Source: a bacterium (GTDB lineage Bacteria > Patescibacteriota > Minisyncoccia > Minisyncoccales > JANBVM01). Taken from it: a stretch of DNA of 64,000 nucleotides. Numbering within the stretch: position 1 is the stretch's first letter; each line of letters opens with the position of its first letter. The DNA lies in the NCBI GenBank assembly GCA_030588745.1, contig JAUUXB010000002.1:1-64000 (forward strand), written 5' to 3'. A program made the translations under genes and the position numbers. The notes beneath the pieces are model-generated. The model made no database searches. It had not been told where the DNA came from and saw only the letters and a list, made by a program, of their open reading frames with translations. Below are positions 1 through 64,000 of the stretch, one piece after another.

Positions 1-1705
1 CAAACAAACCACTTACATCCCAACCAACAGTATTAGCTCCAAAAGTAACGTAAGAACTAATGGCGCTGGCAGGACCTGCAATCTGAGTAGTACCATCCCA
101 AAGAGTGATATTAGAGATATCAGTGACGGCTCCAGTTAAGGTAAGCCTGATCTTGGTTAGCCTTACTCCCTCTCTTGAACCTGTAGAAAACTTTATAGCA
201 GTAATAGGTCTATTTGAAGTTCCTTTAACATAATTCTGAGATGATGGATTTTCAGCGGCATCCAAAGCAATTGTCAAACCACCCTGACCAATTGTCATTA
301 GTGCTCCGGTCTGCTTTACAAAAGCGGTACCAACAGTTTGAGTAATAGTGGTTGCTCCACCTGAATTAGCTCCATAAGCCACAACATCAATGTATTGAGT
401 AATCTCAAATTTCACTGTTCTTTCAGTCCAGATTCCTCCGCCAATATCAACATAAGCGCAAACAGTCTTAGCTGAACCAGCATTAATGCTTAAAGGAGAA
501 CTAGATAAATCAAATGCTGCTGCATTGGATAAATCTAATTCTGCAACACTTGAACCAATTTGAGCACCTGAAACTTTAAGTATCAAGTTGCTTAAATCAA
601 CCCTAGCAGCTGTGCCAACGTGAGTGACTTTAATTGAATGAACATTAAAGCCCTCTGTTGAAGAAGCTGCAAATTTCCAGCAAGCAATCTGTTGATCAGT
701 TGCGCCAGAAAGAATGGTTGCAGCAGCTGGTGCTGTCGTTACATCAACATCAAGGTTTCCAACAGAAATTCCAGCTATTGTTCTAGTATTCCCCCAAATT
801 GGAAAAGTTCCTGAAGGAGTTACTGTTGAGGTAATATCTGAAGCAGCGTAAATACCAAATCTAATAGAATCTCCGACAGTAGCCACTGTTGAAGCAGCAA
901 TACTTCCTTTAACAGTCAAGTATTTGACTGAATAAGCTGGAATATTCCAACTAAGGTTAGTAAATGTTGCTTTGTGGGTTGTGGTGTTCAAAGCCTGAGT
1001 TGAACCTATCTGAGTTGAACCATCATATAATTTAATAGATGATACATCAGCATCAGCTGAAACTCCGCCTCGAGCAATCACGATCTTGGAAACAGTATAA
1101 GCAGTTGCGCCAGCACTAAATTTAATCTTAGAGAAAATCACGTCCTGAGCATTTAATGCTGTTTGACCAGCGACTGGTGTATCGGCAGCTAGGCTAATAA
1201 TAGCAGCTGTTCCAACTTCACCAACTCCTACACCTGCACCAAGCAGGCTGTTTAACTTGGCCTTGGTTGTTGTACCAACATAACCAGTTCCACTAGTTAA
1301 GCCATAGGTAGCAAGAATTTCACTGGCGTATTTCTCCTGAAACTTAATTACTGCTGCATTGGTTAAAGGACCAAAGTAGCTAGTTTCATTGCCAGGAGAA
1401 CCTACTCCAGAAGATCTAAGCTGGGTAGCGCTATCTGAGTTTAAGACAATCTGCAGGCATTTAACGTCATCACCTGACATGCCTGTTTTAAGACTTCGGT
1501 CAAAGCTACTAATTGTACAACCTGTAACGGTTCCTGTACCACCTTGCAGTGCAGCTAACTGGCTTGACAAACTAGTTATCAGGGCCAATAAATCAGCAAT
1601 CTGAGCTTGGAGCTCTGCAATTGTTGCACCCATAGCAGGGCCAGCAATTGTAGACAAAAAGGTGAATGTGGTAATAATCGCTACGATCTTTTTAATTTTA
1701 GTCAT
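1..1705 (-). CDS. Secreted surface protein with peptidoglycan-binding domain (3' end outside window)
   Basis: This gene is missing from the ORF track because it runs off the left edge. Translating the minus strand from the ATG at 1705 gives at least 568 codons without a stop. An N-terminal signal sequence (MTKIKKIVAII, then a hydrophobic stretch ending near GPA) is followed by a short coiled segment. Next is a PG_binding_1-like domain at about residues 70-150 (motifs SGDDVKCLQ and GYVGTTTKAKLNSLLG). At least three Ala/Thr/Ser-rich beta-sandwich-like repeats follow. The architecture is common for abundant cell-surface or S-layer-like proteins of Parcubacteria, so an envelope-structural role is inferred. 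The remainder and any C-terminal anchor are not visible. No Shine-Dalgarno lies next to the ATG, but a long GC-rich leader precedes it. Confidence 0.8.
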   Translation of the reverse strand, partial: MTKIKKIVAIITTFTFLSTIAGPAMGATIAELQAQIADLLALITSLSSQLAALQGGTGTVTGCTISSFDRSLKTGMSGDDVKCLQIVLNSDSATQLRSSGVGSPGNETSYFGPLTNAAVIKFQEKYASEILATYGLTSGTGYVGTTTKAKLNSLLGAGVGVGEVGTAAIISLAADTPVAGQTALNAQDVIFSKIKFSAGATAYTVSKIVIARGGVSADADVSSIKLYDGSTQIGSTQALNTTTHKATFTNLSWNIPAYSVKYLTVKGSIAASTVATVGDSIRFGIYAASDITSTVTPSGTFPIWGNTRTIAGISVGNLDVDVTTAPAAATILSGATDQQIACWKFAASSTEGFNVHSIKVTHVGTAARVDLSNLILKVSGAQIGSSVAELDLSNAAAFDLSSSPLSINAGSAKTVCAYVDIGGGIWTERTVKFEITQYIDVVAYGANSGGATTITQTVGTAFVKQTGALMTIGQGGLTIALDAAENPSSQNYVKGTSNRPITAIKFSTGSREGVRLTKIRLTLTGAVTDISNITLWDGTTQIAGPASAISSYVTFGANTVGWDVSGLF

Positions 1706-1945
1706 TTTTTTAATTTCGTTCTGTATTTAATTAATTATTTGTTTTTATTTCTTGTCGCGTCGACCTACCCCTCCCAAATTAATTACGACCTATTAATGTA
1801 TTGGCTTTGAGAGTGTGACTCGCGACCTTACGTATTAGCCACGAGAACAACACCCGTAACAAGCCTTTGGTACGGGAAGCGCGACTTTCGATTTTACATA
1901 TTAACACACTAAAGAAAAATGAAAACTGTGGAAAAACTTTTAAAA
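1706..1945 (-). promoter_or_regulatory. Structured GC-rich leader of the surface-protein gene
   Basis: Read on the minus strand, this gap holds a leader much richer in GC than its surroundings. It has a 6-bp hairpin (cccgta at 1853-1858 with tacggg at 1871-1876). The motif cgcgac occurs twice (1821-1826 and 1880-1885), and both copies can pair with gtcgcg at 1754-1759, so two alternative long-range pairings are possible. Highly expressed surface-layer genes often have long stabilising leaders. A regulatory role here is inference. No clear promoter hexamers could be assigned. Confidence 0.4.
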
Positions 1946-2641
1946 CTAATTAGGATTTAGTTCTAAAATTTTAATCAATACTTCAGAATAATCTTCTTTT
2001 TCAAAAAACTCTTTTGCTTGTTTTAAAATTTCTAAATCCTCCTCATTTAAGGTTCTTTGTTTTAAATCAATCAACTCTCTTTCTACCACTAATCTGACCC
2101 AAGCATTATAAGCATTATCAAGCTCTTCTGTCTCAATCTTTGTTGCCAAAAGCTTTTCTATTTTTGCTTTATTTTCCCCTAACTCTTTAAATTGAGCAAC
2201 AATCTCTTCACTAATCTCTGTTATATTCGCTAAATCCTTTGCAGCTTCAGCTACTTTTAATTTGAATTCATTTACAGCAGGAGCTAGTTTTTGAGCCTGA
2301 TTTTCTTGAGTAATGGTTTCTATCTCTCTTAGTCTTTTATTCGCTAAAAACAAGCTTAGTTTTGGCTTGTCTTGCTCAGAAACAAACATTATCTGTCCTC
2401 TCTCACTGATTTTTTTAAAGGAAAACAAGAATTCACCAGGCAAGGCATTCTGGGAAAACTGAAATAAACCAAATACTAGAAAAAAGCAAAACAGACCAGC
2501 ATAAACTGGTTTCAAGCTTGGGAATAAACCAAACCCTAGATTTTCTCCTAAAATTTCCTTTTTAGTTGATATTACGAACTCTTTTCTAGGTTTTGTTTGG
2601 TTTAATTTCTTTAGATTTCTAATCAGTTGAATATCATTCAT
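1946..2641 (-). CDS. DUF5667-type membrane protein paired with ECF sigma factor
   Basis: The product is about 231 aa. The ORF track starts at a TTG (2674), but the ATG at 2641 gives the N-terminus MNDIQLIRNLKKLNQ, which fits this family better; the TTG start would prepend an odd hydrophobic stretch. There is one transmembrane segment around residues 47-65 (VYAGLFCFFLVFGLF). The following PGEFLFSFKKISER region and helical C-terminal half resemble DUF5667. In Patescibacteria such genes commonly follow an ECF sigma gene, as here (124 nt downstream of the sigma ORF). The inferred role is a membrane-anchored partner or anti-sigma-like protein. The helical extracytoplasmic part could sense envelope state. 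Confidence 0.6.
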   Translation of the reverse strand: MNDIQLIRNLKKLNQTKPRKEFVISTKKEILGENLGFGLFPSLKPVYAGLFCFFLVFGLFQFSQNALPGEFLFSFKKISERGQIMFVSEQDKPKLSLFLANKRLREIETITQENQAQKLAPAVNEFKLKVAEAAKDLANITEISEEIVAQFKELGENKAKIEKLLATKIETEELDNAYNAWVRLVVERELIDLKQRTLNEEDLEILKQAKEFFEKEDYSEVLIKILELNPN

Positions 2642-2764
2642 AAGAATCAATAATATAAGAATAAAAGATAACAATCCTTATATATATATGACGATTATAA
2701 TGCAAAAGTATTACTCTTTCTTGAATGCGCAATCTTTTCTAATGGCTGTAAGTTCTTTAATGTC

Positions 2765-3298
2765 CTAAATCGAGTTTTTGCTGTCATAATTATTATTTAT
2801 TGCTGTCCGAAGAGCTCTTAGGGCTCTGTGAAGCAATACTCTTGTTGTTTGCTTTGACCTGTTTAAAAGACCTGATATCTCAGATATAGGCAAATCATCT
2901 AAATAATGCCAAATAATAACATTTTGATAGTCCTCTTTTAAATGAAGCAAAGCTTGTCTTACTTTATCCATGTCTGAATTTAATAGGACACGTTTCTCTA
3001 AATCCTGTGTTGGGTCAATAATAGAAGGAGTAAAAGGATTATTTACTGATACTATATTAGCTCTGCCCTTTTGCCGATAGTGATCAATAACTAAATTATT
3101 CGCTGTTTTATATAAAAATGCTCGGACATTTCTAATTTCTCCTTGTTTTTCCTTAAAAACAACCCAAGTTCTTGAAAAAGCTTCTGAAGTTAAATCTTCA
3201 GCTGTTTCCTGAGAATTTACCTTGAAAAATACAAACTTATATATTTTATCTATATATCTATCGTATATCTGACTGAATTTTTTTCTAGGGTCTGACAT
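2765..3298 (-). CDS. ECF-type sigma-70 family RNA polymerase sigma factor
   Basis: This is a 177-aa protein with sigma region 2 near the N-terminus (YDRYIDKIYKFVFFKV, TAEDLTSEAFSRTW) and a region 4 helix-turn-helix near the C-terminus (ISEISGLLNRSKQTTRVLL). It lacks regions 1 and 3, so it belongs to the ECF group that redirects RNA polymerase to a small regulon. It sits between a DeoR-like regulator upstream and a DUF5667 membrane protein downstream, which together look like an envelope-response unit. Its upstream region carries an array of TAGGACA motifs that overlaps the end of the preceding gene. Confidence 0.9.
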   Translation of the reverse strand: MSDPRKKFSQIYDRYIDKIYKFVFFKVNSQETAEDLTSEAFSRTWVVFKEKQGEIRNVRAFLYKTANNLVIDHYRQKGRANIVSVNNPFTPSIIDPTQDLEKRVLLNSDMDKVRQALLHLKEDYQNVIIWHYLDDLPISEISGLLNRSKQTTRVLLHRALRALRTAINNNYDSKNSI

Positions 3299-3327
3299 GT
3301 GATTTGTAGTATAAATGGGTTTATAAA

Positions 3328-3382
3328 TAGGACAATGTCCTACTAATTATATTATATAATGTAGTGTCCTATATTGTCCTAT
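3328..3382 (-). promoter_or_regulatory. TAGGACA palindrome and tandem repeats upstream of the sigma gene
   Basis: TAGGACAATGTCCTA (3328-3342) is a perfect inverted repeat with 7-bp arms and a 1-nt centre. Two further direct copies of TGTCCTAT start at 3365 and 3375, exactly 10 bp apart (one helical turn), and overlap the stop codon of the preceding regulator gene. Read on the minus strand, AGGACA lies 18 nt upstream of a TATAAT. The array could therefore be an operator, a -35 element, or both. The binding protein is unknown; the adjacent DeoR-like protein or the ECF factor itself are obvious candidates. Confidence 0.5.
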
Positions 3383-4037
3383 CTATCTTGAGCTTGTAAA
3401 AAGTAGTGTTTCTTTCCCCTTTTCTTTCTACTAAACCATCTTTTAATAATTTACTGAAATCACGGCGTAAGGTTCTTTTGCTCACATCTGGAAAAACGTC
3501 TTTTACCTCCCAGACCTGAACACCTTCTTTTTGTTTTAAAATATCTAAGATTCTTTTCTGCCTGTCAGAAACCTCTGCTTTACTTTGCTCTAAACCTGGT
3601 GTTTCAGGCAGTAAAGGACTATCAAGCCCCTGGGTAAGCTGAACAGGTAATACTTCTTGTTCCACAATTTCTTTCTTTTCCCTTTGTGCTTCCATAGCTT
3701 TAGCAAAGGAGAGTTGTTTTTCTTGTTGTTTTGATTCTTTTAGCTCTTGTATGACTTTTTTGTACTCTTCCTGAAGGTTTAAAATGTCGTCTTTCTTAAC
3801 CCAGTTCTGAGCTTTAGCAATTTCAAAAAAACTATCCAGAGCCTCAAGCTGATTAGAGCGGTTTTTAACAATTGCTGGATCTTCAGGGCTGGAATCAGGA
3901 CTAAAGCAAACAACAAAATAAGCCAAAATCTCATCAGCCAATTCTCTCATCTGAAACCTCAAGGGTTCTTTTTTAGGAAAAAGCAATGTCAGTCTATATA
4001 GTTCATTTGTTATTTCAACTACGCGATTTTTGTCCAT
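3369..4037 (-). CDS. DeoR-like HTH transcriptional regulator
   Basis: This is a 222-aa protein. The first ~100 residues are a helical domain of unknown type (LRFQMRELADEILAYF). A Gln/Glu-rich, probably coiled linker follows at about 100-160. A winged-helix domain of the DeoR/HTH_11 kind forms the C-terminus (RQKRILDILKQKEGV ... SKRTLRRDFSKLLKDGLV). The HTH at the C-terminus is the reverse of classical DeoR proteins but is a layout seen in Patescibacteria. It has a good promoter of its own and precedes the sigma gene, so it may regulate that gene. Ligand and targets cannot be told from sequence. Confidence 0.7.
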   Translation of the reverse strand: MDKNRVVEITNELYRLTLLFPKKEPLRFQMRELADEILAYFVVCFSPDSSPEDPAIVKNRSNQLEALDSFFEIAKAQNWVKKDDILNLQEEYKKVIQELKESKQQEKQLSFAKAMEAQREKKEIVEQEVLPVQLTQGLDSPLLPETPGLEQSKAEVSDRQKRILDILKQKEGVQVWEVKDVFPDVSKRTLRRDFSKLLKDGLVERKGERNTTFYKLKIDRTI

Positions 4038-4052
4038 AGTTTTTATACAACA

Positions 4053-4104
4053 ACTATATCAAAAACAAGAACTATGGTCAAAAAAAATACAACAGTGCTG
4101 TTGT
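4053..4104 (-). promoter_or_regulatory. Promoter and palindromic operator candidate of the DeoR-like gene
   Basis: On the minus strand, TTGACC (4076-4081) and TATAGT (4053-4058) are 17 nt apart, close to sigma-70 consensus, leaving a leader of only about 9 nt before the ATG at 4037. Just upstream of the -35 box lies ACAACAGTGCTGTTGT (4089-4104), an inverted repeat with 7-bp arms. A TTGTTG half-like sequence also follows the -10 box. This fits autoregulation by a dimeric regulator, which is inferred. Confidence 0.55.
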
Positions 4105-4526
4105 AAAAAATATGGGGAAGGTTGCGTTTCCTTCCTATTCGTAAAGGCTACCGCCTAGGCTCGATCTCGATTACGATTCAATTATCCTCTGCATTCTTTT
4201 CCATCACATCACTCCATCAGTTTTGGTAAAGAACTGGATAGAGATCCTATCCATTTATAATTTATTATTTTTTAAAATTTCTGTCAACTGTGGAAAAAGT
4301 TCTGGAAAACTCAATAATAATTTAGGGATAACTTAGGGAATAACTTGAGAAAATCTTGTTCATATTAACTTCATAACAACTTTATATTATTCATATCTAT
4401 GTTTGTTGGCGATTTTTTATCGGTGCTCGGTCTAGCGGACGATTTTAGAACCTTGAAATGGGAGGAAGTGTTTGGTTATCCGGAGGGGGCTTTGAAACAA
4501 ATGAGAAAATTGTTGGTTATTGCTAC
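4105..4526. other. Long intergenic region, no gene seen
   Basis: This covers most of the 555-nt gap between divergent genes 3369-4037 and 4593-5735. No convincing coding frame was found. It contains, on the minus strand, a hairpin ggaagg/ccttcc followed by ATATTTTTT (about 4112-4140), a second hairpin ggatag/ctatcc near 4229-4248, and one copy of the recurrent GTTCTAA element at 4422-4454. It may hold a small RNA, but nothing matches an RNA family I recognise. Confidence 0.4.
4422..4454 (-). repeat. GTTCTAA/GGAGC element, copy A
   Basis: Minus-strand reading is GGTTCTAAAATCGTCC, then 6 nt, then CGAGC, followed by GATAAAAAATCGCCAA. It shares GGTTCTAA.ATCGTCC with copy G (55.7 kb) and AAAAAATCGCCAA with copy D (53.7 kb), so the family relationship is clear although the terminator half is decayed here. 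Confidence 0.5.
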
Positions 4527-4555
4527 TTGAAAGGTCTTCTAGCAAATGTTAAAAT
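4527..4555 (+). promoter_or_regulatory. Promoter of the SppA/ClpP-fold protease gene
   Basis: TTGAAA (4527-4532), a 17-nt spacer and TAAAAT (4550-4555) form a good sigma-70 promoter on the plus strand. Transcription would start near 4562, giving a leader of about 30 nt before the ATG at 4593. Confidence 0.55.
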
Positions 4556-4592
4556 AAATCAGCGACCGAAATCCTCAAAATTTTGAATAAAC

Positions 4593-5735
4593 ATGATAGG
4601 CAAAGAATTAATCAACCAAATTCAAGAAATAAGGAAGTCAAAAGTAGTAGCCTACATAACAGGAGATAGGCCATTTTTTGCAACGGCTAGAATAGCAGAA
4701 GATGCGGTAAGGCCTCTCTATGAACATTTACTTTCAATCGGAAAGAATAAGAAGATAGACCTATTTCTCTATAGTAGAGGAGGAGACGTTAGTATCCCAT
4801 GGCGCATAGTCAGCATGTTTAGAGAATTCTGTGATGAATTTTCTGTAATAGTGTCTTACAAGGCTCACAGTGCAGCTACTCTAATATCTCTAGGCGCAGA
4901 CAGAATATTAATGGGGAAGAAAGCAGAACTCGGACCAATAGACCCTACGCTGGTTAAAACAACAGCTGGAGGAACAGCATTGTCTCGACAGGAAATTAGC
5001 GTTGAAGATGTAAATTCTTATATTTCTTTCTTAAGAGAGAAGGCAAATATTAATGACCAATCTGCTTTGGCACAAATGCTTTCTATTCTTGCCAATAATC
5101 TCACTCCCCTTACCCTCGGAGCCGTGAATCGACAAAGCTCCCATATTAGGTTGGTAGCAAGGAAACTTTTACTTTCACGGAAAGAGAAACTTGAGGAAGA
5201 AAAAATAAACTCAATTATAGAAACTCTCACAGAGAGAATTTACTCTCATGGTCATGCAATAGGCAGAAAAGAAGCCAAGGAAATCGGCTTATCAATTAAA
5301 ATGCCAGACAAACAGCTGGAAGAAACTTCATGGAATCTCTACTTGAAGTATGAAGATTTCTTAAAGCTTAATGAACCTTTGGATCCATTAGTTATTTTGA
5401 CAGGAAGAGAAGAACAGCATTTAGAAAATATTCATATTGGTGTTATAGAAAGTGAGAATAAAACACATGTATTCCCGATACAAGTCGACCTTAAAAGAAA
5501 AAGGCAAGTCTCACCCAATTTACAGATAAACCTCAATCTAACATTAAATTTACCTCCAAGCATTAGGCCAGAAAATATTCCACAGAATACCCAGCAAATC
5601 GTACAGCAAATGGTCAACCAGGCCGCTCGAAATCTACAACCACTTGTTCAACAGGAAATCATAAGACAATCACCAGAAATAGGTTTAGATATGAAAATAT
5701 ATGGAGGTAGATGGCAAAAACATAATCAAGAATAA
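4593..5735 (+). CDS. SDH/SppA-like serine protease of the ClpP/crotonase fold
   Basis: This is a 380-aa protein. Residues ~10-130 resemble the serine dehydrogenase proteinase (SDH_sah, PF01972) branch of the ClpP/crotonase fold. It has a glycine-rich strand-turn (LFLYSRGGDVSIPWRI), the nucleophile-elbow-like segment KAHSAATLISLGADRI with candidate Ser in HSAA, and a downstream GPIDP motif typical of membrane-associated SppA/SDH proteases. No signal peptide or TM segment is visible, so it is probably cytoplasmic. The C-terminal ~120 residues are unlike known domains and become Gln/Asn-rich. It forms a two-gene unit with the next gene (3-nt gap). Function beyond 'protease-like' is not known. 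Confidence 0.7.
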   Translation: MIGKELINQIQEIRKSKVVAYITGDRPFFATARIAEDAVRPLYEHLLSIGKNKKIDLFLYSRGGDVSIPWRIVSMFREFCDEFSVIVSYKAHSAATLISLGADRILMGKKAELGPIDPTLVKTTAGGTALSRQEISVEDVNSYISFLREKANINDQSALAQMLSILANNLTPLTLGAVNRQSSHIRLVARKLLLSRKEKLEEEKINSIIETLTERIYSHGHAIGRKEAKEIGLSIKMPDKQLEETSWNLYLKYEDFLKLNEPLDPLVILTGREEQHLENIHIGVIESENKTHVFPIQVDLKRKRQVSPNLQINLNLTLNLPPSIRPENIPQNTQQIVQQMVNQAARNLQPLVQQEIIRQSPEIGLDMKIYGGRWQKHNQE

Positions 5736-5738
5736 AAG

Positions 5739-5945
5739 ATGAAAGAAAGACAGGTAAAACTTAACATCAATTTCAGAATCTTGCCCTTTGGACATGCTTC
5801 GGTTGAGATAAAAGATCGTAAGGGAAAAAGAAAAAAAGAAACCCCTCTGTATGCTGAACCGAAAACTTCTAATCTCGAGTGGATGGAAATTACTTTTGAT
5901 GGAATAGATTATATAGTGCCAAAGACAACAGGTGGCTTCTTATGA
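5739..5945 (+). CDS. Small protein encoded with the SDH-like protease
   Basis: This 68-aa, Lys-rich protein begins 3 nt after the protease stop, so the two are almost certainly co-transcribed and possibly act together. It has no TM segment or Cys motif. Predicted strands (VKLNINFRILPFG, ASVEIKDRKGK, WMEITFDGIDYIV) suggest a small beta-rich fold. No family recognised. It ends in TGA, evidence against UGA reassignment in this genome. Confidence 0.6.
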   Translation: MKERQVKLNINFRILPFGHASVEIKDRKGKRKKETPLYAEPKTSNLEWMEITFDGIDYIVPKTTGGFL

Positions 5946-6019
5946 AGCTAGTTGATGATTAATATTCTGAAGAAAATAATTAGAAACCAATAAAACATCT
6001 CTGTCCCGAAATAAGAAAT

Positions 6020-6040
6020 GCCCATCGCTGGGCTTTTTGG
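6020..6040. terminator. Bidirectional intrinsic terminator
   Basis: gcccatcgctgggc (6020-6033) forms a 5-bp GC stem with a 4-nt loop, followed by ctttttgg on the plus strand. It would end the protease unit on the plus strand and also lies at the end of the HEPN/HNH operon on the minus strand, immediately after element copy B. Confidence 0.7.
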
Positions 6041-6062
6041 TTTGCCGGTCGGTCTCAAACTC
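6039..6062 (-). repeat. GTTCTAA/GGAGC element, copy B (divergent)
   Basis: Minus-strand reading starts GTTTGAGACCGACCGG and is followed within 10 nt by the gcccagcgatgggc hairpin. GTTTGAGACCGAC matches GTTCGAGACCGAC of copy H at 56.1 kb. Again the order is gene end, element, hairpin. Confidence 0.45.
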
Positions 6063-6078
6063 AAATAAAATTTGGGGG

Positions 6079-6870
6079 CTAAGAAAAATGTTTAATAAGT
6101 TGGAAAATATAATTAGCGTATTCTGAAAAAATCTGTAGGTTAGCATAGACAACCTTCGCATTTAACTGTTTACCAGTCGGATGACCAGCACTGTTTCTAT
6201 TCAAACGAATAAAGTTAAACACCCCATCAAGATAGGTCTCCCAGTCTCCCTGTAACTCCTTAGGTAAATCTTTTACATCGTTTACAAGCTCTTGCTTAAA
6301 TTCTTTATATTGAGTGTAAATAAATCTGTCTTTTATTTTCTTTTCAAATGTTGATTTGCGCATAGCATCTTTAATCCAAGTCAAATAAGCTTCAATGAGA
6401 AGTAACATTAAATTTTCTGAAGCAACCCCTAAGGTTAAAGTAGCAGATAACAGATGCCGCCTATTATAGGCTGTAACAGATTCGCCAATATAAGCAAGGG
6501 TTATATCATCTATATCTGGCACCCTTTCTTTTAATGCTTTTACATATCCTTCTGGGTCATATGGCAACCAATCCTCTTGCTGAAAAGCTTCTTTACCATA
6601 TTCGGTAATGCTTAACCATGGGTAGCCACTATTTTTGTCTCCGGGAAGACCGGGGTATAGAAAACCATTGTTTATAAACTCTTGGACAATTTCTCTAATG
6701 ATCGAGTAGGTCTCATCGTGTTGATAGCCAGGAACATCTCTAAGAGAATCGCGGAACAAAGAATACAAATTTCCCATTTGTATCTTTGGTCTCTTGTAGG
6801 GATTGTCAGGAGGGGGAGTCTGTTGTTTAAAGTATTCAATTAATTTATTTTTTATTTCTTCTCTGTCCAT
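6079..6870 (-). CDS. HEPN-like protein, partner of an HNH nuclease
   Basis: This is a 263-aa protein. The C-terminal helical region contains FIRLNRNSAGHPTG, which fits the R-x4-H signature of HEPN domains (Arg, Asn as the polar second residue, His). Such domains are usually metal-independent RNases in toxin-antitoxin and phage-defence systems. The N-terminal ~100 residues look like a small winged-helix-type module (VQEFINNGFLYPGL ... LSITEYGKEAF). It begins 13 nt after the HNH gene stop and is the last gene of the operon. Alternative: a non-catalytic HEPN-like scaffold. A defence role is inferred from gene pairing. Confidence 0.55.
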   Translation of the reverse strand: MDREEIKNKLIEYFKQQTPPPDNPYKRPKIQMGNLYSLFRDSLRDVPGYQHDETYSIIREIVQEFINNGFLYPGLPGDKNSGYPWLSITEYGKEAFQQEDWLPYDPEGYVKALKERVPDIDDITLAYIGESVTAYNRRHLLSATLTLGVASENLMLLLIEAYLTWIKDAMRKSTFEKKIKDRFIYTQYKEFKQELVNDVKDLPKELQGDWETYLDGVFNFIRLNRNSAGHPTGKQLNAKVVYANLQIFSEYANYIFQLIKHFS

Positions 6871-6883
6871 AAAACTTTATAAA

Positions 6884-7609
6884 TTATGTTTTTATATTAC
6901 TACCCGAAACAGCAATCCAAATTTCAAATTTTCCCCATATTACAACATGATATAATGTCGAACCATATATGTCCTCTGCGTGATGAACAGTAAAACCGGG
7001 ACCCCTATTAACCTTAATTCCATTGACCCGCAGGAATGCATTTAATTTTTCTAGTTCTGAATTGATAATATTCCTTACTACCGGATGGATAGTTTTTATT
7101 TTTCTATCATCCTTAATTAATTTATTTTTCAATTTAAATTCTAATCCTCTAACAAGTTTATTAGCAAAAGGATCCAATAACTTTGATACTGAAACACGAA
7201 GCACCATTGATTTGCCGGGGACGGTGGGACCAAAATTTCTCATAAGGCCTTTGGGCACATCTTCTGTGTGTATAGAATCCTTTATAATCTTTTCGAGATC
7301 GGCTCCTTTACGCATTCTGCTTATTCCTTTTTCGGTAGACAATGGAATGAGCTTACGGATAACATCTTCTGAAATGCCAGAAGCAGCAATGTTCTCAAAT
7401 CCTACACAGACAGCAATTTTTTTGTATAACTCTTCTTCAATCTTCCCTAATCTGTTATTACACTCAAAGCAAGCAGGGGCAACCCATTTCTCAATATCTT
7501 TCGGTGTTGAATCTGGGTACCATGATTTTGGAAAAATATGGTCTTTTGTAAGTTCTTCGAAATAATTTAGGCAATAAACACAGTGTTGATTGTAAAATTT
7601 CTTAGGCAT
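6884..7609 (-). CDS. HNH endonuclease
   Basis: This is a 241-aa protein. Its N-terminal HNH domain of the HNH_5 kind has CVYC (residues ~11-14), the core KDHIFPKSW (~23-31) and the zinc-binding ACFECNNRLGKIEEE (~46-60). The His of DHIF and the Asn residues of CNN fit the metal/catalytic positions. The remaining ~180 residues are of unknown fold and may recognise a target. It sits in a tight operon between a Cys-rich membrane protein upstream (12-nt gap) and the HEPN-like gene downstream. It carries no methyltransferase or helicase partner, unlike classical restriction systems. Confidence 0.75.
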   Translation of the reverse strand: MPKKFYNQHCVYCLNYFEELTKDHIFPKSWYPDSTPKDIEKWVAPACFECNNRLGKIEEELYKKIAVCVGFENIAASGISEDVIRKLIPLSTEKGISRMRKGADLEKIIKDSIHTEDVPKGLMRNFGPTVPGKSMVLRVSVSKLLDPFANKLVRGLEFKLKNKLIKDDRKIKTIHPVVRNIINSELEKLNAFLRVNGIKVNRGPGFTVHHAEDIYGSTLYHVVIWGKFEIWIAVSGSNIKT

Positions 7610-7621
7610 TATGAAAATTTG

Positions 7622-8326
7622 TTACTTAGCGATAGGTCTTTTCTTGTTTTTAAATGTGTAGAAAAGATATGCCACAATTCCTATTCCTATAATCCACCCT
7701 AAAATAGATCCTTCACCGTTACCTTCTTTAGGAATTTCAGCAGTAAGTTCCTCTGGCGCTGGCAAACCTCTTTGTGGTGCTGGTGGTTGCTCGCTGGACT
7801 CTTCCTTAGCTGGTTGTTCTTCCTCGACAGCGGGCTCCTCGGTTGATTGTTTCTTATCCGGGGGCTGCTCCTCAATTGGTTCTGGCTTAACGCACTTACC
7901 ATTAATTAGCTTGTATCCATAATCACACTCGCAACTCTTTGACAAGGTATCGTAGCTTGAATGAAAACCGTATCTATCATGACAGTAAATATCAGTATCA
8001 ATACATTCCCCTTCTGAAGCTATATATCCATAGTTACACTCGCAAGAATCAGAAGAAGAATTATAAGTGGAATGGCTAGGACACTTCGGCGTTGGTTTAG
8101 CAGGACACCTTGGATAATAGGGAGCACACTTTGCAGAGAGAGAAGTACCGTCGCAACACATATACCCAACATTAACACCATCGGGACATTGGTAGGTACA
8201 GACTCCACCGTGCCAAGAACAACAACCCCTTCTTGCTTCTACATTATTAATGGGTAATACAGTAAGAAGAAATGGAATAAGAATTAATAATGATAGCAGT
8301 ATCTTTTTCTTAAGTTTTTCTTTCAT
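7622..8326 (-). CDS. Secreted Cys-rich, membrane-anchored protein with EGF-like repeats
   Basis: This is a 234-aa protein. It has an N-terminal signal peptide (MKEKLKKKILLSLLILIPFLL ... VEA) and a Cys-rich module RRGCCSWHGGVC...CCDGTSLSA. Two EGF-like repeats follow (CPSHSTYNSSSDSCECNYGY and a second ending CECDYGYKL). Then come a Pro/Glu-rich stalk and a C-terminal TM helix (ILGWIIGIGIVAYLFY) with a basic tail. The bulk would be extracellular and disulfide-bonded. Its start overlaps the stop of the preceding 28-aa ORF by 4 nt (ATGA), indicating translational coupling. It lies between the XRE regulator and the HNH gene, an unusual place for a surface protein. Confidence 0.75.
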   Translation of the reverse strand: MKEKLKKKILLSLLILIPFLLTVLPINNVEARRGCCSWHGGVCTYQCPDGVNVGYMCCDGTSLSAKCAPYYPRCPAKPTPKCPSHSTYNSSSDSCECNYGYIASEGECIDTDIYCHDRYGFHSSYDTLSKSCECDYGYKLINGKCVKPEPIEEQPPDKKQSTEEPAVEEEQPAKEESSEQPPAPQRGLPAPEELTAEIPKEGNGEGSILGWIIGIGIVAYLFYTFKNKKRPIAK

Positions 8327-8409
8327 GAATGTTTCTCTATTTTTAGAGTAGCTCTATTTTTTATTTTTGCATTACCCAAAAAAGGAACATTAACTTTTGC
8401 ATAATCCAT
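8323..8409 (-). CDS. 28-aa small ORF coupled to the Cys-rich protein gene
   Basis: This ORF is too short for the ORF track. The minus strand reads ATG 2 nt after the XRE gene stop (8412) and runs 28 codons (MDYAKVNVPF...) to a TGA at 8325-8323. That TGA overlaps the next ATG as ATGA. The exact fit between two gene borders and the 4-nt overlap argue for real translation. The peptide is basic and has no TM helix. It may be a coupling peptide or an uncharacterised small component of the operon. Confidence 0.5.
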   Translation of the reverse strand: MDYAKVNVPFLGNAKIKNRATLKIEKHS

Positions 8410-8411
8410 CT

Positions 8412-8789
8412 TTAAGAGCCCCGAATAAGTTCTATTAATCGATCTATTTCTTCTTTTGTTGGTTTTTTATTACGTAAAGTCCTAAAAAAGGCAGGTAGGT
8501 ATTTTATAGCATTTTTTTCTAACAGAATGTCTCTGGGAATTATACCCTGTGCTATTACTGCTTCATCAATAAACTTTTGGATATTTTCTTTATTTTTTGA
8601 CATTCCTAGAGCTGTCGCCCACCTTTTTAGTGTTTTTTCATCAGAAGGGGGCGAAATTATACCTCTTTCTATTTTACTCCAGTTGCTTGGATCGTAATTC
8701 ACCAATCTACATGCTTTTCTAAGAGTTAATCCTTTTTTGATTCGTAAATCTTTTAAATTTTCTCCGAATTGTTTAAGATTTTTATACAT
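8412..8789 (-). CDS. XRE-family HTH regulator
   Basis: This is a 125-aa protein. Residues ~5-62 form a Cro/C1-type helix-turn-helix (LKDLRIKKGLTLRKACRLVNYDPSNWSKIERG). The C-terminal ~60 residues are helical and may dimerise. It is the first gene of the minus-strand operon with the 28-aa ORF, Cys-rich protein, HNH and HEPN genes. Its own promoter is covered by an inverted repeat, so it probably represses the whole unit, as controllers of toxic or defence modules often do. Confidence 0.85.
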   Translation of the reverse strand: MYKNLKQFGENLKDLRIKKGLTLRKACRLVNYDPSNWSKIERGIISPPSDEKTLKRWATALGMSKNKENIQKFIDEAVIAQGIIPRDILLEKNAIKYLPAFFRTLRNKKPTKEEIDRLIELIRGS

Positions 8790-8820
8790 ATAATAAAAAA
8801 TTGATATTAATTCTTGTATT

Positions 8821-8856
8821 GTGGTATAATTCTACCACACCTGCTAGCCATGTCAA
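8821..8856 (-). promoter_or_regulatory. Promoter with palindromic operator for the XRE-HNH-HEPN operon
   Basis: On the minus strand, TTGACA (8851-8856), a 16-nt spacer and TAGAAT (8829-8834) form a strong promoter. GTGGTA-taattc-TACCAC (8821-8838) is a perfect 6-bp inverted repeat that covers the -10 box. A dimeric XRE repressor bound there would block initiation. That the adjacent XRE protein binds it is inferred. Confidence 0.65.
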
Positions 8857-8895
8857 TAATGAAGCTGTGGAAAACCTCATCATATTCTTGCTTAT

Positions 8896-8949
8896 TTGAC
8901 AGACCCCATATGCTTCAATAAAGTAAGAATGTAAGAAAGTATTACATTC
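8896..8949 (+). promoter_or_regulatory. Promoter with downstream operator for the AbrB-like gene
   Basis: TTGACA (8896-8901), a 17-nt spacer and TAAAGT (8919-8924) precede a perfect 8-bp inverted repeat GAATGTAA-7 nt-TTACATTC (8927-8949). The repeat sits directly over the expected start site. This geometry is typical of autorepression by a small dimeric regulator such as the AbrB-type product of this gene. Confidence 0.6.
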
Positions 8950-8961
8950 ATCAATAAAAAT

Positions 8962-9204
8962 ATGATTACTATAACTAAAATCACAAGCAAAGGACAAATT
9001 ACTCTTCCAGCTAAATGGAGACGTAATTTTTCCACTAATCAATATATTATTGAAGAAAAAAAAGACAGATTAGAGATAAAACCATTGATTCTTAAAGAGT
9101 TGTATAAAAAAAACGAATACACTGTTTTTGATGCTATTCGCGACAACAAAGGAAAAGGAATCAAGGCAAAAGATTTAATCAAAATCTTGAAAAAGACAGT
9201 TTAG
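8962..9204 (+). CDS. SpoVT/AbrB-type DNA-binding protein
   Basis: This 80-aa protein starts with the AbrB/MazE swapped-hairpin motif (ITKITSKGQITLPAKWRR). The C-terminal half is basic (NKGKGIKAKDLIKILKKTV). Such proteins are usually antitoxins or transition-state regulators. No toxin ORF follows: a strong terminator lies 34 nt downstream and the next gene is on the other strand, so it appears to be an orphan regulator. It is transcribed divergently from the XRE operon, and the two promoters lie close together. Confidence 0.8.
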   Translation: MITITKITSKGQITLPAKWRRNFSTNQYIIEEKKDRLEIKPLILKELYKKNEYTVFDAIRDNKGKGIKAKDLIKILKKTV

Positions 9205-9237
9205 CATGGACAAAATAGAGGGACTAAAAAAATAACA

Positions 9238-9268
9238 CCCCACTTTTTTTATTATGTGGGGTTTTTTT
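9238..9268 (+). terminator. Intrinsic terminator after the AbrB-like gene
   Basis: CCCCAC (9238-9243) pairs with GTGGGG (9256-9261) and is followed by seven T. A decayed copy of the GTTCTAA element (minus-strand CAGTTCTAATCTTATT) sits just beside it at about 9270-9290. Confidence 0.8.
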
Positions 9269-9344
9269 ATAATAAGATTAGAACTGGCTTTTTAAAAAGA
9301 TTTTCCATTAAAAATGCTAAGCCCTCAGAAAGAAAACATATAAG

Positions 9345-9704
9345 TTACTCTTCCCAATCGAGCTGACTTTCAGGAATACCCAATGATCTCCCGTAATCTT
9401 CAGCTTCTTTTCTTTTTTCTTTATCTCCCTTGTTGTATTTAAAAATCTTTTCAGGAAATATTACATATTCCTTGTTATCTACTGAAAAGTTAGCATACCA
9501 CTTTGGTTTAAGTGAATAACTTAACTTCTCAGCTACTTCATCAGCTCTATTTACTTCTCCTTCAAAATAAATAGCTGTCCAAACCTTTGGCTGGTAATCA
9601 GCGGCGTTACTAATATTCCAAACATCTGTCTTGGTAATCTCTAATTCTTCCAAGATGCTCTTGTCTTTTAAACTTTCTTTGAGTAAAAGCCCTTTAAATT
9701 TCAT
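9345..9704 (-). CDS. Conserved-looking hypothetical protein next to a DNA glycosylase
   Basis: This is a 119-aa acidic protein with no TM segment or Cys motif. The start MKFKGLLLKESLKDK, alternating strands (VWTAIYFEGEV, WYANFSVDNKEYVIFP) and a Lys/Glu-rich C-terminal helix suggest a small alpha/beta fold. It starts 9 nt after the glycosylase stop, so the two are co-transcribed and may be functionally linked. I do not recognise the family. Confidence 0.6.
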   Translation of the reverse strand: MKFKGLLLKESLKDKSILEELEITKTDVWNISNAADYQPKVWTAIYFEGEVNRADEVAEKLSYSLKPKWYANFSVDNKEYVIFPEKIFKYNKGDKEKRKEAEDYGRSLGIPESQLDWEE

Positions 9705-9713
9705 ATGTTTATA

Positions 9714-10688
9714 TTATAATCTAATCTCTTTTTCTAACCAATCTATTTTTTGAGTTTTTCTCCTCCAAAAAATATCTTCCCAGATATAGTGAAAAGCTAA
9801 TTTCTCCCAACCCTTATATTTTTTCCTAAAAAAATCAAGAATTTTTTTGACTGAAACCAACTTCTTATTAAATAATAGTTTGGACATTATCTTCTGTTCC
9901 CAGGGTGGAATAGTTGCTAAATGATCGCAATGATAAAAATCTTCAAACAAAAGATATTCAACAGACGCAGGCCCTATACCATAAAGCTTTAACGCTTCTT
10001 TCTTCAATTCCTCCCTTTCCATTTTTCTCATTTCAAGCTCATCAATTTCGCCTTTAGTAAACTGTTCACTAATTCTTTTTAAGAATTTAGTCCTATAACC
10101 CAATTTTAAATCTCTCAAAACTTGTTCTGAAACTTTAGCTATTGCTTTTGGTTCCCAAAAAGTAACGAGAGTTTTATTATCAAACTTAATTTTCTTGCCA
10201 AATTCACCAAAAAGATTTTCCAGCATCTGATAAGTTCTCCGAACAGTAGCATTCTGCAAGACAATATAAATAATCAAGGTTTCGTATAAGGAATTAGCAG
10301 CTACTGGTTTCATCCCTCGCCATCTCTTTAATAAGGGTTTAAGAAATTTGTCTTTCTTAAATCTTTTATCAAATTCTGAAATATCTTGTCTTAAATTGAA
10401 TCTCCACCCTATTTCTGAAACCAAGTTTTGCTTAAATTCTTTTGATAAAACTTCTTTTGAATATACGGTTAATTTTATTTTGGGCTTAACTATCGTCCCC
10501 TTATTTTCTAATTTTAGTCCTAAATACTTTCCTTTCCAAACCATTGTTATCCAGTATTTACCTTTTTCCCATTCATTATCAGAAGATGGAAAATGCGACG
10601 GTTTGTAAATGGTCGCATCAAAATTATAAGGGGAAACTGGTTTCAGTATAGTTGAAAAAGTTTTGTTAAGATTATTTGTATTTATCAT
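9714..10688 (-). CDS. HhH-GPD superfamily DNA glycosylase
   Basis: This is a 324-aa protein. Residues ~1-110 form a beta-rich N-terminal domain like that of AlkA/OGG. Residues ~125-300 are the helical HhH-GPD domain with the hairpin LKKEALKLYGIGPASVEYLL. It would excise damaged bases in base-excision repair. The catalytic Asp expected about 20 residues after the hairpin (usually in a P-V/I-D context) is not seen; the segment reads HLATIPPWEQKI, so Pro occupies that place and the following Glu might substitute. Substrate is unassigned. Confidence 0.75.
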   Translation of the reverse strand: MINTNNLNKTFSTILKPVSPYNFDATIYKPSHFPSSDNEWEKGKYWITMVWKGKYLGLKLENKGTIVKPKIKLTVYSKEVLSKEFKQNLVSEIGWRFNLRQDISEFDKRFKKDKFLKPLLKRWRGMKPVAANSLYETLIIYIVLQNATVRRTYQMLENLFGEFGKKIKFDNKTLVTFWEPKAIAKVSEQVLRDLKLGYRTKFLKRISEQFTKGEIDELEMRKMEREELKKEALKLYGIGPASVEYLLFEDFYHCDHLATIPPWEQKIMSKLLFNKKLVSVKKILDFFRKKYKGWEKLAFHYIWEDIFWRRKTQKIDWLEKEIRL

Positions 10689-10710
10689 ATTCTTTTATTT
10701 TAGCAGAAAA

Positions 10711-10733
10711 ATCGTCTTTTTGACGATTTCTCT
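10711..10733 (-). terminator. Intrinsic terminator downstream of element copy C
   Basis: On the minus strand aaatcgtc-aaaaa-gacgattt forms an 8-bp stem followed by TTC. It lies between element C and the glycosylase gene, so it ends transcripts reading through from the 126-aa gene upstream. Confidence 0.6.
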
Positions 10734-10767
10734 ATACAATTACACCTAATTATATGCAATTTTATCT

Positions 10768-10796
10768 GCTCCGGGAGACGGACTCCGTTAGAACCT
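10768..10796 (-). repeat. GTTCTAA/GGAGC element, copy C
   Basis: Minus-strand reading is AGGTTCTAACGGAGTCC, then 3 nt, then TCCCGGAGC. It lies between a first terminator (10820-10841) and a second (10711-10733). The flank TTTTTTTATTTCAA between the first terminator and the element is shared with copy G. Confidence 0.65.
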
Positions 10797-10819
10797 GCTT
10801 AGTGGATTGAAATAAAAAA

Positions 10820-10841
10820 AGCGACTTGCTTTTAAGTCACT
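10820..10841 (-). terminator. Intrinsic terminator of the 126-aa gene
   Basis: AGTGACTT/AAGTCGCT forms an 8-bp stem (one G-T pair) with a 6-nt loop on the minus strand, followed by a T7 tract, 23 nt after the stop codon. Confidence 0.75.
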
Positions 10842-10864
10842 ATAAATAATCTTATACCTTCTTA

Positions 10865-11245
10865 TCACCCGTCTATAGTCTCTGTATATATGTTCACCTT
10901 TCTGGCTGCATCCATAAGTACTGAATCTGGTGCCCAGTTAGAAGAACAAACAACGGTAATTTCTTTTTCTCCACTCAACCTCACTAATGCTTTTGTTAAA
11001 AATTGGTCTTCATTTTCTACCTCCATCAGCCAAGTAATACTGGGGTAGGGGCTCCAAGAACCATCTTTGTTCTGTATTTCTACCTCTTTCAGAAGCATTA
11101 CTTTCTTTCCTTCTTTCGTTGAAAGATTAGGATCATATTTACAGTGACATGGAAGTAATTCTACGTTATCAGGATCAAAACGAATAGTAATATCTTTTCT
11201 GGGATATCCCCTTAAAAAGTCTTTTGTTCTTACTGCTTTCTTCAT
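10865..11245 (-). CDS. Hypothetical protein with strong ribosome binding site
   Basis: This is a 126-aa protein of unknown family. It contains one Cys pair (LPCHCKYDPN) and mixed strands, with no TM segment or signal. It has a recognisable Shine-Dalgarno (GAGGTGG) upstream of the ATG, unlike neighbouring housekeeping genes. It is followed by its own terminator, then element copy C and a second terminator. That package of strong RBS, private terminator and element is shared with the small genes at 54-56 kb and suggests a self-contained acquired unit. Confidence 0.65.
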   Translation of the reverse strand: MKKAVRTKDFLRGYPRKDITIRFDPDNVELLPCHCKYDPNLSTKEGKKVMLLKEVEIQNKDGSWSPYPSITWLMEVENEDQFLTKALVRLSGEKEITVVCSSNWAPDSVLMDAARKVNIYTETIDG

Positions 11246-11318
11246 TTAAAAGAACCACCTCATTTTGTTGACTATTTTTACATTACTAGCTTTAATTAAA
11301 AAATCAAACCACAAATAT

Positions 11319-11432
11319 TTAAAAAACGTAATGCTCTAAGGCATAATAAAACATCCAGCCAATAACAAAAAAAGCTATTGCAAGGTCAAATAGTAAAAAA
11401 AGTATGGCCCCTTTTTGATTGTTAACTTTCAT
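11319..11432 (-). CDS. 37-aa single-pass membrane peptide
   Basis: This ORF is too short for the ORF track. The minus strand starts at ATG 11432, 8 nt after the stop of the pseudoprotease gene. It encodes MKVNNQKGAILFLLFDLAIA... followed by an aromatic stretch and a TAA at 11321-11319. Nearly the whole peptide is a hydrophobic helix with a basic N-terminus, so an inner-membrane peptide in the same operon as the trypsin-like protein is plausible. It has no Shine-Dalgarno; translation would rely on coupling. Alternatively it is a chance ORF. Confidence 0.45.
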   Translation of the reverse strand: MKVNNQKGAILFLLFDLAIAFFVIGWMFYYALEHYVF

Positions 11433-11440
11433 ATAATTAT

Positions 11441-12121
11441 TTAAAAACCGGCAAAAGTCCTGATTATATCAACAGGAACAATGCTTACTATTCCCCAATA
11501 ATCAATAGTTGCCAGACCCAAGAATTCACCTTTAATGTTAAATAAAGGACTGCCAACCATAGTACTTCTTTCAAGAATGTTTGTTGAAATCAGGTTTTTG
11601 TAAAAATAGGAAACAACCCCTTCATTAACTCCACGGGTAAATTCTTCTACTCCGTAAATTGTTCCAATTAAGAAAATTCTTTCTCCTGTTTTTATTTTGT
11701 TTAAATCAGCAAAACCAACTGTTGGTAAATTATTCTGTTCAAGTTTAATTAAAGCCAGATTATTAGTTAAATCTCTTTTTAAAATCTGATAAGGGGATGG
11801 TTTTCCTTCAACAAAAAATAAGAATTCAGAACCCTGAGGAACCAACTCAGCCAAAGTTACTATCAAACCATCTGAGGTTAGAACCATTGCTGAGCCATTG
11901 AGTATTTTTTCTTTACTGGTTGTTTTAATACCAACAACTGTTTTTTCAACTTTTTCAACAGCGTTTTCAAGAGCAGTATTTTCCTCAATAATAATCTCTT
12001 TCCTTTCAGTAACATAAACAGGCCTTTCAATAAAATATGGCCAAATAAACTGATTAGCAAAAAGCCCTCCTAAAATACCAACAACAAATATTGCTAAAAC
12101 CTGTAAAACCTTTTTTTTCAT
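11441..12121 (-). CDS. Membrane-anchored trypsin-like protein lacking the catalytic triad
   Basis: This is a 226-aa protein. An N-terminal signal anchor (LQVLAIFVVGILGGLF) is followed by an S1C/HtrA-like chymotrypsin fold. The strand order is recognisable, but all three catalytic positions are changed. The His segment reads DGLIVTLAEL instead of DGxIVTNxHV. The Asp segment reads LTNNLALIKL, and the Ser loop reads MVGSPLFN instead of GNSGGPL. No PDZ domain is present. It is therefore probably a pseudoprotease: a binding or regulatory protein facing the extracytoplasmic side. An intact HtrA is encoded about 4 kb away. Confidence 0.7.
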   Translation of the reverse strand: MKKKVLQVLAIFVVGILGGLFANQFIWPYFIERPVYVTERKEIIIEENTALENAVEKVEKTVVGIKTTSKEKILNGSAMVLTSDGLIVTLAELVPQGSEFLFFVEGKPSPYQILKRDLTNNLALIKLEQNNLPTVGFADLNKIKTGERIFLIGTIYGVEEFTRGVNEGVVSYFYKNLISTNILERSTMVGSPLFNIKGEFLGLATIDYWGIVSIVPVDIIRTFAGF

Positions 12122-12163
12122 ATAACTAAACAGAAATTCTTGGTCTTTTTCTTTGCTTTATTT
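12065..12163. repeat. Direct repeat copy 1 flanking the 12290-12904 gene
   Basis: This imperfect ~95-bp segment matches 12986-13079, with a few substitutions and two 3-nt gaps. It includes the first codons of the trypsin-like gene plus, just upstream of them, a remnant of the clpB 3' end that would still read KQRKRPRISV followed by TAG. The two copies bracket one gene, so that gene was inserted at, or duplicated across, the original clpB/trypsin-like junction. Confidence 0.75.
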
Positions 12164-12289
12164 CATTTATTTTTGAAACAAACCTCATTGTTCTATAACT
12201 CTATATTAGATTTTTCTATAAATCTGTCAATTTTTATTCAATAAAAAAACAGTGCTATAATTTGGCACTGCCACGAATTAATTATTAAT

Positions 12290-12904
12290 TTATCCCACTA
12301 AGTAAAAAGGGCTTTCAAGAACAGACTTGAGAGAAAACCAATTTTCCTTAACACTCTCTTTAATTCTTATGATTTGCCATCTTCCTCTGAAAAAAATCTT
12401 GAAATTCCTGAAGAGGTTTATTCTCATTTCTTTTAAATTTTCCATTTCTTTCAAGCCTTTCTTAAATTCATTTATACTATTAAGCCAAGAATTTGCTTTA
12501 CAAACCACTGTTTCTGTTCTTGGCTCTTCTTTTCTATAATTTTCTAGTAATGTGGTTTGAAATTCAAATATAAAGAAACCGACAGGAGCATTTATTTCTG
12601 GAATCCCTTTTCTTAAACTAGATTTCTCCAAAAGTTTAACAATTTCTTCTAATTCTTCATGACTAAATTCTTCAACGTATTCAACGTTGGGAATTAAGTC
12701 TTGCCCTAACTTAACCTTTTTGTAAAAACCTTTTTTTAAGGTAATGTGGGATGAACTTTCTTCTTTTTGGTAAAAAAATAAATCCAAACTACCCATTAAG
12801 CCAATGTAATACATTAAGACATAATCTGAAGGATTTATGCTCACAATCCATAAATCTAACTTAAATTCTTTACCAGTTGAATCAATAATACCTATCTCAC
12901 TCAT
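12290..12904 (-). CDS. Unrecognised protein inserted between clpB and the pseudoprotease gene
   Basis: This is a 204-aa protein of unknown family with no signal peptide. The N-terminal half is predicted beta-rich (FKLDLWIVSINPSDYVLMYYI) and the C-terminal ~60 residues are helical and basic. It is bracketed by ~95-bp direct repeats made of the clpB 3' end and the trypsin-like gene 5' end, evidence that it was added to this locus. Large unassigned stretches upstream and downstream carry no clear promoter. Confidence 0.55.
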   Translation of the reverse strand: MSEIGIIDSTGKEFKLDLWIVSINPSDYVLMYYIGLMGSLDLFFYQKEESSSHITLKKGFYKKVKLGQDLIPNVEYVEEFSHEELEEIVKLLEKSSLRKGIPEINAPVGFFIFEFQTTLLENYRKEEPRTETVVCKANSWLNSINEFKKGLKEMENLKEMRINLFRNFKIFFRGRWQIIRIKESVKENWFSLKSVLESPFYLVG

Positions 12905-12985
12905 TTTTCTCCTTCCTTTTTCAATTTTTAATATCTAATTCAGATTACAAAATTTCAAGAAAAAATCAATCCTTTTCTTCATGGA

Positions 12986-13079
12986 CCCTCCTGAAATACC
13001 AACAAATATTGCTAAAATCTGTAAAACCTTTTTTATATAATTAAACAGAAACTCTTGGTCTTTTTCTTTGCTTCATTTT
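12986..13079. repeat. Direct repeat copy 2 at the clpB 3' end
   Basis: This is the partner of 12065-12163. It contains the functional clpB C-terminal codons ([10 protein letters not shown]) and stop. Downstream on the minus strand is a decayed copy of the trypsin-like gene start, whose ATG has become ATA (ATATAAAAAAGG against ATATGAAAAAAAAGG). The functional halves are thus split between the two copies. Confidence 0.75.
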
Positions 13080-15746
13080 AATTAAATCTTTTGTACTTAA
13101 AAATATTATTTTCTCATTTTGAAAATCAATTACTACTCTTTTTTCTTTTTCAAAATCTCCAGAAATAATCTTTAAAGACAATGGGTCTAAAATCTTTTTT
13201 TGAATCACTCTTTTTAATGGCCTGGCTCCTAAATTTGAGTCAAAACCTTTTTGAGCAACAAAGTCCTTAACCGACTCTGTAATTTGAACATCAATATCTT
13301 TTTTCCCAAGTCTTTGAACAACTTTTTCAAGTTCAAGATTAACAATTTTCTTAATCTCTGGCTTGTTAAGATAATCAAAAATTATGATTTCATCAATTCT
13401 GTTCAAAAACTCTGGCCTGAAATCATGTTTTAGGGCTGAAAGCACTTTTTCTCTTAAAGATTCTCTTTGCTTTTTTTCCTCATCTCCGCCAATAAAACCT
13501 AGTGAAGCCTGCCGGGCAATAATATCACTTCCTACATTTGAAGTCATAATCAAAGTTGCATTTTTAAAAGAAGCTACTCTTCCTTTTGCATCAGTAAGCC
13601 GTCCATCTTCTAAAATCTGAAGAAGAATATTAAACACCTCTGGATGAGCTTTTTCAATTTCATCTAATAGTATTACACTATACGGCCTTCTCCTTATCTT
13701 TTCAGTTAACTGACCGCCTTCATCATAACCAACATAGCCAGGAGGAGAACCTATCATTTTGGAAACAGTGTGTTTTTCCATATATTCTGACATATCTAAT
13801 CTGACCATTGCGTTTTCATCATTGAACAGGAAATTAGCTAAAGCTTTGGCAGTTTCTGTTTTTCCCACTCCAGTAGGCCCTAAAAACATAAATGAACCCA
13901 ATGGCCTATTTTCCTCAGAAATTCCAGCCCTTGCCCGTCTAATAGCATTAGAAATTGCAAGAATAGCCTGTTTTTGACCAATAACCCGCCTGCTAATAAT
14001 GTTCTCCATTTTCTCTAGCTTTTTAACTTCTTTTTCAAGCAATCTTGTTAAAGGAATTCCTGTCCACCTTGAAACTACTTTAACAATATCTTCTTCTGTT
14101 GCCTCGTCCTTTAAAAGAGGGTTTTTTCCCTGAATTCTTACTAATTTTTTCTCAGCACTTTTAAGTTCTTTTAAAAGCTCAGGGATTTTTCCATATTTTA
14201 ACTCAGCTACTTTTTGCAAATTAGCTTCAGAAATCCCTTTTTCAGCTTCAAAGCGGGCATTTTCAATTTCTGATTTAATGGTTTTAATTTTTACAATCAA
14301 ATCCTTTTCTGTTTTCCATTTAGTTTGAATTGCTCTTTGTCTTTCTGTTAAATCTGAAAGTTGTCTTGAGATTACTTTAAGCTTAATTTTGATTCCTTTT
14401 TCTTTTTTCAGAGCTTCTTGTTTAATTTGTAATTTATTAATTTCTCTTTTTAAATTCTCTAATTTAGAGGGTTCTGATTCAATTTCCAATCTTAAAGCAC
14501 TCATTGCTTCATCCATTAAATCAACTGCTTTGTCAGGCAAAAACCTGTCAGAAATATATCTAGCAGCTAACTGAACACAAGTGACTAAAGCAGAATCCTT
14601 GATTTTTACGCCATGATGAAGCTCATATTTTTCTTTTATTCCTCTTAAAATTAAAATAGTGTCTTCAATTGAAGGCTCTGCCACATAAATTGGCTGAAAC
14701 CTTCGTTCTAATGTCTGATCTTTTTCAATGTATTTCTGATATTCCTTTATGGTTGTAGCTCCAATTGCGCGCAGTTCTCCACGAGCCAAAGCTGGCTTTA
14801 AAAGATTTGAAGCATCAATTGCACCTTCAGCAGCTCCTGCTCCAACCAATGTATGAAGCTCATCAATGAATAATAAATACTTGCCATCAGCCCTATTAAT
14901 TTCTTTTATAAATGCTTTGATCCTGTCTTCAAATTCACCTCTATACCTTGTTCCTGCTATTAAAGCTCCTAAGTCCATTCCTATCACCTCTTTATCTTTC
15001 AAGCTCTCAGGCACCTGACCCGTAATAATACGTTGGGCTAAGCCCTCAACAATAGCTGTTTTTCCAACACCTGCTTCACCAATTAAAACCGGGTTGTTTT
15101 TTCTTCTTCGTGAAAGTATCTGCATTAACCTTCTTATTTCATTCTCTCTGCCAACTACTGGGTCGAGTTTGCCCTTTCTGGCTAAAGAAGTAAGGTTGCG
15201 AGCATATTTCTCAATTACCTGATATTTTGTTTCAGGTTTTGGGTCAGTAATTCTATGACCTCCTCTTAGCTTGGCTAGTTCAGTTGAAAATATCTGGTAA
15301 TCTAATCTGCCGAACTGCAAAGAACCAACCTCTGTTTTTGGCTTTAAAAAACTGGCTTTATCCAAGATTTCTTTTGCTTTTGTATCAGCATCCAAAAGAC
15401 CTAAGAATAAATGCTCAATAGAAATAAATTCATCTCCCATTCTGCTGGCTTCTTTTTTTGCTTTGTCTAAAATCTTTGCCATATCCTGAGTAAGATAAAG
15501 CTGGCCCAGGGTCCGAGGGGTAATGATTGTAGGAATCTTGCCCAAACTTAATTCTGTTTTTTTCTTTAATCCTTCAATGTCAACACCAAGCCGTTCAAGA
15601 ACATTTACAATAATACTTTCTGACTGCTTAAGCAAAACATAAAGTAAGTGCAAAGCATCAATCTGCTGCTGCTCTTTTTTTCTGGCTAATTCCTGGGCAG
15701 ACATTATTGCCTCTTGGCTTTTATGAGTAAATTGTCCTCCGTTCAT
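13041..15746 (-). CDS. clpB: ClpB-type AAA+ disaggregase
   Basis: This is a 901-aa protein with the full ClpB layout. Clp_N repeats span residues ~1-150. The first AAA+ domain has Walker [10 protein letters not shown] near 225. A coiled-coil middle domain follows at ~420-540 ([19 protein letters not shown]). The second AAA+ domain has GPTGVGKTE near 630 and Walker [12 protein letters not shown], and a D2-small domain closes the protein. The middle domain marks ClpB rather than ClpA/C; there is no ClpP gene in the window. It extracts polypeptides from aggregates with DnaK in the cytoplasm. Its promoter has the -10 box 8 nt before the ATG. Confidence 0.93.
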
Positions 15747-15754
15747 ATAAATTT

Positions 15755-15782
15755 ATTATAAAATAAAACACGAAAAAATCAA
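15755..15782 (-). promoter_or_regulatory. clpB promoter, probably leaderless
   Basis: On the minus strand, TTGATT (15777-15782), a 16-nt spacer and perfect TATAAT (15755-15760) sit only 8 nt from the start codon at 15746. Transcription would begin at or within a few bases of the ATG. No Shine-Dalgarno is present. Confidence 0.6.
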
Positions 15783-15834
15783 GCAAAAAGAGCAAAAAAC
15801 AAAAATTATTCTTTGCTCCTGTAAATATTAACTA

Positions 15835-17925
15835 TTAACTGCTTCTTTCTCCCAAAACCAATGAAATAATTTTTTCTTGTTCTTCGCTTAAAACCTTTAG
15901 AGTTATCTCGTCTTCTGGAGAGTATTTCATAATGATTTTTGCCAAAGTGTTCTTAATTGTTATTTTCTCATTATTAAACTCTAAAATTATGTCTCCTTCC
16001 TTTATCCCAGCATCATCTGCAACTGAATCAGGAAACACAGCTGGTTCTCCCTGAGAGCCTTTTATAACCCAAACGCCATAATCAACTGATAAATCATTCT
16101 TCTCTTTAATTTCTTCAGTAATTAAAACATATCTTACGCCTAAAAACGGATAAACAATCCTGCCTATGCTTTTAACTTGTTCAACATCTCTTTTAGCTTT
16201 GTTTATAGGGATAGCAAAACCAATACTCTGGCCTTCAAGATCAATGGCAGTGTTAATGCCCATAACTTCTCCTTTTGAATTTAAAAGCGGACCTCCGGAA
16301 TTTCCCTTGTTAATAGCTGTATCAGTTTGGATTATGTCCTCTAAGACCTCAACAAAATCTCCGCTTGATGCTTCGATTGTCCTGCCCAGTCCAGAAATTA
16401 TACCAACTGAAACAGTATTCTGGTATCTTCCCAAAACATAACCAATAGCAATTGCAGTCTGTCCAATCTGGATTTTATCAGAATCTCCAAGTTCCACTTT
16501 AGAAAAAGATTCAAAACTCACCTCTCCATCGCTTGTTATTGTTTTTGTCTGGTCAATCTTTAATATTGCTATGTCTTGCAAAGGGTCTCTGGCCAATACT
16601 TTTGCTGGAAACTGCTTGCCACTAGAAACAACAACAGTATAATCTGCCTCGTCGTCTAAAACAACGTGTTTGTTAGTTACAATCATGCCATCTTCAGAAA
16701 CAATAAATCCTGTTCCTCCGCCTATTTCTTTTTTCTCAGTTCCTTTTTGCCTATATTGAGGAACTTTAAAATCAAAAAATGGTTCAAAGAAAAATTCTTC
16801 AAAAGGAGAAATGTAGTATTGTTCCAATACTGGTAAATCTTTTGTGACAATAATACTCACTACTGCTGGTGAAACTTTTTCCACCACATTAACAATTGCC
16901 TGCTCTTGAAAAGTATAAAGAGATTGCTCCTCTTCATTTTTTTGAGGCCTTGCAATCTCTATATTTAACCTGCTAAAAAAATCCTTTATTTCCCAGTAAA
17001 AGTAGCTTCCAGAAATTGCGCCTGCTAAAAATCCAAAAACAGATGATGTAAAAATCACCAGAATTAAAAATAAAAAAGCTTGTTTTTTAGAGAATTTAGC
17101 AAATTCTGATTTTACTGGCTTTAAAAGTTTCAATTTTCCTGATTTGAGTTTCGGTAATTTAATTGTTGGAAATTTTATTTTTGGCAGTTTATACATAGTA
17201 CTCGTATTATAACCTATTTTATTTTTGATTTTCAATGAATAATCAAATCTATACTGAAAAATATCTGATTTTATTGAACCGAAAAAAAGCATCCAGAGCC
17301 CTGCCAAAATATATCTTAAATAGGTTATTAATCTTCCGTCTTTTTCAAATCTTCTGGCAGACACTAAAACAGGGCTGATATCAATAAAACCAAATTTACC
17401 GTATTTTTTAGCCCTTTTTACATAATCATGATCCTCAGCAAACTTTACTTTTTCATCAAAACCCTTAATTGCCTGATTGATTTCTTTTTTAACTAAAATA
17501 ACATTAGTGGCATGAGGTAAAAAACTCTGGCTTAATTTTGCCCATAAATTATATAGCCAGTAAAAGATCTTATCAATTATTTTTCCCTGAGGATAGATTG
17601 GAAAACTTGCTACGCTTAGATTCCTGCTTTTAAAGTTCTCAACAAGATCATTTAAAAACCTAACTGGTAAAGATATAGCGTCAGCATCTATAAACAAAAA
17701 TAAATCCCCAGAAGCAATCTTAGCTCCCTCATTTCTTCCTTTGGGCGGCAGACCTCCTTCTGTTATTTTACAGCCAAAGCTCTTTGCTATTTTAACTGTA
17801 TCATCTTGTGAATTAGCATCAGCAACAATTATTTCATAGTCCTTAAAGCCTTGATTCTTGATTTCTGTAAGAAGTAAAGGAAGATATTCTTCTTCATTTA
17901 AAGTTGGAATAATAATGCTTAACAT
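15835..17925 (-). CDS. Fusion of a family-2 glycosyltransferase and an HtrA/DegP serine protease
   Basis: One uninterrupted frame encodes 696 aa. Residues 1-~240 are a GT-A family-2 glycosyltransferase (LSIIIPTLNEEEYLP; DADAISLP metal-binding motif) ending in a membrane-associated helix. Residues 244-696 are a complete membrane-anchored HtrA. That half has a basic linker, a TM segment ~280-300, and an intact trypsin domain (His in IVTNKHVV, Asp in DIAILKI, Ser in GNSGGPLL). A PDZ domain lies at the C-terminus. An internal ATG at codon 244 (17196) has TATAAT 9 nt upstream, so HtrA may also be made alone. Topology suits a cytoplasmic transferase with an extracytoplasmic protease. A lost stop codon joining two genes is the likely origin. 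Confidence 0.85.
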   Translation of the reverse strand: MLSIIIPTLNEEEYLPLLLTEIKNQGFKDYEIIVADANSQDDTVKIAKSFGCKITEGGLPPKGRNEGAKIASGDLFLFIDADAISLPVRFLNDLVENFKSRNLSVASFPIYPQGKIIDKIFYWLYNLWAKLSQSFLPHATNVILVKKEINQAIKGFDEKVKFAEDHDYVKRAKKYGKFGFIDISPVLVSARRFEKDGRLITYLRYILAGLWMLFFGSIKSDIFQYRFDYSLKIKNKIGYNTSTMYKLPKIKFPTIKLPKLKSGKLKLLKPVKSEFAKFSKKQAFLFLILVIFTSSVFGFLAGAISGSYFYWEIKDFFSRLNIEIARPQKNEEEQSLYTFQEQAIVNVVEKVSPAVVSIIVTKDLPVLEQYYISPFEEFFFEPFFDFKVPQYRQKGTEKKEIGGGTGFIVSEDGMIVTNKHVVLDDEADYTVVVSSGKQFPAKVLARDPLQDIAILKIDQTKTITSDGEVSFESFSKVELGDSDKIQIGQTAIAIGYVLGRYQNTVSVGIISGLGRTIEASSGDFVEVLEDIIQTDTAINKGNSGGPLLNSKGEVMGINTAIDLEGQSIGFAIPINKAKRDVEQVKSIGRIVYPFLGVRYVLITEEIKEKNDLSVDYGVWVIKGSQGEPAVFPDSVADDAGIKEGDIILEFNNEKITIKNTLAKIIMKYSPEDEITLKVLSEEQEKIISLVLGERSS
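17206..17235 (-). promoter_or_regulatory. Internal promoter for the HtrA half
   Basis: Inside the fusion gene, TTGAAA (17230-17235), an 18-nt spacer and perfect TATAAT (17206-17211) lie 9 nt upstream of the in-frame ATG at 17196 that begins the HtrA part. The spacing matches the leaderless promoters of clpB, murA, pth and nrdD in this window. Confidence 0.5.
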
Positions 17926-17927
17926 GT

Positions 17928-18917
17928 TTAAAATAATTCTCTGGCTTGCTCCCAGATTTCAATGTTTTCATGTTTCTCTTTTAACCAAAACCACCATTCA
18001 GCTCCCCATAAATAAAACTTGTCTAATCCTGTGTTCTTGGCAAATTCAATGTTTTTATTAAAGCGCTCAAGATTCATTGTTTTGTCCTGTTCTTCAAAAG
18101 AACATTCATAAAGCCGGTCAGGACACCAGGGTTCTGCCTGAAGCTCAACAGAAATTACATCTTTATTGAAAAGCTTTTTAATAATCTCTGATTTTCTCCA
18201 GTAAAAAACTGGTGGAAAAGGATAACTTATATATGCATTGATTTCTTCTAGCCAGGCTTTTTTATACATAGTTGTTCCAACAATATCTCCCATCCTAGCT
18301 GCTTCAATCCAGAAAGACCACTCACCACTATCTGAAACTATTATTGGCTTTGTACTGTCAAGCGATTTAATAAACTCAATTTCCTGCCTTACGAAATTCT
18401 TATCAATCCAGGGACATTCTCCAAAAGGAAAAAGGGGTTCATTTTCCGCCATCCAGGCAGTGATTACAGGGCTTTGTTTGTATCTTGAAACAATTGTTTC
18501 AATTAAGTTCAAAATTCTTTGTTGTTGTTCCTGCTTGTTTAAACTTTCTGCCCAGTCAGGAATATGGCATTCTGGCCAGGAACCAGTTTTCATCCCAATC
18601 ACTAAAACAATATTTGCATTTTTCATTTCTGCCTGTTCAATCTGCCAGTCCAAATCCTCAAAATTAAACTCATTTTCTTTTTTTTCAAGCAAATCCCAGA
18701 ACGTAATAAGCTTTATATCTTTTACATTTAAGTCAGAAAGTATTTCTGTATAAGCTTTTCTCCAGTCCAGGCCAAAATTCTGGGCATGCTTTTGAGAAAA
18801 GTTCACGCCAAAAGTTATTTTTTCTGCTTTTGGTGGAGTGCCAATAAAAAAATAACTGATTAAAACAAACAAAATTATTAATAAAAAAAATACAATATTT
18901 TTATACTTTATTGTCAT
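17928..18917 (-). CDS. Membrane-anchored glycoside hydrolase, TIM-barrel clan GH-A-like
   Basis: This is a 329-aa protein. An N-terminal signal anchor (NIVFFLLIILFVLISYFFI) precedes a (beta/alpha)8 cellulase-like barrel. The motif AWMAENEPLFPFG provides the candidate acid/base Glu (NEP motif). VELQAEPW near residue ~270 provides the candidate nucleophile. It would act outside the membrane on a glycan; the substrate is unknown. It lies 2 nt upstream of the GT2-HtrA gene and 6 nt downstream of another glycosyltransferase gene, pointing to a surface-polysaccharide operon. Confidence 0.75.
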   Translation of the reverse strand: MTIKYKNIVFFLLIILFVLISYFFIGTPPKAEKITFGVNFSQKHAQNFGLDWRKAYTEILSDLNVKDIKLITFWDLLEKKENEFNFEDLDWQIEQAEMKNANIVLVIGMKTGSWPECHIPDWAESLNKQEQQQRILNLIETIVSRYKQSPVITAWMAENEPLFPFGECPWIDKNFVRQEIEFIKSLDSTKPIIVSDSGEWSFWIEAARMGDIVGTTMYKKAWLEEINAYISYPFPPVFYWRKSEIIKKLFNKDVISVELQAEPWCPDRLYECSFEEQDKTMNLERFNKNIEFAKNTGLDKFYLWGAEWWFWLKEKHENIEIWEQARELF

Positions 18918-18923
18918 AAAACT

Positions 18924-20225
18924 TTATAAGGGAAAGCCAGGGGGCTGGGAAGCTATTTCTTCAATATTAAAAACTCCTCTTTTCTCAGCTTCAATAAACC
19001 CTTCCATTGCTGCTTCAGCAAACCATCCACTTTCAAGTAAATCAAAAAGCCATTCATTAGTGTAATCCGGGTCCTGCTGAACAATACCAGAACCAAGCTT
19101 TAAAAGCCACTCACGATTATAATGTTCTTGAGAACCAATTGAAGGAGCAATAATAATTGGCAAGCCCAAACCAGTATAAAAGGAAAGTTCGCTTGGTTTT
19201 GTCCATAAAATATCAGATTTTCTTAAAGCTGAATTAAAATCATTAAAATAACCTTGTATGCTATTGTTAAAAATTATTTCAACACCTGTTTTCAAACCCA
19301 AATTTTCAATACAATTTAAAAAGTAATTCTTAACACGCTCTCTTGTTCCAGCAACTAAGATAAGTTTAAGTTGTTCATTCTGGATTTCGTTTTTTAAACT
19401 TTTAAGAATCTTATAGCCAACTTCTCTCTGGGCGCCTGCTCCTCCCACAGCAAACATAACTGTAAAAATATGGTCTGATTTTTCAGGCAAATCCCCTACA
19501 TATTTATCAATTAAAATCTGGTACTGATGAAAATATCTTTTTTTAGGGTCAAGATTCAACAATCTGCATGCCAAATCATGTTTTAGAATTTCCAAATCCT
19601 TAGTGCCAATATTTTCCAAAGGCAAAGGATAACCTGTAAAAAAAATGTTTTCTGGCTTCGCACCATAAAGCTTTAACCTTTCAACAACTCTTTTGGTTGG
19701 TGCAAAATACTTAATCCTGCTTGATTTTGGTTTTAAAGCAGCCCAGGGCCTTGCAATATCAGCATCACAAACAACACAATATATATCACTGGGATAATTA
19801 AAAAACTCTGCCATAAAAGTAGGTGTAAAAAAAGTTGAAATAATTGGACGGGGTTTTTCTTTTAATTTTTCAATTAAATGCTTTCCCCAGCCACCTTTAA
19901 ATAAAGAATAGATTTTTTTTAAAGAGAAATTGGGTTTTGATAAATCTCTTTTAGGATAAAAGGTAAGGATTCTTTGAAATCTATCAAAAACAGAAAAAGA
20001 AAATTCCCCAATCAAAGGAACTCTTTTAAATCTTGAAATGGTCTCATAAAGTTTTCTTGTTGATTGCCAGATATTTCTGTCTTTTTTGGGAATACCTTGA
20101 TAGTTATTGGCATTAATAATTTCATTTTCAAAAGCCAGATGTTTTAAAGGATAAGCAGTTCTTTGATGACCATAACCCATGTCAACACTAACAACCCAAA
20201 CTTTTTGTTTGTCAGAATGATTCAT
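18924..20225 (-). CDS. GT-B fold glycosyltransferase (MGDG synthase/MurG-like)
   Basis: This is a 433-aa protein. The N-terminal Rossmann half starts with VVSVDMGYGHQRTAYPL, resembling the GxGH loop of monogalactosyldiacylglycerol synthase/MurG-type enzymes. The C-terminal half has the nucleotide-sugar-binding region (WTKPSELSFYTGLGLPIIIAP). Such enzymes transfer a sugar from UDP-sugar to a lipid or saccharide at the membrane face. No TM helix is seen. It leads a three-gene operon with a glycoside hydrolase and the GT2-HtrA fusion. Acceptor is not known. Confidence 0.7.
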   Translation of the reverse strand: MNHSDKQKVWVVSVDMGYGHQRTAYPLKHLAFENEIINANNYQGIPKKDRNIWQSTRKLYETISRFKRVPLIGEFSFSVFDRFQRILTFYPKRDLSKPNFSLKKIYSLFKGGWGKHLIEKLKEKPRPIISTFFTPTFMAEFFNYPSDIYCVVCDADIARPWAALKPKSSRIKYFAPTKRVVERLKLYGAKPENIFFTGYPLPLENIGTKDLEILKHDLACRLLNLDPKKRYFHQYQILIDKYVGDLPEKSDHIFTVMFAVGGAGAQREVGYKILKSLKNEIQNEQLKLILVAGTRERVKNYFLNCIENLGLKTGVEIIFNNSIQGYFNDFNSALRKSDILWTKPSELSFYTGLGLPIIIAPSIGSQEHYNREWLLKLGSGIVQQDPDYTNEWLFDLLESGWFAEAAMEGFIEAEKRGVFNIEEIASQPPGFPL

Positions 20226-20286
20226 TGAATTATTTTATCAAAAATTAAAGTGTTATGTAAGTTTTTTAAAAAAGAGGAGGTCTGTT

Positions 20287-21741
20287 TTAAAAAAGAAATT
20301 TCAATTTTTGTCTTTTTTGAATCTTTAAAATTAAAAAACCTAAAAATAGATAAAAGGCAAAAATCCACACAAAAGAAACATTTTTAAAAATTAAGTTCGT
20401 ATAAGGAATTTTATAAGAAAAATCAATAATTTTTAAAATATAGGTTAAGATTAACCAAATTGGAAAAGAAAAAATTAATGCTAAGGCCTGGGAGAAAATC
20501 GCTAAAAGAGAAATTGTAAATCCTAAAATAGTGATCATTGGAAGCAAAGGAACAATCAAGACATTAACAATAGGTCCTATTAAAGGAATTTGACCAAAGT
20601 TATAAATCAAAATAGGAAAAGTAAAAGCTTGGGCGCTTAAGGTAGAAGCTAAACTATACCTTAATTCAAAATTATTTGGAACTTTTTTAAATAAATTTAA
20701 AAATGTTGGCTGTAGATATACTAGTCCCATTACTGCTAAAAAAGAAAGTTGGAACCCTATATCTGCTATCAGCAGTGGATTAAAAAATAACATTAAGACC
20801 GCTGAAAAAACTATTGCCCCTGAAGCGCTGCCAGCTCTTCCAAAGTGCTGGGCTGTTAAAAGTATGATGCCCATTATACCAGCTCTTATTCCTGAAGCCA
20901 GAGCACCAATCATTAAAATATAGGAGATAATTATAATGATTGATAAGTAAAATGCCTGATGTCTCCAAAAGCCCAATGCTAAAAGAAAGTTTAAAACTAA
21001 CACAGAAATGATTGTAATATTCATTCCAGAAACAGCAGTAATATGACGAGTACCACTTAAATTAAATTTATTTTTCCATTCTTCTGAGAAACTATCTTCA
21101 TCTCCAAATAATAACCCTTCTAAAAGCGCTGATTGAGGCAAAGGAATTATTCTGTTTAAACTTTGTTTTAAACTATTTTTAATTGAAAAAAGGGCTTTCA
21201 TTATCCCATTTCCAAAATCTTTTTCTAATAATCCTATTTTTGGGAGAAACATTAAAGCATAGACTCCTTTTCTTGCCAAATAATCCTTATAACTAAAATC
21301 TTCAAAGATTGGGGGCTCCTCTAATTTTCCAGCAATCTTTACCTTATCTCCATATTCATATTCAGGATATTTTGAAGTTGTTATTAGAATCTTTCCATTG
21401 AAATTATCTGGTTGAATTTCAAACTGTTGGCTTTTCTCTTTTTGAACAGGTTGATTAGTGATAATGCTTTCAAAAACAACGTCTTGATTTATATAATTCT
21501 TAAAATCATTATTTTCAATTTTTGACTGAAATAAGTAATAACGCCACATTCCCAAAACTAAAAACAATGCATAAAAACTAAAAACTGCTATTCTTTTGTA
21601 TTTCCAGAAAACTGAAATTGGAATTAAAGTAAAAATTAAAAATCCCAGTATTAATAACTGAGAGATTTGAAAAATTAAGCCAAGAGAGATACCTACAATA
21701 AAAGAAAGGCAGAGATACAAAAAGATTTTAGATTTTGTCAT
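20287..21741 (-). CDS. comEC: ComEC/Rec2-type DNA uptake channel, competence domain only
   Basis: This is a 484-aa polytopic membrane protein. N-terminal TM helices and a soluble DUF4131-like segment precede the Competence domain with the signature GDEDSFSEEWKNKFNLSGTRHITAVSGMN at about residues 215-240 (quoted in pieces: SGTRHITAVSG). Six or more further TM helices follow. It carries single-stranded DNA across the membrane during natural transformation. The C-terminal metallo-beta-lactamase domain of long ComEC proteins is absent, so a separate nuclease would be needed. DNA uptake fits an organism dependent on external nucleotides. Confidence 0.85.
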   Translation of the reverse strand: MTKSKIFLYLCLSFIVGISLGLIFQISQLLILGFLIFTLIPISVFWKYKRIAVFSFYALFLVLGMWRYYLFQSKIENNDFKNYINQDVVFESIITNQPVQKEKSQQFEIQPDNFNGKILITTSKYPEYEYGDKVKIAGKLEEPPIFEDFSYKDYLARKGVYALMFLPKIGLLEKDFGNGIMKALFSIKNSLKQSLNRIIPLPQSALLEGLLFGDEDSFSEEWKNKFNLSGTRHITAVSGMNITIISVLVLNFLLALGFWRHQAFYLSIIIIISYILMIGALASGIRAGIMGIILLTAQHFGRAGSASGAIVFSAVLMLFFNPLLIADIGFQLSFLAVMGLVYLQPTFLNLFKKVPNNFELRYSLASTLSAQAFTFPILIYNFGQIPLIGPIVNVLIVPLLPMITILGFTISLLAIFSQALALIFSFPIWLILTYILKIIDFSYKIPYTNLIFKNVSFVWIFAFYLFLGFLILKIQKRQKLKFLF

Positions 21742-21797
21742 AATAATTTGACAAAGATTCCTAATCTCTGTAGTTTACTCAATGGAGATGATGTTCT

Positions 21798-22028
21798 TTG
21801 TCAACAGCAAAAGAAATAAAAGAATTAATAGATAGAATGAATAAGGGTGAAGTAAGTATAGATGAGGGTATAGATGAAATGGGTGATCTCTTCGGAGAAG
21901 AAATTCTAAAAGAGTATAAAAAAGAATATAAAAAGTCTGACTCTCGCCCCGATTACTGGAAGATTGCAATAAAGGGTTTAAAAAGAATGTTAGAAGAAAT
22001 GGAAAGAATTGAAGAAACCGAGAAGTAA
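21798..22028 (+). CDS. Small acidic hypothetical protein
   Basis: This is a 76-aa, Lys/Glu-rich, entirely helical-looking protein (STAKEIKELIDRMNKGEVSIDEGID). The start is TTG, with GGAG at 21784-21787 about 10 nt upstream. A TTGACA at 21748-21753 is followed 17 nt later by a weak TAGTTT. A terminator (22050-22078) ends it. It is a monocistronic plus-strand gene wedged between minus-strand operons. No family recognised. Confidence 0.5.
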   Translation: MSTAKEIKELIDRMNKGEVSIDEGIDEMGDLFGEEILKEYKKEYKKSDSRPDYWKIAIKGLKRMLEEMERIEETEK

Positions 22029-22049
22029 CTCAAAAGTTATTTTTTAAAA

Positions 22050-22078
22050 AACCAGATGTCTACATCTCGGTCTTTTTT
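22050..22078 (+). terminator. Intrinsic terminator after the 76-aa gene
   Basis: ACCAGATG and CATCTCGGT form a stem with a one-base bulge and a 4-nt loop, followed by CTTTTTTT on the plus strand. Confidence 0.55.
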
Positions 22079-22160
22079 TACCAAGTAGAGAAATTTTGAT
22101 TTGTTCTGTAAATGATGAAGTTTTTAAAAAGAAAACTTCAGTCAAAATTCTTCTACTGGG

Positions 22161-22871
22161 TTATCTCACCTCACAAACATCAAAAAAAGGAGAAATAGCT
22201 TTTTGGATTTCTAAGAGATATTCTCTGGGATAAGGTCTTAAGTTTTCAAATTCTGGATTTATTGTTTTCTCCCCTTTGAAATTCTGTAAATAGTATCTTT
22301 TGGCTGGCTTTATCCAATGAACAATTTTCAAGATGTCTTTTTTTCCATGAAGGCCTGGCACCACAGTTGTTCTGAATTCATAATCAATTCTGGATTTTTT
22401 TAAAATATCAATGCTTTTTTCAATCTTTTTTAAAATATTAGTTTTTAAAACTCCGGATATTCCAATAATCTGAAGGTATTTTTCTTTTGGAGCCTTAACA
22501 TCCATTGCCACATAATCTATTAATTTTTTATCAATCAAATGTTTTAAGATTTTAGGATTTGAGCCATTGGTATCAAGTTTTATTAAATAACCTAACTTTT
22601 TAATCTTTCTAATAAAGCTAGGCAACCGTGCATTTATAGTCGGTTCGCCCCCGCAGACCACAACTGCCTCTAATAACTCTTTTCTTTGTTTTAAAAAAGA
22701 AAAAAAATCTTTATTTGAAATAATTGGCTGAAGCTTAATTTTTTTAGGCAGAACAAGTTCTGATGAATAACAAAAACCACAGCGAAAATTACAGCCAATT
22801 AAAAAAACCGTGGCTGCTAAATGGCCAGGATAATCAATAAGAGTAAGTTTTTGAAGACCGCCAATCTTCAT
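22161..22871 (-). CDS. nrdG: Anaerobic ribonucleotide reductase activase (radical SAM)
   Basis: This is a 236-aa radical-SAM protein. CNFRCGFC (residues ~27-34) is the CxxxCxxC [4Fe-4S] motif, and VCGGEPT is the SAM-binding GGEP loop. It generates the glycyl radical on NrdD using SAM and an external electron donor. The start MKIGGLQKLTLIDYPGHLAATVF is typical of the NrdG2-like group. It begins 3 nt after the nrdD stop, so the two form an operon. The organism is therefore equipped for anaerobic dNTP production. Confidence 0.92.
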   Translation of the reverse strand: MKIGGLQKLTLIDYPGHLAATVFLIGCNFRCGFCYSSELVLPKKIKLQPIISNKDFFSFLKQRKELLEAVVVCGGEPTINARLPSFIRKIKKLGYLIKLDTNGSNPKILKHLIDKKLIDYVAMDVKAPKEKYLQIIGISGVLKTNILKKIEKSIDILKKSRIDYEFRTTVVPGLHGKKDILKIVHWIKPAKRYYLQNFKGEKTINPEFENLRPYPREYLLEIQKAISPFFDVCEVR

Positions 22872-22874
22872 AAA

Positions 22875-25013
22875 TTAAGCGTCGGTTAATGATTGCTTTT
22901 TTAATTTAAATTCTTTTCTCTCTTTCCACTCACGCTTTTTGCCGTCATTCCATTGTGACACGGGGCGAATGTAACCGACTATCCTGGAATAAACCTCGCA
23001 TGGCTGCTTGATAATGCATTTTGGACACTGAAAATGTTCTCCTGATAAATAACCATGAGAAGGACAAATTGAAAAAGTAGGAGTTAGGGTGATATATGGC
23101 AAGTGAAAGTTCTCAAACACTTTTTTAATCAATGTCTTAACAGTAGAAACATCAGAGATATTTTCACCCAAAAACAGATGTAAAACAGTGCCGCCAGTAT
23201 ACTTGCACTGAATTTCATCCTGAAGCTTTAAAGCTTCAAAAGCGTCAGTAGTATAATTAACCGGCAATTGGCTTGAATTAGTATAGTAAGGCGTTTTTTC
23301 TGTTCCAGCAGCAATAATATCAGGATATTGCTCTTTATCTTTTAAAGCCAAGCGATAGGCAGTGCTCTCAGCTGGTGTGGCCTCAAGATTATAGATATTA
23401 TTGGTTTCACTTTGGTATTTAACTAGTTTCTTCCTCATAAAATCCATTGTTTCTAAGGCAAATTTTCTTCCTTTTCGTGAAGTAATATCCGCACCAATGA
23501 AATTAAGCAAGGCCTCGTTCATTCCAACCAGTCCAATAGTTGCAAAATGATTAGCATAATAAGCATTTCTCATTTTTTTAATACTTTCCAGATAATATTT
23601 TGAATAAGGATAAAGGCCTTTTGTAATATAGTTTTCCAAAACTTTTCTTTTAATTTCCAAACTTTCTTTTGCCAAATTCATTACTCTTTCTAGCCGCTTG
23701 AAAAAATCTTTTTTGGTTTTTGATAAATAGCCAATTCTGGAAAGATTGATGGTCACCACCCCTATTGATCCTGTAAGCGCTCCTGCGCCAAATAATCCTC
23801 CTCCGCCACGATTATGAAGTTCTTTCAAATCTAACCGAAGCCTACAACACATACTTCTAACATCCTCTGGCTTCATTTCAGAATTAATATAATTAGCAAA
23901 ATAATTAGTTCCATATTTTCCTGATGCCTTAAAAGCTAAATCATATGCAGGATCATCCCAGGGAAAATCTTTTGTAATATTGATTGTTGGAATGGGAAAA
24001 TGAAATGGTTTTCCGGTTTTATCTCCCTCAAGTATTATTTCATAAAATGCTTTGTTAAGGATCTTCATTTCTTCTTCAAATTCAGCATAAGTTTCTTTCT
24101 GGGGCTTGCCACCAATAATAACAGGCTGATTAGCAAAAGAAGGTGACGGTTTTAAATCAAGAGTAATGTTACTAAAAGGACACTGAAATCCTACTCTTGT
24201 AGGAACAGCCATGTTGTAAAGAAATTCCTGAAATGATTGCTTAACCTGCTTGTAATTTAAATTATCGTAACGGATAAACGGAGCAAGCAAGGTATCAAAA
24301 TTAGAAATAGCAACAGCTCCTGCTACTTCACCTTGAACTGTGTATAAAAAGTTTATTATCTGGCCCAGGGCAACTCTTAAGTGCTTTGCTGGTTTTGATT
24401 CTACTTTGCCTATTACTCCACCAAAACCTCTGATCAAAAGGTCATACAAATCCCAGCCAGAGCAATAAGTACCTAAAGTATCTAGATTATGAATGTGAAA
24501 ATCCCCAGACCGATGAGCATCTCTCACTTCTTTGGAATAAACTTTATTGAGCCAATATCTTTTAATGATATATGAAACGCCGTAGCGATTCAGCCCCTGC
24601 AGAGAAAAAGCCATGTTAGCATTCTCCTGAACTTCCCAGTCAAGTTTCCCTAAATATTTATCAATTCTATCCACTGCTTCTTCGCTAACTTTCACTGCCT
24701 CTCTTATTCTTCTGCGCTGTTCTCTGTAAAGAATGTAAGCTTTAGCAGTTTCAACCAAGCCTTCTAAAATTAAAACTTCTTCAACAATATCCTGAATCTG
24801 TTCAACATGAGGAATTTCATCTTTTTTAAAGCGTCTGTCTAATATTTTAATTACCTCTTGAGTTAATTTCTTTGACTTGACGCCATCACCTTGGCCAGTA
24901 GCAGTAATAGCTTTAAAAATTGCATTGGAAATTTTTAAACCATCAAAATCAGTTATTGTCCCATCTCTTTTTTGAACCTTAGTAGTTTTACTTTTAACAG
25001 CTTGTTTAGTCAT
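22875..25013 (-). CDS. nrdD: Class III anaerobic ribonucleoside-triphosphate reductase
   Basis: This is a 712-aa protein. An N-terminal ATP-cone (residues ~10-100, VQKRDGTITDFDGLKI) gives allosteric control of activity. The large barrel domain follows. A zinc site near the C-terminus reads CPSHGYLSG...CPKC. The C-terminal glycyl-radical loop is GYIRPVSQWNDGK. It reduces ribonucleoside triphosphates to deoxy forms in the cytoplasm, activated by NrdG encoded immediately downstream. A leaderless promoter with three TTGAC-type repeats lies upstream. Confidence 0.94.
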   Translation of the reverse strand: MTKQAVKSKTTKVQKRDGTITDFDGLKISNAIFKAITATGQGDGVKSKKLTQEVIKILDRRFKKDEIPHVEQIQDIVEEVLILEGLVETAKAYILYREQRRRIREAVKVSEEAVDRIDKYLGKLDWEVQENANMAFSLQGLNRYGVSYIIKRYWLNKVYSKEVRDAHRSGDFHIHNLDTLGTYCSGWDLYDLLIRGFGGVIGKVESKPAKHLRVALGQIINFLYTVQGEVAGAVAISNFDTLLAPFIRYDNLNYKQVKQSFQEFLYNMAVPTRVGFQCPFSNITLDLKPSPSFANQPVIIGGKPQKETYAEFEEEMKILNKAFYEIILEGDKTGKPFHFPIPTINITKDFPWDDPAYDLAFKASGKYGTNYFANYINSEMKPEDVRSMCCRLRLDLKELHNRGGGGLFGAGALTGSIGVVTINLSRIGYLSKTKKDFFKRLERVMNLAKESLEIKRKVLENYITKGLYPYSKYYLESIKKMRNAYYANHFATIGLVGMNEALLNFIGADITSRKGRKFALETMDFMRKKLVKYQSETNNIYNLEATPAESTAYRLALKDKEQYPDIIAAGTEKTPYYTNSSQLPVNYTTDAFEALKLQDEIQCKYTGGTVLHLFLGENISDVSTVKTLIKKVFENFHLPYITLTPTFSICPSHGYLSGEHFQCPKCIIKQPCEVYSRIVGYIRPVSQWNDGKKREWKERKEFKLKKQSLTDA

Positions 25014-25022
25014 AATAATTAC

Positions 25023-25074
25023 ATTTTACTTCAACAAAAAAAAACGGTCAAATATCCAGTCAATTCAGTCAAAA
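25023..25074 (-). promoter_or_regulatory. nrdD promoter with tandem TTGAC repeats
   Basis: On the minus strand, TTGACC (25046-25051), a 17-nt spacer and TAAAAT (25023-25028) lie 9 nt before the nrdD ATG. Upstream, TTGACTG occurs twice more at 9-bp spacing (within 25055-25073), forming a three-fold repeat with the -35 box. It does not look like a classical NrdR box. Either repeated -35 boxes or a regulator site is possible. Confidence 0.55.
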
Positions 25075-25102
25075 TTTTAACTTATCCACAGAGTTTAAAA
25101 AA

Positions 25103-26047
25103 CTAAAATCCTGTAACAATAACTGTTACTTTTATTTCTCCATTTCTTAGCTGTTCATCCTGAACAGCACCAAAAACAACTTTTGCTTTTGGATTGATTT
25201 CTTTTGTAATTAGTTTGCCAATTTCCTCAATTTCAAACAAAGATATATCCTCACCACCAGAAACATTAAATAAAACTCCTTTTGCACCTTTTGGCCTGAT
25301 ATCTAAAAGTGGAGAGCTTAAAGCAAGAGCTGTTGCCTCTAATGCTCTTTTTTCACCTTTGGCTGTTCCCATGCCAAAGAGAACGCTCCCAGAATTTTTA
25401 AGAATTGATTTTACATCAGCAAAATCAATATTCACAATCCCTGGCAGCATAATCAAATCAGAAATTCCTTTAACCGCTTCTCTTAAAACATCATCACAAA
25501 GCCAGAAAGCATTAAGAAGCGAAGTTGTAGGGTCTAAACAATGAAGTAATTTGTCATTTTTAATCACTAAAAGCGCATCAACTTTTTGTTGTAATAGCTT
25601 TCTGCTATTTTCCGCAATTTTCCTCCTGTAAACTCCCTCAAAGGAAAAAGGTAAAGTGGTAATTGCTACTGTTAAAGCACCTGTTTTTTTAGCAATTTGA
25701 GCAATGATAGGGCTAGCACCACTACCAGTTCCACCTCCCAGTCCTCCTGTAATAAAAATCATGTCAGCGCCTTTTAATGACTCATAAATTTTATCTTTAC
25801 TTTCTTTTGCTGCTAATTCACCAACCTGAGGTTTCATGCCTGTTCCTAAGCCCTTGGTTATTTTTTCTCCTATTCTTAATTTCACATCAGCCTGAATCTT
25901 TTTTAAGTCCTGATAATCAGTATTCATTGCAATTAATTCAATTCCTTTAATTCTTGATTTTTTCATTCTTGATATGGCATTGCCACCTGAACCGCCAACT
26001 CCTACTACTTTAATATTTGTTGTTAATTTTTTAATCCTCTTTTTCAT
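25103..26047 (-). CDS. ftsZ: Cell-division GTPase FtsZ, tail-less
   Basis: This is a 314-aa protein with the tubulin signature GGLGGGTGSGASP (~100-112) and the N-terminal VVGVGGSGGNAISRM nucleotide loop. It polymerises into the Z ring. The protein stops at KVTVIVTGF, the last strand of the core GTPase module. The flexible linker and conserved C-terminal peptide that normally bind FtsA and other partners are absent; the usual length is ~350-400 aa. It overlaps the ftsA stop by 4 nt, so the pair is translationally coupled. Confidence 0.92.
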   Translation of the reverse strand: MKKRIKKLTTNIKVVGVGGSGGNAISRMKKSRIKGIELIAMNTDYQDLKKIQADVKLRIGEKITKGLGTGMKPQVGELAAKESKDKIYESLKGADMIFITGGLGGGTGSGASPIIAQIAKKTGALTVAITTLPFSFEGVYRRKIAENSRKLLQQKVDALLVIKNDKLLHCLDPTTSLLNAFWLCDDVLREAVKGISDLIMLPGIVNIDFADVKSILKNSGSVLFGMGTAKGEKRALEATALALSSPLLDIRPKGAKGVLFNVSGGEDISLFEIEEIGKLITKEINPKAKVVFGAVQDEQLRNGEIKVTVIVTGF

Positions 26048-27252
26048 GGAATAAAAATTCTAAATATTTTTTTAATTTTAGAACCAAGCTTTTTCCCAAA
26101 TCCAAAACCCTGTTCTTTTTCTTCCAAATCAGCACCTAAAAGAACCAAACCACAAGCAGTTGCCCAGCTTAAATCTCTTTCAATGCCTGTTATTCCTTGT
26201 GGTTTGCCTAAAAAACATGGGAGACAGAATTTCTTTTTTGCCAACTTAACAATTTTTGGCAATTTTGCTCCGCCTCCAATTAAAATCACTCCAGCTGGAA
26301 GCCGTTTTTCTTTTGATATTTTCTTAAGTTCCTCATTAATTTGTTCAAAAATTTCTGAAACCCTGATTGCAATAATTTTTGTTAAGAATTTTTGTGAAAA
26401 AATTAAAGGTTCTTCTTCCTCTATTACAACTTTCTTTTTAATATCTCTTCCGCTGAAAACACAGGAGCCGTACTTAATTTTAATTCTTTCTGCGCTGTCA
26501 ATGTCAGTATATAATCCAACAGCAATATCTGAAGTAATATTGTCTGAACCTATGGGTATCACTGCCAGATGAATCAAACTCCCTTCTTCAAAAACAGCTA
26601 GATTGGTAACACCAGCTCCAATATCAACCAAAGCAACACCAAGCTCTTTCTGTTTTTCAGTTAATGATGACCGGGCTGCTGCCAGAGCAGAAGGCACTAA
26701 ATCAAGTATTTCCAAATCAGAGTTTAAAATTGCCTGTCTTGTATTTTTAAGATATGGAGAAAATCCTCCTAAAGCCAAAACTTCTGTCTCTAATCTTACT
26801 CCTTCAAGACCAATGGGTTCTCTTATTCCTCTTTCTCCATCAATAATAAATTCTTTTGGTAAAATATCAAAAATTTCCTTGTTTGAAGGAAGGTTAATTG
26901 CCCGAGCTGCCTGCAATACTCTTTGGATGTCTTCTTCAGAAATTTTTCTATCAGCCCTGGAAACAGAAACTAATCCGTGGGAACAGGAAGAAAAAATATG
27001 ACTTCCACTTAAGTTGACATAAACCGAATTAATTGGCCTGCCTAAGTCTTGAGAAACTTTTGAAAAAACATTTTTTAATACATCTGATATTTTTTCTACG
27101 CTGACTACTGTTCCTTTTCTAATACCATCTGACTCTTCTTTAGTTGTTAAAACTGCCTCTATTACATTTTTCTTTGCGTCCTTTTTAGTAATTAAAACCT
27201 TTACGCTTGAAGACCCTATATCCAAACCGGTTATTATTTTTTTTCTTGCCAT
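26044..27252 (-). CDS. ftsA: Cell-division actin-like protein FtsA
   Basis: This is a 402-aa protein of the actin/HSP70 ATPase fold with phosphate loops GLDIGSSSVKVLI at the start and VDIGAGVTNLAVF in the middle. The inserted SHS2/1C region (~85-160) and the adenosine loop ILIGGGAKLPKI are recognisable. The C-terminus GKKLGSKIKKIFRIFIP is a basic amphipathic helix suited to membrane targeting. It tethers FtsZ filaments to the membrane, although the neighbouring FtsZ lacks the usual FtsA-binding peptide. Confidence 0.92.
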   Translation of the reverse strand: MARKKIITGLDIGSSSVKVLITKKDAKKNVIEAVLTTKEESDGIRKGTVVSVEKISDVLKNVFSKVSQDLGRPINSVYVNLSGSHIFSSCSHGLVSVSRADRKISEEDIQRVLQAARAINLPSNKEIFDILPKEFIIDGERGIREPIGLEGVRLETEVLALGGFSPYLKNTRQAILNSDLEILDLVPSALAAARSSLTEKQKELGVALVDIGAGVTNLAVFEEGSLIHLAVIPIGSDNITSDIAVGLYTDIDSAERIKIKYGSCVFSGRDIKKKVVIEEEEPLIFSQKFLTKIIAIRVSEIFEQINEELKKISKEKRLPAGVILIGGGAKLPKIVKLAKKKFCLPCFLGKPQGITGIERDLSWATACGLVLLGADLEEKEQGFGFGKKLGSKIKKIFRIFIP

Positions 27253-27259
27253 TTGATTA

Positions 27260-27694
27260 TTAAAAGTATGGGAATAAATAATAATTTTCTTTGCCTTTCA
27301 TTTCTTTTGCTTTTTGCTCTGACTTCTCGTGGCTATAACCTAAAAGGTGTAAAATCCCGTGAATAAGTGCTCTGGATAATTCTTTTTTAAATAAAAGGCC
27401 TAATTTTTTAGCATTTTTTTTGATAAATTGGGGGCAGATAACCACTTCACCTAAGATATTTTCAAATTCTTTTATTTTCCCCATAAAATCTTTGGTTTCA
27501 GAAAAAGATAAAACATCAGTTGGTTTGTTTTTGTTTAAATACTTTTTGTTTAAACCCCTCATTTCTTTTTCTTTTATAAAAGCTACTGAAACAATATGTC
27601 TTCCTTTATTTTCACCTCTTAAAACAGCTTGGCTAACTTTTTTTAAAAATTTTTTATCAAGAACAAAATCTGTTAGATTGTTAATCTCAATCAT
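27260..27694 (-). CDS. ybeY: Endoribonuclease YbeY (rRNA maturation)
   Basis: This is a 144-aa protein with the zinc-binding motif LIHGILHLLGYSH (H-G-x-L-H-L-x-G-x-x-H) near the C-terminus. It processes 16S rRNA 3' ends and takes part in ribosome quality control. It sits in a run of translation genes with yqeY-like, rpsU and hisS. Length is normal. Confidence 0.92.
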   Translation of the reverse strand: MIEINNLTDFVLDKKFLKKVSQAVLRGENKGRHIVSVAFIKEKEMRGLNKKYLNKNKPTDVLSFSETKDFMGKIKEFENILGEVVICPQFIKKNAKKLGLLFKKELSRALIHGILHLLGYSHEKSEQKAKEMKGKENYYLFPYF

Positions 27695-27696
27695 AA

Positions 27697-28191
27697 TCAG
27701 GAAAGCAAATCCTTAACAATTTTTGAAATTAAAGCTCCGCTTGCTTTACCTTTAACTTTTGGCATGAGTCCTGACATCACTTTTCCCATATCCTTAATGC
27801 TTTCTGCTTTTGTTTCTTTGATAACCTCTTTTGCTAATTCTTTAATTTCTTTTTCTTCGAGTTGTTGAGGCATATATGTTTTTAAAACTTCAAGTTCTTG
27901 TTCTTCTTTTTTTACCAAGTCATCTCTTTTACCTTTTCTAAATTCAGCAATCGCTTCTTCTGATTTTTTTGTTTTTAATATAATAACATCCAAAATTTCC
28001 TCGTCAGTTAAAATACTTTTTTCTTCTAGTTCCTTATCGGTGAAATCTGGATTTTCTTTGCTCAGTTGATATCTTTTTTCCTTTTCTTTATTAAAAATAT
28101 CAGTTTTCAATAGTCTTAAAACTGAAACTTCAATTTCTTTTTTTTGTTTTAAAGCATTTTTGAAATCTGTTTCAAGTTTATCCTTAAGCAT
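27697..28191 (-). CDS. GatB/YqeY domain protein
   Basis: This 164-aa helical protein covers the YqeY domain (MLKDKLETDFKNALKQ; TYMPQQLEEKEIKELAKEVI; GKVMSGLMPKVKGKASG). The domain is related to the tail of GatB and is thought to interact with tRNA-linked processes. It is commonly encoded beside rpsU, as here. It ends 2 nt before ybeY begins. Confidence 0.9.
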   Translation of the reverse strand: MLKDKLETDFKNALKQKKEIEVSVLRLLKTDIFNKEKEKRYQLSKENPDFTDKELEEKSILTDEEILDVIILKTKKSEEAIAEFRKGKRDDLVKKEEQELEVLKTYMPQQLEEKEIKELAKEVIKETKAESIKDMGKVMSGLMPKVKGKASGALISKIVKDLLS

Positions 28192-28224
28192 ACTGATTAA
28201 AAAATAAATAATAATTTTTACTAA

Positions 28225-28443
28225 TTATCTTTTTAAACCCAGCTTTTTCATTCTTTGATACTCCTTCCTCTTTTCTTCTCTCCTTAAAGCTGCTCTATTT
28301 TTGAGCTGGCGGGATTTTTTCCTTTGCTTATACTTTTTCTTTCTTGCTCTAATCAAAAGACCGCTTTGTTTAACTCTTTTGCTAAAGCGTCTTACCAAGC
28401 TTTGTGACGTTTCTCTTTCTCTTTTTGTTACTTCTAAAGCCAT
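28225..28443 (-). CDS. rpsU: Small ribosomal subunit protein bS21
   Basis: This is a 72-aa, highly basic protein. It starts MALEVTKRERETSQSLVRRFSK and has the Arg/Lys-rich helix RARKKKYKQRKKSRQ of S21. It binds the 30S platform near the anti-Shine-Dalgarno sequence and aids initiation, which is noteworthy in a genome where several transcripts look leaderless. Neighbour yqeY-like follows 33 nt downstream. Confidence 0.93.
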   Translation of the reverse strand: MALEVTKRERETSQSLVRRFSKRVKQSGLLIRARKKKYKQRKKSRQLKNRAALRREEKRKEYQRMKKLGLKR

Positions 28444-28467
28444 AATTTTGATTTAATTGTTCAGTAT

Positions 28468-28824
28468 TTATGGTGTTTTTTGTTCATGCATTTTTTCTTC
28501 AGTTTGCCATCCACCCAAAACATGAAGGTGAATATGGTCTATCATTTGTCCTGCGCTTCTTCCAACATTAAATGCTAATTTATATCCTTGATCTTTAATT
28601 TTAAGTTTTTCTGCAACCTTTTTGGCAGTTAAAATCAAACCTCCAATTAATTCTTTGTCAGTTTCTTTTAAATCGTTTACTGAATTAATGTGTTTTTTGG
28701 GAATAATTAAAACATGGATTGGAGCTCTAGGATTTATATCCTTAAAAGCAATAAATGTTTCATCTTTGTAAATCACTTCTGAATTCATTTCTTTATTTAT
28801 AATTTTGCAAAATATACAATCCAT
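28468..28824 (-). CDS. HIT family nucleotide hydrolase
   Basis: This is a 118-aa protein with the histidine triad HIHLHVLGG near the C-terminus and the N-terminal zinc-type motif MDCIFCKIINKE. HINT-type enzymes hydrolyse nucleoside phosphoramidates such as aminoacyl-AMP. It sits next to hisS, 13 nt away. Length and motifs are typical. Confidence 0.92.
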   Translation of the reverse strand: MDCIFCKIINKEMNSEVIYKDETFIAFKDINPRAPIHVLIIPKKHINSVNDLKETDKELIGGLILTAKKVAEKLKIKDQGYKLAFNVGRSAGQMIDHIHLHVLGGWQTEEKMHEQKTP

Positions 28825-28837
28825 AAAAAGTAATAAA

Positions 28838-30127
28838 TTATTTTTTAATCTTTTTCTTAATCTCGTTCACCACTTTAACTAAATCTACTTCCTGTTGTTT
28901 TCCTGTTTTCATTTCTCTTATAATAATTGAATTGGCTAAAGCTTCTTTTTGGCCAAATATTAAACTGTATTGAACACCAATCTTATTTGCAATATTAAGT
29001 TGAACGCTTAAAGAATCACGCCCCAAAGAAGAGTAAAACGGTATCTTTGCTTTCCTGAACTCTTCTGCTAATTTTAAGGTCTTCCTTTTTGCTAAATTGC
29101 CAAGCTGAGCTAAGAATACTTTTGGCTTTGGTTTTTGAGCAGGTTTTAAGGCTCGCTCTTTCATTAAAAGTATTATTCTATCAATGCCTCCTGCTATTCC
29201 TACAGCTGGCGTTGGTTTACCACCTAAAAGTTTTACTAAATCATCATACCTGCCTCCGCCAGCCAAGGCAATAGTGGTTAATTCTGAAGAATCTTTCTTT
29301 TTTTCTTGAACGAAAAATTCAAAAACTGTGCGAGTATAATAATCTAAACCTCTAACCAAATGAGGGTTTAAATTATAGGGCAGTTCAAGCTCGTCTAAAA
29401 ACTCAAGAAATTCTTTAAAATGTTTTCGGCAATCAGAACAAAGATGATCAATTGTCTGAGGCGCTTCTGAAGATATTTTCTGACATTTTTCCTGTTTACA
29501 ATCCAATATTCTTAAAGGGTTTTCTTTAACCTTTCTTTTACAATTAACACACAAATTGCCAGCTCTTGACCTAAGATAGCTTACCAAAAGCTTTTTATAA
29601 TAAGGCCTGCAACAGCTGGCACCAATACTATTTACCTCAATACCTATATTTTTGATTTTAAGGTCTTTAAAAATACTATATGCAATCTGTACAATTTCAG
29701 CATCAATAGCTGAACTTTCTTCGCCTAAAATCTCCAAACCAAACTGCCAGAACTGACGAAATCTTCCAGACTGGGGTTTTTCATGGCGAAAATAAGGTCC
29801 AGAATGCCAAAGCTTAACAGGTTTAGGTAGATTTTTCATGCCATGTTCTATATAGGCCCTAACAATCGGAGCAGTTCCTTCTGGTCTTAAAGCCAGGTAA
29901 TTCCCGCCTTTTGTTCTTAAAGTGAATATTTCTTTTTTAACTATGTCTGTAGAAAGACCTATCCCTTTAGAAAAAAGCTCCCGCTGTTCCAATATAGGAG
30001 TTTCTATTCTTTTGAAACTGTAAGAACCTGCAATATTTTCAACAACAGTATTAATTTTTTCATAATATCCATAATCATCTTCTAGGATATCATGCATTCC
30101 TGTTGGTGATTGAAATTTTAATCTCAT
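28838..30127 (-). CDS. hisS: Histidyl-tRNA synthetase
   Basis: This is a 429-aa class II aminoacyl-tRNA synthetase. Motif 2 region (WHSGPYFRHEKPQSGRFRQF), the histidine-binding segment (LVRGLDYYTRTVFEF) and motif 3 (GGGRYDDLVKLLGG) are all present. A Cys-rich stretch (~190-245) is usual for this enzyme, and the C-terminal anticodon-binding domain is complete. It charges tRNA-His in the cytoplasm. Confidence 0.95.
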   Translation of the reverse strand: MRLKFQSPTGMHDILEDDYGYYEKINTVVENIAGSYSFKRIETPILEQRELFSKGIGLSTDIVKKEIFTLRTKGGNYLALRPEGTAPIVRAYIEHGMKNLPKPVKLWHSGPYFRHEKPQSGRFRQFWQFGLEILGEESSAIDAEIVQIAYSIFKDLKIKNIGIEVNSIGASCCRPYYKKLLVSYLRSRAGNLCVNCKRKVKENPLRILDCKQEKCQKISSEAPQTIDHLCSDCRKHFKEFLEFLDELELPYNLNPHLVRGLDYYTRTVFEFFVQEKKKDSSELTTIALAGGGRYDDLVKLLGGKPTPAVGIAGGIDRIILLMKERALKPAQKPKPKVFLAQLGNLAKRKTLKLAEEFRKAKIPFYSSLGRDSLSVQLNIANKIGVQYSLIFGQKEALANSIIIREMKTGKQQEVDLVKVVNEIKKKIKK

Positions 30128-30141
30128 AAATTAGTTAAATT

Positions 30142-30684
30142 TTAGTAAGCTGGAGCTTCTATTTTAGCTAAGGCTGTAAATGGCCAGGCTCTTAAATAGA
30201 CTTTGCCAACAATAAATTCTTTCAAAAGAGATCCCCAGCGTCTTGAATCAGAAGAAAAAGCCCTATTATCTCCTAATACAAAATATTCATTCTCTGACAA
30301 TGAAGTTTTTATTTCCCCAGTTGTATAACTATCAGACAAATATTCTGATTCATCTAAAACAAACTTTTCACTTCCATTAACAATAATTATCTGGCCATTC
30401 TCAATAATTACTGTTTCACCTGGAAGTCCGATTATTCTTTTAATATAGCGTTGAGTAGGACTCTGAGGATATTTAAAAACAACCACCTCTCCTCTTTGAG
30501 GATCTCTGAACCTATAAGTAATCTCATCAACAATTAAATAATCACTATTAAAAAAATTAGGCTCCATTGATATGCCTTGAACAAAAAAAGGTTGAAAAAT
30601 AAAATAACGAACAGGAAACACTATAATAATCGCTAAAATCACTATTTTGATGGTTTCCAATAAAAAAGAGAGAAAGTCTTTCAT
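30142..30684 (-). CDS. lepB: Signal peptidase I
   Basis: This is a 180-aa protein with one N-terminal TM helix (IKIVILAIIIVFPVRYFIF). The catalytic Ser lies in GISMEPNF and the general-base Lys in RYIKRIIGLPGE. The C-terminal box FVLGDNRAFSSDSRRWG is present. It cleaves signal peptides from exported proteins such as the surface proteins in this window. Confidence 0.94.
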   Translation of the reverse strand: MKDFLSFLLETIKIVILAIIIVFPVRYFIFQPFFVQGISMEPNFFNSDYLIVDEITYRFRDPQRGEVVVFKYPQSPTQRYIKRIIGLPGETVIIENGQIIIVNGSEKFVLDESEYLSDSYTTGEIKTSLSENEYFVLGDNRAFSSDSRRWGSLLKEFIVGKVYLRAWPFTALAKIEAPAY

Positions 30685-30731
30685 AATATGCTTATTTTAC
30701 CAGTTTTTTCGTGTTTGGCAAGCTTAAACTC

Positions 30732-30760
30732 TTGAGTATATTTTAAATTTAAGAAATAAT
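30732..30760 (+). promoter_or_regulatory. pth promoter, probably leaderless
   Basis: TTGAGT (30732-30737), a 17-nt spacer and AATAAT (30755-30760) end 8 nt before the ATG at 30769, so the transcript would start almost on the start codon. Confidence 0.5.
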
Positions 30761-30768
30761 GGATAAAT

Positions 30769-31323
30769 ATGAAAATTATTATTGGCTTAGGAAATCCAGA
30801 AAAAAAACATGAATCAACCAGACACAATCTTGGCAGATTAATAATTAAAAGCTTTCAAAAAAAAGTTGGTTTTCCTGATTTTGAATTAAAGAAAAAAATG
30901 AAAGCTTTAATTTCTAAAAAAGGAAAAACAATTCTAGCTTTACCTGAAACTTTTATGAATGCTTCTGGTAAATCTGTAAAGCTGTTAGTTAAAAACTACA
31001 AACTAAAAACAAATAATATTGTTGTAGTTCATGATGATTTTGCTCTTGAATTGGGAAAATTAAGAATTTCTAAAAACAGAAGTTCTGGAGGGCACAAGGG
31101 AATTCAATCAATAATCAACGAACTAAAAACAAAAGATTTTATCCGTTTTCGCATCGGAATAAAACCAAAGCGTCAACCTAAAAACTTAGATAAATTTGTT
31201 CTTAAAAAATTTACAAAACAAGAAAAAGAGGTTATAAAAAAAGCTATCAAAGAGTGTGTTAAAGCGCTTGAACTTGAATTAAAACAAGGATTAGAAAAAG
31301 CAATGAACGAATATAATAAATAA
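30769..31323 (+). CDS. pth: Peptidyl-tRNA hydrolase
   Basis: This is a 184-aa protein. GLGNPEKKHESTRHNLG at the N-terminus contains the catalytic His, and FMNASGKSV and HDDFALELGKL match the substrate-binding loops; GGHKGIQSI follows. It recycles peptidyl-tRNAs released from stalled ribosomes. The C-terminus is Lys/Glu-rich but the length is normal. Confidence 0.94.
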   Translation: MKIIIGLGNPEKKHESTRHNLGRLIIKSFQKKVGFPDFELKKKMKALISKKGKTILALPETFMNASGKSVKLLVKNYKLKTNNIVVVHDDFALELGKLRISKNRSSGGHKGIQSIINELKTKDFIRFRIGIKPKRQPKNLDKFVLKKFTKQEKEVIKKAIKECVKALELELKQGLEKAMNEYNK

Positions 31324-31389
31324 AAGCGAGATAAATAGAACGGGATTAGACCTATACTAATAAATGTTTTCAGAAAATATAGATAGAAT

Positions 31390-31413
31390 AAAAAAAGAAG
31401 GTCACAAAGGACC
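31390..31413 (-). terminator. Intrinsic terminator of the 61-aa gene
   Basis: On the minus strand GGTC and GACC form a short stem followed by TTCTTTTTTT, directly after the stop codon at 31414. Confidence 0.5.
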
Positions 31414-31599
31414 CTAATTAGTTTTTAAAATATCCCAAATATCCCGCACGATTCCATATGGCATTGTAATAAACAAAAATCGCCCTGTGGAAATTATTTC
31501 TTTTATATTATCTATCAAACAATCATGTAGATAATCCCAAAAGTCCTCACAACAGACACCATCGACTTGTTTCTCTTCGTCGACTTGTTTCTCTTCCAT
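31414..31599 (-). CDS. Small hypothetical protein with a hydrophobic helix
   Basis: This is a 61-aa protein. The N-terminus contains a short duplication (EKQVDEEKQVDG) also visible in the DNA. It continues with CCEDFWDYLHDCLID and a moderately hydrophobic segment. A Shine-Dalgarno-like GGAGAGG lies about 9 nt upstream of the ATG, and a terminator follows immediately. It is a single-gene minus-strand unit between plus-strand pth and topA. No family recognised; the RBS and terminator are the main support. Confidence 0.5.
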   Translation of the reverse strand: MEEKQVDEEKQVDGVCCEDFWDYLHDCLIDNIKEIISTGRFLFITMPYGIVRDIWDILKTN

Positions 31600-31736
31600 T
31601 TTAAAATCCTCTCCTTTTTAAAGATACTATATTTTTCGATATCTAAATATAAAACATTTAAACTTAAAAATCAAATGCTTTTAAAAATTTTAAAATTACT
31701 GTTATAGTTTAATAATTATAGACAAAATCAAAGTTT

Positions 31737-33794
31737 ATGAAATTAATAGTCGTTGAAAGTCCAACAAAATGCAAAACTTTAAAAAAGTTTTTAGGCAAAG
31801 ATTTCAAAATCTCAGCAACAATGGGACATGTCAGAGATTTGCCGCAAAAAAAACTTGGTATTGATATTGAGCATAATTTTAAACCTGAATACAAAACTAT
31901 TGAAAAAAGAGAAAATACAATAAAAGATTTACAAAAAGAAACAAAAAAAGCAGAAAAAGTCTACTTAGCAATGGATCCCGACAGAGAAGGAGAAGCAATT
32001 GCCTGGCACTTAAGCCAGGTTCTAAAACTTAAAGACCCAGAGCGTATTATCTTTCATGAGATTACAAAATCAGCAATTGAACAAGCCTTAAAGCATCCAA
32101 GAAAAACTGATATGAAGCTAGTTGATTCCCAGCAAGCAAGAAGAATTTTAGACAGATTAGTTGGCTATAAATTGTCGCCTCTTTTATGGAAAAAAATAGC
32201 CAGAAGATTATCTGCTGGAAGAGTTCAGTCAGTGACTGTTAGGTTAGTTGCTGAAAGGGAAAAAGAGATTAAAGATTTCAAACCCCAGGAATACTGGAGC
32301 ATTGAAGCTCTTTTTGAAAAAGACAAAAAAGAGTTTAAAGCTTTGCTCATTAAAAAAGACAATAAAACAATTTCAAAACTAGGGATTGAAAACAAAAAAC
32401 AGGCAAATAAAATTCTAAAAGATTTAAAGAAAGCTGAGTACAAAGTTGCTGATATAGAAAGAAAAGAAAAAAAGAGGAATCCCCTTCCTCCTTTTACAAC
32501 TTCAACTCTTCAGCAAACAGCTTGGAGAAAATTCCGTTATCCAGCAAAACAAACAATGTTTTTAGCTCAAAAAATATATGAAAATGGTCTTATCACTTAT
32601 CACAGAACAGACTCCTTAAACCTTTCCCAGCAATCCTTACTTCAAGCTAAAGAATTTATTATTGATAATTATGGGAAGAATTACTGGCCAGGATTTTCTA
32701 GAAGATATAAAGCAAAAGGAAGGGTTCAAGAGGCTCACGAAGCAATAAGACCAACCTACCCAGAAAAAAGTCCAGAACAATTACAAAAAAAATTAAATAA
32801 GAATGCTTTAAAAATTTATGAATTGATATGGACAAGATTTATTGCCTGTCAGATGAGCTCAGCTTTATTTAATTCATTGAAAATTGACATTGATGCCAAA
32901 AATTATTTATTCAGAGCTAATGGACAAACCTTAAAGTTTGACGGGTTTTTAAAAGTTTATGCTTTGAAATTTGAAGAAGCTATTCTTCCAGCTCTTGTTG
33001 TTAAAGAATTATTAAAATTAAAAAAACTGCTTTCTTTGCAGCACTTTACTCAACCACCACCAAGATATACAGAAGCCAGTTTAATTAAAACTTTAGAAAA
33101 AAATGGAATTGGAAGACCTTCAACATATGCCCCAATACTCTCTACAATTCAATTAAGAAACTATATTGAAAAAGATGAGCAAAAACGTTTCAAACCAACT
33201 GAAATTGGAATTAGGGTCAATAATCTGCTGGTAAATCATTTTCCAAAGATTGTTGATATTGGCTTTACAAAAAAAATGGAAGAAGATTTAGACGAAATAG
33301 CAAAAGGTGAAAAAAAATGGGTTCCAGTAATTAAGGAGTTCTATGAAGATTTTGAAAAAACTTTAAAACAGAAGGAAAAAGAAATTCCTCATAAAAAGCT
33401 AACTTATGAAAAAACAAGACAGAAATGCCCTCAATGCAAAAGCCCTATTGTTATAAAATTAGGAAGATATGGAAAATTCTATGCTTGCAGCAATTTCCCA
33501 AAATGCAAATACACAAAAACAATTAAAGAAAATGACTTAAAAATAAAGTGTCCTAAATGTAAAAAAGGAGGGGTTGTAGAAAAGAGAACAAAAACAAAAA
33601 AAATCTTTTATGGTTGTTCAAACTGGCCTGAATGTGATTTTGCTACCTGGGATAAACCCCTTACAAAAAAAAGACTTATCTGGGGCAATAAAACTGTGCA
33701 AGAATGCCCTGAATGTAAATCTCCTTTAGTTGAAACTAAAAGAAAGCAGATCAAGTGTTCAAATAAGGAGTGCGGGTATGTTCAAGAAAAATAG
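31737..33794 (+). CDS. topA: DNA topoisomerase I with three C-terminal zinc ribbons
   Basis: This is a 685-aa type IA topoisomerase. The Toprim domain starts KLIVVESPTKCKTLKK and includes the acidic DPDREGEAIAWHL. The active-site Tyr is in ENGLITYHRTDSL. Three C4 zinc modules follow at the C-terminus (CPQCKSPIV..., CPKCKKGGV..., CPECKSPLV...). It relaxes negative supercoils. Confidence 0.95.
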   Translation: MKLIVVESPTKCKTLKKFLGKDFKISATMGHVRDLPQKKLGIDIEHNFKPEYKTIEKRENTIKDLQKETKKAEKVYLAMDPDREGEAIAWHLSQVLKLKDPERIIFHEITKSAIEQALKHPRKTDMKLVDSQQARRILDRLVGYKLSPLLWKKIARRLSAGRVQSVTVRLVAEREKEIKDFKPQEYWSIEALFEKDKKEFKALLIKKDNKTISKLGIENKKQANKILKDLKKAEYKVADIERKEKKRNPLPPFTTSTLQQTAWRKFRYPAKQTMFLAQKIYENGLITYHRTDSLNLSQQSLLQAKEFIIDNYGKNYWPGFSRRYKAKGRVQEAHEAIRPTYPEKSPEQLQKKLNKNALKIYELIWTRFIACQMSSALFNSLKIDIDAKNYLFRANGQTLKFDGFLKVYALKFEEAILPALVVKELLKLKKLLSLQHFTQPPPRYTEASLIKTLEKNGIGRPSTYAPILSTIQLRNYIEKDEQKRFKPTEIGIRVNNLLVNHFPKIVDIGFTKKMEEDLDEIAKGEKKWVPVIKEFYEDFEKTLKQKEKEIPHKKLTYEKTRQKCPQCKSPIVIKLGRYGKFYACSNFPKCKYTKTIKENDLKIKCPKCKKGGVVEKRTKTKKIFYGCSNWPECDFATWDKPLTKKRLIWGNKTVQECPECKSPLVETKRKQIKCSNKECGYVQEK

Positions 33795-33795
33795 A

Positions 33796-33824
33796 TTGAC
33801 GCTTATGCTAAAAATTGATAATTT
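33796..33824 (+). promoter_or_regulatory. Possible promoter of tRNA-Leu
   Basis: TTGACG (33796-33801) lies 15 nt upstream of GATAAT (33817-33822), or 17 nt upstream of TAATTT. Either choice would start transcription just before the tRNA at 33837. The TTGACG directly follows the topA stop. Confidence 0.4.
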
Positions 33825-33836
33825 AAATTCACCTTG

Positions 33837-33919
33837 GCCGAAGTGGTGAAATGGCAAACACGGTAGATTCAAAATCTACTGCTCGTAAGGGCTTGTGGGT
33901 TCAACTCCCACCTTCGGCA
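33837..33919 (+). tRNA. tRNA-Leu, anticodon CAA
   Basis: This is an 83-nt tRNA. The acceptor stem is GCCGAAG/CTTCGGC with discriminator A. The anticodon stem is GTAGA/TCTAC around the loop TTCAAAA, giving CAA at 33870-33872. A long variable arm (TGCTCGTAAGGGCTTG) is typical of class II tRNAs, and the T-arm is GTGGG-TTCAACT-CCCAC. CCA is not encoded. It decodes UUG leucine codons. Confidence 0.95.
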
Positions 33920-33931
33920 CTCTAAAACAAA

Positions 33932-33955
33932 AACGCTTTTTAATCAGCGTTTTTT
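33932..33955. terminator. Bidirectional terminator between tRNA-Leu and the GlmU-like gene
   Basis: AACGC (33932-33936) pairs with GCGTT (33947-33951). T-runs flank the stem on both strands, so it can end both the tRNA transcript and the convergent minus-strand operon. Confidence 0.75.
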
Positions 33956-33969
33956 CTGTTTCGTGTTAA

Positions 33970-35232
33970 TTATCTTTTCTTTTTTATTACTCTTTTAAAT
34001 TCTGTATAAAACAGCTTATTATCTTCAATGTTTTTAAAAATAACTGAACTTGGCCCAATCAAACAATCTGAACCAACTAAAACTCCCGGCATAAAAGAGC
34101 AATTAATTCCTGTTTTTGTATTGTTACCTATCACGCATCCAAATCCTTTTAAGCCAGTTTCAATTTTTTTGTTTTTTACAACACTTTTAATTATTCCTTT
34201 GTCAATTCTCATATTGGCAGTAACTGCTCCAGCGCCTAATCTACAATTTTCTCCAATTATGGAGTCTCCAATATATCCTGAATGCATGTGACTACCTTCA
34301 CAAAAAACTGCATTTTTAACTTCTGCATTTGCACCAATTACAACTTTATTTTCTAAATTAGTGTAATCTCTAATTAGGGCATTATTTCCAATAATACAAT
34401 TGTCACCGATATAGCAAGGTCCTTTAATTACTGCATTTTCAAAAACTTTTGTATTCTTGCCAATATATACCTTGCCTTCAATAACTGCCTTTTTAGAAAT
34501 ATGAACTGATTTTTTAATTTTTTGTTCTAAAAATTTATCGAACAAATAATTCTTCATTTCAAATAAATGCCAAGGATATTTCAAGGTAGCAATTTCATGC
34601 TTTTGTTTTAAAATTACTACTCTAATATCATTTTCTTTAGCATATTCTGACAAAGCATCTTCAAAATCATAAATGTGCTTTTTAATTTTTTTGTAGGTTG
34701 TAAAAAAACTGGGTTTTAAAATATATGCCCCTACAACTTTAATTCTTGATGGTGCTTTTCCTTTTTTCGGCTTTTCAACAATGTCCAAAACCTTACTACC
34801 TTTAAGCTTCATTGTCCCAAAAAGCTCTGGAGTTTTTGTTTTTTGTCCAAACAATATTGAATCATAATCTTGACTTTTAATTTTTCCTTCTTGAACTATT
34901 TCATCAATATCTACTTTCTCAGCATTTAAAACTAAAAACCTGTCTTTTAATAAGTCTTTAGCTTGCCAGAGAGCATTTCCCATTCCTTTTGCTTTTTTTT
35001 GAACCAAGAATTTTTTCTTTACTCCTAATTTGTATTTTTTAAGCTCTTTTTCAACATCTTTTATGGAACTCTGAATAATAATTACTTTTGAAATTCCTAT
35101 TTTTTCCAATCCTTTTAAAGTATAAAAAATCAATGGCTTTCCCATGACTTTTATTAAGCACTTGTTTTTTTTGTTTAAAGGCCAAAAACGACTAGAATCA
35201 CCTGCTGCTAATACTACAGCTTGTTTTATCAT
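33970..35232 (-). CDS. Bifunctional sugar-1-phosphate nucleotidyltransferase/acyltransferase (GlmU-like)
   Basis: This is a 420-aa protein. The N-terminal nucleotidyltransferase domain starts with a modified signature, [23 protein letters not shown]. The C-terminal left-handed beta-helix has hexapeptide repeats and the GlmU-like motif [20 protein letters not shown]. The fold and layout match archaeal-type GlmU enzymes that make UDP-GlcNAc or related nucleotide sugars. It overlaps the YvcK gene by 4 nt in a four-gene operon. GlmS, which supplies glucosamine-6-P, is encoded 8 kb away. Confidence 0.75.
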
Positions 35233-36194
35233 ATCAAAGACAAGATTATTTTTACTACTTTATCTGAATCATGAACAATTTCTCCCGAAGAAGTTATTAA
35301 ATCTCTTCCAATGAATTTCTTTTTCTTTGCCAGATTTTTGTCGAAATCAATTAAATTTAAAAATTCAGGATGTTTTTTCTTGTTTGATTTTAATCTTTGA
35401 ATAGAAGGTCTTTTTGTATTGTAAATCACGTAATCCAGTCCATCCTTAAGATATTTTTCTATTTCATTAGTAAAATCCAAAACACTGAAATTATTAGTTT
35501 CACCATGCTTTGTCATTAAATTAGCTATATATATTGTTTTAGCCCTGCTTTTTTTAATTACCTCAGACATCCCTTTTGTTAATAGAATTTGAAGTAAAGA
35601 TGAATACAAATCACCTGGTCCAATTACAATTAAATCAGCTTTTTTAATTGCCTCAATTGCTTTTGGATAAGCCTTTGCTTTTGGCTTTAAGAAAACTTTT
35701 TTAATCTTTAATTTCCTATTATGCTTGGGAATATCAATATTAGTTTCGCCAGATATTATCTTGCCGTTTTCCAGTTCTGCATAAAGGGTGGAATTGTCCA
35801 GCGTTGCTGGTAAAACTTTGTGTTTAATGTTTAAAATCTTGCACATTTCATCACAGATTTTCCCATAATCGTTTTTTGTAGAAAGCTCTAAGGCGGTAAT
35901 TAAAAGATTAGCAAAATTATGTCCCTTTAAACCACCTGTTTCAAACCTATAATTTAAAAGGTTTTCTATTACAGGAGAAGTATCAGCTAAAGCAATAAAT
36001 GCTCTTCTGATATCTCCAGGAGAAACAATTCTATAATCTTTTCTCAAGCGTCCGGCTGAACCGCCGGAATCAAGCATTGCGCAAACAACAGAAATTTCAA
36101 CTGGATATTTCTTTAAAACAGCTAATACTGCTTTTGGCATAGCATTGCCGCCTCCAAGACAAACTATTCTTTTATTTTTATAATTTAACTTCAT
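35229..36194 (-). CDS. YvcK/CofD-family protein (gluconeogenesis factor)
   Basis: This is a 321-aa protein. [20 protein letters not shown] at the start and [15 protein letters not shown] match the YvcK/CofD Rossmann family; [16 protein letters not shown] is the second conserved loop. YvcK proteins bind UDP-sugars and adjust peptidoglycan precursor flux, which suits its place in an operon of sugar-nucleotide enzymes. Its start overlaps the preceding gene by 17 nt. The alternative CofD function (F420) is less likely without other F420 genes. Confidence 0.85.
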
Positions 36195-36819
36195 GAGTAA
36201 TTTTTAAAATTTCTTTTTTAGAAATCTGACCTTTTCTTAAAATTTTGAAACTCTCCATGTCAATTACAGTAGAAGGCAAAGATTTTTTTAAATTTCCAGC
36301 ATTTAAAATTAAATCAGGCTGGTTTTTTTTATCTTCAAATTGTTTTATTACTTCTTTGATTTTTCCTGATGCTTTTTTTCCTGTAATATTAGCTGACGTT
36401 GCTACTAAAGGAACGTCTGTTTTTTTTATTATAACATTTAAAACCTTATAATCAGGAATTCTCAAACCGATTTTTTTATGTTTACTAATCACTCCTCTTG
36501 GAAACTTCAAAGGTTTTGCCTTTAAAACTGCTGTTAATTTTCCAGGCCAGATTTTTTTTAAAAACTTTTCTTGAGACTGACTAATAAAAGCTATAGTTTT
36601 TGCGACTTTAATATTTTTTACAAACACAGGGAACGGTTTATTGGATTTTCTTTTTTTAATTTCAAAAACTTTTTTAACTGCAGAATAATTTTTAGCATCA
36701 GCTATTAAACCATAAACTGTATCAGTAGGGCAAATCACAACCCCTCCTTTTTTAATAATTAAAACAGCTTGTTTTAAAACTAATTTTTGATTTTTAAGAT
36801 TTACTTTTAGAGTTTTCAT
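36178..36819 (-). CDS. tsaC: L-threonylcarbamoyladenylate synthase (Sua5/YrdC/TsaC)
   Basis: This is a 213-aa protein with the YrdC fold. The KGGVVICPTDTVYGLIADA ATP/threonine pocket, KRKSNKPFPVFV and VPLVATSANITGKKASG are all characteristic. It makes threonylcarbamoyl-AMP for the t6A37 modification of ANN-decoding tRNAs. The Sua5 C-terminal extension is absent (short TsaC form). It overlaps the upstream nucleotidyltransferase gene by 26 nt. Confidence 0.9.
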   Translation of the reverse strand: MKTLKVNLKNQKLVLKQAVLIIKKGGVVICPTDTVYGLIADAKNYSAVKKVFEIKKRKSNKPFPVFVKNIKVAKTIAFISQSQEKFLKKIWPGKLTAVLKAKPLKFPRGVISKHKKIGLRIPDYKVLNVIIKKTDVPLVATSANITGKKASGKIKEVIKQFEDKKNQPDLILNAGNLKKSLPSTVIDMESFKILRKGQISKKEILKITHEVKL

Positions 36820-37522
36820 TTTTAAAAAACTTAGAAACTCTCATAATGTCTGCTGGGTTACTAAAATCCAGCCAATAGTCACTAATTTGTTTCACTTTTA
36901 CTTTTTTATCCCTTGCCAAAAGATTGATAGCATCAGTTAATTCGTATTCTCCTCTTTTTGAAAGCTTAACATCTTTTAGTTTATCGAAAATCTCTGGAGT
37001 GAATTTATATAGTCCTATATTTATTAAATTACCAATATGTTTCTTTGGTTTTTCAATTATTTTTTTTAAAAATCCATCCTCAATATTTAACACTCCGTAT
37101 TTTTCTGGATTCTTATGGTTCAAACAAGCCATGTAATTATAATCATCATCAATATTGAAAGCTTTAAAATCTCTTGGAGAAAAAAGATGGTCTCCATAAA
37201 CCATTATAAAGTTTTCATCCTTTATAAAATCTTTTACACATTCTAAAGCGCAAGCTGTTCCATACTTTTCTTTCCCTAAAATCTCAAACTGATCCACAAC
37301 ACGAACACTATACTTCTCTTTGTTTAAAAACTCCTTTATCTTTTCTTTTTTATATCCTACTACTAAAACCAGTTCTTTGTATCCTGCTTTTAAAAGATTA
37401 TCTAAAAGATAACTTAAAAAAGGAACATTGCAAGTATTAATCAGCTGTTTTGGCTTGTTTTTAGTTAAATGAAGCATACGGGTTCCTTTTCCCGCAGCTG
37501 CAATGATGACTTTTTTAATCAT
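36794..37522 (-). CDS. Sugar-phosphate nucleotidyltransferase (RmlA/GCD1-like)
   Basis: This is a 242-aa protein. KVIIAAAGKGTRMLHLTKNKPK is the nucleotide-binding signature, FIMVYGDHLF the metal-binding Asp region, and EKPKKHIGNLINIGLYKF the sugar-binding part. It activates a hexose-1-phosphate for glycan synthesis. It is the first gene of the four-gene overlapping operon. Exact sugar cannot be told. Confidence 0.85.
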   Translation of the reverse strand: MIKKVIIAAAGKGTRMLHLTKNKPKQLINTCNVPFLSYLLDNLLKAGYKELVLVVGYKKEKIKEFLNKEKYSVRVVDQFEILGKEKYGTACALECVKDFIKDENFIMVYGDHLFSPRDFKAFNIDDDYNYMACLNHKNPEKYGVLNIEDGFLKKIIEKPKKHIGNLINIGLYKFTPEIFDKLKDVKLSKRGEYELTDAINLLARDKKVKVKQISDYWLDFSNPADIMRVSKFFKNENSKSKS

Positions 37523-37611
37523 ATATTTTAAAAACTCTCATTTTTTATACCATAAATCTAAATTGAATCAAGGATAGAATGTTTAAAATTGCATTTCAAT
37601 ATTATAGAAAT

Positions 37612-37684
37612 TTGACAAAAATTAAAAGGGGTGTTATTTTATCATCACGAAGTGAGGATTAGCTAAAAGCTAACTCAATGATCT
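37612..37684 (+). promoter_or_regulatory. Promoter and hairpin leader of the TPR gene
   Basis: TTGACA (37612-37617), a 17-nt spacer and TATTTT (37635-37640) form a plausible promoter. The leader that follows has nested inverted repeats: ATCAT...ATGAT enclosing TTAGCT-aaa-AGCTAA. Unlike nearby leaderless genes, this one has a ~70-nt leader. Confidence 0.45.
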
Positions 37685-37714
37685 TTAAAAAATTAATAAA
37701 AAAGGTGAAAAAAA

Positions 37715-38374
37715 ATTAGTAGAGATGAAAAAATTATTGAAAATGCGCAAAATTTATATAATCAAGGAGAGTGGTCGAAAGCAATTGAATTACTCGATAC
37801 GCTCCTTACAACTCATAATGAAGAGGATGTTGCTGAAGCAAACCGAATAAGAGGTTGGTGCTATTACTACCTTGGGATAAAGGGTGATGAAAGTAAAAAA
37901 AATGAAAATCTTGAGAAAGCTGAAGAACATTTCGAATTAAGCTTAGCGGGAGTTAAAGAAAACGAGGCAAAAGTTTCTGCATTAAACGGGCTGGCATTAT
38001 CTTTGTGGATTCTAGGGAAGAAAGAAGAAGCAAAACTAGAAAGTTTTAAAGCTACGGAAAAATTTCCACAGGAACCTTCTGTTTGGAATACAAGAAGTAT
38101 TCTTTGCCGATGGGCAGGAGATTTTGAGACAAGTGTTAATGTCTGCGAAAGAGTCTATCAAACAGCTGTAGCTAAAAAAGATTTTAGAACAGCGGGTCAC
38201 GGTAAACACAATAGAGGAAATGCATTAGTAAAACTAGGGAAAATTGAAGAAGCAAAAGAAGAGTATGAAAAAGCAATAAAGATGTACAAGAAATATGAAG
38301 GAAAAACCGGAGAAAGCGCGGAATTCCACTTAAAAAGTGTACGACAAAAACTCGCAACTTTAATCATTAAATAG
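37715..38374 (+). CDS. TPR-repeat protein with non-canonical (ATT) start or 1-nt frameshift
   Basis: The ORF track shows only 123 aa from a TTG at 38003. The same frame stays open upstream to 37715 and encodes clear TPR helices there (AQNLYNQGEWSKAIELLDTL; NLEKAEEHFELSLAG), giving ~219 aa with four to five TPR motifs to the C-terminus. No ATG/GTG/TTG is available upstream in frame. ATT at 37715 has AAGGTG 7 nt before it. Alternatively, losing one A from the A8 run (37708-37715) would bring GTG at 37705 into frame as (M/V)KKISRDEK. Probably a cytoplasmic scaffold. Confidence 0.7.
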   Translation: MSRDEKIIENAQNLYNQGEWSKAIELLDTLLTTHNEEDVAEANRIRGWCYYYLGIKGDESKKNENLEKAEEHFELSLAGVKENEAKVSALNGLALSLWILGKKEEAKLESFKATEKFPQEPSVWNTRSILCRWAGDFETSVNVCERVYQTAVAKKDFRTAGHGKHNRGNALVKLGKIEEAKEEYEKAIKMYKKYEGKTGESAEFHLKSVRQKLATLIIK

Positions 38375-38398
38375 CGCAACCAAAGCGCTTATTTTTTT
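38373..38398 (+). terminator. Terminator of the TPR gene
   Basis: AGCGC (38373-38377) pairs with GCGCT (38385-38389), then TATTTTTTTAT. It starts inside the stop region of the TPR gene. Confidence 0.65.
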
Positions 38399-38400
38399 AT

Positions 38401-38429
38401 TTGCCAAAAACCAAGATTAAACGTATAAT
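38401..38429 (+). promoter_or_regulatory. murA promoter, leaderless
   Basis: TTGCCA (38401-38406), a 17-nt spacer and perfect TATAAT (38424-38429) sit 8 nt from the murA ATG at 38438. Transcription would start about 2 nt upstream of the start codon. Confidence 0.65.
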
Positions 38430-38437
38430 AAGCAATT

Positions 38438-39706
38438 ATGAAAAGGGCATACATAATTAAAGGAAGCAAAAAACCTCTAAAAGGTGAAGTTGAAATTCAA
38501 GGCCACAAAAATGCTGCTGGCCCTATTTTAGCAGCAACCATTTTAACAAAAGAACCATGCATAATTGATAATATACCAAGAATAAGCGATATTTTAAATT
38601 TCATTGAAATGATAGAGCAGATTGGAGCTGAAGTTAAGTGGCTTAATCCTCATAAAATCAAAATAAGCACAAAAGATATTGATGCTAAAAAAATACCGGT
38701 AGATTTATTCAGAAGAATGAGGATGTCAGTGCTTTTAATTGCTCCTTTGCTTTCAAGGTTTAAAACATTCAAAGTCCCTCATCCTGGCGGAGATAAAATA
38801 GGACTAAGACCAATTTCTTCTCATTTAGACGCCTTAAAAGAATTTGGAGTCCAAATCAAAGAACAGCCTGGCTATTATATCTTTAAAGCACCAACTAAAA
38901 AATCAGGAAAAAGAGTAGTTTTAAGAGAATTCTCTGTTACAGCCACTGAAAACATGATGATGTTGGCTAGTGGAATACAAGGAAAAAGCAGAATTGAAAC
39001 AGCTGCCTGTGAACCACATGTTCAGGATTTAGGAAGATTCTTACAAAAAATGGGGGCTAAAATCAAAGGTATTGGCACTCACACTGTAAAAATAGAAGGA
39101 AAAGAAAATTTAGCTGGAGCAAAACATTCAATATGTCCTGATTTTACAGAGGCTGGTACATTTTTCCTGGCTTTTGCTTTAACTGGTGGTGAAGGCAGAA
39201 TTAAGAATATTGACCCAAGCGCTTTAACGTTTTTCTTGGAAAAAATGAAAGATATTGGAGTAAATTTTGAAGTTAAAAAAAATGAAATCATAGTGAAAAA
39301 ATCAAAAGATTTTAAAGCTGTAAAAATTCAATCACTTCCATTCCCAGGATTTCCTACTGACCTCCAGCCTCAAGCAACAGTTCTATTAACTCAAGCAAAA
39401 GGAAAATCTTTAATCCACGACCCTCTATATGAAAATAGATTTAGCCACTTACAGGAACTAAGAGCAATGGGAGCTGATATTGAGATTACTGACCCTCATA
39501 GAGCTTTAATATTTGGAAAAACAAAATTTATTGCAAACCATATTACTGCTACTGATATTAGGGCAGGAGCAACACTGATTTTAGCAGCTTTAATTGCTAA
39601 GGGAACAAGTAAAATTCATAACGTTCATCAAATTGAAAGAGGTTATGAAAGATTTGATGAAAAGTTGAAAAAATTAGGAGCTGACATTAAAATTAAAAAT
39701 CTTTAA
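38438..39706 (+). CDS. murA: UDP-N-acetylglucosamine 1-carboxyvinyltransferase, Asp-type
   Basis: This is a 422-aa EPT-family enzyme of the first step of peptidoglycan synthesis (PEP + UDP-GlcNAc). The N-terminal substrate motif EIQGHKNAAGPILAA and the C-terminal TDIRAGATLILAALIA are intact. The active-site loop reads HPGGDKIGLRP where most enzymes have PGGCxIG. The catalytic/fosfomycin-binding Cys is therefore replaced by Asp, as known in Mycobacterium and Chlamydia. Normal length; own promoter and terminator. Confidence 0.93.
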   Translation: MKRAYIIKGSKKPLKGEVEIQGHKNAAGPILAATILTKEPCIIDNIPRISDILNFIEMIEQIGAEVKWLNPHKIKISTKDIDAKKIPVDLFRRMRMSVLLIAPLLSRFKTFKVPHPGGDKIGLRPISSHLDALKEFGVQIKEQPGYYIFKAPTKKSGKRVVLREFSVTATENMMMLASGIQGKSRIETAACEPHVQDLGRFLQKMGAKIKGIGTHTVKIEGKENLAGAKHSICPDFTEAGTFFLAFALTGGEGRIKNIDPSALTFFLEKMKDIGVNFEVKKNEIIVKKSKDFKAVKIQSLPFPGFPTDLQPQATVLLTQAKGKSLIHDPLYENRFSHLQELRAMGADIEITDPHRALIFGKTKFIANHITATDIRAGATLILAALIAKGTSKIHNVHQIERGYERFDEKLKKLGADIKIKNL

Positions 39707-39727
39707 AAATATTTCTTCAAATACAAA

Positions 39728-39748
39728 ACCCGCTTTTAGCGGGTTTTT
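39728..39748 (+). terminator. murA terminator
   Basis: ACCCGC and GCGGGT form a 6-bp stem with loop TTTTA followed by TTTTG on the plus strand. The A-rich 5' flank lets it also serve the convergent minus-strand operon. Confidence 0.8.
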
Positions 39749-39764
39749 GTGCTTGAGAATTAGT

Positions 39765-40631
39765 TTACTGGAACTGCTTTATCATTTTCTCCCAATCAAC
39801 TTCTCTTTTAACTTTATACCAAGGGTCTTTTAATGTTTCTCTTTTCTCTTCAAAGCTTGGTTTGTTTATTTTATAGAACACACCAATGGGGATTTTAGCA
39901 CTCTCATCTAGAGAATAATTCCATTCATGAGCTTTTTTCAAAGCCTCCTCATAATTAGAACTGTCATGATTGTCTAACTTATAAATCCTTTCCTCTAAAT
40001 ATTCTTTTGGATTATTGTAAATCAAACAGGGCTGAAGCACATCAACTAAAGCAAATCCTTTATGCATTATTGCTTTTTTAAACAATTCTTTTAAATGATC
40101 TTTTTCATTGGTATAACCACGAGCCACAAAAGTAGCTCCACTTACCAAAGCCAGTGCAATTGGATTTATTGGTTCTTCTAATTTTCCAAATGGAGTTGAA
40201 CCACTAATGAACCCTTTTTCTGAAGTAGGACTTGCCTGGCCAGTAGTTAAAGCAAAGGTTTTGTTGTTGTGCACAACCATTGTTAAATCATTATTATAAC
40301 GGCAGGCATGAATGAAATGAGCCATTCCTTCAGCATAAGTATCACCATCTCCCCCAAAACCAATTACAGTTAATTCTGGATTGCCTACCTTCATTCCAAT
40401 ACAAGGAGGAATAACCCTGCCATGCAAGCTGTAAAATCCATTAATGTTAATGTAATCAAAAATCTTAGCATGACATCCAATACCAGATGCCATTACAATG
40501 TTTTTTTTCTTAATCTTGTTCTCTTTCACTAAATCTACTAAAGCATTCTGGATAGCATTCAAAAGCATGAAATTATAACATCCTAGGCACCAAGTATTAA
40601 TTTCTTTTGTTTGAAAATCTTGTATTTTCAT
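39765..40631 (-). CDS. 2-oxoacid:ferredoxin oxidoreductase, beta subunit (TPP-binding)
   Basis: This is a 288-aa protein. TPP-binding motif GFGGDGDTYAEGMAHFIHACRYN matches GDG...N. The Cys residues WCLGC, GIGC and QPC fit the ligands of the [4Fe-4S] cluster of KorB/PorB-type beta subunits. It oxidises a 2-oxoacid with CoA and passes electrons to ferredoxin. It starts 2 nt after the alpha-gamma gene. No ferredoxin subunit gene is adjacent. Confidence 0.9.
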   Translation of the reverse strand: MKIQDFQTKEINTWCLGCYNFMLLNAIQNALVDLVKENKIKKKNIVMASGIGCHAKIFDYININGFYSLHGRVIPPCIGMKVGNPELTVIGFGGDGDTYAEGMAHFIHACRYNNDLTMVVHNNKTFALTTGQASPTSEKGFISGSTPFGKLEEPINPIALALVSGATFVARGYTNEKDHLKELFKKAIMHKGFALVDVLQPCLIYNNPKEYLEERIYKLDNHDSSNYEEALKKAHEWNYSLDESAKIPIGVFYKINKPSFEEKRETLKDPWYKVKREVDWEKMIKQFQ

Positions 40632-40633
40632 AA

Positions 40634-42277
40634 TTAGAATTGTTTAATCGTATTAATTATTGTTTCAGGAATAAATGGACGAGCATCATACTGCAATACT
40701 TTGTTTTTAATAATATGGCCAGTTTTCTCAGCAATAATATCACCTAGTTGTCCAGTAGCATTATTCTCAACCAATACCACTTTATCAGAACTCTCAAGCT
40801 CTTTTTTAACCATATCAGTTGGAAATGGATTAATGTAAGAAATCTGCATAAACCTATAATCATCTAAATCTTTTAAAGCATCGAGAATTGCTCCTTTTGT
40901 TGAGCCCCAACCAACTATTAAATTCTTTCCTTGACCATAAACACTTACTGGATTTAATTTATTAATCTCATCAGTAATAGTTTTTTCTTTCTTCAATCTT
41001 TTATCAGTCATCTTATTCATCCACTCACCTTCTTCAGTAGTATTTCCATATTCATCATGCTCATAACTTGTGACTTTAATAATTGGTCCCTGACCAGGAA
41101 CAGCACGAGGAGAATTGCCATCTTCTGTAATTTTATACCCCCTATAATCATCTGAGGGGTTTTCAATAATAAACCTATCAGAACTAACAGAAGATTTTTC
41201 AAGTTTATCAAAAGTATAATCACTTTCTGCTAAATGCTTGTCAGAAACAAGTATAACTAAACTTCTGTACTTATTAGCTAAATAAAATGCCTCTTGAGTT
41301 CTGATTATTGCTTCCTGAGGATCTCCTGGAGCAACAACGATTCTTGTGAATTCACCTTGGCCAATATTAACTGCAAACTTCAAATCAGCCTGAGCAGTGT
41401 AAGTTGGAACACCGCTAGCAGGACCAGTTCTCTGAGCTAAGTATACAACTAAAGGAATTTCACCCATTCCAGCCAAGCTCATTGCCTCACCCATCAAAGC
41501 AAACCCTCCTCCTGAAGTTCCAACCATGGCTTTAGCACCAGCAAAAGAAGCACCAAGAGCAGCATTAACAACTGCAATTTCACTTTCAAGTTGTATAACT
41601 AATAAATTATGATCTTTTTCTTTTGCTGCTAAATGATGCAGGATTGCAGTAGCTGGTGTCATTGGATAAGCAATATACACATCAATATTAGATACAATTG
41701 CTCCTGTGCTGACTGCTTTACTTCCAGAAATAAAGTATTTTTGACCGTCCAGTGGCTTGAAATCTTCTACTTTTTCTCCAAGACCATAGCCTATTTTTGC
41801 TGATTCTTTAATTAAATTAATCTTCTTTCCTCCAAATCTTTCTTCTAATTCTTTCATTAAAAAATCTTCAGTCATTCCAAAATACTTGAACAGCCAGCCA
41901 ATTAAAATATCATTCTCTATTACTGGCTTAGCATTTAAGTTTTTTAAGATAGGTTGTATATCAATAGGATAAAACTTTTTTTCTGTTTTTAAATCCTTAT
42001 CACCTACAATAAAACCATTTTCTTTTAAACCTTTAGCATGTTTATCAATTGTAGTCTGATCAAGTGCAATAATTAGATCATATTTATTGCTGTGGGAATA
42101 AACAGGTTTATCAGAGATTTTAATTACATTGAAATTATGACCTCCCCTTATTAATGAAGGATAGTCCCTGTAATTAAAAACATAATAACCTGAAGAAGAA
42201 AAAACCTCTCCTATAAAGTATGAGGTTACATTGGTTCCTTGGCCCGCTTTCCCTCCAATTAAAATTGTTTTTTCCAT
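40634..42277 (-). CDS. 2-oxoacid:ferredoxin oxidoreductase, fused gamma-alpha subunit
   Basis: This is a 547-aa protein. Residues ~1-180 are the gamma domain (ILIGGKAGQGTNVTSYFIGE). Residues ~195-540 are the alpha/pyrimidine-binding and domain II parts (MPGTP-like YPMTPATAILHHLA; GTSGGGFALMGEAMSLAG). KorA-type gamma-alpha fusions use 2-oxoglutarate or related acids; substrate cannot be settled here. With the beta subunit it forms the enzyme core. In a fermentative small-genome bacterium it would link 2-oxoacid oxidation to ferredoxin, perhaps feeding NrdG. Confidence 0.9.
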   Translation of the reverse strand: MEKTILIGGKAGQGTNVTSYFIGEVFSSSGYYVFNYRDYPSLIRGGHNFNVIKISDKPVYSHSNKYDLIIALDQTTIDKHAKGLKENGFIVGDKDLKTEKKFYPIDIQPILKNLNAKPVIENDILIGWLFKYFGMTEDFLMKELEERFGGKKINLIKESAKIGYGLGEKVEDFKPLDGQKYFISGSKAVSTGAIVSNIDVYIAYPMTPATAILHHLAAKEKDHNLLVIQLESEIAVVNAALGASFAGAKAMVGTSGGGFALMGEAMSLAGMGEIPLVVYLAQRTGPASGVPTYTAQADLKFAVNIGQGEFTRIVVAPGDPQEAIIRTQEAFYLANKYRSLVILVSDKHLAESDYTFDKLEKSSVSSDRFIIENPSDDYRGYKITEDGNSPRAVPGQGPIIKVTSYEHDEYGNTTEEGEWMNKMTDKRLKKEKTITDEINKLNPVSVYGQGKNLIVGWGSTKGAILDALKDLDDYRFMQISYINPFPTDMVKKELESSDKVVLVENNATGQLGDIIAEKTGHIIKNKVLQYDARPFIPETIINTIKQF

Positions 42278-42297
42278 AAATTTTTTTGTTTTCTTAA

Positions 42298-44106
42298 TTA
42301 CTCAACAGTTACACTTTTCGCCAAATTCCTTGGTTTATCAACGTCACGGTCAAGTGCTATAGCTATATAATACGCGAAAAGATGAAGTGGGATAACTGAC
42401 AACATAGGAGTTAACATTTCCAAAGTTTTTGGTATATAAATTACATCATCAACTATCTCTTTTATCCTTTCGTTACCCTCAGTAGCAATTGCAAGAACTG
42501 GTCCTTTCCTTACTTTTACTTCTTCAACACCTAAAATCATTTTATCGTATACAGAATCAGAAGGACAGACTGCTATTGTTGGGAAGTTCTCGTCAACTAA
42601 AGCCAAGGGTCCATGTTTTAATTCACCGCTAGCTCCTCCTTCAGCATGAAGATAAGAAATCTCTTTTAGCTTTAGAGCTCCTTCCAAAGCAATAGGGAAA
42701 TTATATTTTCTTCCAATAAACCAGAAGTTTTTGAAATCTTTATATTTTTCGGCTATAGCTTTGATTTGTTCTTTATTTTCTAAAATTTGTTTGGCAAGTT
42801 CAGGCACTCTAGCAAGCTCTGAAACAATTCTTTTACCCATTACTAAAGACATATTGCGCTGCCTTCCCAGATAAACTGAAAGCATTGCTAAGGTTGCAAT
42901 TTGACCTAAAAACACTTTTGTAGAAGCAACAGCAATTTCAGGACCTGAACGGGTATAAATTCCTGCATCTGTTTCTCTTGCCTGGGTTGAACCAACAACG
43001 TTTGTTATTCCCAAAGTTAAAATATCTTTCTTTTTCAACTCGCCTATCCCTGCCAAAGTATCAGCAGTTTCACCTGACTGGGAAACAAACACAGCAGCAG
43101 TGTTTTTATCAATAATTGGTTTTCTGTATCTAAATTCAGAACCAATCTCTGCTTCAGACAAAATACCAGCGTACTCCTCAAGCATGTATTTGCCAATTTT
43201 TGAAGCATAACCAGCAGTACCACAGGCAACTAAAACAATTCTGTTAATTTTATTTAATCTATTCCTAACGCTATCCAATCCACCAAGTCTTACTGTTCCT
43301 TCATCAGGAATCAACCTACCCCGGATTGCATTTTCAATTGTTTCTGGCCCTTCCATTATTTCTTTAAGCATGAAATGCTCATATCCTTTTTTCTGGGCAT
43401 CTTCTGGAGTCCAATCAATAGAAACCATTGGTTTTTCTTTAAGAATAAAAAAGTCCTCTGGCTTTAGAACAGCAACTTCATTATCATCTAAAGTAATAAC
43501 TTGTCTGGTATGGGTTATTATTGCTGATGGATCAGATGCAACTAAAAGCTCATTCTGACCAACACCTAAAATCATTGGTGAAGATAAACGCGCAGCTACA
43601 ATTTTCTGAGGCTCTTTTTTAGACATCAAGGCAATACCATATGTTCCTCTTATATCTTTTAAGATTTTTCTAAGTGCTTCTTCCAAGCTACCATTATAGT
43701 TCTCTTCAACCAAGTGGCACAATACTTCTGTATCAGTTTCGCTTGTAAATTTGTGGCCTTTTGAGATTAATTTTTCTTTAAGCTCTTTATAGTTTTCAAT
43801 AATACCGTTATGAACTAAGAAAATGTTTTTATCACAGTCAAAATGAGGATGGGCATTTTCATTTGTCACAGCCCCAGTGGTGCTCCATCTTGTATGTCCA
43901 ATACCAGTAGTTCCTTCAACGGTTAAATTTGAAAGCTCTTCTGATCTGGAAATTTTACCTATTTTTTTATGAATAAACGGTTCTTTGTCTTTATTAAAAA
44001 CGCAAAAACCGTAGCTGTCATAGCCGCGGTATTCCATTCTTCTTAGACCAGATATCAGAATTGGCAGGGCTTGTTTTTTACCTAAATAACCTATAATGCC
44101 GCACAT
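42298..44106 (-). CDS. glmS: Glutamine-fructose-6-phosphate aminotransferase
   Basis: This is a 602-aa protein. MCGIIGYLG exposes the Cys nucleophile after Met removal (class II glutaminase). Two SIS isomerase domains follow (VACGTAGYASKIGKYMLE; FVSQSGETADTLA; HGPLALVDE). The C-terminus NLAKSVTVE is the conserved tail. It makes glucosamine-6-phosphate for peptidoglycan and UDP-GlcNAc. It begins 3 nt after the leuS stop. Confidence 0.95.
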   Translation of the reverse strand: MCGIIGYLGKKQALPILISGLRRMEYRGYDSYGFCVFNKDKEPFIHKKIGKISRSEELSNLTVEGTTGIGHTRWSTTGAVTNENAHPHFDCDKNIFLVHNGIIENYKELKEKLISKGHKFTSETDTEVLCHLVEENYNGSLEEALRKILKDIRGTYGIALMSKKEPQKIVAARLSSPMILGVGQNELLVASDPSAIITHTRQVITLDDNEVAVLKPEDFFILKEKPMVSIDWTPEDAQKKGYEHFMLKEIMEGPETIENAIRGRLIPDEGTVRLGGLDSVRNRLNKINRIVLVACGTAGYASKIGKYMLEEYAGILSEAEIGSEFRYRKPIIDKNTAAVFVSQSGETADTLAGIGELKKKDILTLGITNVVGSTQARETDAGIYTRSGPEIAVASTKVFLGQIATLAMLSVYLGRQRNMSLVMGKRIVSELARVPELAKQILENKEQIKAIAEKYKDFKNFWFIGRKYNFPIALEGALKLKEISYLHAEGGASGELKHGPLALVDENFPTIAVCPSDSVYDKMILGVEEVKVRKGPVLAIATEGNERIKEIVDDVIYIPKTLEMLTPMLSVIPLHLFAYYIAIALDRDVDKPRNLAKSVTVE

Positions 44107-44109
44107 TGT

Positions 44110-46506
44110 TTAAATTACAATGTTTATTAATTTGCCTGGAACGAAAATTATCTTTTTAATACCTTTACCTAATATTCTTTTTTTAACTTTTTCACGATTT
44201 AGTGTCAAATCGCGTGCTTCATCTTCAGAGACATTAGCTTCTACCTTAATTTTATCCCGAACCCTACCATTAATCTGAATTATTAAAGTAATTGTTTTTT
44301 CTTTTGCCAATTTCTCATCATATTTTGGCCAGGACTGGTTATGAATTGAATCTTTGTTGCCAATTTCTTTCCAAAGCTCTTCAGTAATATGAGGTGCAAA
44401 TGGAGCCAGTAGTAATAGCATTCTTTCCACTACATCTTTCCCAATATCATCCTTATTCTTAAAGCCAAAATTAATAAATTCCATAAAAGCAGCTATAGCT
44501 GTATTAAATTTCATTTTCTCCATGTCAGTTTCTACTTTCCTGTTAAGTTTGTGAATTTCTTTAACAGCCTCTCTGTTACTTTTTTCATTTTTAAAGCACT
44601 GCAAAACCAATTTCCAAACTTTATTTAAAAACCTATTAACGCCTTTTACCCCTTTACTATTCCAGGAAATTGCCTGCTCAAAAGGACCTATAAACATTTC
44701 ATAAACTCTTAAAGTATCAGCGCCGTACTCTTTAACAATATCATCTGGATTAATAACATTACCAAAAGATTTAGACATTTTTCTGCCATCTTCAGCTAAG
44801 ACAATGCCATGAGAAGTTCTTTTTTGATATGGTTCTGGTTGGGGAACAACTTTAATATCATAAAGAAATTTATAAATAAATCTGGAGTATAAAAGATGCA
44901 AAGTAGTGTGCTCCATTCCACCATTGTACCAATCAACTGGCATCCAATAATCTATTTTCTTTTTATCGGCAATTTCCTTGTCATTATTTGGATCAACATA
45001 TCTTAAATAATACCAATTTGAACCTGCCCAGTTAGGCATAGTATCAGTTTCTCTTTTTGCGCTGCCTTTACATTTTGGACATTTAACATTAACCCAATCA
45101 TTAATAACAGCTAAAGGAGATTCTCCTGTTTCAGTTGGTTCGTATTTCTCAACATAAGGAAGCTCAACTGGTAAATCTTTTTCTGACACTGGAACTGCTC
45201 CACACTTTTGACAATGAATGATTGGAATTGGCTCTCCCCAATAATGCTGACGTGAAAATACCCAATCCCTTAATTTATAATGAACTTGTTTTCTGCCAAG
45301 TTTTCTTTTTTCAAACCATTCAGTAATTTTCTTAATTGCCTCTTTTGATTTTAAATTATTAAACTCTCCTGAATTGACTAAAGTTCCATATTCAACAAAA
45401 GCTTGTTTTGAAACATCTCCTCCTTTTATTACTTCTCTTATCTCTAAATTATACTTCTTGGCAAACTCATAATCACGTTTGTCATGAGCAGGAACAACCA
45501 TTACAGCTCCACCACCATAAGTTGCAACCACATAATCACCAATCCAAACAGGAATCTTTTCATTATTAATTGGATTAATACAATATGAACCAGTAAAAAC
45601 TCCTGTTTTTTCTTTTTCTAATTTTGTTCTTTCAAATTCTGTTTTATTCTTTGATTGTTTGATGTATTTCTCAACTTCTTTTAATTGTTCTTTTTTAACT
45701 ATTTTTTCAACCAGCTTATGTTCAGGAGCTAAAACAATTGCAGTGCTTCCGAAAATAGTATCAGCCCTAGTAGTAAAAACAGATATGATTTCACTGGAAT
45801 CTTCTATCTTAAAATCAATTTCAACTCCATAACTTCTGCCAATCCAGTCAATTTGTTGAACTTTAATTTTTTCTAAAAAATTAACTTTTTCTAAATCTTC
45901 AATCAACCTATCAGCATATTTTGTAATCTTAAGCATCCATTGTTTTAATTCTTTTTTTGTAACCTGGGCTTTACACCTTTCACATTTTCCATCAATAACT
46001 TCTTCATTTGCCAAGCCAATTTTGCATGACGGACACCAGTTAATTGGAATTTTTGCCTGATAAGCTAAATTATTTTCAAAAAGTTTTAAAAATATCCACT
46101 GAGTCCATTTATAATACTTAGGGTCAGTTGTATTTACTTCTCTTGACCAGTCAAAAGAAAGACCTAAGCTTTTAAGCTGTCTTTTAAAATTAGAAATGTT
46201 TTGTTCAGTAGCTTTTTCGGGATGAATTCCTGTTTTAATAGCATAGTTTTCTGTTGGCAAACCAAAAGCGTCCCAGCCAATTGGAAACATTACATTATAA
46301 CCATGCATTCTATATTTTCGTGAAATTGCATCTAGGGCTGAATAAGACCTGCAATGACCAACATGAAGACCAACTCCAGATGGATAGGGAAATTCAATAA
46401 GAATGTACTTTTTAGGTTTTTTTGAAAAATCTTCAGCTCTATAAAAAACCTTCTTTTCCCAAAACTTCTGCCATTTTGGCTCTATTTTTTGAGGTTCGTA
46501 TTCCAT
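44110..46506 (-). CDS. leuS: Leucyl-tRNA synthetase
   Basis: This is a 798-aa class I synthetase. HIGH-type motif in FPYPSGVGLHVGHCRSY, KMSKS motif in DGRKMSKSFGNV. The CP1 editing domain (~220-400) and a zinc-type CPKCKGSAKRET insert are present. A C-terminal anticodon domain ends with the RVRDKIKVEANVSEDEA region. It charges tRNA-Leu, including the CAA isoacceptor encoded in this window. Confidence 0.95.
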   Translation of the reverse strand: MEYEPQKIEPKWQKFWEKKVFYRAEDFSKKPKKYILIEFPYPSGVGLHVGHCRSYSALDAISRKYRMHGYNVMFPIGWDAFGLPTENYAIKTGIHPEKATEQNISNFKRQLKSLGLSFDWSREVNTTDPKYYKWTQWIFLKLFENNLAYQAKIPINWCPSCKIGLANEEVIDGKCERCKAQVTKKELKQWMLKITKYADRLIEDLEKVNFLEKIKVQQIDWIGRSYGVEIDFKIEDSSEIISVFTTRADTIFGSTAIVLAPEHKLVEKIVKKEQLKEVEKYIKQSKNKTEFERTKLEKEKTGVFTGSYCINPINNEKIPVWIGDYVVATYGGGAVMVVPAHDKRDYEFAKKYNLEIREVIKGGDVSKQAFVEYGTLVNSGEFNNLKSKEAIKKITEWFEKRKLGRKQVHYKLRDWVFSRQHYWGEPIPIIHCQKCGAVPVSEKDLPVELPYVEKYEPTETGESPLAVINDWVNVKCPKCKGSAKRETDTMPNWAGSNWYYLRYVDPNNDKEIADKKKIDYWMPVDWYNGGMEHTTLHLLYSRFIYKFLYDIKVVPQPEPYQKRTSHGIVLAEDGRKMSKSFGNVINPDDIVKEYGADTLRVYEMFIGPFEQAISWNSKGVKGVNRFLNKVWKLVLQCFKNEKSNREAVKEIHKLNRKVETDMEKMKFNTAIAAFMEFINFGFKNKDDIGKDVVERMLLLLAPFAPHITEELWKEIGNKDSIHNQSWPKYDEKLAKEKTITLIIQINGRVRDKIKVEANVSEDEARDLTLNREKVKKRILGKGIKKIIFVPGKLINIVI

Positions 46507-46549
46507 ATTTTATTTTTCATCTTATCCTCTAATTTTTAATTTGTAAACT

Positions 46550-46558
46550 TGTTATAAT
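46550..46558 (+). promoter_or_regulatory. Extended -10 promoter of the deacetylase-like gene
   Basis: TGTTATAAT (extended TGn plus perfect TATAAT at 46553-46558) ends 6 nt before the ATG at 46565. There is no good -35 box, as is usual for extended -10 promoters. The mRNA would be leaderless. Confidence 0.55.
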
Positions 46559-46564
46559 GGAATT

Positions 46565-47662
46565 ATGAAAACTGCTTTAATTTACAGCCCGGAATTAAAA
46601 AACTATAGTTTTGGCAAAGGACACCCCTTTACAAGTGAAAGGTTTGAGAATTTTATTAATTTTGCAAAACAAAAACTTCCTAACTTTAATGAAGTTTTTG
46701 AAGAAATTATTCCTGAATCTGCTACAGAAAAGGATTTAAAATTAGTTCATAGTCAAGAATATATTGAAGCAATATCCAAAGCTTCAAAAGGTATTATCTT
46801 GCCTAATATTTTCCAATACACGACAACAGATAATCTTGATCCTTCAACTGGTTATATCCCAAAAGGAATACATGAAGCTGGCAAAATAGCAGTAGGTACT
46901 TCTTTAAAAGCTAGTGAATTAGTCTTTAAAGGAAAGTTTAAGAAAGCTATATCTTTGGGTGGCGGACTCCACCATGCAAAAAGAGAAAAAGGGGAGGGTT
47001 TTTGTATATATAATGATGTAGCTATTTGTGCTAAAGAATTACTTAAAAAAGGATTAAAAAGAATCTTAGTTTTAGATACAGATGCTCACGCAGGCAATGG
47101 AACTTCTGAAACTTTCTATAATGAAAATAAAGTTTTATTTATTGATATTCATCAAGATCCAGCAAGTTTGTATCCTGGAACAGGATTTTTGAATGAAATA
47201 GGCGAAGGCAAGGGAAAAGGTTTTACAATTAATATTCCTCTTTCGCTAGGAGCTAGTGATAAATCCTATGAATATGTATTTGAAGAAATTATTTTTCCGA
47301 TAGCTAAAGAATTCAAACCAGAAATTATTATAAGAAATGGGGGTTCTGACCCTTATTTTGGAGACGGTTTAACTAATCTTGGGTTAACTTTAGATGGGTT
47401 TAGAATAATTGGAGAAAAAGTACGGATTTTAGCTAAAGAGGTTTGTGATGGTAAAGAAATTGACCTTATAGCTTCAGGGTACAACCAAAAGGTTTTACCT
47501 ATAACATGGCTTTCTTTAATTTCAGGCCTTTTGGATTTAAAAATAAAATTAAAAGAACCTCAAAAGTTAATCTTTCCAAAAGATTTCAAGTTAAAAGAAA
47601 CAAAAGAGATAGTAAAGGAATTAAAATCTCTTCTTAAAAACTATTGGAGGTGTTTTAATTAA
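46565..47662 (+). CDS. Histone deacetylase/acetoin-utilisation family hydrolase
   Basis: This is a 365-aa arginase-deacetylase fold protein. GGGLHHAKREKGEGFCIYNDVA holds the His-His dyad, and LDTDAHAGNGT and the preceding Asp supply zinc ligands; DIHQDPASLYPGTGF follows. Bacterial members deacetylate acetyl-lysine, acetylpolyamines or other acetyl-amides (AcuC type). A single-gene unit with convergent tatD 1 nt away. Substrate unknown; no acetyltransferase partner is nearby. Confidence 0.85.
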   Translation: MKTALIYSPELKNYSFGKGHPFTSERFENFINFAKQKLPNFNEVFEEIIPESATEKDLKLVHSQEYIEAISKASKGIILPNIFQYTTTDNLDPSTGYIPKGIHEAGKIAVGTSLKASELVFKGKFKKAISLGGGLHHAKREKGEGFCIYNDVAICAKELLKKGLKRILVLDTDAHAGNGTSETFYNENKVLFIDIHQDPASLYPGTGFLNEIGEGKGKGFTINIPLSLGASDKSYEYVFEEIIFPIAKEFKPEIIIRNGGSDPYFGDGLTNLGLTLDGFRIIGEKVRILAKEVCDGKEIDLIASGYNQKVLPITWLSLISGLLDLKIKLKEPQKLIFPKDFKLKETKEIVKELKSLLKNYWRCFN

Positions 47663-48499
47663 CTAAATATTAAAAAGCTCTCTGGCGTTTTGAGTTGTAA
47701 TTTCAGCTAATTTTTCGAAGCTGATTTTTTTTACTTTGGCAATATGCTCTGCAATATATTTTACAAAAATAGGTTCATTACGCTTAGCTTCAACACCTTT
47801 TGGAACTAAATAAGGACAATCTGTTTCAATTAAAATCTTGTCTAAAGGGGTTATCTCAATAACTTTTTTAAAATCAATACCTTCAATGTTTTTAAAAATT
47901 ATTCCATTAAAACCAATGTAATATCCTAAATCCAAATCTTTTTTAATATCATCAACAGTGCCAACAAAACTGTGAGCAACTGCTTTTTTAGGTCTTAAAT
48001 CAGGATTCTCGGATAAAATTTTAAATAAATCATTGTTGGCCATACGGCAGTGAAAAATCACTGGTAAATTCAATTCTTTTGCCAATTTTAATTGTTGTAA
48101 CAATAATTCTCTCTGTTTATCTTTAAATAATTCTTTTTTCTTTTTAGTTTTTGGCTTCCAATAATAATCCAGTCCAATTTCACCAATGGCTACTACTTTT
48201 TTAGAACTTGCCAAGCTTTTGTATCTCTCATAATCAAATTCTTTTTCATAATTCTCTCCTTCCAGTTTGTCAGGTTTTAGTTTTATTAATCCTGTATCTA
48301 AGTTTATAGGATGAAGACCAATTGAAGCTGATATTCCTTTTTCAGAACTTTCTGCAATTTCTACTGCTTTTTTTGAGGTCTTAAAATTACTCCCAACATT
48401 TATCATCCAGACATTATTCTCTAAACATTTTTTGATTACCTTTTCTCTGTCTTTTTCAAAAGCCCTAAAATTTAAGTGAGCATGGGTATCAATTAGCAT
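47663..48499 (-). CDS. tatD: TatD family metal-dependent DNase
   Basis: This is a 278-aa TIM-barrel metallo-hydrolase. DTHAHLNF, the Glu in AIGEIGLDYYW, HCRMAN, HSFVGT and ETDCPYLVP are the metal-binding motifs. TatD enzymes act as 3'-5' exonucleases or D-aminoacyl-tRNA deacylase-like hydrolases. Length is close to the family norm with an insertion around residue 100. Confidence 0.9.
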   Translation of the reverse strand: MLIDTHAHLNFRAFEKDREKVIKKCLENNVWMINVGSNFKTSKKAVEIAESSEKGISASIGLHPINLDTGLIKLKPDKLEGENYEKEFDYERYKSLASSKKVVAIGEIGLDYYWKPKTKKKKELFKDKQRELLLQQLKLAKELNLPVIFHCRMANNDLFKILSENPDLRPKKAVAHSFVGTVDDIKKDLDLGYYIGFNGIIFKNIEGIDFKKVIEITPLDKILIETDCPYLVPKGVEAKRNEPIFVKYIAEHIAKVKKISFEKLAEITTQNARELFNI

Positions 48500-48543
48500 A
48501 TAATAGTTATTTTATCTAAATACAGAATCTTTTCAATTTAAAA

Positions 48544-48566
48544 AAAAAGAAGTCATTTAATGACTA
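48544..48566 (-). terminator. Terminator of the 48588-48974 gene
   Basis: agtcatttaatgact (48551-48565) is a perfect inverted repeat; on the minus strand it is followed by TCTTTTTTTT. Confidence 0.65.
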
Positions 48567-48587
48567 ATAGAACGGATCTATATTTTT

Positions 48588-48974
48588 TTAAAAATTATTA
48601 TTCTCTTCTTTGAAATCTACTCTGGGGACTTCCAAAAAGTCTAAGTTATAAGTTAAACAAAAGCCTGTTATTAGCTTAAGATCAGCTGTGGTGGGATTGC
48701 GTAAAATAAATTCATTCAATTTAGTCCTAGGTATTGCTTGGAAGAAAACAATAGGATTTTCTCTACCCCACAAAACCCAGTGTCTCCAGTATTTCATGTT
48801 CTCAAGTTCCTCTTTTGCATCCTCGTCCTCGGCTGCTTTTTTTTCTAACTCCTTAGCCTTTTTTTTCTTTTTTATATAATCAGTAAAGTACATTTTCTTA
48901 AAAATTTCTAATAATTTTGAAGCTTCCCCGCTAGAGTATTCAAAGATTTCTAATCTTTCTTTCTTTTTGTCCAA
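48588..48974 (-). CDS. Hypothetical protein with strong RBS
   Basis: The ORF track begins at TTG 48980. The Shine-Dalgarno GAGGAGG is only 3 nt from that codon but 9 nt from the next in-frame TTG at 48974, so the latter is preferred (~128 aa, MDKKKERLEIFEYSS). A highly charged helical stretch (KKKKKAKELEKKAAEDEDAKEELE) spans ~40-65. No TM, Cys motif or known family. It has a private terminator and is followed downstream by tatD. Probably an acquired small gene. Confidence 0.55.
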   Translation of the reverse strand: MDKKKERLEIFEYSSGEASKLLEIFKKMYFTDYIKKKKKAKELEKKAAEDEDAKEELENMKYWRHWVLWGRENPIVFFQAIPRTKLNEFILRNPTTADLKLITGFCLTYNLDFLEVPRVDFKEENNNF

Positions 48975-49074
48975 TTTCAATTACCTCCTCTTTGATTTTT
49001 AATTATATTATTATGAAATTGCTAAACTCACCCTATCACACAATATCCCTGAAAGTCAAGAGTTTTAGAGAAAA

Positions 49075-49099
49075 TAAAAAAAGAGGGTGTTTACCACCC
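49075..49099 (-). terminator. Terminator of the 103-aa gene
   Basis: GGGTG (49085-49089) and CACCC (49095-49099) form a 5-bp stem; on the minus strand it is followed by TCTTTTTTT. Confidence 0.65.
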
Positions 49100-49124
49100 C
49101 TTTAATAATTTTGAATGTTCTCCT

Positions 49125-49436
49125 TCATATCTTCAACTTCAAATTCCTTTTCAGTGTTTCTAAATTTTTTTTCTCTTTCTCGATAAGTAAATTTAAATAG
49201 TAAGCCTCCGAAAAGCATTTACCATTATTTTTCCTTACTGTCGTAACAATTAGATATTTTTCTTCAGACGAGAGACTATAAGTATCTTCTCCTTGATTAG
49301 CTGAATTATTCTTTGTGTTAACTGGCTTTATTTTCTTCCATTTCCCTTCCTGACATGAAAGTACAATAGTCTGCGCATTGTGTCCTCCTACTCTCCCTCT
49401 TCCAAAACTAACTTTTATTATTGGAATCCTATTCAT
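49125..49436 (-). CDS. Hypothetical small basic protein with strong RBS
   Basis: This is a 103-aa basic protein (MNRIPIIKVSFGRGRVGG...). Strands in the first half and a Lys/Glu-rich helix at the end (LIEKEKKNLETLKRNLKLKI) are predicted. A strong GGAGG lies about 12 nt before the ATG. It is a single-gene unit between two terminators. No family recognised. Confidence 0.55.
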   Translation of the reverse strand: MNRIPIIKVSFGRGRVGGHNAQTIVLSCQEGKWKKIKPVNTKNNSANQGEDTYSLSSEEKYLIVTTVRKNNGKCFSEAYYLNLLIEKEKKNLETLKRNLKLKI

Positions 49437-49848
49437 TTTTTATTTTAACCTCCTGCCTTATAGCGGTGAATTAGCCACCAAACATTTATGGTAAGCTTAA
49501 ATCCTTGATGGACAAATCGTCGCCATAAGACTTTCAAACCAATCTCCTAATTTTGAAAGAACTACAATATAAATTAAAACCTCCCAGTTTGGCTGGGAGG
49601 TTTTAATAGCTTTTTATTTATTTTGAATTATAATTTCTCTTTTACTAAAACTCCCAACCAATGAGTTCTCAGGACAATGATAACATTCCAAACACTGTTG
49701 GTTAGAAAATCAATATTAATCTTACTTTTTGTTTTTGATAAATTTAACATTTCTCAAAATTAATCATTTTAGTCCTGTTTTTAAGATAACAAAGGAGATA
49801 AATGATGTCAAGAACTTATCTATAAATTAGCGAAATAAAAATAAAAAA
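49437..49848 (-). other. 412-nt intergenic region with a promoter and strong terminator
   Basis: No coding frame is convincing here. Next to metG, a minus-strand promoter (TTGACA 49806-49811, 17-nt spacer, TATCTT 49783-49788) points left. A 12-bp terminator hairpin lies at 49576-49604. Between the hairpin and the 103-aa gene are ~130 nt containing only its ribosome binding site. Confidence 0.45.
49572..49776 (-). ncRNA. Candidate ~200-nt small RNA or attenuated leader
   Basis: It is bounded by the TTGACA/TATCTT promoter to the right and by the perfect hairpin AAAACCTCCCAG-tttgg-CTGGGAGGTTTT (49576-49604) to the left. Inside, AACCAA and TTGGTT can pair across ~35 nt. No ORF with a ribosome binding site is present on this strand. 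It may be a free-standing RNA or a leader that attenuates the 103-aa gene. It resembles no RNA family I can name. Confidence 0.35.
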
Positions 49849-51336
49849 TTATCTAAGATTTAATCTAGGGAACAAAGGTTTTCCTTTTTTTATAGTAAAG
49901 ACGCATTTTTTCTCATCAGATTCTAATCCAATTTGGCATAATATCTTTTCAGAAGTTTCAGGCATAAAAGGTTCTAATATTTTAGTAATTTCAGAAATAG
50001 TATAAAGCAAACATAAAATGCAGATTCTCTGTTCTTTGTTTTCTTCCCAGAGCTTATTCTTTTCAATATATTGATCGCAAAAACTAATTAATTCCCAAAT
50101 TGAGATTAGAGCTTCATTAAATTTATATTCTTTTAAAGCTTTTCTATATTTTTCCTGAGCTTTATCAATTTTCTTCTGGAAATCTGTATTTTTAACTTCC
50201 TCAATTTTCAAAATTTCAGTTTTTATTTCTAATTTCTCTGCCAAACTTAAAACCCTTGACACTAAATTACCAAGCCCTTTTGCTAAATCAGAATTATACC
50301 TTTCTTCAAATCTTTCATAAGTAAAGTCACCGTCTTTAAATGGAGAGATTTCGCGCAGGAGAAAATATCTAACTGCTTCTGTGCCATATTTTTCAACTAA
50401 CTGATAAGGATCAATAATATTCCCTAGGGATTTTGAAATCTTTTCACCATCAATAGTTATATATTCATGAATAAAAATTTTATCGGGCCAAGGTAAATCA
50501 GCTGATAAGAGTATTGCTGGCCAGTAAACTGTATGAAATCTCAAAATTCCTTTGCCAATAACGTGTAGTTTATTCTTGTGATTAACCCACCAGTCATTAA
50601 ATTTATTCTCATCGCTTCCGTAACCTAGGGCAGTAATATAGTTTGCCAGTGCGTCAAACCAAACCCAGATAATTTGACCAAGATCACCAGGAACTGGAAT
50701 TCCCCAACCATGAGCCCTTTCTTTTGAGCGGGAAATACAAATATCTTTTAATCCTGAATTAATGAAACTTAATGTTTCATTTTTTCTAGTTTCCGGAATA
50801 ATTTTAATTTTATCTTTTTCAATAAGTTCTTTTAATCGATTTTGATATTTTGAAAGCTTAAAAAAATAATTTTCTTCTTCAATTAGCTCTGGCTTCTTCT
50901 TATGCTCTGGACACAAACCATTAACAAGTTCATCTTCTGTATAAAATTCCTCACAACCAACACAATAAAGTCCTTTGTACTTTTTCTTATAAATATCTTT
51001 TTTGCAAGCCAGCCATAACTTTTCAGCTCCTTTTATATGGCGCTTCTCAGTTGTCCTAATAAAATCATCAAAGCTTAAATTAAGTGCTTTTTTAAGGCCC
51101 TTAAAGGTTTCTGCATTTTTATCAACAAATTCTTTTACTGGAACATTAGCTTTTTCTGCCGCTTGAGCATTTTTCAAGCTGTTTTCATCGGTCCCAGTTA
51201 AAAACAAAACCTCCTCACCCAATGCTCTATGATGCCGAGCTAAAACATCTGCCTGGATTTTCTCCAGAGCATGACCAATGTGAGGTTCTGCATTTACATA
51301 ATCTATTGCTGTTGTAATAAAAAACTTGTTTTTCAT
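49849..51336 (-). CDS. metG: Methionyl-tRNA synthetase
   Basis: This is a 495-aa class I synthetase. HIGH-type motif AEPHIGHALEKIQ near the N-terminus and KMSKS-type KISKSLGNII at ~300 are visible. A single zinc knuckle (CVGCEEFY...CPEHKK) and the anticodon-binding helical domain complete it. The C-terminal EMAP/tRNA-binding extension is absent, giving a compact form. Confidence 0.94.
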   Translation of the reverse strand: MKNKFFITTAIDYVNAEPHIGHALEKIQADVLARHHRALGEEVLFLTGTDENSLKNAQAAEKANVPVKEFVDKNAETFKGLKKALNLSFDDFIRTTEKRHIKGAEKLWLACKKDIYKKKYKGLYCVGCEEFYTEDELVNGLCPEHKKKPELIEEENYFFKLSKYQNRLKELIEKDKIKIIPETRKNETLSFINSGLKDICISRSKERAHGWGIPVPGDLGQIIWVWFDALANYITALGYGSDENKFNDWWVNHKNKLHVIGKGILRFHTVYWPAILLSADLPWPDKIFIHEYITIDGEKISKSLGNIIDPYQLVEKYGTEAVRYFLLREISPFKDGDFTYERFEERYNSDLAKGLGNLVSRVLSLAEKLEIKTEILKIEEVKNTDFQKKIDKAQEKYRKALKEYKFNEALISIWELISFCDQYIEKNKLWEENKEQRICILCLLYTISEITKILEPFMPETSEKILCQIGLESDEKKCVFTIKKGKPLFPRLNLR

Positions 51337-51413
51337 GTTAGTTCACTACTTTTTAATCCTTATATAAAAATCAGCCCATTTCAAGGCCTACTTCTTACTG
51401 ATGAAGAATAATT

Positions 51414-52439
51414 TCAGCTAACCAAACCATCTTTTTTCCTTTCCTGCATAAAATCTCTTAAAAATTCGTAAATTATACTTGTTAAGGGAATTGATAAAAT
51501 TGCTCCCAAAAATCCTGCTAATCTTCCACCAACAAGCACAGCTATTAAAACTAAAATGGCAGGTAGTCCAACCAATCTTCTAGTTAAAATTGGAGTTATA
51601 ATATTTCCCTCTATCTGCTGAATTAAAACAAAGGCCAGTAAAACAAACAGGGCTTTAAACCAGGAATCCAAAGCTGCTAAAATAGTAATTATTGTGCCAG
51701 CAAAAATAGGACCTAAAACAGGAATAATATCCATTATTCCTGCAAACAAGCTTAGCATTGATGCATAGTTCACATTAAGAACATTTAAAGTAATATATGA
51801 AACCAATCCAACAAATAAACTGCTTAAGATCCTTGTTCCAAACCAGGCAGCCGTTTTATTCTGACATCTTTGCAATAAATCCTGAAAATATTCTTCGCTT
51901 CTTTTTGGAGACAGAGCTTTAATTGCTTTTTTAACCTCTCTATCTTCCATTGAAAAGAATATGGCAATAGCAAAAATAGTAACTGTTGAAAAGATTCCTC
52001 CAAAAATAGAAATTAAAACTCCAAAAATACTTGAAGATGCTTTTATTAACCAATCCTGCAATGCTAATGTAAAGGTTTCAAAATTCTCAAAGGCTTCCAG
52101 TCCTAATCCTCTTAAAGGAGGGGATAGTTTCCCAAAATATTGAGGAAAGAGCTGGGCAAACTGCTGTATTTCAAACACAAAAACAGGCACTGTCCAGTAC
52201 AGAATAAAACTCAGCAGTGCAAACACACTAACATAAACAAAAAGCGTAGCTATAACCCGGGGGATTCTTCTTCTTTCTAAAAAGTCGATTACTGGATTAA
52301 ACAATATGGAAATAACTAAAGCAAAAATAACTGAAACTAAAATATCCCTTATTGAATAAAGGGTGTAAAAAACCAAAATAGCAATGCTGATTTTTAGAAT
52401 TGTCCCCCAGGATATATCTAAAACTCTCTCATCTTCCAT
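51414..52439 (-). CDS. AI-2E/PerM family permease
   Basis: This is a 341-aa polytopic membrane protein with about seven to eight TM helices. The conserved GIMDIIPVLGPIFAG and GGRLAGFLGAILSIPL segments of the AI-2E transporter family are present. Members export AI-2 or act as Na+/H+ antiporters; the substrate here is unknown. It starts 8 nt after the M16 peptidase gene. Confidence 0.88.
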   Translation of the reverse strand: MEDERVLDISWGTILKISIAILVFYTLYSIRDILVSVIFALVISILFNPVIDFLERRRIPRVIATLFVYVSVFALLSFILYWTVPVFVFEIQQFAQLFPQYFGKLSPPLRGLGLEAFENFETFTLALQDWLIKASSSIFGVLISIFGGIFSTVTIFAIAIFFSMEDREVKKAIKALSPKRSEEYFQDLLQRCQNKTAAWFGTRILSSLFVGLVSYITLNVLNVNYASMLSLFAGIMDIIPVLGPIFAGTIITILAALDSWFKALFVLLAFVLIQQIEGNIITPILTRRLVGLPAILVLIAVLVGGRLAGFLGAILSIPLTSIIYEFLRDFMQERKKDGLVS

Positions 52440-52447
52440 AATTTAAA

Positions 52448-53710
52448 TTAAAGTTTTAAAATCTTTTTAAATTTCTCTTTATTATTAAATGGACCAATTA
52501 AAGCTAAGTTTAATTTCTGCGGCTGAAAAATATCTTTAGCAACCTTTAAAATATCGTTTGAGCTAACTTTATCAACTTTCTTAAAAATTTCTTTTAAGGT
52601 TAAAATCTTTCCCTCTAAAAGCTCTTGATTGGCAAAAAATGAAGCCAAAGCATCAGAGGGTTCCAACAGAAGCGCTGTTTTTCCTTTAACATAGTTCTTT
52701 GCTTTTTTTAATTCTGAAGCAGGAACTTTTTGTTTTGAAATTTTCTTGTATTCTTCAAGAACTGCTGAAATTACTGTTTCTACTTTTTTATTATCCACTC
52801 CAATCTGGGTAAGTAAATAACCAGAATCAGGATTTGCTTCAGAAATAGTGCTGATGTAATAAGCTATACCCAGCTTCTCTCTTATTTTAACAAATAAACG
52901 GGAACTCATCATTCCTCCCAAAATAACAGCTAATAGTTTTTGAGCATATTTTTGAGCATGGAATAAATTATATGCCCTTGTCCCTAAACATAAATGGGTC
53001 TGGTCAGTTTTTCTTGTTTGAATGATTATTTCTGGCTCTGATTGTCTTTCAACAACTGATTGTTTTTTTAATGGCTCATCTTCTTTTATTCTTGAAAAGT
53101 ATTTTTTAACCTTTTTAACTGCCAAATTACTGTTTATATTCCCGGCAACACAAACTATTGTATTTGACGCCACATATTGCTTATCCATGTAATCAACTAG
53201 TTTTTTCCTTGTCATATTGGAAATATTCTCTTTTGTTCCAATAATATCCCAACCAGCAGGCTGGTCGCCATATAAAAGCTTAGACCATAATACATGAACA
53301 TAAGTCATTGGGTGATCCAAACGCATATTAATTTCTTCAGTAATTACTCCTTTTTCTTTCTTTATTTCTTTAGAAGGCAAAGTAGAATTTAAAAAGATAT
53401 CAGAAACCCAGTCCAGAGCAGTATCAAATTGGGTTGAAACTGTCTTGGCATAATATCCTGTGCACTCTTCTGAAGTAAAAGCATTGTAAATTCCACCAAT
53501 CTTATCCATAGTCTCGGCAATTGCTAATGTAGTTGGTCTTTTTTTTGTTCCTTCAAAATACATGTGTTCTAAAAAATGAGAAATCCCATTAATATCTTTT
53601 TTCTCATACTTAGAGCCGGTTTTAACTAATACCAATACTGTCACAGCTTCTGTGTTTTTTTGAGGAACAATGATAATCCTTAAACCATTCTTAAGAGTTG
53701 TTTTAAACAT
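52448..53710 (-). CDS. M16 family zinc metallopeptidase
   Basis: This is a 420-aa protein with the inverted zinc motif HFLEHMYFEG (HxxEH) at ~45 and the downstream Glu in ITEEINMRLDHP. The two-lobed PqqL/processing-peptidase fold is complete in one chain. Such enzymes degrade peptides in the cytoplasm or at the envelope; no signal peptide is visible. Followed downstream by the AI-2E-like permease. Confidence 0.9.
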   Translation of the reverse strand: MFKTTLKNGLRIIIVPQKNTEAVTVLVLVKTGSKYEKKDINGISHFLEHMYFEGTKKRPTTLAIAETMDKIGGIYNAFTSEECTGYYAKTVSTQFDTALDWVSDIFLNSTLPSKEIKKEKGVITEEINMRLDHPMTYVHVLWSKLLYGDQPAGWDIIGTKENISNMTRKKLVDYMDKQYVASNTIVCVAGNINSNLAVKKVKKYFSRIKEDEPLKKQSVVERQSEPEIIIQTRKTDQTHLCLGTRAYNLFHAQKYAQKLLAVILGGMMSSRLFVKIREKLGIAYYISTISEANPDSGYLLTQIGVDNKKVETVISAVLEEYKKISKQKVPASELKKAKNYVKGKTALLLEPSDALASFFANQELLEGKILTLKEIFKKVDKVSSNDILKVAKDIFQPQKLNLALIGPFNNKEKFKKILKL

Positions 53711-53734
53711 AGTTAATATTTATATTTTAGCAAA

Positions 53735-53779
53735 AAACCGCTCGATTGGCGATTTTTTACTAGCTCCAGTGACAGAACT
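53735..53779 (-). repeat. GTTCTAA/GGAGC element, copy D with terminator
   Basis: Minus-strand reading is GTTCTGTCACTGGAGC, then TAGTAAAAAATCGCCAA, then the hairpin ATCGC/GCGGT and TTTTTT. It lies 80 nt after the cold-shock gene's first terminator, the same order as copies C, E, F and G. Confidence 0.5.
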
Positions 53780-53844
53780 CTTCATTTGTTAAAACTATGA
53801 ATGGGCACAATAAATAGGTGATTGCCACACCATCAAAGCAATCA

Positions 53845-53869
53845 AAAAGAAAAACACCCATTCTGGGTG
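53845..53869 (-). terminator. Terminator of the cold-shock gene
   Basis: CACCCA and TGGGTG form a 6-bp stem with a 3-nt loop (53855-53869), followed on the minus strand by TTTTTCTTTTT. Confidence 0.75.
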
Positions 53870-53900
53870 ATTTCTTTTATTTGATTTACTGAATTAATTC

Positions 53901-54098
53901 TTAAAGGCGGGTTACGTTTGTTGCGTTAGGACCCTTTGGAGAATCAACTTTTTCGAAAGATACTCTATCACCTACTTTTAACTCTTCGTAGGTTACGCCC
54001 TTAAGTTCGTTGCTATGAAAGAATAAATCTTTCTCTTCACCATCAACGGTAATAAATCCAAATCCTTTATCTGTAAGATTTTTAATTGTTCCTTCCAT
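53901..54098 (-). CDS. Cold-shock domain protein
   Basis: This is a 65-aa single CSD protein. GTIKNLTDKGFGFITVDGEEKD contains RNP1 (KGFGFI) and DLFFHSNEL is RNP2. It acts as an RNA chaperone. It is a monocistronic unit ended by its own hairpin and followed by element copy D. Confidence 0.93.
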   Translation of the reverse strand: MEGTIKNLTDKGFGFITVDGEEKDLFFHSNELKGVTYEELKVGDRVSFEKVDSPKGPNATNVTRL

Positions 54099-54238
54099 GA
54101 TTGTGATATAAATTAATTAATGTTTTAAGATTTTATCTCAAAGCTTAGTTCCTTGAATAAGTTCGACTAAATTTTTATCAGGCAACTATCTTATATGAAC
54201 AATATTAACATCTAAAAAATAATTGGTCAACCAAAAAA

Positions 54239-54295
54239 CCGCCCAAGAGGCGATTCTTTGAATTTGGCTCCGGGGATGGTACAATATTAGAACTT
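54239..54295 (-). repeat. GTTCTAA/GGAGC element, copy E with terminator
   Basis: Minus-strand reading is AAGTTCTAATATTGTACC, then ATCCCCGGAGCC, a short A/T stretch and the hairpin CGCC-tcttg-GGCGG followed by TTTTTTGG. The upstream gene (54393) already has its own terminator, so this is a second hairpin. It lies in a ~290-nt gap before the cold-shock gene that otherwise shows nothing. Confidence 0.65.
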
Positions 54296-54357
54296 GGTTT
54301 ATGGAAGGATTTTCTACAGTCAAATCAATTCAATTATCATTTTAAAGTCTAAAAGAA

Positions 54358-54392
54358 TAAAAAAGAGAGAGTTTCCTAAAAGGTACTCTCTT
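54358..54392 (-). terminator. Terminator of the 54393-54989 gene
   Basis: Minus-strand AGAGAGT and ACTCTCT pair across an ~11-nt loop, followed by CTTTTTTATTC, directly after the stop codon. Confidence 0.7.
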
Positions 54393-54989
54393 TTATCGGA
54401 TTTCAGAAAATTCAACTCGTTCGATAGAACTCTCCAGGAAAATAACGCAGGAGATATAATCACTGAGGGCTAAAATAGCTCCGAAGTTATTTTCTTCAAA
54501 AAACCTCTTATGTGATGGAAATCCAAAGTGTTTCATTTTTTCCTCTAGAAACTCTCCTCTACTATTTTTCAACTCTCGCCATGTATTTTCTTTGCCTCTT
54601 TCATTCCACGAGTTCAATATATCTCTGTGGAATGGATTGTTTGGATCAAAAAGGAAATATCCTCTTCGGAAGTAAAATCGTACAATGAAAATCGGCAAAT
54701 GAGCAAAACTAAAAGTGTTACAGGGGGCAAATAATGCCGTCCAAATACCTGGGTAATTTCCCTTAGTAATCCATTCTTGAGGAACTCTTCCAAATTGTTT
54801 CCACTCTTCTTGCATTTTTTCAAAATGTTCTCGTTCATGAACTCTATGAAAATAACCAACTTGGTTATATTGAGATAACTCAATTCTATTTGAAGTGGTT
54901 AATAGTTTATAAGTTTCCTTCCACAGCTTACTTCTCCATCTTGTATAATCTTGCTTTAAACCCAACCAATCAATAACCTTTGATTCCAT
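54393..54989 (-). CDS. Hypothetical protein with strong RBS in the small-gene array
   Basis: The ORF track starts at 55007, but a strong AGGAGG lies inside that N-terminus and 9 nt upstream of the ATG at 54989, so the true start is there (~198 aa, MESKVIDWLGLKQD). It is rich in aromatic and charged residues (FIVRFYFRRGYFLFDP). It contains two HxxxxxxH-like spots (YFHRVHEREHFEKM) that could bind metal, but no known family. No signal peptide. Followed by a private terminator and element copy E. Confidence 0.6.
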   Translation of the reverse strand: MESKVIDWLGLKQDYTRWRSKLWKETYKLLTTSNRIELSQYNQVGYFHRVHEREHFEKMQEEWKQFGRVPQEWITKGNYPGIWTALFAPCNTFSFAHLPIFIVRFYFRRGYFLFDPNNPFHRDILNSWNERGKENTWRELKNSRGEFLEEKMKHFGFPSHKRFFEENNFGAILALSDYISCVIFLESSIERVEFSEIR

Positions 54990-55097
54990 GAGTGATAACC
55001 TCCTCATCTAATATAAAGTTGTTAATTTTCTACCCGTTTATCTTACAAGAATTTAACAAAAAATCAACCCCAAACAAAAAAAATTGCTAATTTAGCG

Positions 55098-55122
55098 AAA
55101 AGTTCTAGTCCTACTCTGGGTT
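55098..55122 (+). repeat. Inverted partial copy of the GTTCTAA element
   Basis: The plus strand reads AGTTCTAGTCCTACTCTGGG, resembling the element core but in the opposite orientation to the flanking copies. It faces copy F across ~60 nt. It may be a decayed inverted copy or part of a larger hairpin. Confidence 0.3.
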
Positions 55123-55133
55123 AAGGAAAAAAC

Positions 55134-55209
55134 CTGCCAAAATAGCAGATTTTTAAATTCAAGTTCTAGCAAAAAGTGGGGCTCCCCTTATTGGACGCGT
55201 TCAGAACCA
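55134..55209 (-). repeat. GTTCTAA/GGAGC element, copy F with terminator
   Basis: Minus-strand reading is GGTTCTGAACGCGTCC, then AATAAGGGGAGCC, followed after ~30 nt by the hairpin CTGC-7 nt-GCAG and GTTTTTT. It comes ~70 nt after the first terminator of the 106-aa gene. The ~320-nt gap to the next gene holds this copy, a partial inverted copy at 55098 and no coding frame. Confidence 0.6.
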
Positions 55210-55272
55210 TTGATTGGAGAGAAATTCGGGAAAATCTTAGAGAAATAGAATCTTTATTAGTAAGGAATTAAA

Positions 55273-55298
55273 ATAAAAAATGGTGCTTTTTTGCACCA
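55273..55298 (-). terminator. Terminator of the 106-aa gene
   Basis: TGGTGC/GCACCA (55281-55298) forms a 6-bp stem around a T6 loop; on the minus strand it is followed by ATTTTTTATTTT. Confidence 0.75.
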
Positions 55299-55310
55299 AT
55301 TGACTTTAAT

Positions 55311-55631
55311 TTAATCATACATTTTTTCTAACTCCTTCATATCTTTTTCTGCATAGTCCTTGCCAAGCAGTGTTAGTTTATAACCTCTTCCTGTTTCTTC
55401 CACTAAACAGTGTCGTATCATATCCACGATCACTTCTTGAACTTCGTCACTGTAATCAGACTGGTATCCAAAATCAATTAACTCAAATCTCTCTTTATCT
55501 TCCTTTTTCATTTTCTTAACCTCTCTGTGAATATAAAGGGAGTCAAGTTCTCTATTTCTTTCTATAAGTTTCAAAATTATACCAGTGAGGAGATTTCTAA
55601 TTTCCTTAAAAACTGGGGTATAAATTGTCAT
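55311..55631 (-). CDS. Hypothetical helical protein, winged-helix-like, in the small-gene array
   Basis: This is a 106-aa protein. A GGAGG lies ~8 nt before the ATG. The C-terminal half (VIVDMIRHCLVEETGRGYKLTLLGKDYAEKD) has the helix-hairpin look of a winged-helix end, and the N-terminal half is helical. It might bind DNA, but no family is recognised. It is followed by a private terminator and element copy F. Confidence 0.55.
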   Translation of the reverse strand: MTIYTPVFKEIRNLLTGIILKLIERNRELDSLYIHREVKKMKKEDKERFELIDFGYQSDYSDEVQEVIVDMIRHCLVEETGRGYKLTLLGKDYAEKDMKELEKMYD

Positions 55632-55717
55632 TTCTATCCCTCCGATTGATATTATTTTTAAATTTAATTTTCTACCTTGCTTCTACTCAATCTTTTGAGT
55701 TTTGTCAAACTAAAAAC

Positions 55718-55773
55718 CCGAGAAACAATCTCGGGCTGAACAGAGCTCCGGGTCTTGGACGATGTTAGAACCT
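55718..55773 (-). repeat. GTTCTAA/GGAGC element, copy G with terminator
   Basis: This is the best-preserved copy. Minus-strand reading is AGGTTCTAACATCGTCC, then AAGACCCGGAGC, 9 nt, then the hairpin CCCGAGA-ttgtt-TCTCGGG with TTTTTAG. It is preceded by another hairpin (GCCG...CGGC, T8) that ends the 55819 gene; that hairpin's TTTATTTCAA tail is shared with copy C. Confidence 0.7.
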
Positions 55774-55818
55774 GTTTTGAAATAAAAAAAATGGCCGATA
55801 GATAAATCATACGGCTTT

Positions 55819-56058
55819 TTAACTTATTATTTTTCCTTCGTTAAGAGCTTTTATCTTCTCGTCCATCTCTTTATTTTGTATTGCTGTTTGAAATGGAAAC
55901 AAAGCTTTTTCCATAAACTTCTTTGCTACCATTGCGGTAAGATAGTCGGTTTCTTCTTTGCTGCCGTCAGAACTATCCAAAATAATGCTATCTGCAGCAC
56001 TAACTGCACCTTCAACTATTTTATTTCGTCTATATTCTATTTCTTGCCATTTTTCCAT
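55819..56058 (-). CDS. Small helical hypothetical protein in the array
   Basis: The ORF track starts at 56097, but an AGGAGG at 56071-56076 lies 12 nt upstream of the in-frame ATG at 56058, giving ~79 aa (MEKWQEIEYRRNKIVEG). It is amphipathic and charged throughout. A small helical partner or regulator is possible. No family recognised. Confidence 0.5.
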   Translation of the reverse strand: MEKWQEIEYRRNKIVEGAVSAADSIILDSSDGSKEETDYLTAMVAKKFMEKALFPFQTAIQNKEMDEKIKALNEGKIIS

Positions 56059-56123
56059 TTTAAGGTTCAACCTCCTTTTATTTAGTAACCTTAGCATGCC
56101 AAATTAAATCAAAAAAGTCAAAA

Positions 56124-56173
56124 CCCGAGAACCAATCTCGGGCTGAATTTGCTCCCCTAGTCGGTCTCGAACC
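56124..56173 (-). repeat. GTTCTAA/GGAGC element, copy H with terminator
   Basis: Minus-strand reading is AGGTTCGAGACCGACTAGG, then GGAGC, 8 nt, then CCCGAGA-ttggt-TCTCGGG and TTTT. The GTTCGAGA part is the form closest to a tRNA T-loop. The hairpin is nearly identical to that of copy G, 400 bp away. About 50 nt before it (56220-56241) is a further decayed copy sharing CGACCGAGAGGCATT with copy I. Confidence 0.6.
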
Positions 56174-56292
56174 TGTGGTTTAAAGGAAAATTAAGGGGTT
56201 TTCCAGGGTATCCCGCAATGCCTCTCGGTCGGGGCTCTTTTAAGCTAAAATGAGACAAATGAGACAGTGCTAAGGGGTATGGAAATTGTGTC

Positions 56293-56829
56293 TTATTTCT
56301 CAATTTCCTTAGCTAACTTTTCAAGCCCGAATCCATTTATTAATTCTATCTCTATGAGACTATCTTTAGCAAAAACTTTTCCATCTTCTGTAAATTCACC
56401 AGTGGTGACAAAAAATCCTTTTTCGCCTTTTTCTTTGTTAAGATCTTGAATGGAACCAGCAAACTCTCTTACCTCTTTTGGTAGAACTTGATTTTTTCTT
56501 TTGCATTGAATAAAAAATCTTTTTCCATCCTTAAAGGCAATAACATCGATACCCTTATCTCCTGACCCACCAACCACTTTTGTTTTATATCCTAAACCCT
56601 CAAAGATAATGGCGACAATTCTCTCAAATTTTTTATGATTCATTGTTTTCCATTCAATCAATCTTTTGTGTTTCTTAAGCCATTTTTCATCAAGCCATTT
56701 ACTAATATATGACTTGGCTATGGAAATGACTACGGGGGTACTAAGTGCGATAACCCAAAACCACCAAAATGGTTTTATGAAAGTTATCCAAGGTGTTCTT
56801 ATTGGTTCCGTATAATCAATGTGGATCAT
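56293..56829 (-). CDS. Membrane-anchored Mrr-like restriction endonuclease
   Basis: This is a 178-aa protein. The N-terminus has one TM helix (FWWFWVIALSTPVVISI). The C-terminal ~115 residues form a PD-(D/E)xK domain of the Mrr_cat family (KFERIVAIIFEGLGYKT; GDKGIDVIAFKDGKRFFIQCKR with Asp and QxK). It would cut DNA, perhaps modified or incoming DNA, at the membrane face. It closes an operon of membrane-tethered proteins. A 13-codon ORF (ATG 56857, MKEKIKK type) overlaps its start in another frame, hinting at coupled translation. Confidence 0.8.
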   Translation of the reverse strand: MIHIDYTEPIRTPWITFIKPFWWFWVIALSTPVVISIAKSYISKWLDEKWLKKHKRLIEWKTMNHKKFERIVAIIFEGLGYKTKVVGGSGDKGIDVIAFKDGKRFFIQCKRKNQVLPKEVREFAGSIQDLNKEKGEKGFFVTTGEFTEDGKVFAKDSLIEIELINGFGLEKLAKEIEK

Positions 56830-56857
56830 TTTTTATTTTCTTAATTTTTTCTTTCAT
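56816..56857 (-). CDS. 13-codon ORF overlapping the start of the Mrr-like gene
   Basis: ATGAAAGAAAAAATTAAG at 56857 copies the start of the other operon genes but ends after 13 codons (TGA at 56818-56816), overlapping the Mrr-like start in a different frame. It may be a leftover gene start or a coupling peptide. Confidence 0.3.
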   Translation of the reverse strand: MKEKIKKIKNDPH

Positions 56858-56864
56858 GGATTTT

Positions 56865-57746
56865 TCATTTTCCTATTTCAATTTGAGAAGGGTTTTTTAG
56901 AATGATTTCCGGCCTGTCTTCATATTCCTTAATTTCACCCTTAATTCTAACTGTTTTTTGAGAATAATAGTCCTCTGGACTCTGAACAAACTTATATTGG
57001 TCTGAACTAAAAATTACACTAACAAAACATTGGTTAGGATATGATTTTTCGAAATTTAAAAAGACTGTATTAGTTTTTGATCTATAAGTATCAACAATCT
57101 TCCCCTCAATAATTATTTCTTTTCCTAAATAATTTCCTGCCTGACAAGCGCCAACAATTTTTAATCCTGTTAATTCAGAAGTTAATTTTTCCCATCGAAA
57201 CCCAATCTTTTCATCTTCTTCTATTATTCTCTCGCCCCATTTACAGCCAACTTTATTTTCTATGGCTTCTCTTTCTGCTTGAGCGATTTCTTCTTTATAC
57301 TTCACATCTTCTGGAGAGAAACGAGCCACCGCTAATCCTTCTTTAACCAATTCCAGACTAATATTCTGATCGCTAAGAAAAACATATCTCAAATATCGAC
57401 ACCATTGATCTTGATCTTCTTTTCCTTTTTCTAATTTTACCTCTTTGTTTAAAATCAACTCTTCTAACGCCTGTTTGGCTTCTTCATAACAAGGATGTCC
57501 TCTTTCATCGGCATCAATTCCTAAAATTCTAACTGAATAACCCCCTTCTATCATAAAAGTATCGCCATCAATAACCTTAGTTGTTAATTTTAAGGCCATA
57601 TCGGAAAGCTCAGGAATACTTACACAATTCCCATCTTCACCATTATGGTTTTTCTCTCGATTAGAAATTATTATCGCTCCTCCAATAATTAAGGCTCCGA
57701 CAATAATTGCCAAGAATATTCTGTTTTGTTTAAAAAATTCTTTCAT
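56865..57746 (-). CDS. Membrane-anchored thermonuclease (SNase/TNase) with OB-fold tail
   Basis: The ATG at 57746 is chosen over the track start: it lies 9 nt after the previous stop and has AAGG upstream (~293 aa). An N-terminal TM anchor (IFLAIIVGALIIGGAII) leads to an SNase domain at ~55-165 (KVIDGDTFMIEGGYSVRILGIDADE; catalytic Arg region CRYLRYVFL). A second OB-like domain covers ~200-285 (KEIIIEGKIVDTYRSK). It would digest DNA or RNA outside the cytoplasm, useful for nucleotide salvage. Confidence 0.85.
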   Translation of the reverse strand: MKEFFKQNRIFLAIIVGALIIGGAIIISNREKNHNGEDGNCVSIPELSDMALKLTTKVIDGDTFMIEGGYSVRILGIDADERGHPCYEEAKQALEELILNKEVKLEKGKEDQDQWCRYLRYVFLSDQNISLELVKEGLAVARFSPEDVKYKEEIAQAEREAIENKVGCKWGERIIEEDEKIGFRWEKLTSELTGLKIVGACQAGNYLGKEIIIEGKIVDTYRSKTNTVFLNFEKSYPNQCFVSVIFSSDQYKFVQSPEDYYSQKTVRIKGEIKEYEDRPEIILKNPSQIEIGK

Positions 57747-57754
57747 TTTTAACC

Positions 57755-58543
57755 TTATTGATCCCAAATATCTTCTGTGAAATTTAAAACTTTTACAATG
57801 GGCTTAATCCCTGCTTCCCTTATTATTTCTTTCAATATGGGTTGTTTAGAGATAAAGTTAGCCACTGGAGGACTACTTTTATAATAAAATTTCACAAATT
57901 TCTTTCCTAAATTAGTTTTTAAAAGAAACGCATCTCTAAAATCTCTTAAAATATCAATTTCTGGAGCTAGCGGAGTTCCATATGCGGCAGTGGCAATAAA
58001 ACAACCTTCTTCGTCTCTGGATTCTGTTTTATATCGAGTATTAGCTTCCGAAGTAGATTCTCTCCAAAAACCCATTCCGAAGATTTTTCCAGTATCTGTA
58101 TCTTTCATAACCAAGAAATAAATTCTATTCCCGTCCTTCATTTTATAATACATAAGTATAGTTCCTAACCTTTCTTCAAGATAAGGAGTTCTGCCCTCCA
58201 CCCCTTCTTTTAATACATTCAACCCCCATATTTCATCTATTAAACTCAATGCAAATTGTGTCGTATTTTGTTCTGTCGGCTCCAAAAGAGGTTCAAAAGT
58301 TGCGCCATATTGACCTGTTTCCTCATTTTTACCTAGATACACATCAGCTAAACCATACCATTTTCCAAGGAATTGAATTTCTTCACTAACAGAAGAAGCG
58401 AAAACAGTCTCTTGTGACTTTATAGTGAATCCAGTTTGAGTTTTCAATCTGAAATCATTTAAGATGAGAATTATTAACAAAACTAGCACAAAAATAATGC
58501 TTCCAAAAATTATTTTCCTATTTTTCTTAATTTTCTCTTTCAT
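57755..58543 (-). CDS. Anchored protein with CFI-box domain
   Basis: This is a 262-aa protein. The N-terminal anchor MKEKIKKNRKIIFGSIIFVLVLLIILI is followed by ~140 residues of unknown extracytoplasmic domain. Then comes the CFI-box motif GCFIATAAYGTPLAPEIDILRDFRDAFL and a hydrophobic C-terminal stretch. The CFI-box is a recurrent bacterial C-terminal motif of unclear role, perhaps in sorting or lipid attachment through its Cys. It sits in the nuclease operon. Confidence 0.7.
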   Translation of the reverse strand: MKEKIKKNRKIIFGSIIFVLVLLIILILNDFRLKTQTGFTIKSQETVFASSVSEEIQFLGKWYGLADVYLGKNEETGQYGATFEPLLEPTEQNTTQFALSLIDEIWGLNVLKEGVEGRTPYLEERLGTILMYYKMKDGNRIYFLVMKDTDTGKIFGMGFWRESTSEANTRYKTESRDEEGCFIATAAYGTPLAPEIDILRDFRDAFLLKTNLGKKFVKFYYKSSPPVANFISKQPILKEIIREAGIKPIVKVLNFTEDIWDQ

Positions 58544-58547
58544 AGAT

Positions 58548-59399
58548 TTATCCCGCTTTCTCTCTTAGCCCCTCGATCATATACTTTAAGATAAGACCAG
58601 AAAACGGCTCTTCATATTTTCTATCATCTATAGTAACAGTTAACTTTGCTAATTTTTCAGACCATATAAAATATTGCGTCTTTTGTTTTCTTTCTCTTCT
58701 TAACGCTATCCCATCACTGTATGAGTCTATAGAAATAATCTTGTCCAAATTCACGCTTAATGTCCTTTTTTGCCCAGTAAAAACAATTCTTTTGTTCGTA
58801 AGGGTAAACATACCTTTGTCTATAACTCTTATTTCTTCGCGGGATTCACTTTTTGAACCAAAAGCCCCAACTCTAAAATAGACTCCTTTTGCCACCCTAA
58901 AACTTGGACCACCATAACCACCACTACTTACTCTTACCGAACGTGGTTCTTTTAATGAAATATTTGGAAGTACACATCTAAGTTCTTCGTCCTTTTTTAA
59001 AAGGATAGGTGATGGTATCCCTATAAACTTTATAGGCGCTTTTCCTTCTCTTATTGCATTCATCCATTCTTCCATATCTGCTTCCTTTTGTTTAACATCT
59101 GACATTCCGCCATTGGCTATATTTTTCCATTCTCTCGCGGTTAAAGTCTGGTTTCTGTATTCCTGCCAAATTAGACTAGATGCGTCTTGAACTTTAGAAA
59201 GCTTATGCTTTTCTCCACGTCTAGCAAAGATTGCATCACATTTATTACACTCAAAACTCTTAATGGTTAGTAAGCCAAATATCTTCTTCCTGATGGTTTC
59301 TATTAGTTGTCCAGACTTGCATACGGGGCACTTTGTAAGCCAAGAGGTTCCAATAGGATTACCATGGTCATTTAATGTTTTCTTAATTTTTTCTTCCAT
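58548..59399 (-). CDS. Zinc-ribbon protein with a C-terminal PH-like domain
   Basis: The ATG at 59399 matches the MxEKIKK starts of its neighbours (~283 aa) and lies 4 nt after the previous ORF's stop; the track start is 21 nt earlier. CPVCKSG...CNKC (~20-55) is a zinc ribbon. After a helical middle, residues ~190-280 (KGMFTLTNKRIVFTGQKRTL) resemble a bacterial PH/GRAM-like domain. No TM helix. It may sense or bind membranes or peptides. Function unknown. Confidence 0.6.
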   Translation of the reverse strand: MEEKIKKTLNDHGNPIGTSWLTKCPVCKSGQLIETIRKKIFGLLTIKSFECNKCDAIFARRGEKHKLSKVQDASSLIWQEYRNQTLTAREWKNIANGGMSDVKQKEADMEEWMNAIREGKAPIKFIGIPSPILLKKDEELRCVLPNISLKEPRSVRVSSGGYGGPSFRVAKGVYFRVGAFGSKSESREEIRVIDKGMFTLTNKRIVFTGQKRTLSVNLDKIISIDSYSDGIALRRERKQKTQYFIWSEKLAKLTVTIDDRKYEEPFSGLILKYMIEGLREKAG

Positions 59400-59403
59400 A
59401 GAT

Positions 59404-59634
59404 TTATTCATTAACACCATTTTTTCTTAGACACATTTTATAATAAACCTCGTAATCATCGAGCTTAAATTTACCTTCGGCACAAGTAGTACATTTTTCA
59501 ATAGCTTTTTCTACTGCTATATTATGACAATTAGAATAAATTTGTGATGGTCTTATCTAACACCAATAAAAAGCACCACCAACGATTAAGATAATAATTG
59601 CTATCCACCAATATTCCTTAATTTTTTCTTTCAT
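59404..59634 (-). pseudogene. Small membrane Cys-rich gene interrupted by in-frame TAG
   Basis: From ATG 59634 the frame encodes a basic start and one TM helix (MKEKIKEYWWIAIIILIVGG...), then TAG at 59559-59557. It then remains open for 50 more codons with a Cys-rich segment (CHNIAVEKAIEKCTTCAEG) to TAA at 59406-59404. The layout mirrors the next upstream gene. TAG is a normal stop elsewhere (ftsZ, 3369 gene), so a nonsense mutation is most likely. Read-through, a 25-aa peptide plus re-initiation, or an assembly error are alternatives. Confidence 0.6.
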
Positions 59635-59654
59635 AGAGCTTTATGAAGTGCTTC

Positions 59655-59870
59655 TCAGTCAGAAGCCCCCTCTCTTATTTGTATGACACAGGTTTGAATA
59701 CAAGCACTTTTGTCGCTACTGCAATACTCATCACAACCGCACCTTCTTTTACATCTTTCGATAGGATCACCTGTGTATTTATACCAAATCAAATAACCAA
59801 CAGTGATTGTTAGTGATAATAAAGATAAGGTAATAAGAATAAGGCAAATTATTTTGATTTTTTCTTTCAT
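59655..59870 (-). CDS. Small single-pass membrane protein with Cys-rich extracytoplasmic tail
   Basis: This is a 71-aa protein. MKEKIK start, one TM helix (ICLILITLSLLSLTITVGYL), then a Cys-rich tail CKRRCGCDEYCSSDKSACIQTC with seven Cys in ~22 residues. The tail would be outside and disulfide-bonded or metal-bound. It is the first gene of the membrane-nuclease operon. No family recognised. Confidence 0.65.
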   Translation of the reverse strand: MKEKIKIICLILITLSLLSLTITVGYLIWYKYTGDPIERCKRRCGCDEYCSSDKSACIQTCVIQIREGASD

Positions 59871-59928
59871 AGTGTTTCTTTATCTTCAAAATAACCTTAT
59901 TTAAAACAAAATTCAAGCCAAAATTAAA

Positions 59929-59947
59929 AACCCGATAAAGTCGGGTT
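59929..59947 (-). terminator. Terminator downstream of glyQS
   Basis: AACCCGA-ctt/taaag-TCGGGTT forms a 7-bp stem with a 5-nt loop and TTTTT on the minus strand. It lies just beyond the tandem element copies I. Confidence 0.75.
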
Positions 59948-59953
59948 GATAAT

Positions 59954-60009
59954 GCTTCTCGGTCGCTCGAACCGAGCACTAGCCTGCTCCGGCGATAGGA
60001 CTCGAACTT
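59954..60009 (-). repeat. GTTCTAA/GGAGC elements, tandem copies I-1 and I-2
   Basis: The minus strand reads AGTTCGAGTCCTATCGCCGG-AGCA (59986-60009), starting at the glyQS stop codon, then CTCGGTTCGAGCGACCGAG (59954-59975), whose ends pair as a 5-bp stem. Both look like tRNA T-arm/3' acceptor ends (GTTCGAGTCC), but no 5' half of a tRNA precedes them; the glyQS coding sequence does. Confidence 0.6.
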
Positions 60010-61409
60010 TAACGCTCAATTTTCTCTTTTAAAAATTCAACTAGCTCTTTGATTTTTATCCTAACTTGTTTTGTTGTATCCCTATCTCTAATAGTAACAT
60101 CATTTTGCTTTAAAGAATCGTAATCAATGGTAATACAGTATGGAGTTCCTATTTCATCTTGAGAATAATAACGTTTACCAATATTACCTCTGTCATCCCA
60201 GGCAGTAGAAAATTCAGGCTTTAATATCTCATAAACTTGTTTGGCTTTCTTAACTAATTCTGGTTTGTTAGCCAACAAAGGAAATACTGCTGCTTTATAA
60301 GGCGCTAAATAAGGTTTTAATTTTAAAACGATGCGTTCTTCTTTTTTTCCTTTCTCTTCAGAATAAGCATCCAACAAGACTGTTAAAAAAGACCTGTCCA
60401 TTCCAAATGTTGGCTCTACAACGTGAGGAATGAATTTTTCTCCTGTTTCTTTGTCTGTGTAACGTAAATCAACTCCTGATTTTTCCATATGGTTTTTTAA
60501 ATCAAAATCAGTTCTATAAGCCAGCCCATAAAGTTCTTTAAAGCTTCCGAAAGGAAAACTATATTCTAAATCTTCTGTTTTTTTGGAATAATGAGACCTT
60601 TCTTCATCTGTGTGCTCCCGCCATCTTAGATTGTTTTTATTTACACCCAATATTTCAGTAGTCCATGTCCACATTTCTTTTTTCCAGTAATCAAATAATT
60701 TTTCCCATTTCTGTTTTTTAGGATTAAAGAAATATTCAAACTCAGAAAGATTAAACTGAAGAGTGCGGAAAATAAAATTACCTAGACTAATTTCATTTCT
60801 AAAAGCAGGGCCTGATTGAGCCAAGCCAAAAGGAAGGCCGGGCGATAAAGAATCTAGAACATTTTTAAAATTAACAAACATGCCTTGAGCAATTTCTCCT
60901 CTTAAATAAGCTAAAGACTTATTCTCAGGAACAATACCAATATGGGTTTCAAACAAAAGATTGAATTTTCTTGGTTTGGTCCAATCAAAAGCCCCGCAAG
61001 ACGAACAAACAAGTTTTTCTTTATCAATAATGTTTTTAATTTCTTCAACATCGAAACCTTCAACTTTTATCTCATTTCCTTTTTTCTCAAAATGGTCTTC
61101 AATTAAGTGATCAGCTCTAATTCTGCTTTTGCATTTCTTACAATCAACTAAAATATCTGTAAAACTATTAGTATGACCTGAGGCCTCCCATACTCTAGGA
61201 CTCATAATAACTCCTGAATCAAGTCCATAAATATCTTCTCTATTATTAACAAAATGTTTCCACCAAAGATTTTTAATGTTATGTAAGAGTTCAACACCCA
61301 AAGGCCCATAATCATAAGTATTTGCTAAACCACCATATATCTCAGAGCCTGGAAAAACAAAACCTCGTCTTTTCGCTAATGATGTAATTTTTGCCATTTT
61401 ATCAGCCAT
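60009..61409 (-). CDS. glyQS: Glycyl-tRNA synthetase, dimeric type
   Basis: This is a 466-aa class II synthetase of the alpha2 (archaeal/eukaryotic/Gram-positive) form. Visible are SEIYGGLANTYDYGPLG, a zinc-type insert CKKCKSRIRADHL...CSSCGAF, motif 2 region GPAFRNEISLGNFIFRTLQF, and FGMDRSFLTVLLDAYS as motif 3. A C-terminal anticodon-binding domain completes it. It starts 2 nt after the upstream exoprotein gene and ends inside element I. Confidence 0.95.
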   Translation of the reverse strand: MADKMAKITSLAKRRGFVFPGSEIYGGLANTYDYGPLGVELLHNIKNLWWKHFVNNREDIYGLDSGVIMSPRVWEASGHTNSFTDILVDCKKCKSRIRADHLIEDHFEKKGNEIKVEGFDVEEIKNIIDKEKLVCSSCGAFDWTKPRKFNLLFETHIGIVPENKSLAYLRGEIAQGMFVNFKNVLDSLSPGLPFGLAQSGPAFRNEISLGNFIFRTLQFNLSEFEYFFNPKKQKWEKLFDYWKKEMWTWTTEILGVNKNNLRWREHTDEERSHYSKKTEDLEYSFPFGSFKELYGLAYRTDFDLKNHMEKSGVDLRYTDKETGEKFIPHVVEPTFGMDRSFLTVLLDAYSEEKGKKEERIVLKLKPYLAPYKAAVFPLLANKPELVKKAKQVYEILKPEFSTAWDDRGNIGKRYYSQDEIGTPYCITIDYDSLKQNDVTIRDRDTTKQVRIKIKELVEFLKEKIER

Positions 61410-61411
61410 AT

Positions 61412-63079
61412 TTATTGAATTGTTCCATTAGTTATTGTTGGGTCATTTGGCAAGGAAGTATTAACAGCTGGAGCTGAGCTTTTAATTATGGTTTGGGTCC
61501 AGCTATCTTCAGCTGTAATCTGTACTTCATTAATTATATTAGGAATTTGACCTCTTTGATACACAGCAGGGGTAAATGAAATCTGAAAAGCAATTGTTAA
61601 AGGTGGTTCTGTAACTCCAACCCCTCTTGCCAAATCGCCTGCTAACCAGACAATTTCTCTTGATTGAGAATCAAAGGTAAATTTCTCAAATTCTGGTTCA
61701 GGAAACACTCTGCCAGTTAATTCTATGTTTTGAGGCAAAATTGCCTTTACTTTTGCATTTTTAATATCTGAATAATGATTCCTTATATGCCACATAATTG
61801 TATAAGTGGTAGCTTCACCTACCTGCAACGGAACAGGACCAGAATTGCCAAAAACTTCATCCTGAAAATATGCTTTTTGGTCTATTCCAAGTTTTGAACC
61901 AATTTTTGTAACAAATTCTTCTTTAACCTGCCCAATAAATATTTTATTTCTTAAAACAGGATTTTTAACACTGCCTAAATCATCTTTTAATTTTATGAAG
62001 AAATCAACCTTTCCTTCTTCTGTTGGAATTAAATATTGAAGGTCTGGAACTCTTCTCCAGTCAAAAACAATAGAGTTGTCGCCTGCTTGAAAACTTCCAT
62101 AATCAGATTTTATTGTTTGAAAATCAAAAGCTTCTCCTTCTAACTGATTAATCATAAATAAATTACTTACACTATCTTCTCCCACATTTTTAAAGTAAAT
62201 CTCATAATGGAGCCAATCACCAGGCACAGCAACATATTGAGGGTTTCCATTAATTTCCTGCCTGATGTAAAGAGAATGTCTAACCACTTCCACTCCTTTT
62301 GTAGCTTCTTTTAAAACAATGAACTCACCGTTCTTCCAAACACCCAACTTAGCTTTAAAAACTTTTGCTTCTCCTAAATCTCCAGAAAGCCTGCCTGAGA
62401 TTTCAATTCTTCCTCCTTCTGATTTATTTAAAACAGGGATTTCCCATTCTGTCTGCTCAATTGATTTAGGAGTGGAGCTTATAAATTCAAAACCAAATGG
62501 ATATTCAATCTGGCATCTCAAATTAGTTAAAAGATGTTCAATATTAGAGAAATAATTAATCCGAAAAACAAAATCTTTGCCCGATGCAATCTTAGAAGGC
62601 AAATCAAAATCAAATACTAAAGGAGCTGACTTAATCTGGCTGGTAAAGTCAGAAGATAGCTGGTATCTTGCTTTTAAATCTTTTGGCCTATAACTCAAAG
62701 ATGCTTTAGTAATTTTAATATCTCCCTCTTTTCCCAAAATACTTATTTTAAATGAAAATGTCTTTTCTTCGCCCGGATAAATTGCTTCGCCCAATTCTTC
62801 TGGACCTAAAATCTGTCTTTCAAAAAACTCTCCGTCTTTTAAAGAATATTCAGGCGCCTCGAAAACAAGTTCTGGATTATCTAAACGAAACTCTCCTTTG
62901 TTTCTATACCTTACAACATACTCTACTTCCTCACCTAAAGTGATTTCAGATGGTCCAAAAATATCCAATCTTAAAAGTTCTTTTGAATAAACGTTTTTTT
63001 GCCAATTCCAAATAAACCAGGTTGTTCCTGCTAAAATAACTATAATAATGAAATAATTTAAAATCTTTTTCATATTCAT
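61412..63079 (-). CDS. Large membrane-anchored exoprotein with repeated beta-sandwich domains
   Basis: This is a 555-aa protein. One N-terminal TM anchor (LNYFIIIVILAGTTWFIW) is followed by Ig/DUF11-like repeats. The pattern LHYEIYFKNVG, YTIMWHIRNH and VEYVVRYRNKG recurs (Y-x-[VI]-x-[WY]-x-[NV]-x-G/H). Such repeats occur in bacterial surface adhesins and are common in Patescibacteria. It likely acts outside the cell. It overlaps recO by 1 nt. Confidence 0.7.
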   Translation of the reverse strand: MNMKKILNYFIIIVILAGTTWFIWNWQKNVYSKELLRLDIFGPSEITLGEEVEYVVRYRNKGEFRLDNPELVFEAPEYSLKDGEFFERQILGPEELGEAIYPGEEKTFSFKISILGKEGDIKITKASLSYRPKDLKARYQLSSDFTSQIKSAPLVFDFDLPSKIASGKDFVFRINYFSNIEHLLTNLRCQIEYPFGFEFISSTPKSIEQTEWEIPVLNKSEGGRIEISGRLSGDLGEAKVFKAKLGVWKNGEFIVLKEATKGVEVVRHSLYIRQEINGNPQYVAVPGDWLHYEIYFKNVGEDSVSNLFMINQLEGEAFDFQTIKSDYGSFQAGDNSIVFDWRRVPDLQYLIPTEEGKVDFFIKLKDDLGSVKNPVLRNKIFIGQVKEEFVTKIGSKLGIDQKAYFQDEVFGNSGPVPLQVGEATTYTIMWHIRNHYSDIKNAKVKAILPQNIELTGRVFPEPEFEKFTFDSQSREIVWLAGDLARGVGVTEPPLTIAFQISFTPAVYQRGQIPNIINEVQITAEDSWTQTIIKSSAPAVNTSLPNDPTITNGTIQ

Positions 63080-63807
63080 TAAATTTGTCCACTTATTTCT
63101 AGGATAAAAGATAAATAATGTTTTGAAAACTCCTCTAAATCTTTTAAGTCTTTATCATTTATTTTTAATCTAGAAATTACCTCTAGTTTTTTCTCACTGA
63201 TAAAACGTATTATTTTAATTGTTTCTGGACTCACTAATATATCTGATTTATCTTTTGAAAGGCAATTTTTACAAATTATACCTTGTTTTTTAGGGCTAAA
63301 ATAAATACTCTCAGGTTTTAGTTTTTCTTCACAAGCCAAACAATTATATAAATCAGGCCTATAACCTAAAACAGATAAAAATTTCCAGAGAAAATAATAA
63401 TAAATTATTCTTGTGTTTTTAAAACTTCTGTCATCTAATTTTCTAAAAACCTCTAACAATAAATTCCAAATATTTTCATCTGACTCTTGCCCTTTAATTA
63501 AATCATCTAAAACCTGTCTAATGCTGTGGGTTATATCAAGTCTTTTTAAATCTTCCCTTAAATTTTTAAATTTTTCAATTGCGATTGCATCTGTTAATGT
63601 CTTGTAATTCTTTCCTTGGATAAATTCAATTTCTGATAAATAAAAAATCTCAATCCCTGATTTTAATTTTGAAGTCATCTTACGTATTGCTTTTGCTAAA
63701 ATCTCTAATCTTCCAAAATCCTTTGTATAAACACTAAATAGCTGATCAGCTTCTTTTCTATCCACCTTTCTGAAAATAATACCTTGGGTCCTATAATGAA
63801 CGAACAT
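63079..63807 (-). CDS. recO: DNA repair protein RecO
   Basis: The ATG at 63807 (MFVHYRTQGIIFRKVDR) is preferred over the track start at 63825, because it lies 1 nt after the upstream stop and gives the usual RecO N-terminus (~242 aa). An OB fold (~1-80) is followed by a helical domain with a C4 zinc motif (CLACEEKL...CKNC). It loads RecA with RecR during gap repair. Confidence 0.88.
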   Translation of the reverse strand: MFVHYRTQGIIFRKVDRKEADQLFSVYTKDFGRLEILAKAIRKMTSKLKSGIEIFYLSEIEFIQGKNYKTLTDAIAIEKFKNLREDLKRLDITHSIRQVLDDLIKGQESDENIWNLLLEVFRKLDDRSFKNTRIIYYYFLWKFLSVLGYRPDLYNCLACEEKLKPESIYFSPKKQGIICKNCLSKDKSDILVSPETIKIIRFISEKKLEVISRLKINDKDLKDLEEFSKHYLSFILEISGQI

Positions 63808-63808
63808 T

Positions 63809-64000
63809 CTATTTTTGAAGTCCAAAAAGTTTTTTTAGTGCTTCACGCTCTTTTTTTATCACAGACTCTTCTGGTGTACCCCTAAACGAAGATTGTTCCT
63901 TGCCTAATTTTTTATATATAGCCCTAATATCACCTGGGTTGAAAGTAGTTTTGTTTGGTGGCAGTAAATTTTTAAGTTTTTCTGCAAATTTCTTTCTTTG
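63809..64000 (-). CDS. 3' end of an unidentified gene upstream of recO
   Basis: The open frame enters from the right edge and ends at TAG 63811-63809. The last ~63 residues are Lys-rich and helical (KFAEKLKNLLPPNKTTFNPGD ... EREALKKLFGLQK, quoted in parts). It is absent from the ORF track because its start lies outside the window. It is co-transcribed with recO (1-nt gap). Family not recognisable from the tail. Confidence 0.65.
   Translation of the reverse strand, partial: QRKKFAEKLKNLLPPNKTTFNPGDIRAIYKKLGKEQSSFRGTPEESVIKKEREALKKLFGLQK

Follow-up and report, generated by a model that had tools for sequence, protein, structure and literature searches.

A probable mosaic of a truncated XRE–ImmA module, a cysteine-rich surface protein gene and two nuclease-like genes at a variable chromosomal site in Patescibacteria

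In the ImmR–ImmA (ICEBs1/TnSmu1), CapH–CapP (CBASS) and DdrO–IrrE (Deinococcus) systems a protease cleaves the repressor with which it is paired, usually upon DNA damage, and the XRE–M78 pairs of the CapH/CapP type regulate defence in CBASS (PMC10233336). HEPN proteins are recognised by the motif R-x4-6-H with a polar residue following the arginine (PMC3710099), and HEPN guard RNases have been described in restriction-modification operons (Anantharaman 2013, PMC3710099). Changing clusters of defence genes are also known from the small genomes of Patescibacteria, as the defence islands of CPR bacteria (PMC12259885). Here we compare these systems with a block of five minus-strand ORFs (6079–8856) located at the start of a contig in a Patescibacteria draft genome. 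The window, i.e. the whole stretch of DNA that was analysed, is the 64 kb opening this contig; the genome comprises 626 kb in 30 contigs and is ~96% complete with 5% estimated contamination. The features of the locus are as follows.

2765–4037, minus strand: second border of the site, consisting of genes for a 222-aa protein (3369–4037) and an ECF-type sigma factor (2765–3298)
6020–6033, plus strand: predicted terminator hairpin, mainly for the convergent gene at 5739–5945
6079–6870, minus strand: predicted winged-helix plus HEPN protein, 263 aa, R225-N-S-A-G-H230-P-T-G (profile–profile match to DUF4145)
6884–7609, minus strand: predicted HNH endonuclease, 241 aa (Pfam HNH, E = 4.6e-5)
7622–8326, minus strand: Cys-rich secreted or membrane protein, 234 aa (80–86% identity to G087, about 70% to G021)
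8323–8409, minus strand: 28-aa ORF, made up of the ~22 N-terminal codons left of a truncated immA gene (Peptidase_M78) and an extension into the leader of the next gene
8344–8355, minus strand: recombination junction (blastn coordinates and alignments)
8412–8789, minus strand: XRE repressor, 125 aa, with a predicted ImmR/CapH-like role (HTH_31, E = 4.6e-11)
8820–8856, minus strand: predicted promoter with operator, −35 TTGACA and −10 TAGAAT within the palindrome TGTGGTAGAATTATACCACA
11441–15746, minus strand: first border of the site, consisting of genes for a trypsin-like protease (11441–12121) and a ClpB/ClpC-type ATPase (13041–15746)

An earlier, sequence-only reading of this DNA described five close-packed genes on the minus strand, and the ORF coordinates and gaps agree with that description. 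The intergenic spacing between the XRE, 28-aa, Cys-rich, HNH and HEPN reading frames is 2, −4, 12 and 13 nt, respectively, and the end of the 28-aa ORF overlaps the start codon of the Cys-rich gene (ATGA). A minus-strand promoter (TTGACA-16-TAGAAT, 11/12 matches) lies at 8856–8829. Its −10 box is covered by a perfect palindrome (TGTGGTA-N6-TACCACA, 8820–8839), as that reading had also noted, and exact copies of this palindrome occur nowhere else in the whole genome. The terminator that had been assigned to the operon did not withstand inspection. The hairpin at 6020–6033 carries its T-run on the plus strand and has merely ATTTCTTATT as its minus-strand tail; because the T-run is on the plus strand, this hairpin should serve mainly the convergent gene (5739–5945). 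Two further observations concern the surroundings of the block. A gene for a ClpP-like SDH-type serine protease followed by a 68-aa ORF (4593–5945) is convergent to the HEPN gene and missing in the five nearest genomes, and an orphan MazE/AbrB-like antitoxin gene with no adjoining toxin gene is found at 8962–9204.

Assignment of the first gene to the XRE family was confirmed by its HTH_31 match, and the protein also matched capH weakly (1.8e-6). A search of 147 related genomes yielded four XRE homologs (64–72% identity). The gene next after XRE encodes an ImmA-type protease in all four homolog loci, intact in two (Peptidase_M78/PF06114, E = 7.9e-12 and 5.2e-10) and damaged in the other two. 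Thus, as in the three described systems, an M78 metallopeptidase gene comes after the XRE repressor gene in these homolog loci. The promoter with an operator over its −10 box was also present upstream of the XRE homologs in G080, G110 and G047, and in weaker form in G075, with one mismatched base in some copies of the palindrome. As operator and promoter are kept upstream of the homologs, the palindrome can be assigned to the XRE–immA module. An operator-covered promoter is likewise common to the ImmR–ImmA, CapH–CapP and DdrO–IrrE systems and suggests autorepression, which the palindrome probably serves here. Judged from its relatives, the XRE gene supplies the repressor half of an XRE–ImmA/IrrE (Peptidase_M78) pair. 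The window differs from the described systems in that it retains only ~22 protease codons and that ICE and CBASS genes are absent nearby. As to the two damaged homolog loci, immA contains a frame break in G047 (L077:998–1593) and has lost its N-terminus in G075 (L076:5977–6558), as if the protease were repeatedly lost while the repressor was kept; sequencing error could also account for this damage.

The 28-aa ORF proved to be real but not a separate component of the locus. It begins at the position at which immA starts relative to XRE in the homolog loci, and over its first 22 residues it aligns with the N-terminus of the ImmA proteins of G080 and G110, at a score that 0 of 20000 shuffled sequences attained. 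At the DNA level, similarity to the XRE–immA loci ends at 8352–8355, and similarity to the G087 Cys-rich gene and its leader begins at 8350 (82% over 736 bases by blastn). Because of the ImmA N-terminal match and the switch in homology at ~8350, we identify the ORF as an immA stump joined to the Cys-rich gene's leader; by homology, it is a 5' remnant of a known regulatory protease gene. The window lacks the remainder of immA and holds no complete M78 metallopeptidase gene beside XRE, and a search of the organism's own ~96% complete genome, run without a positive control, gave no ImmA match even at an E-value of 10. An insertion of a Cys-rich–HNH–HEPN block into an intact immA was also considered, but with the remaining part of that gene missing from the window it was rejected.

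A junction of this kind could also be a chimera of metagenome assembly, in which case the XRE and Cys-rich genes would not be truly adjacent at 8350. In favour of such an error, the genome is a draft in 30 contigs with 5% estimated contamination. However, the flanks on both sides (clpC and trypsin on one, 3369–4037 and the ECF sigma factor on the other) are syntenic in relatives, and a Cys-rich gene occupies the same site in G021, so that a chimera would require two false joins. We therefore regard an assembly artefact as very improbable.

The Cys-rich protein had been labelled EGF-like, a label that we do not retain, as no EGF-domain match rose above the curated cut-off. Besides the close relatives in G087 and G021, further relatives, shorter or partial, were found in other genomes of the same order. 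The G021 gene occupies the chromosomal site that is syntenic to that of the window gene, where its neighbours are quite different, and none of the Cys-rich loci examined contained an XRE, HNH or HEPN gene beside the Cys-rich gene. It is most readily understood as a lineage-specific surface protein that is resident in this Patescibacteria order.

The HNH assignment was upheld by the Pfam HNH match. A three-sequence profile recovered about 18 distinct relatives across several bacterial phyla, including Patescibacteria, Nitrospirae, Cyanobacteria, Acidobacteria and Proteobacteria; none were found among viral contigs. Invariant positions in the family are C10, C13, D23, H24, C47, C50 and N51, among them the D-H pair and the zinc cysteines, and the HNH core with its zinc cysteines is present in the window protein, which has D in place of the middle N. 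The ~50-residue core weakly matches PtuB/PDC-M01B of PADLOC, whereas the remainder of the protein is unrelated to it and its relatives are mostly orphan genes in varied surroundings. A PtuA-like ATPase gene, as in Septu (PtuAB), was not found in the block, and comparison of the HNH model with the PDB using Foldseek gave no match below 0.001. The closest relative (L008, 62%) lacks all of the other four genes in its neighbourhood. Two other loci deserve mention. In a Magasanikbacteria genome the gene 7 nt upstream of an HNH relative (L009:6653–8735) encodes a SEC-C protein that carries the motif RNQIVH, and at L023:6309–8789 an HNH relative is divergent to a gene that by eye resembles a DNA cytosine methyltransferase gene, an arrangement that could represent a restriction pair.

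The 263-aa protein had been called HEPN-like, and profile–profile comparison supports this: its C-terminal domain matched DUF4145 with 95.6% probability (E = 1.2e-8), compared to 0.1% for the negative control, and 4 of 10 single relatives matched DUF4145 weakly. Relatives of the whole protein number 10–11 and come from plasmids, viral contigs and other Patescibacteria; none were obtained from annotated phages or by a single-sequence scan of genome contigs. E130, E152, R225 and H230 are invariant across 11 relatives. All of them contain R-x4-H, nearly all contain R-N-x-[AV]-G-H-P-T-G, and the R225-N226-x3-H230 of the window protein satisfies the HEPN rule for spacing and for a polar residue after the arginine. 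The AlphaFold model (pLDDT 79) consists of an N-terminal part of helices and strands and a C-terminal helical bundle that places the motif between its last two helices. Modelling, which had been proposed as a check, thus gave a helical bundle containing the motif, but not a significant structural match: Foldseek returned no PDB match below 0.001, and the weak matches to the N-terminal part included many winged-helix proteins. Sequence comparison with solved structures produced noise, with HEPN (Dandelion) as the top profile match at a non-significant E of 0.065. In common with DUF4145 HEPN proteins (PF13643), the window protein has a C-terminal helical domain and the conserved R, N and H; it differs from them in its N-terminal winged-helix-like domain, its RN-x-AGHPTG signature and its lack of a zinc ribbon.

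On an Agrobacterium plasmid, one HEPN relative lies beside genes for AbiE and CBASS, another has a recombinase neighbour on a Mycobacterium plasmid, another adjoins DUF499, and the one in phage genome L028 is surrounded by phage structural genes. The relative in G532 (69% identical) adjoins HsdR and a SMODS/SLATT CBASS pair. These neighbourhoods fit a mobile defence gene. The position of the G532 relative, directly behind hsdR and the SMODS/SLATT pair, recalls that of the HEPN guard RNases, whereas the window gene has an HNH gene as its neighbour and no restriction genes. The G532 locus (L079:225–5837) is of interest in itself, in that a type I restriction operon encloses the CBASS pair, with the winged-helix HEPN gene directly after it. 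None of the Pfam, NCBIfam, PADLOC or named PHROG models covers this unnamed family, which recurs in defence settings while being absent from the defence libraries searched, and it provides a useful lead.

Having assigned the individual genes, we asked whether they form one system, as the sequence-only reading had proposed; that reading was to be abandoned if the HNH–HEPN pair was not conserved. In the collections searched, none of ~18 HNH relatives had a HEPN gene nearby and none of ~11 HEPN relatives had an HNH gene nearby, and no two of the XRE, Cys-rich, HNH and HEPN genes occurred together in relatives. The five genes are accordingly not taken here as one new system. A narrower possibility is a two-gene defence module of HNH and HEPN, one cutting DNA and the other RNA, that was inserted as a unit behind the Cys-rich gene. 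The two genes are neighbours on the same strand with 13 nt between them, HEPN relatives adjoin restriction genes, and guard RNases are known in R-M operons (PMC3710099). However, there is no second pair among the ~18 and ~11 relatives, and the candidate neighbours of HNH with HEPN-like motifs in L007 (250 aa), L009 (SEC-C) and L015 (219 aa) received no profile support, although the single-sequence tests used for them are weak. A joint insertion is possible, if doubtful.

The original proposal went further, with a Cys-rich sensor at the cell surface that controls HNH and HEPN nucleases inside the cell, in a new defence operon governed by XRE. Tight packing behind a single strong promoter is what such an operon would show, and the control of CBASS by CapH/CapP (PMC10233336) offers a precedent for an XRE–M78 pair governing defence. 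These points have to be set against the finding that XRE, Cys-rich, HNH and HEPN genes are never together pairwise in relatives, that the 28-aa ORF is a gene stump, and that the Cys-rich gene, a resident of the order, occurs there without the nucleases. As this stump is all that remains of immA and the Cys-rich protein is found apart from the other four genes, the link between surface sensor and nucleases lacks comparative support, and we consider it improbable.

The most likely explanation, to which we assign a probability of about 0.77, is that the locus is a mosaic, seemingly put together by chance at a variable chromosomal site, rather than one co-evolved system. An XRE–ImmA module would have become joined to the Cys-rich gene's leader by an event within immA, either a deletion or an illegitimate recombination, which left behind a 22-codon stump whose stop overlaps the start of the surface gene. 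The surface gene would thereby have captured the promoter of the orphan repressor. The HNH and winged-helix HEPN genes would have been acquired separately; they now lie behind the surface gene, and a single transcript probably covers them together with XRE and the Cys-rich gene. We infer autorepression, with XRE bound to the palindrome that covers the −10 box. In the absence of ImmA it would not be cleavable in the usual way, and the operon is therefore expected to be held at a low basal level. As for the products, the winged helix of the HEPN protein is a probable sensor or binding module for nucleic acid, and the R-x4-H site of the protein probably cuts RNA in an abortive-infection type of defence, while HNH probably cuts DNA independently of HEPN. 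What speaks against a mere mosaic is that spacings of 2, −4, 12 and 13 nt and the ATGA overlap resemble a translated, coupled operon, and selection may have acted after assembly. It is conceivable, though unlikely, that since the fusion the orphan XRE runs a working operon of surface protein and nucleases, and that the winged-helix HEPN proteins are an undescribed stand-alone defence family. In that event, derepression by a phage or host signal would turn on a change of the cell surface and nucleic-acid cutting together. More generally, the mosaic reading implies that a regulator cut and rejoined in this way, with its small ORF and tight spacing, can imitate a new operon.

The site itself is bordered by the trypsin-like protease and clpC genes on one side and the 222-aa protein and ECF sigma factor genes on the other. 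This border order is kept in ten other genomes (G003, G004, G008, G021, G024, G026, G091, G014, G030 and G086), in three of which (G014, G030 and G086) the trypsin-like gene is missing and clpC stands alone. The distance between borders is 133 bp in G026 and 4–9 kb in the rest. The cargo includes HicA, NYN and WYL genes in G004 and G021, genes for a CAP12-type TIR protein and ParE in G003, and Eco57I-type restriction genes in G024 and G086; some of these sites have no recognisable defence gene. It appears that the clpC/trypsin–ECF sigma site often collects defence or toxin-antitoxin genes, for which 'hot spot' is a description and not a statistic. The defence-type setting that had been suggested for the block is upheld. 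Compared to the defence islands of CPR bacteria (PMC12259885), what we see here is one fixed chromosomal site with swapped cargo and one empty example. A fixed site in Patescibacteria at which anti-phage and toxin-antitoxin genes are exchanged is a second useful lead, as a place to seek new defence genes in bacteria that are mostly unculturable. The loci with swapped cargo are window 2765–15746, L073, L115, L116, L118, L121–L123, L125, L126 and L128, with L125 being the empty one (133 bp).
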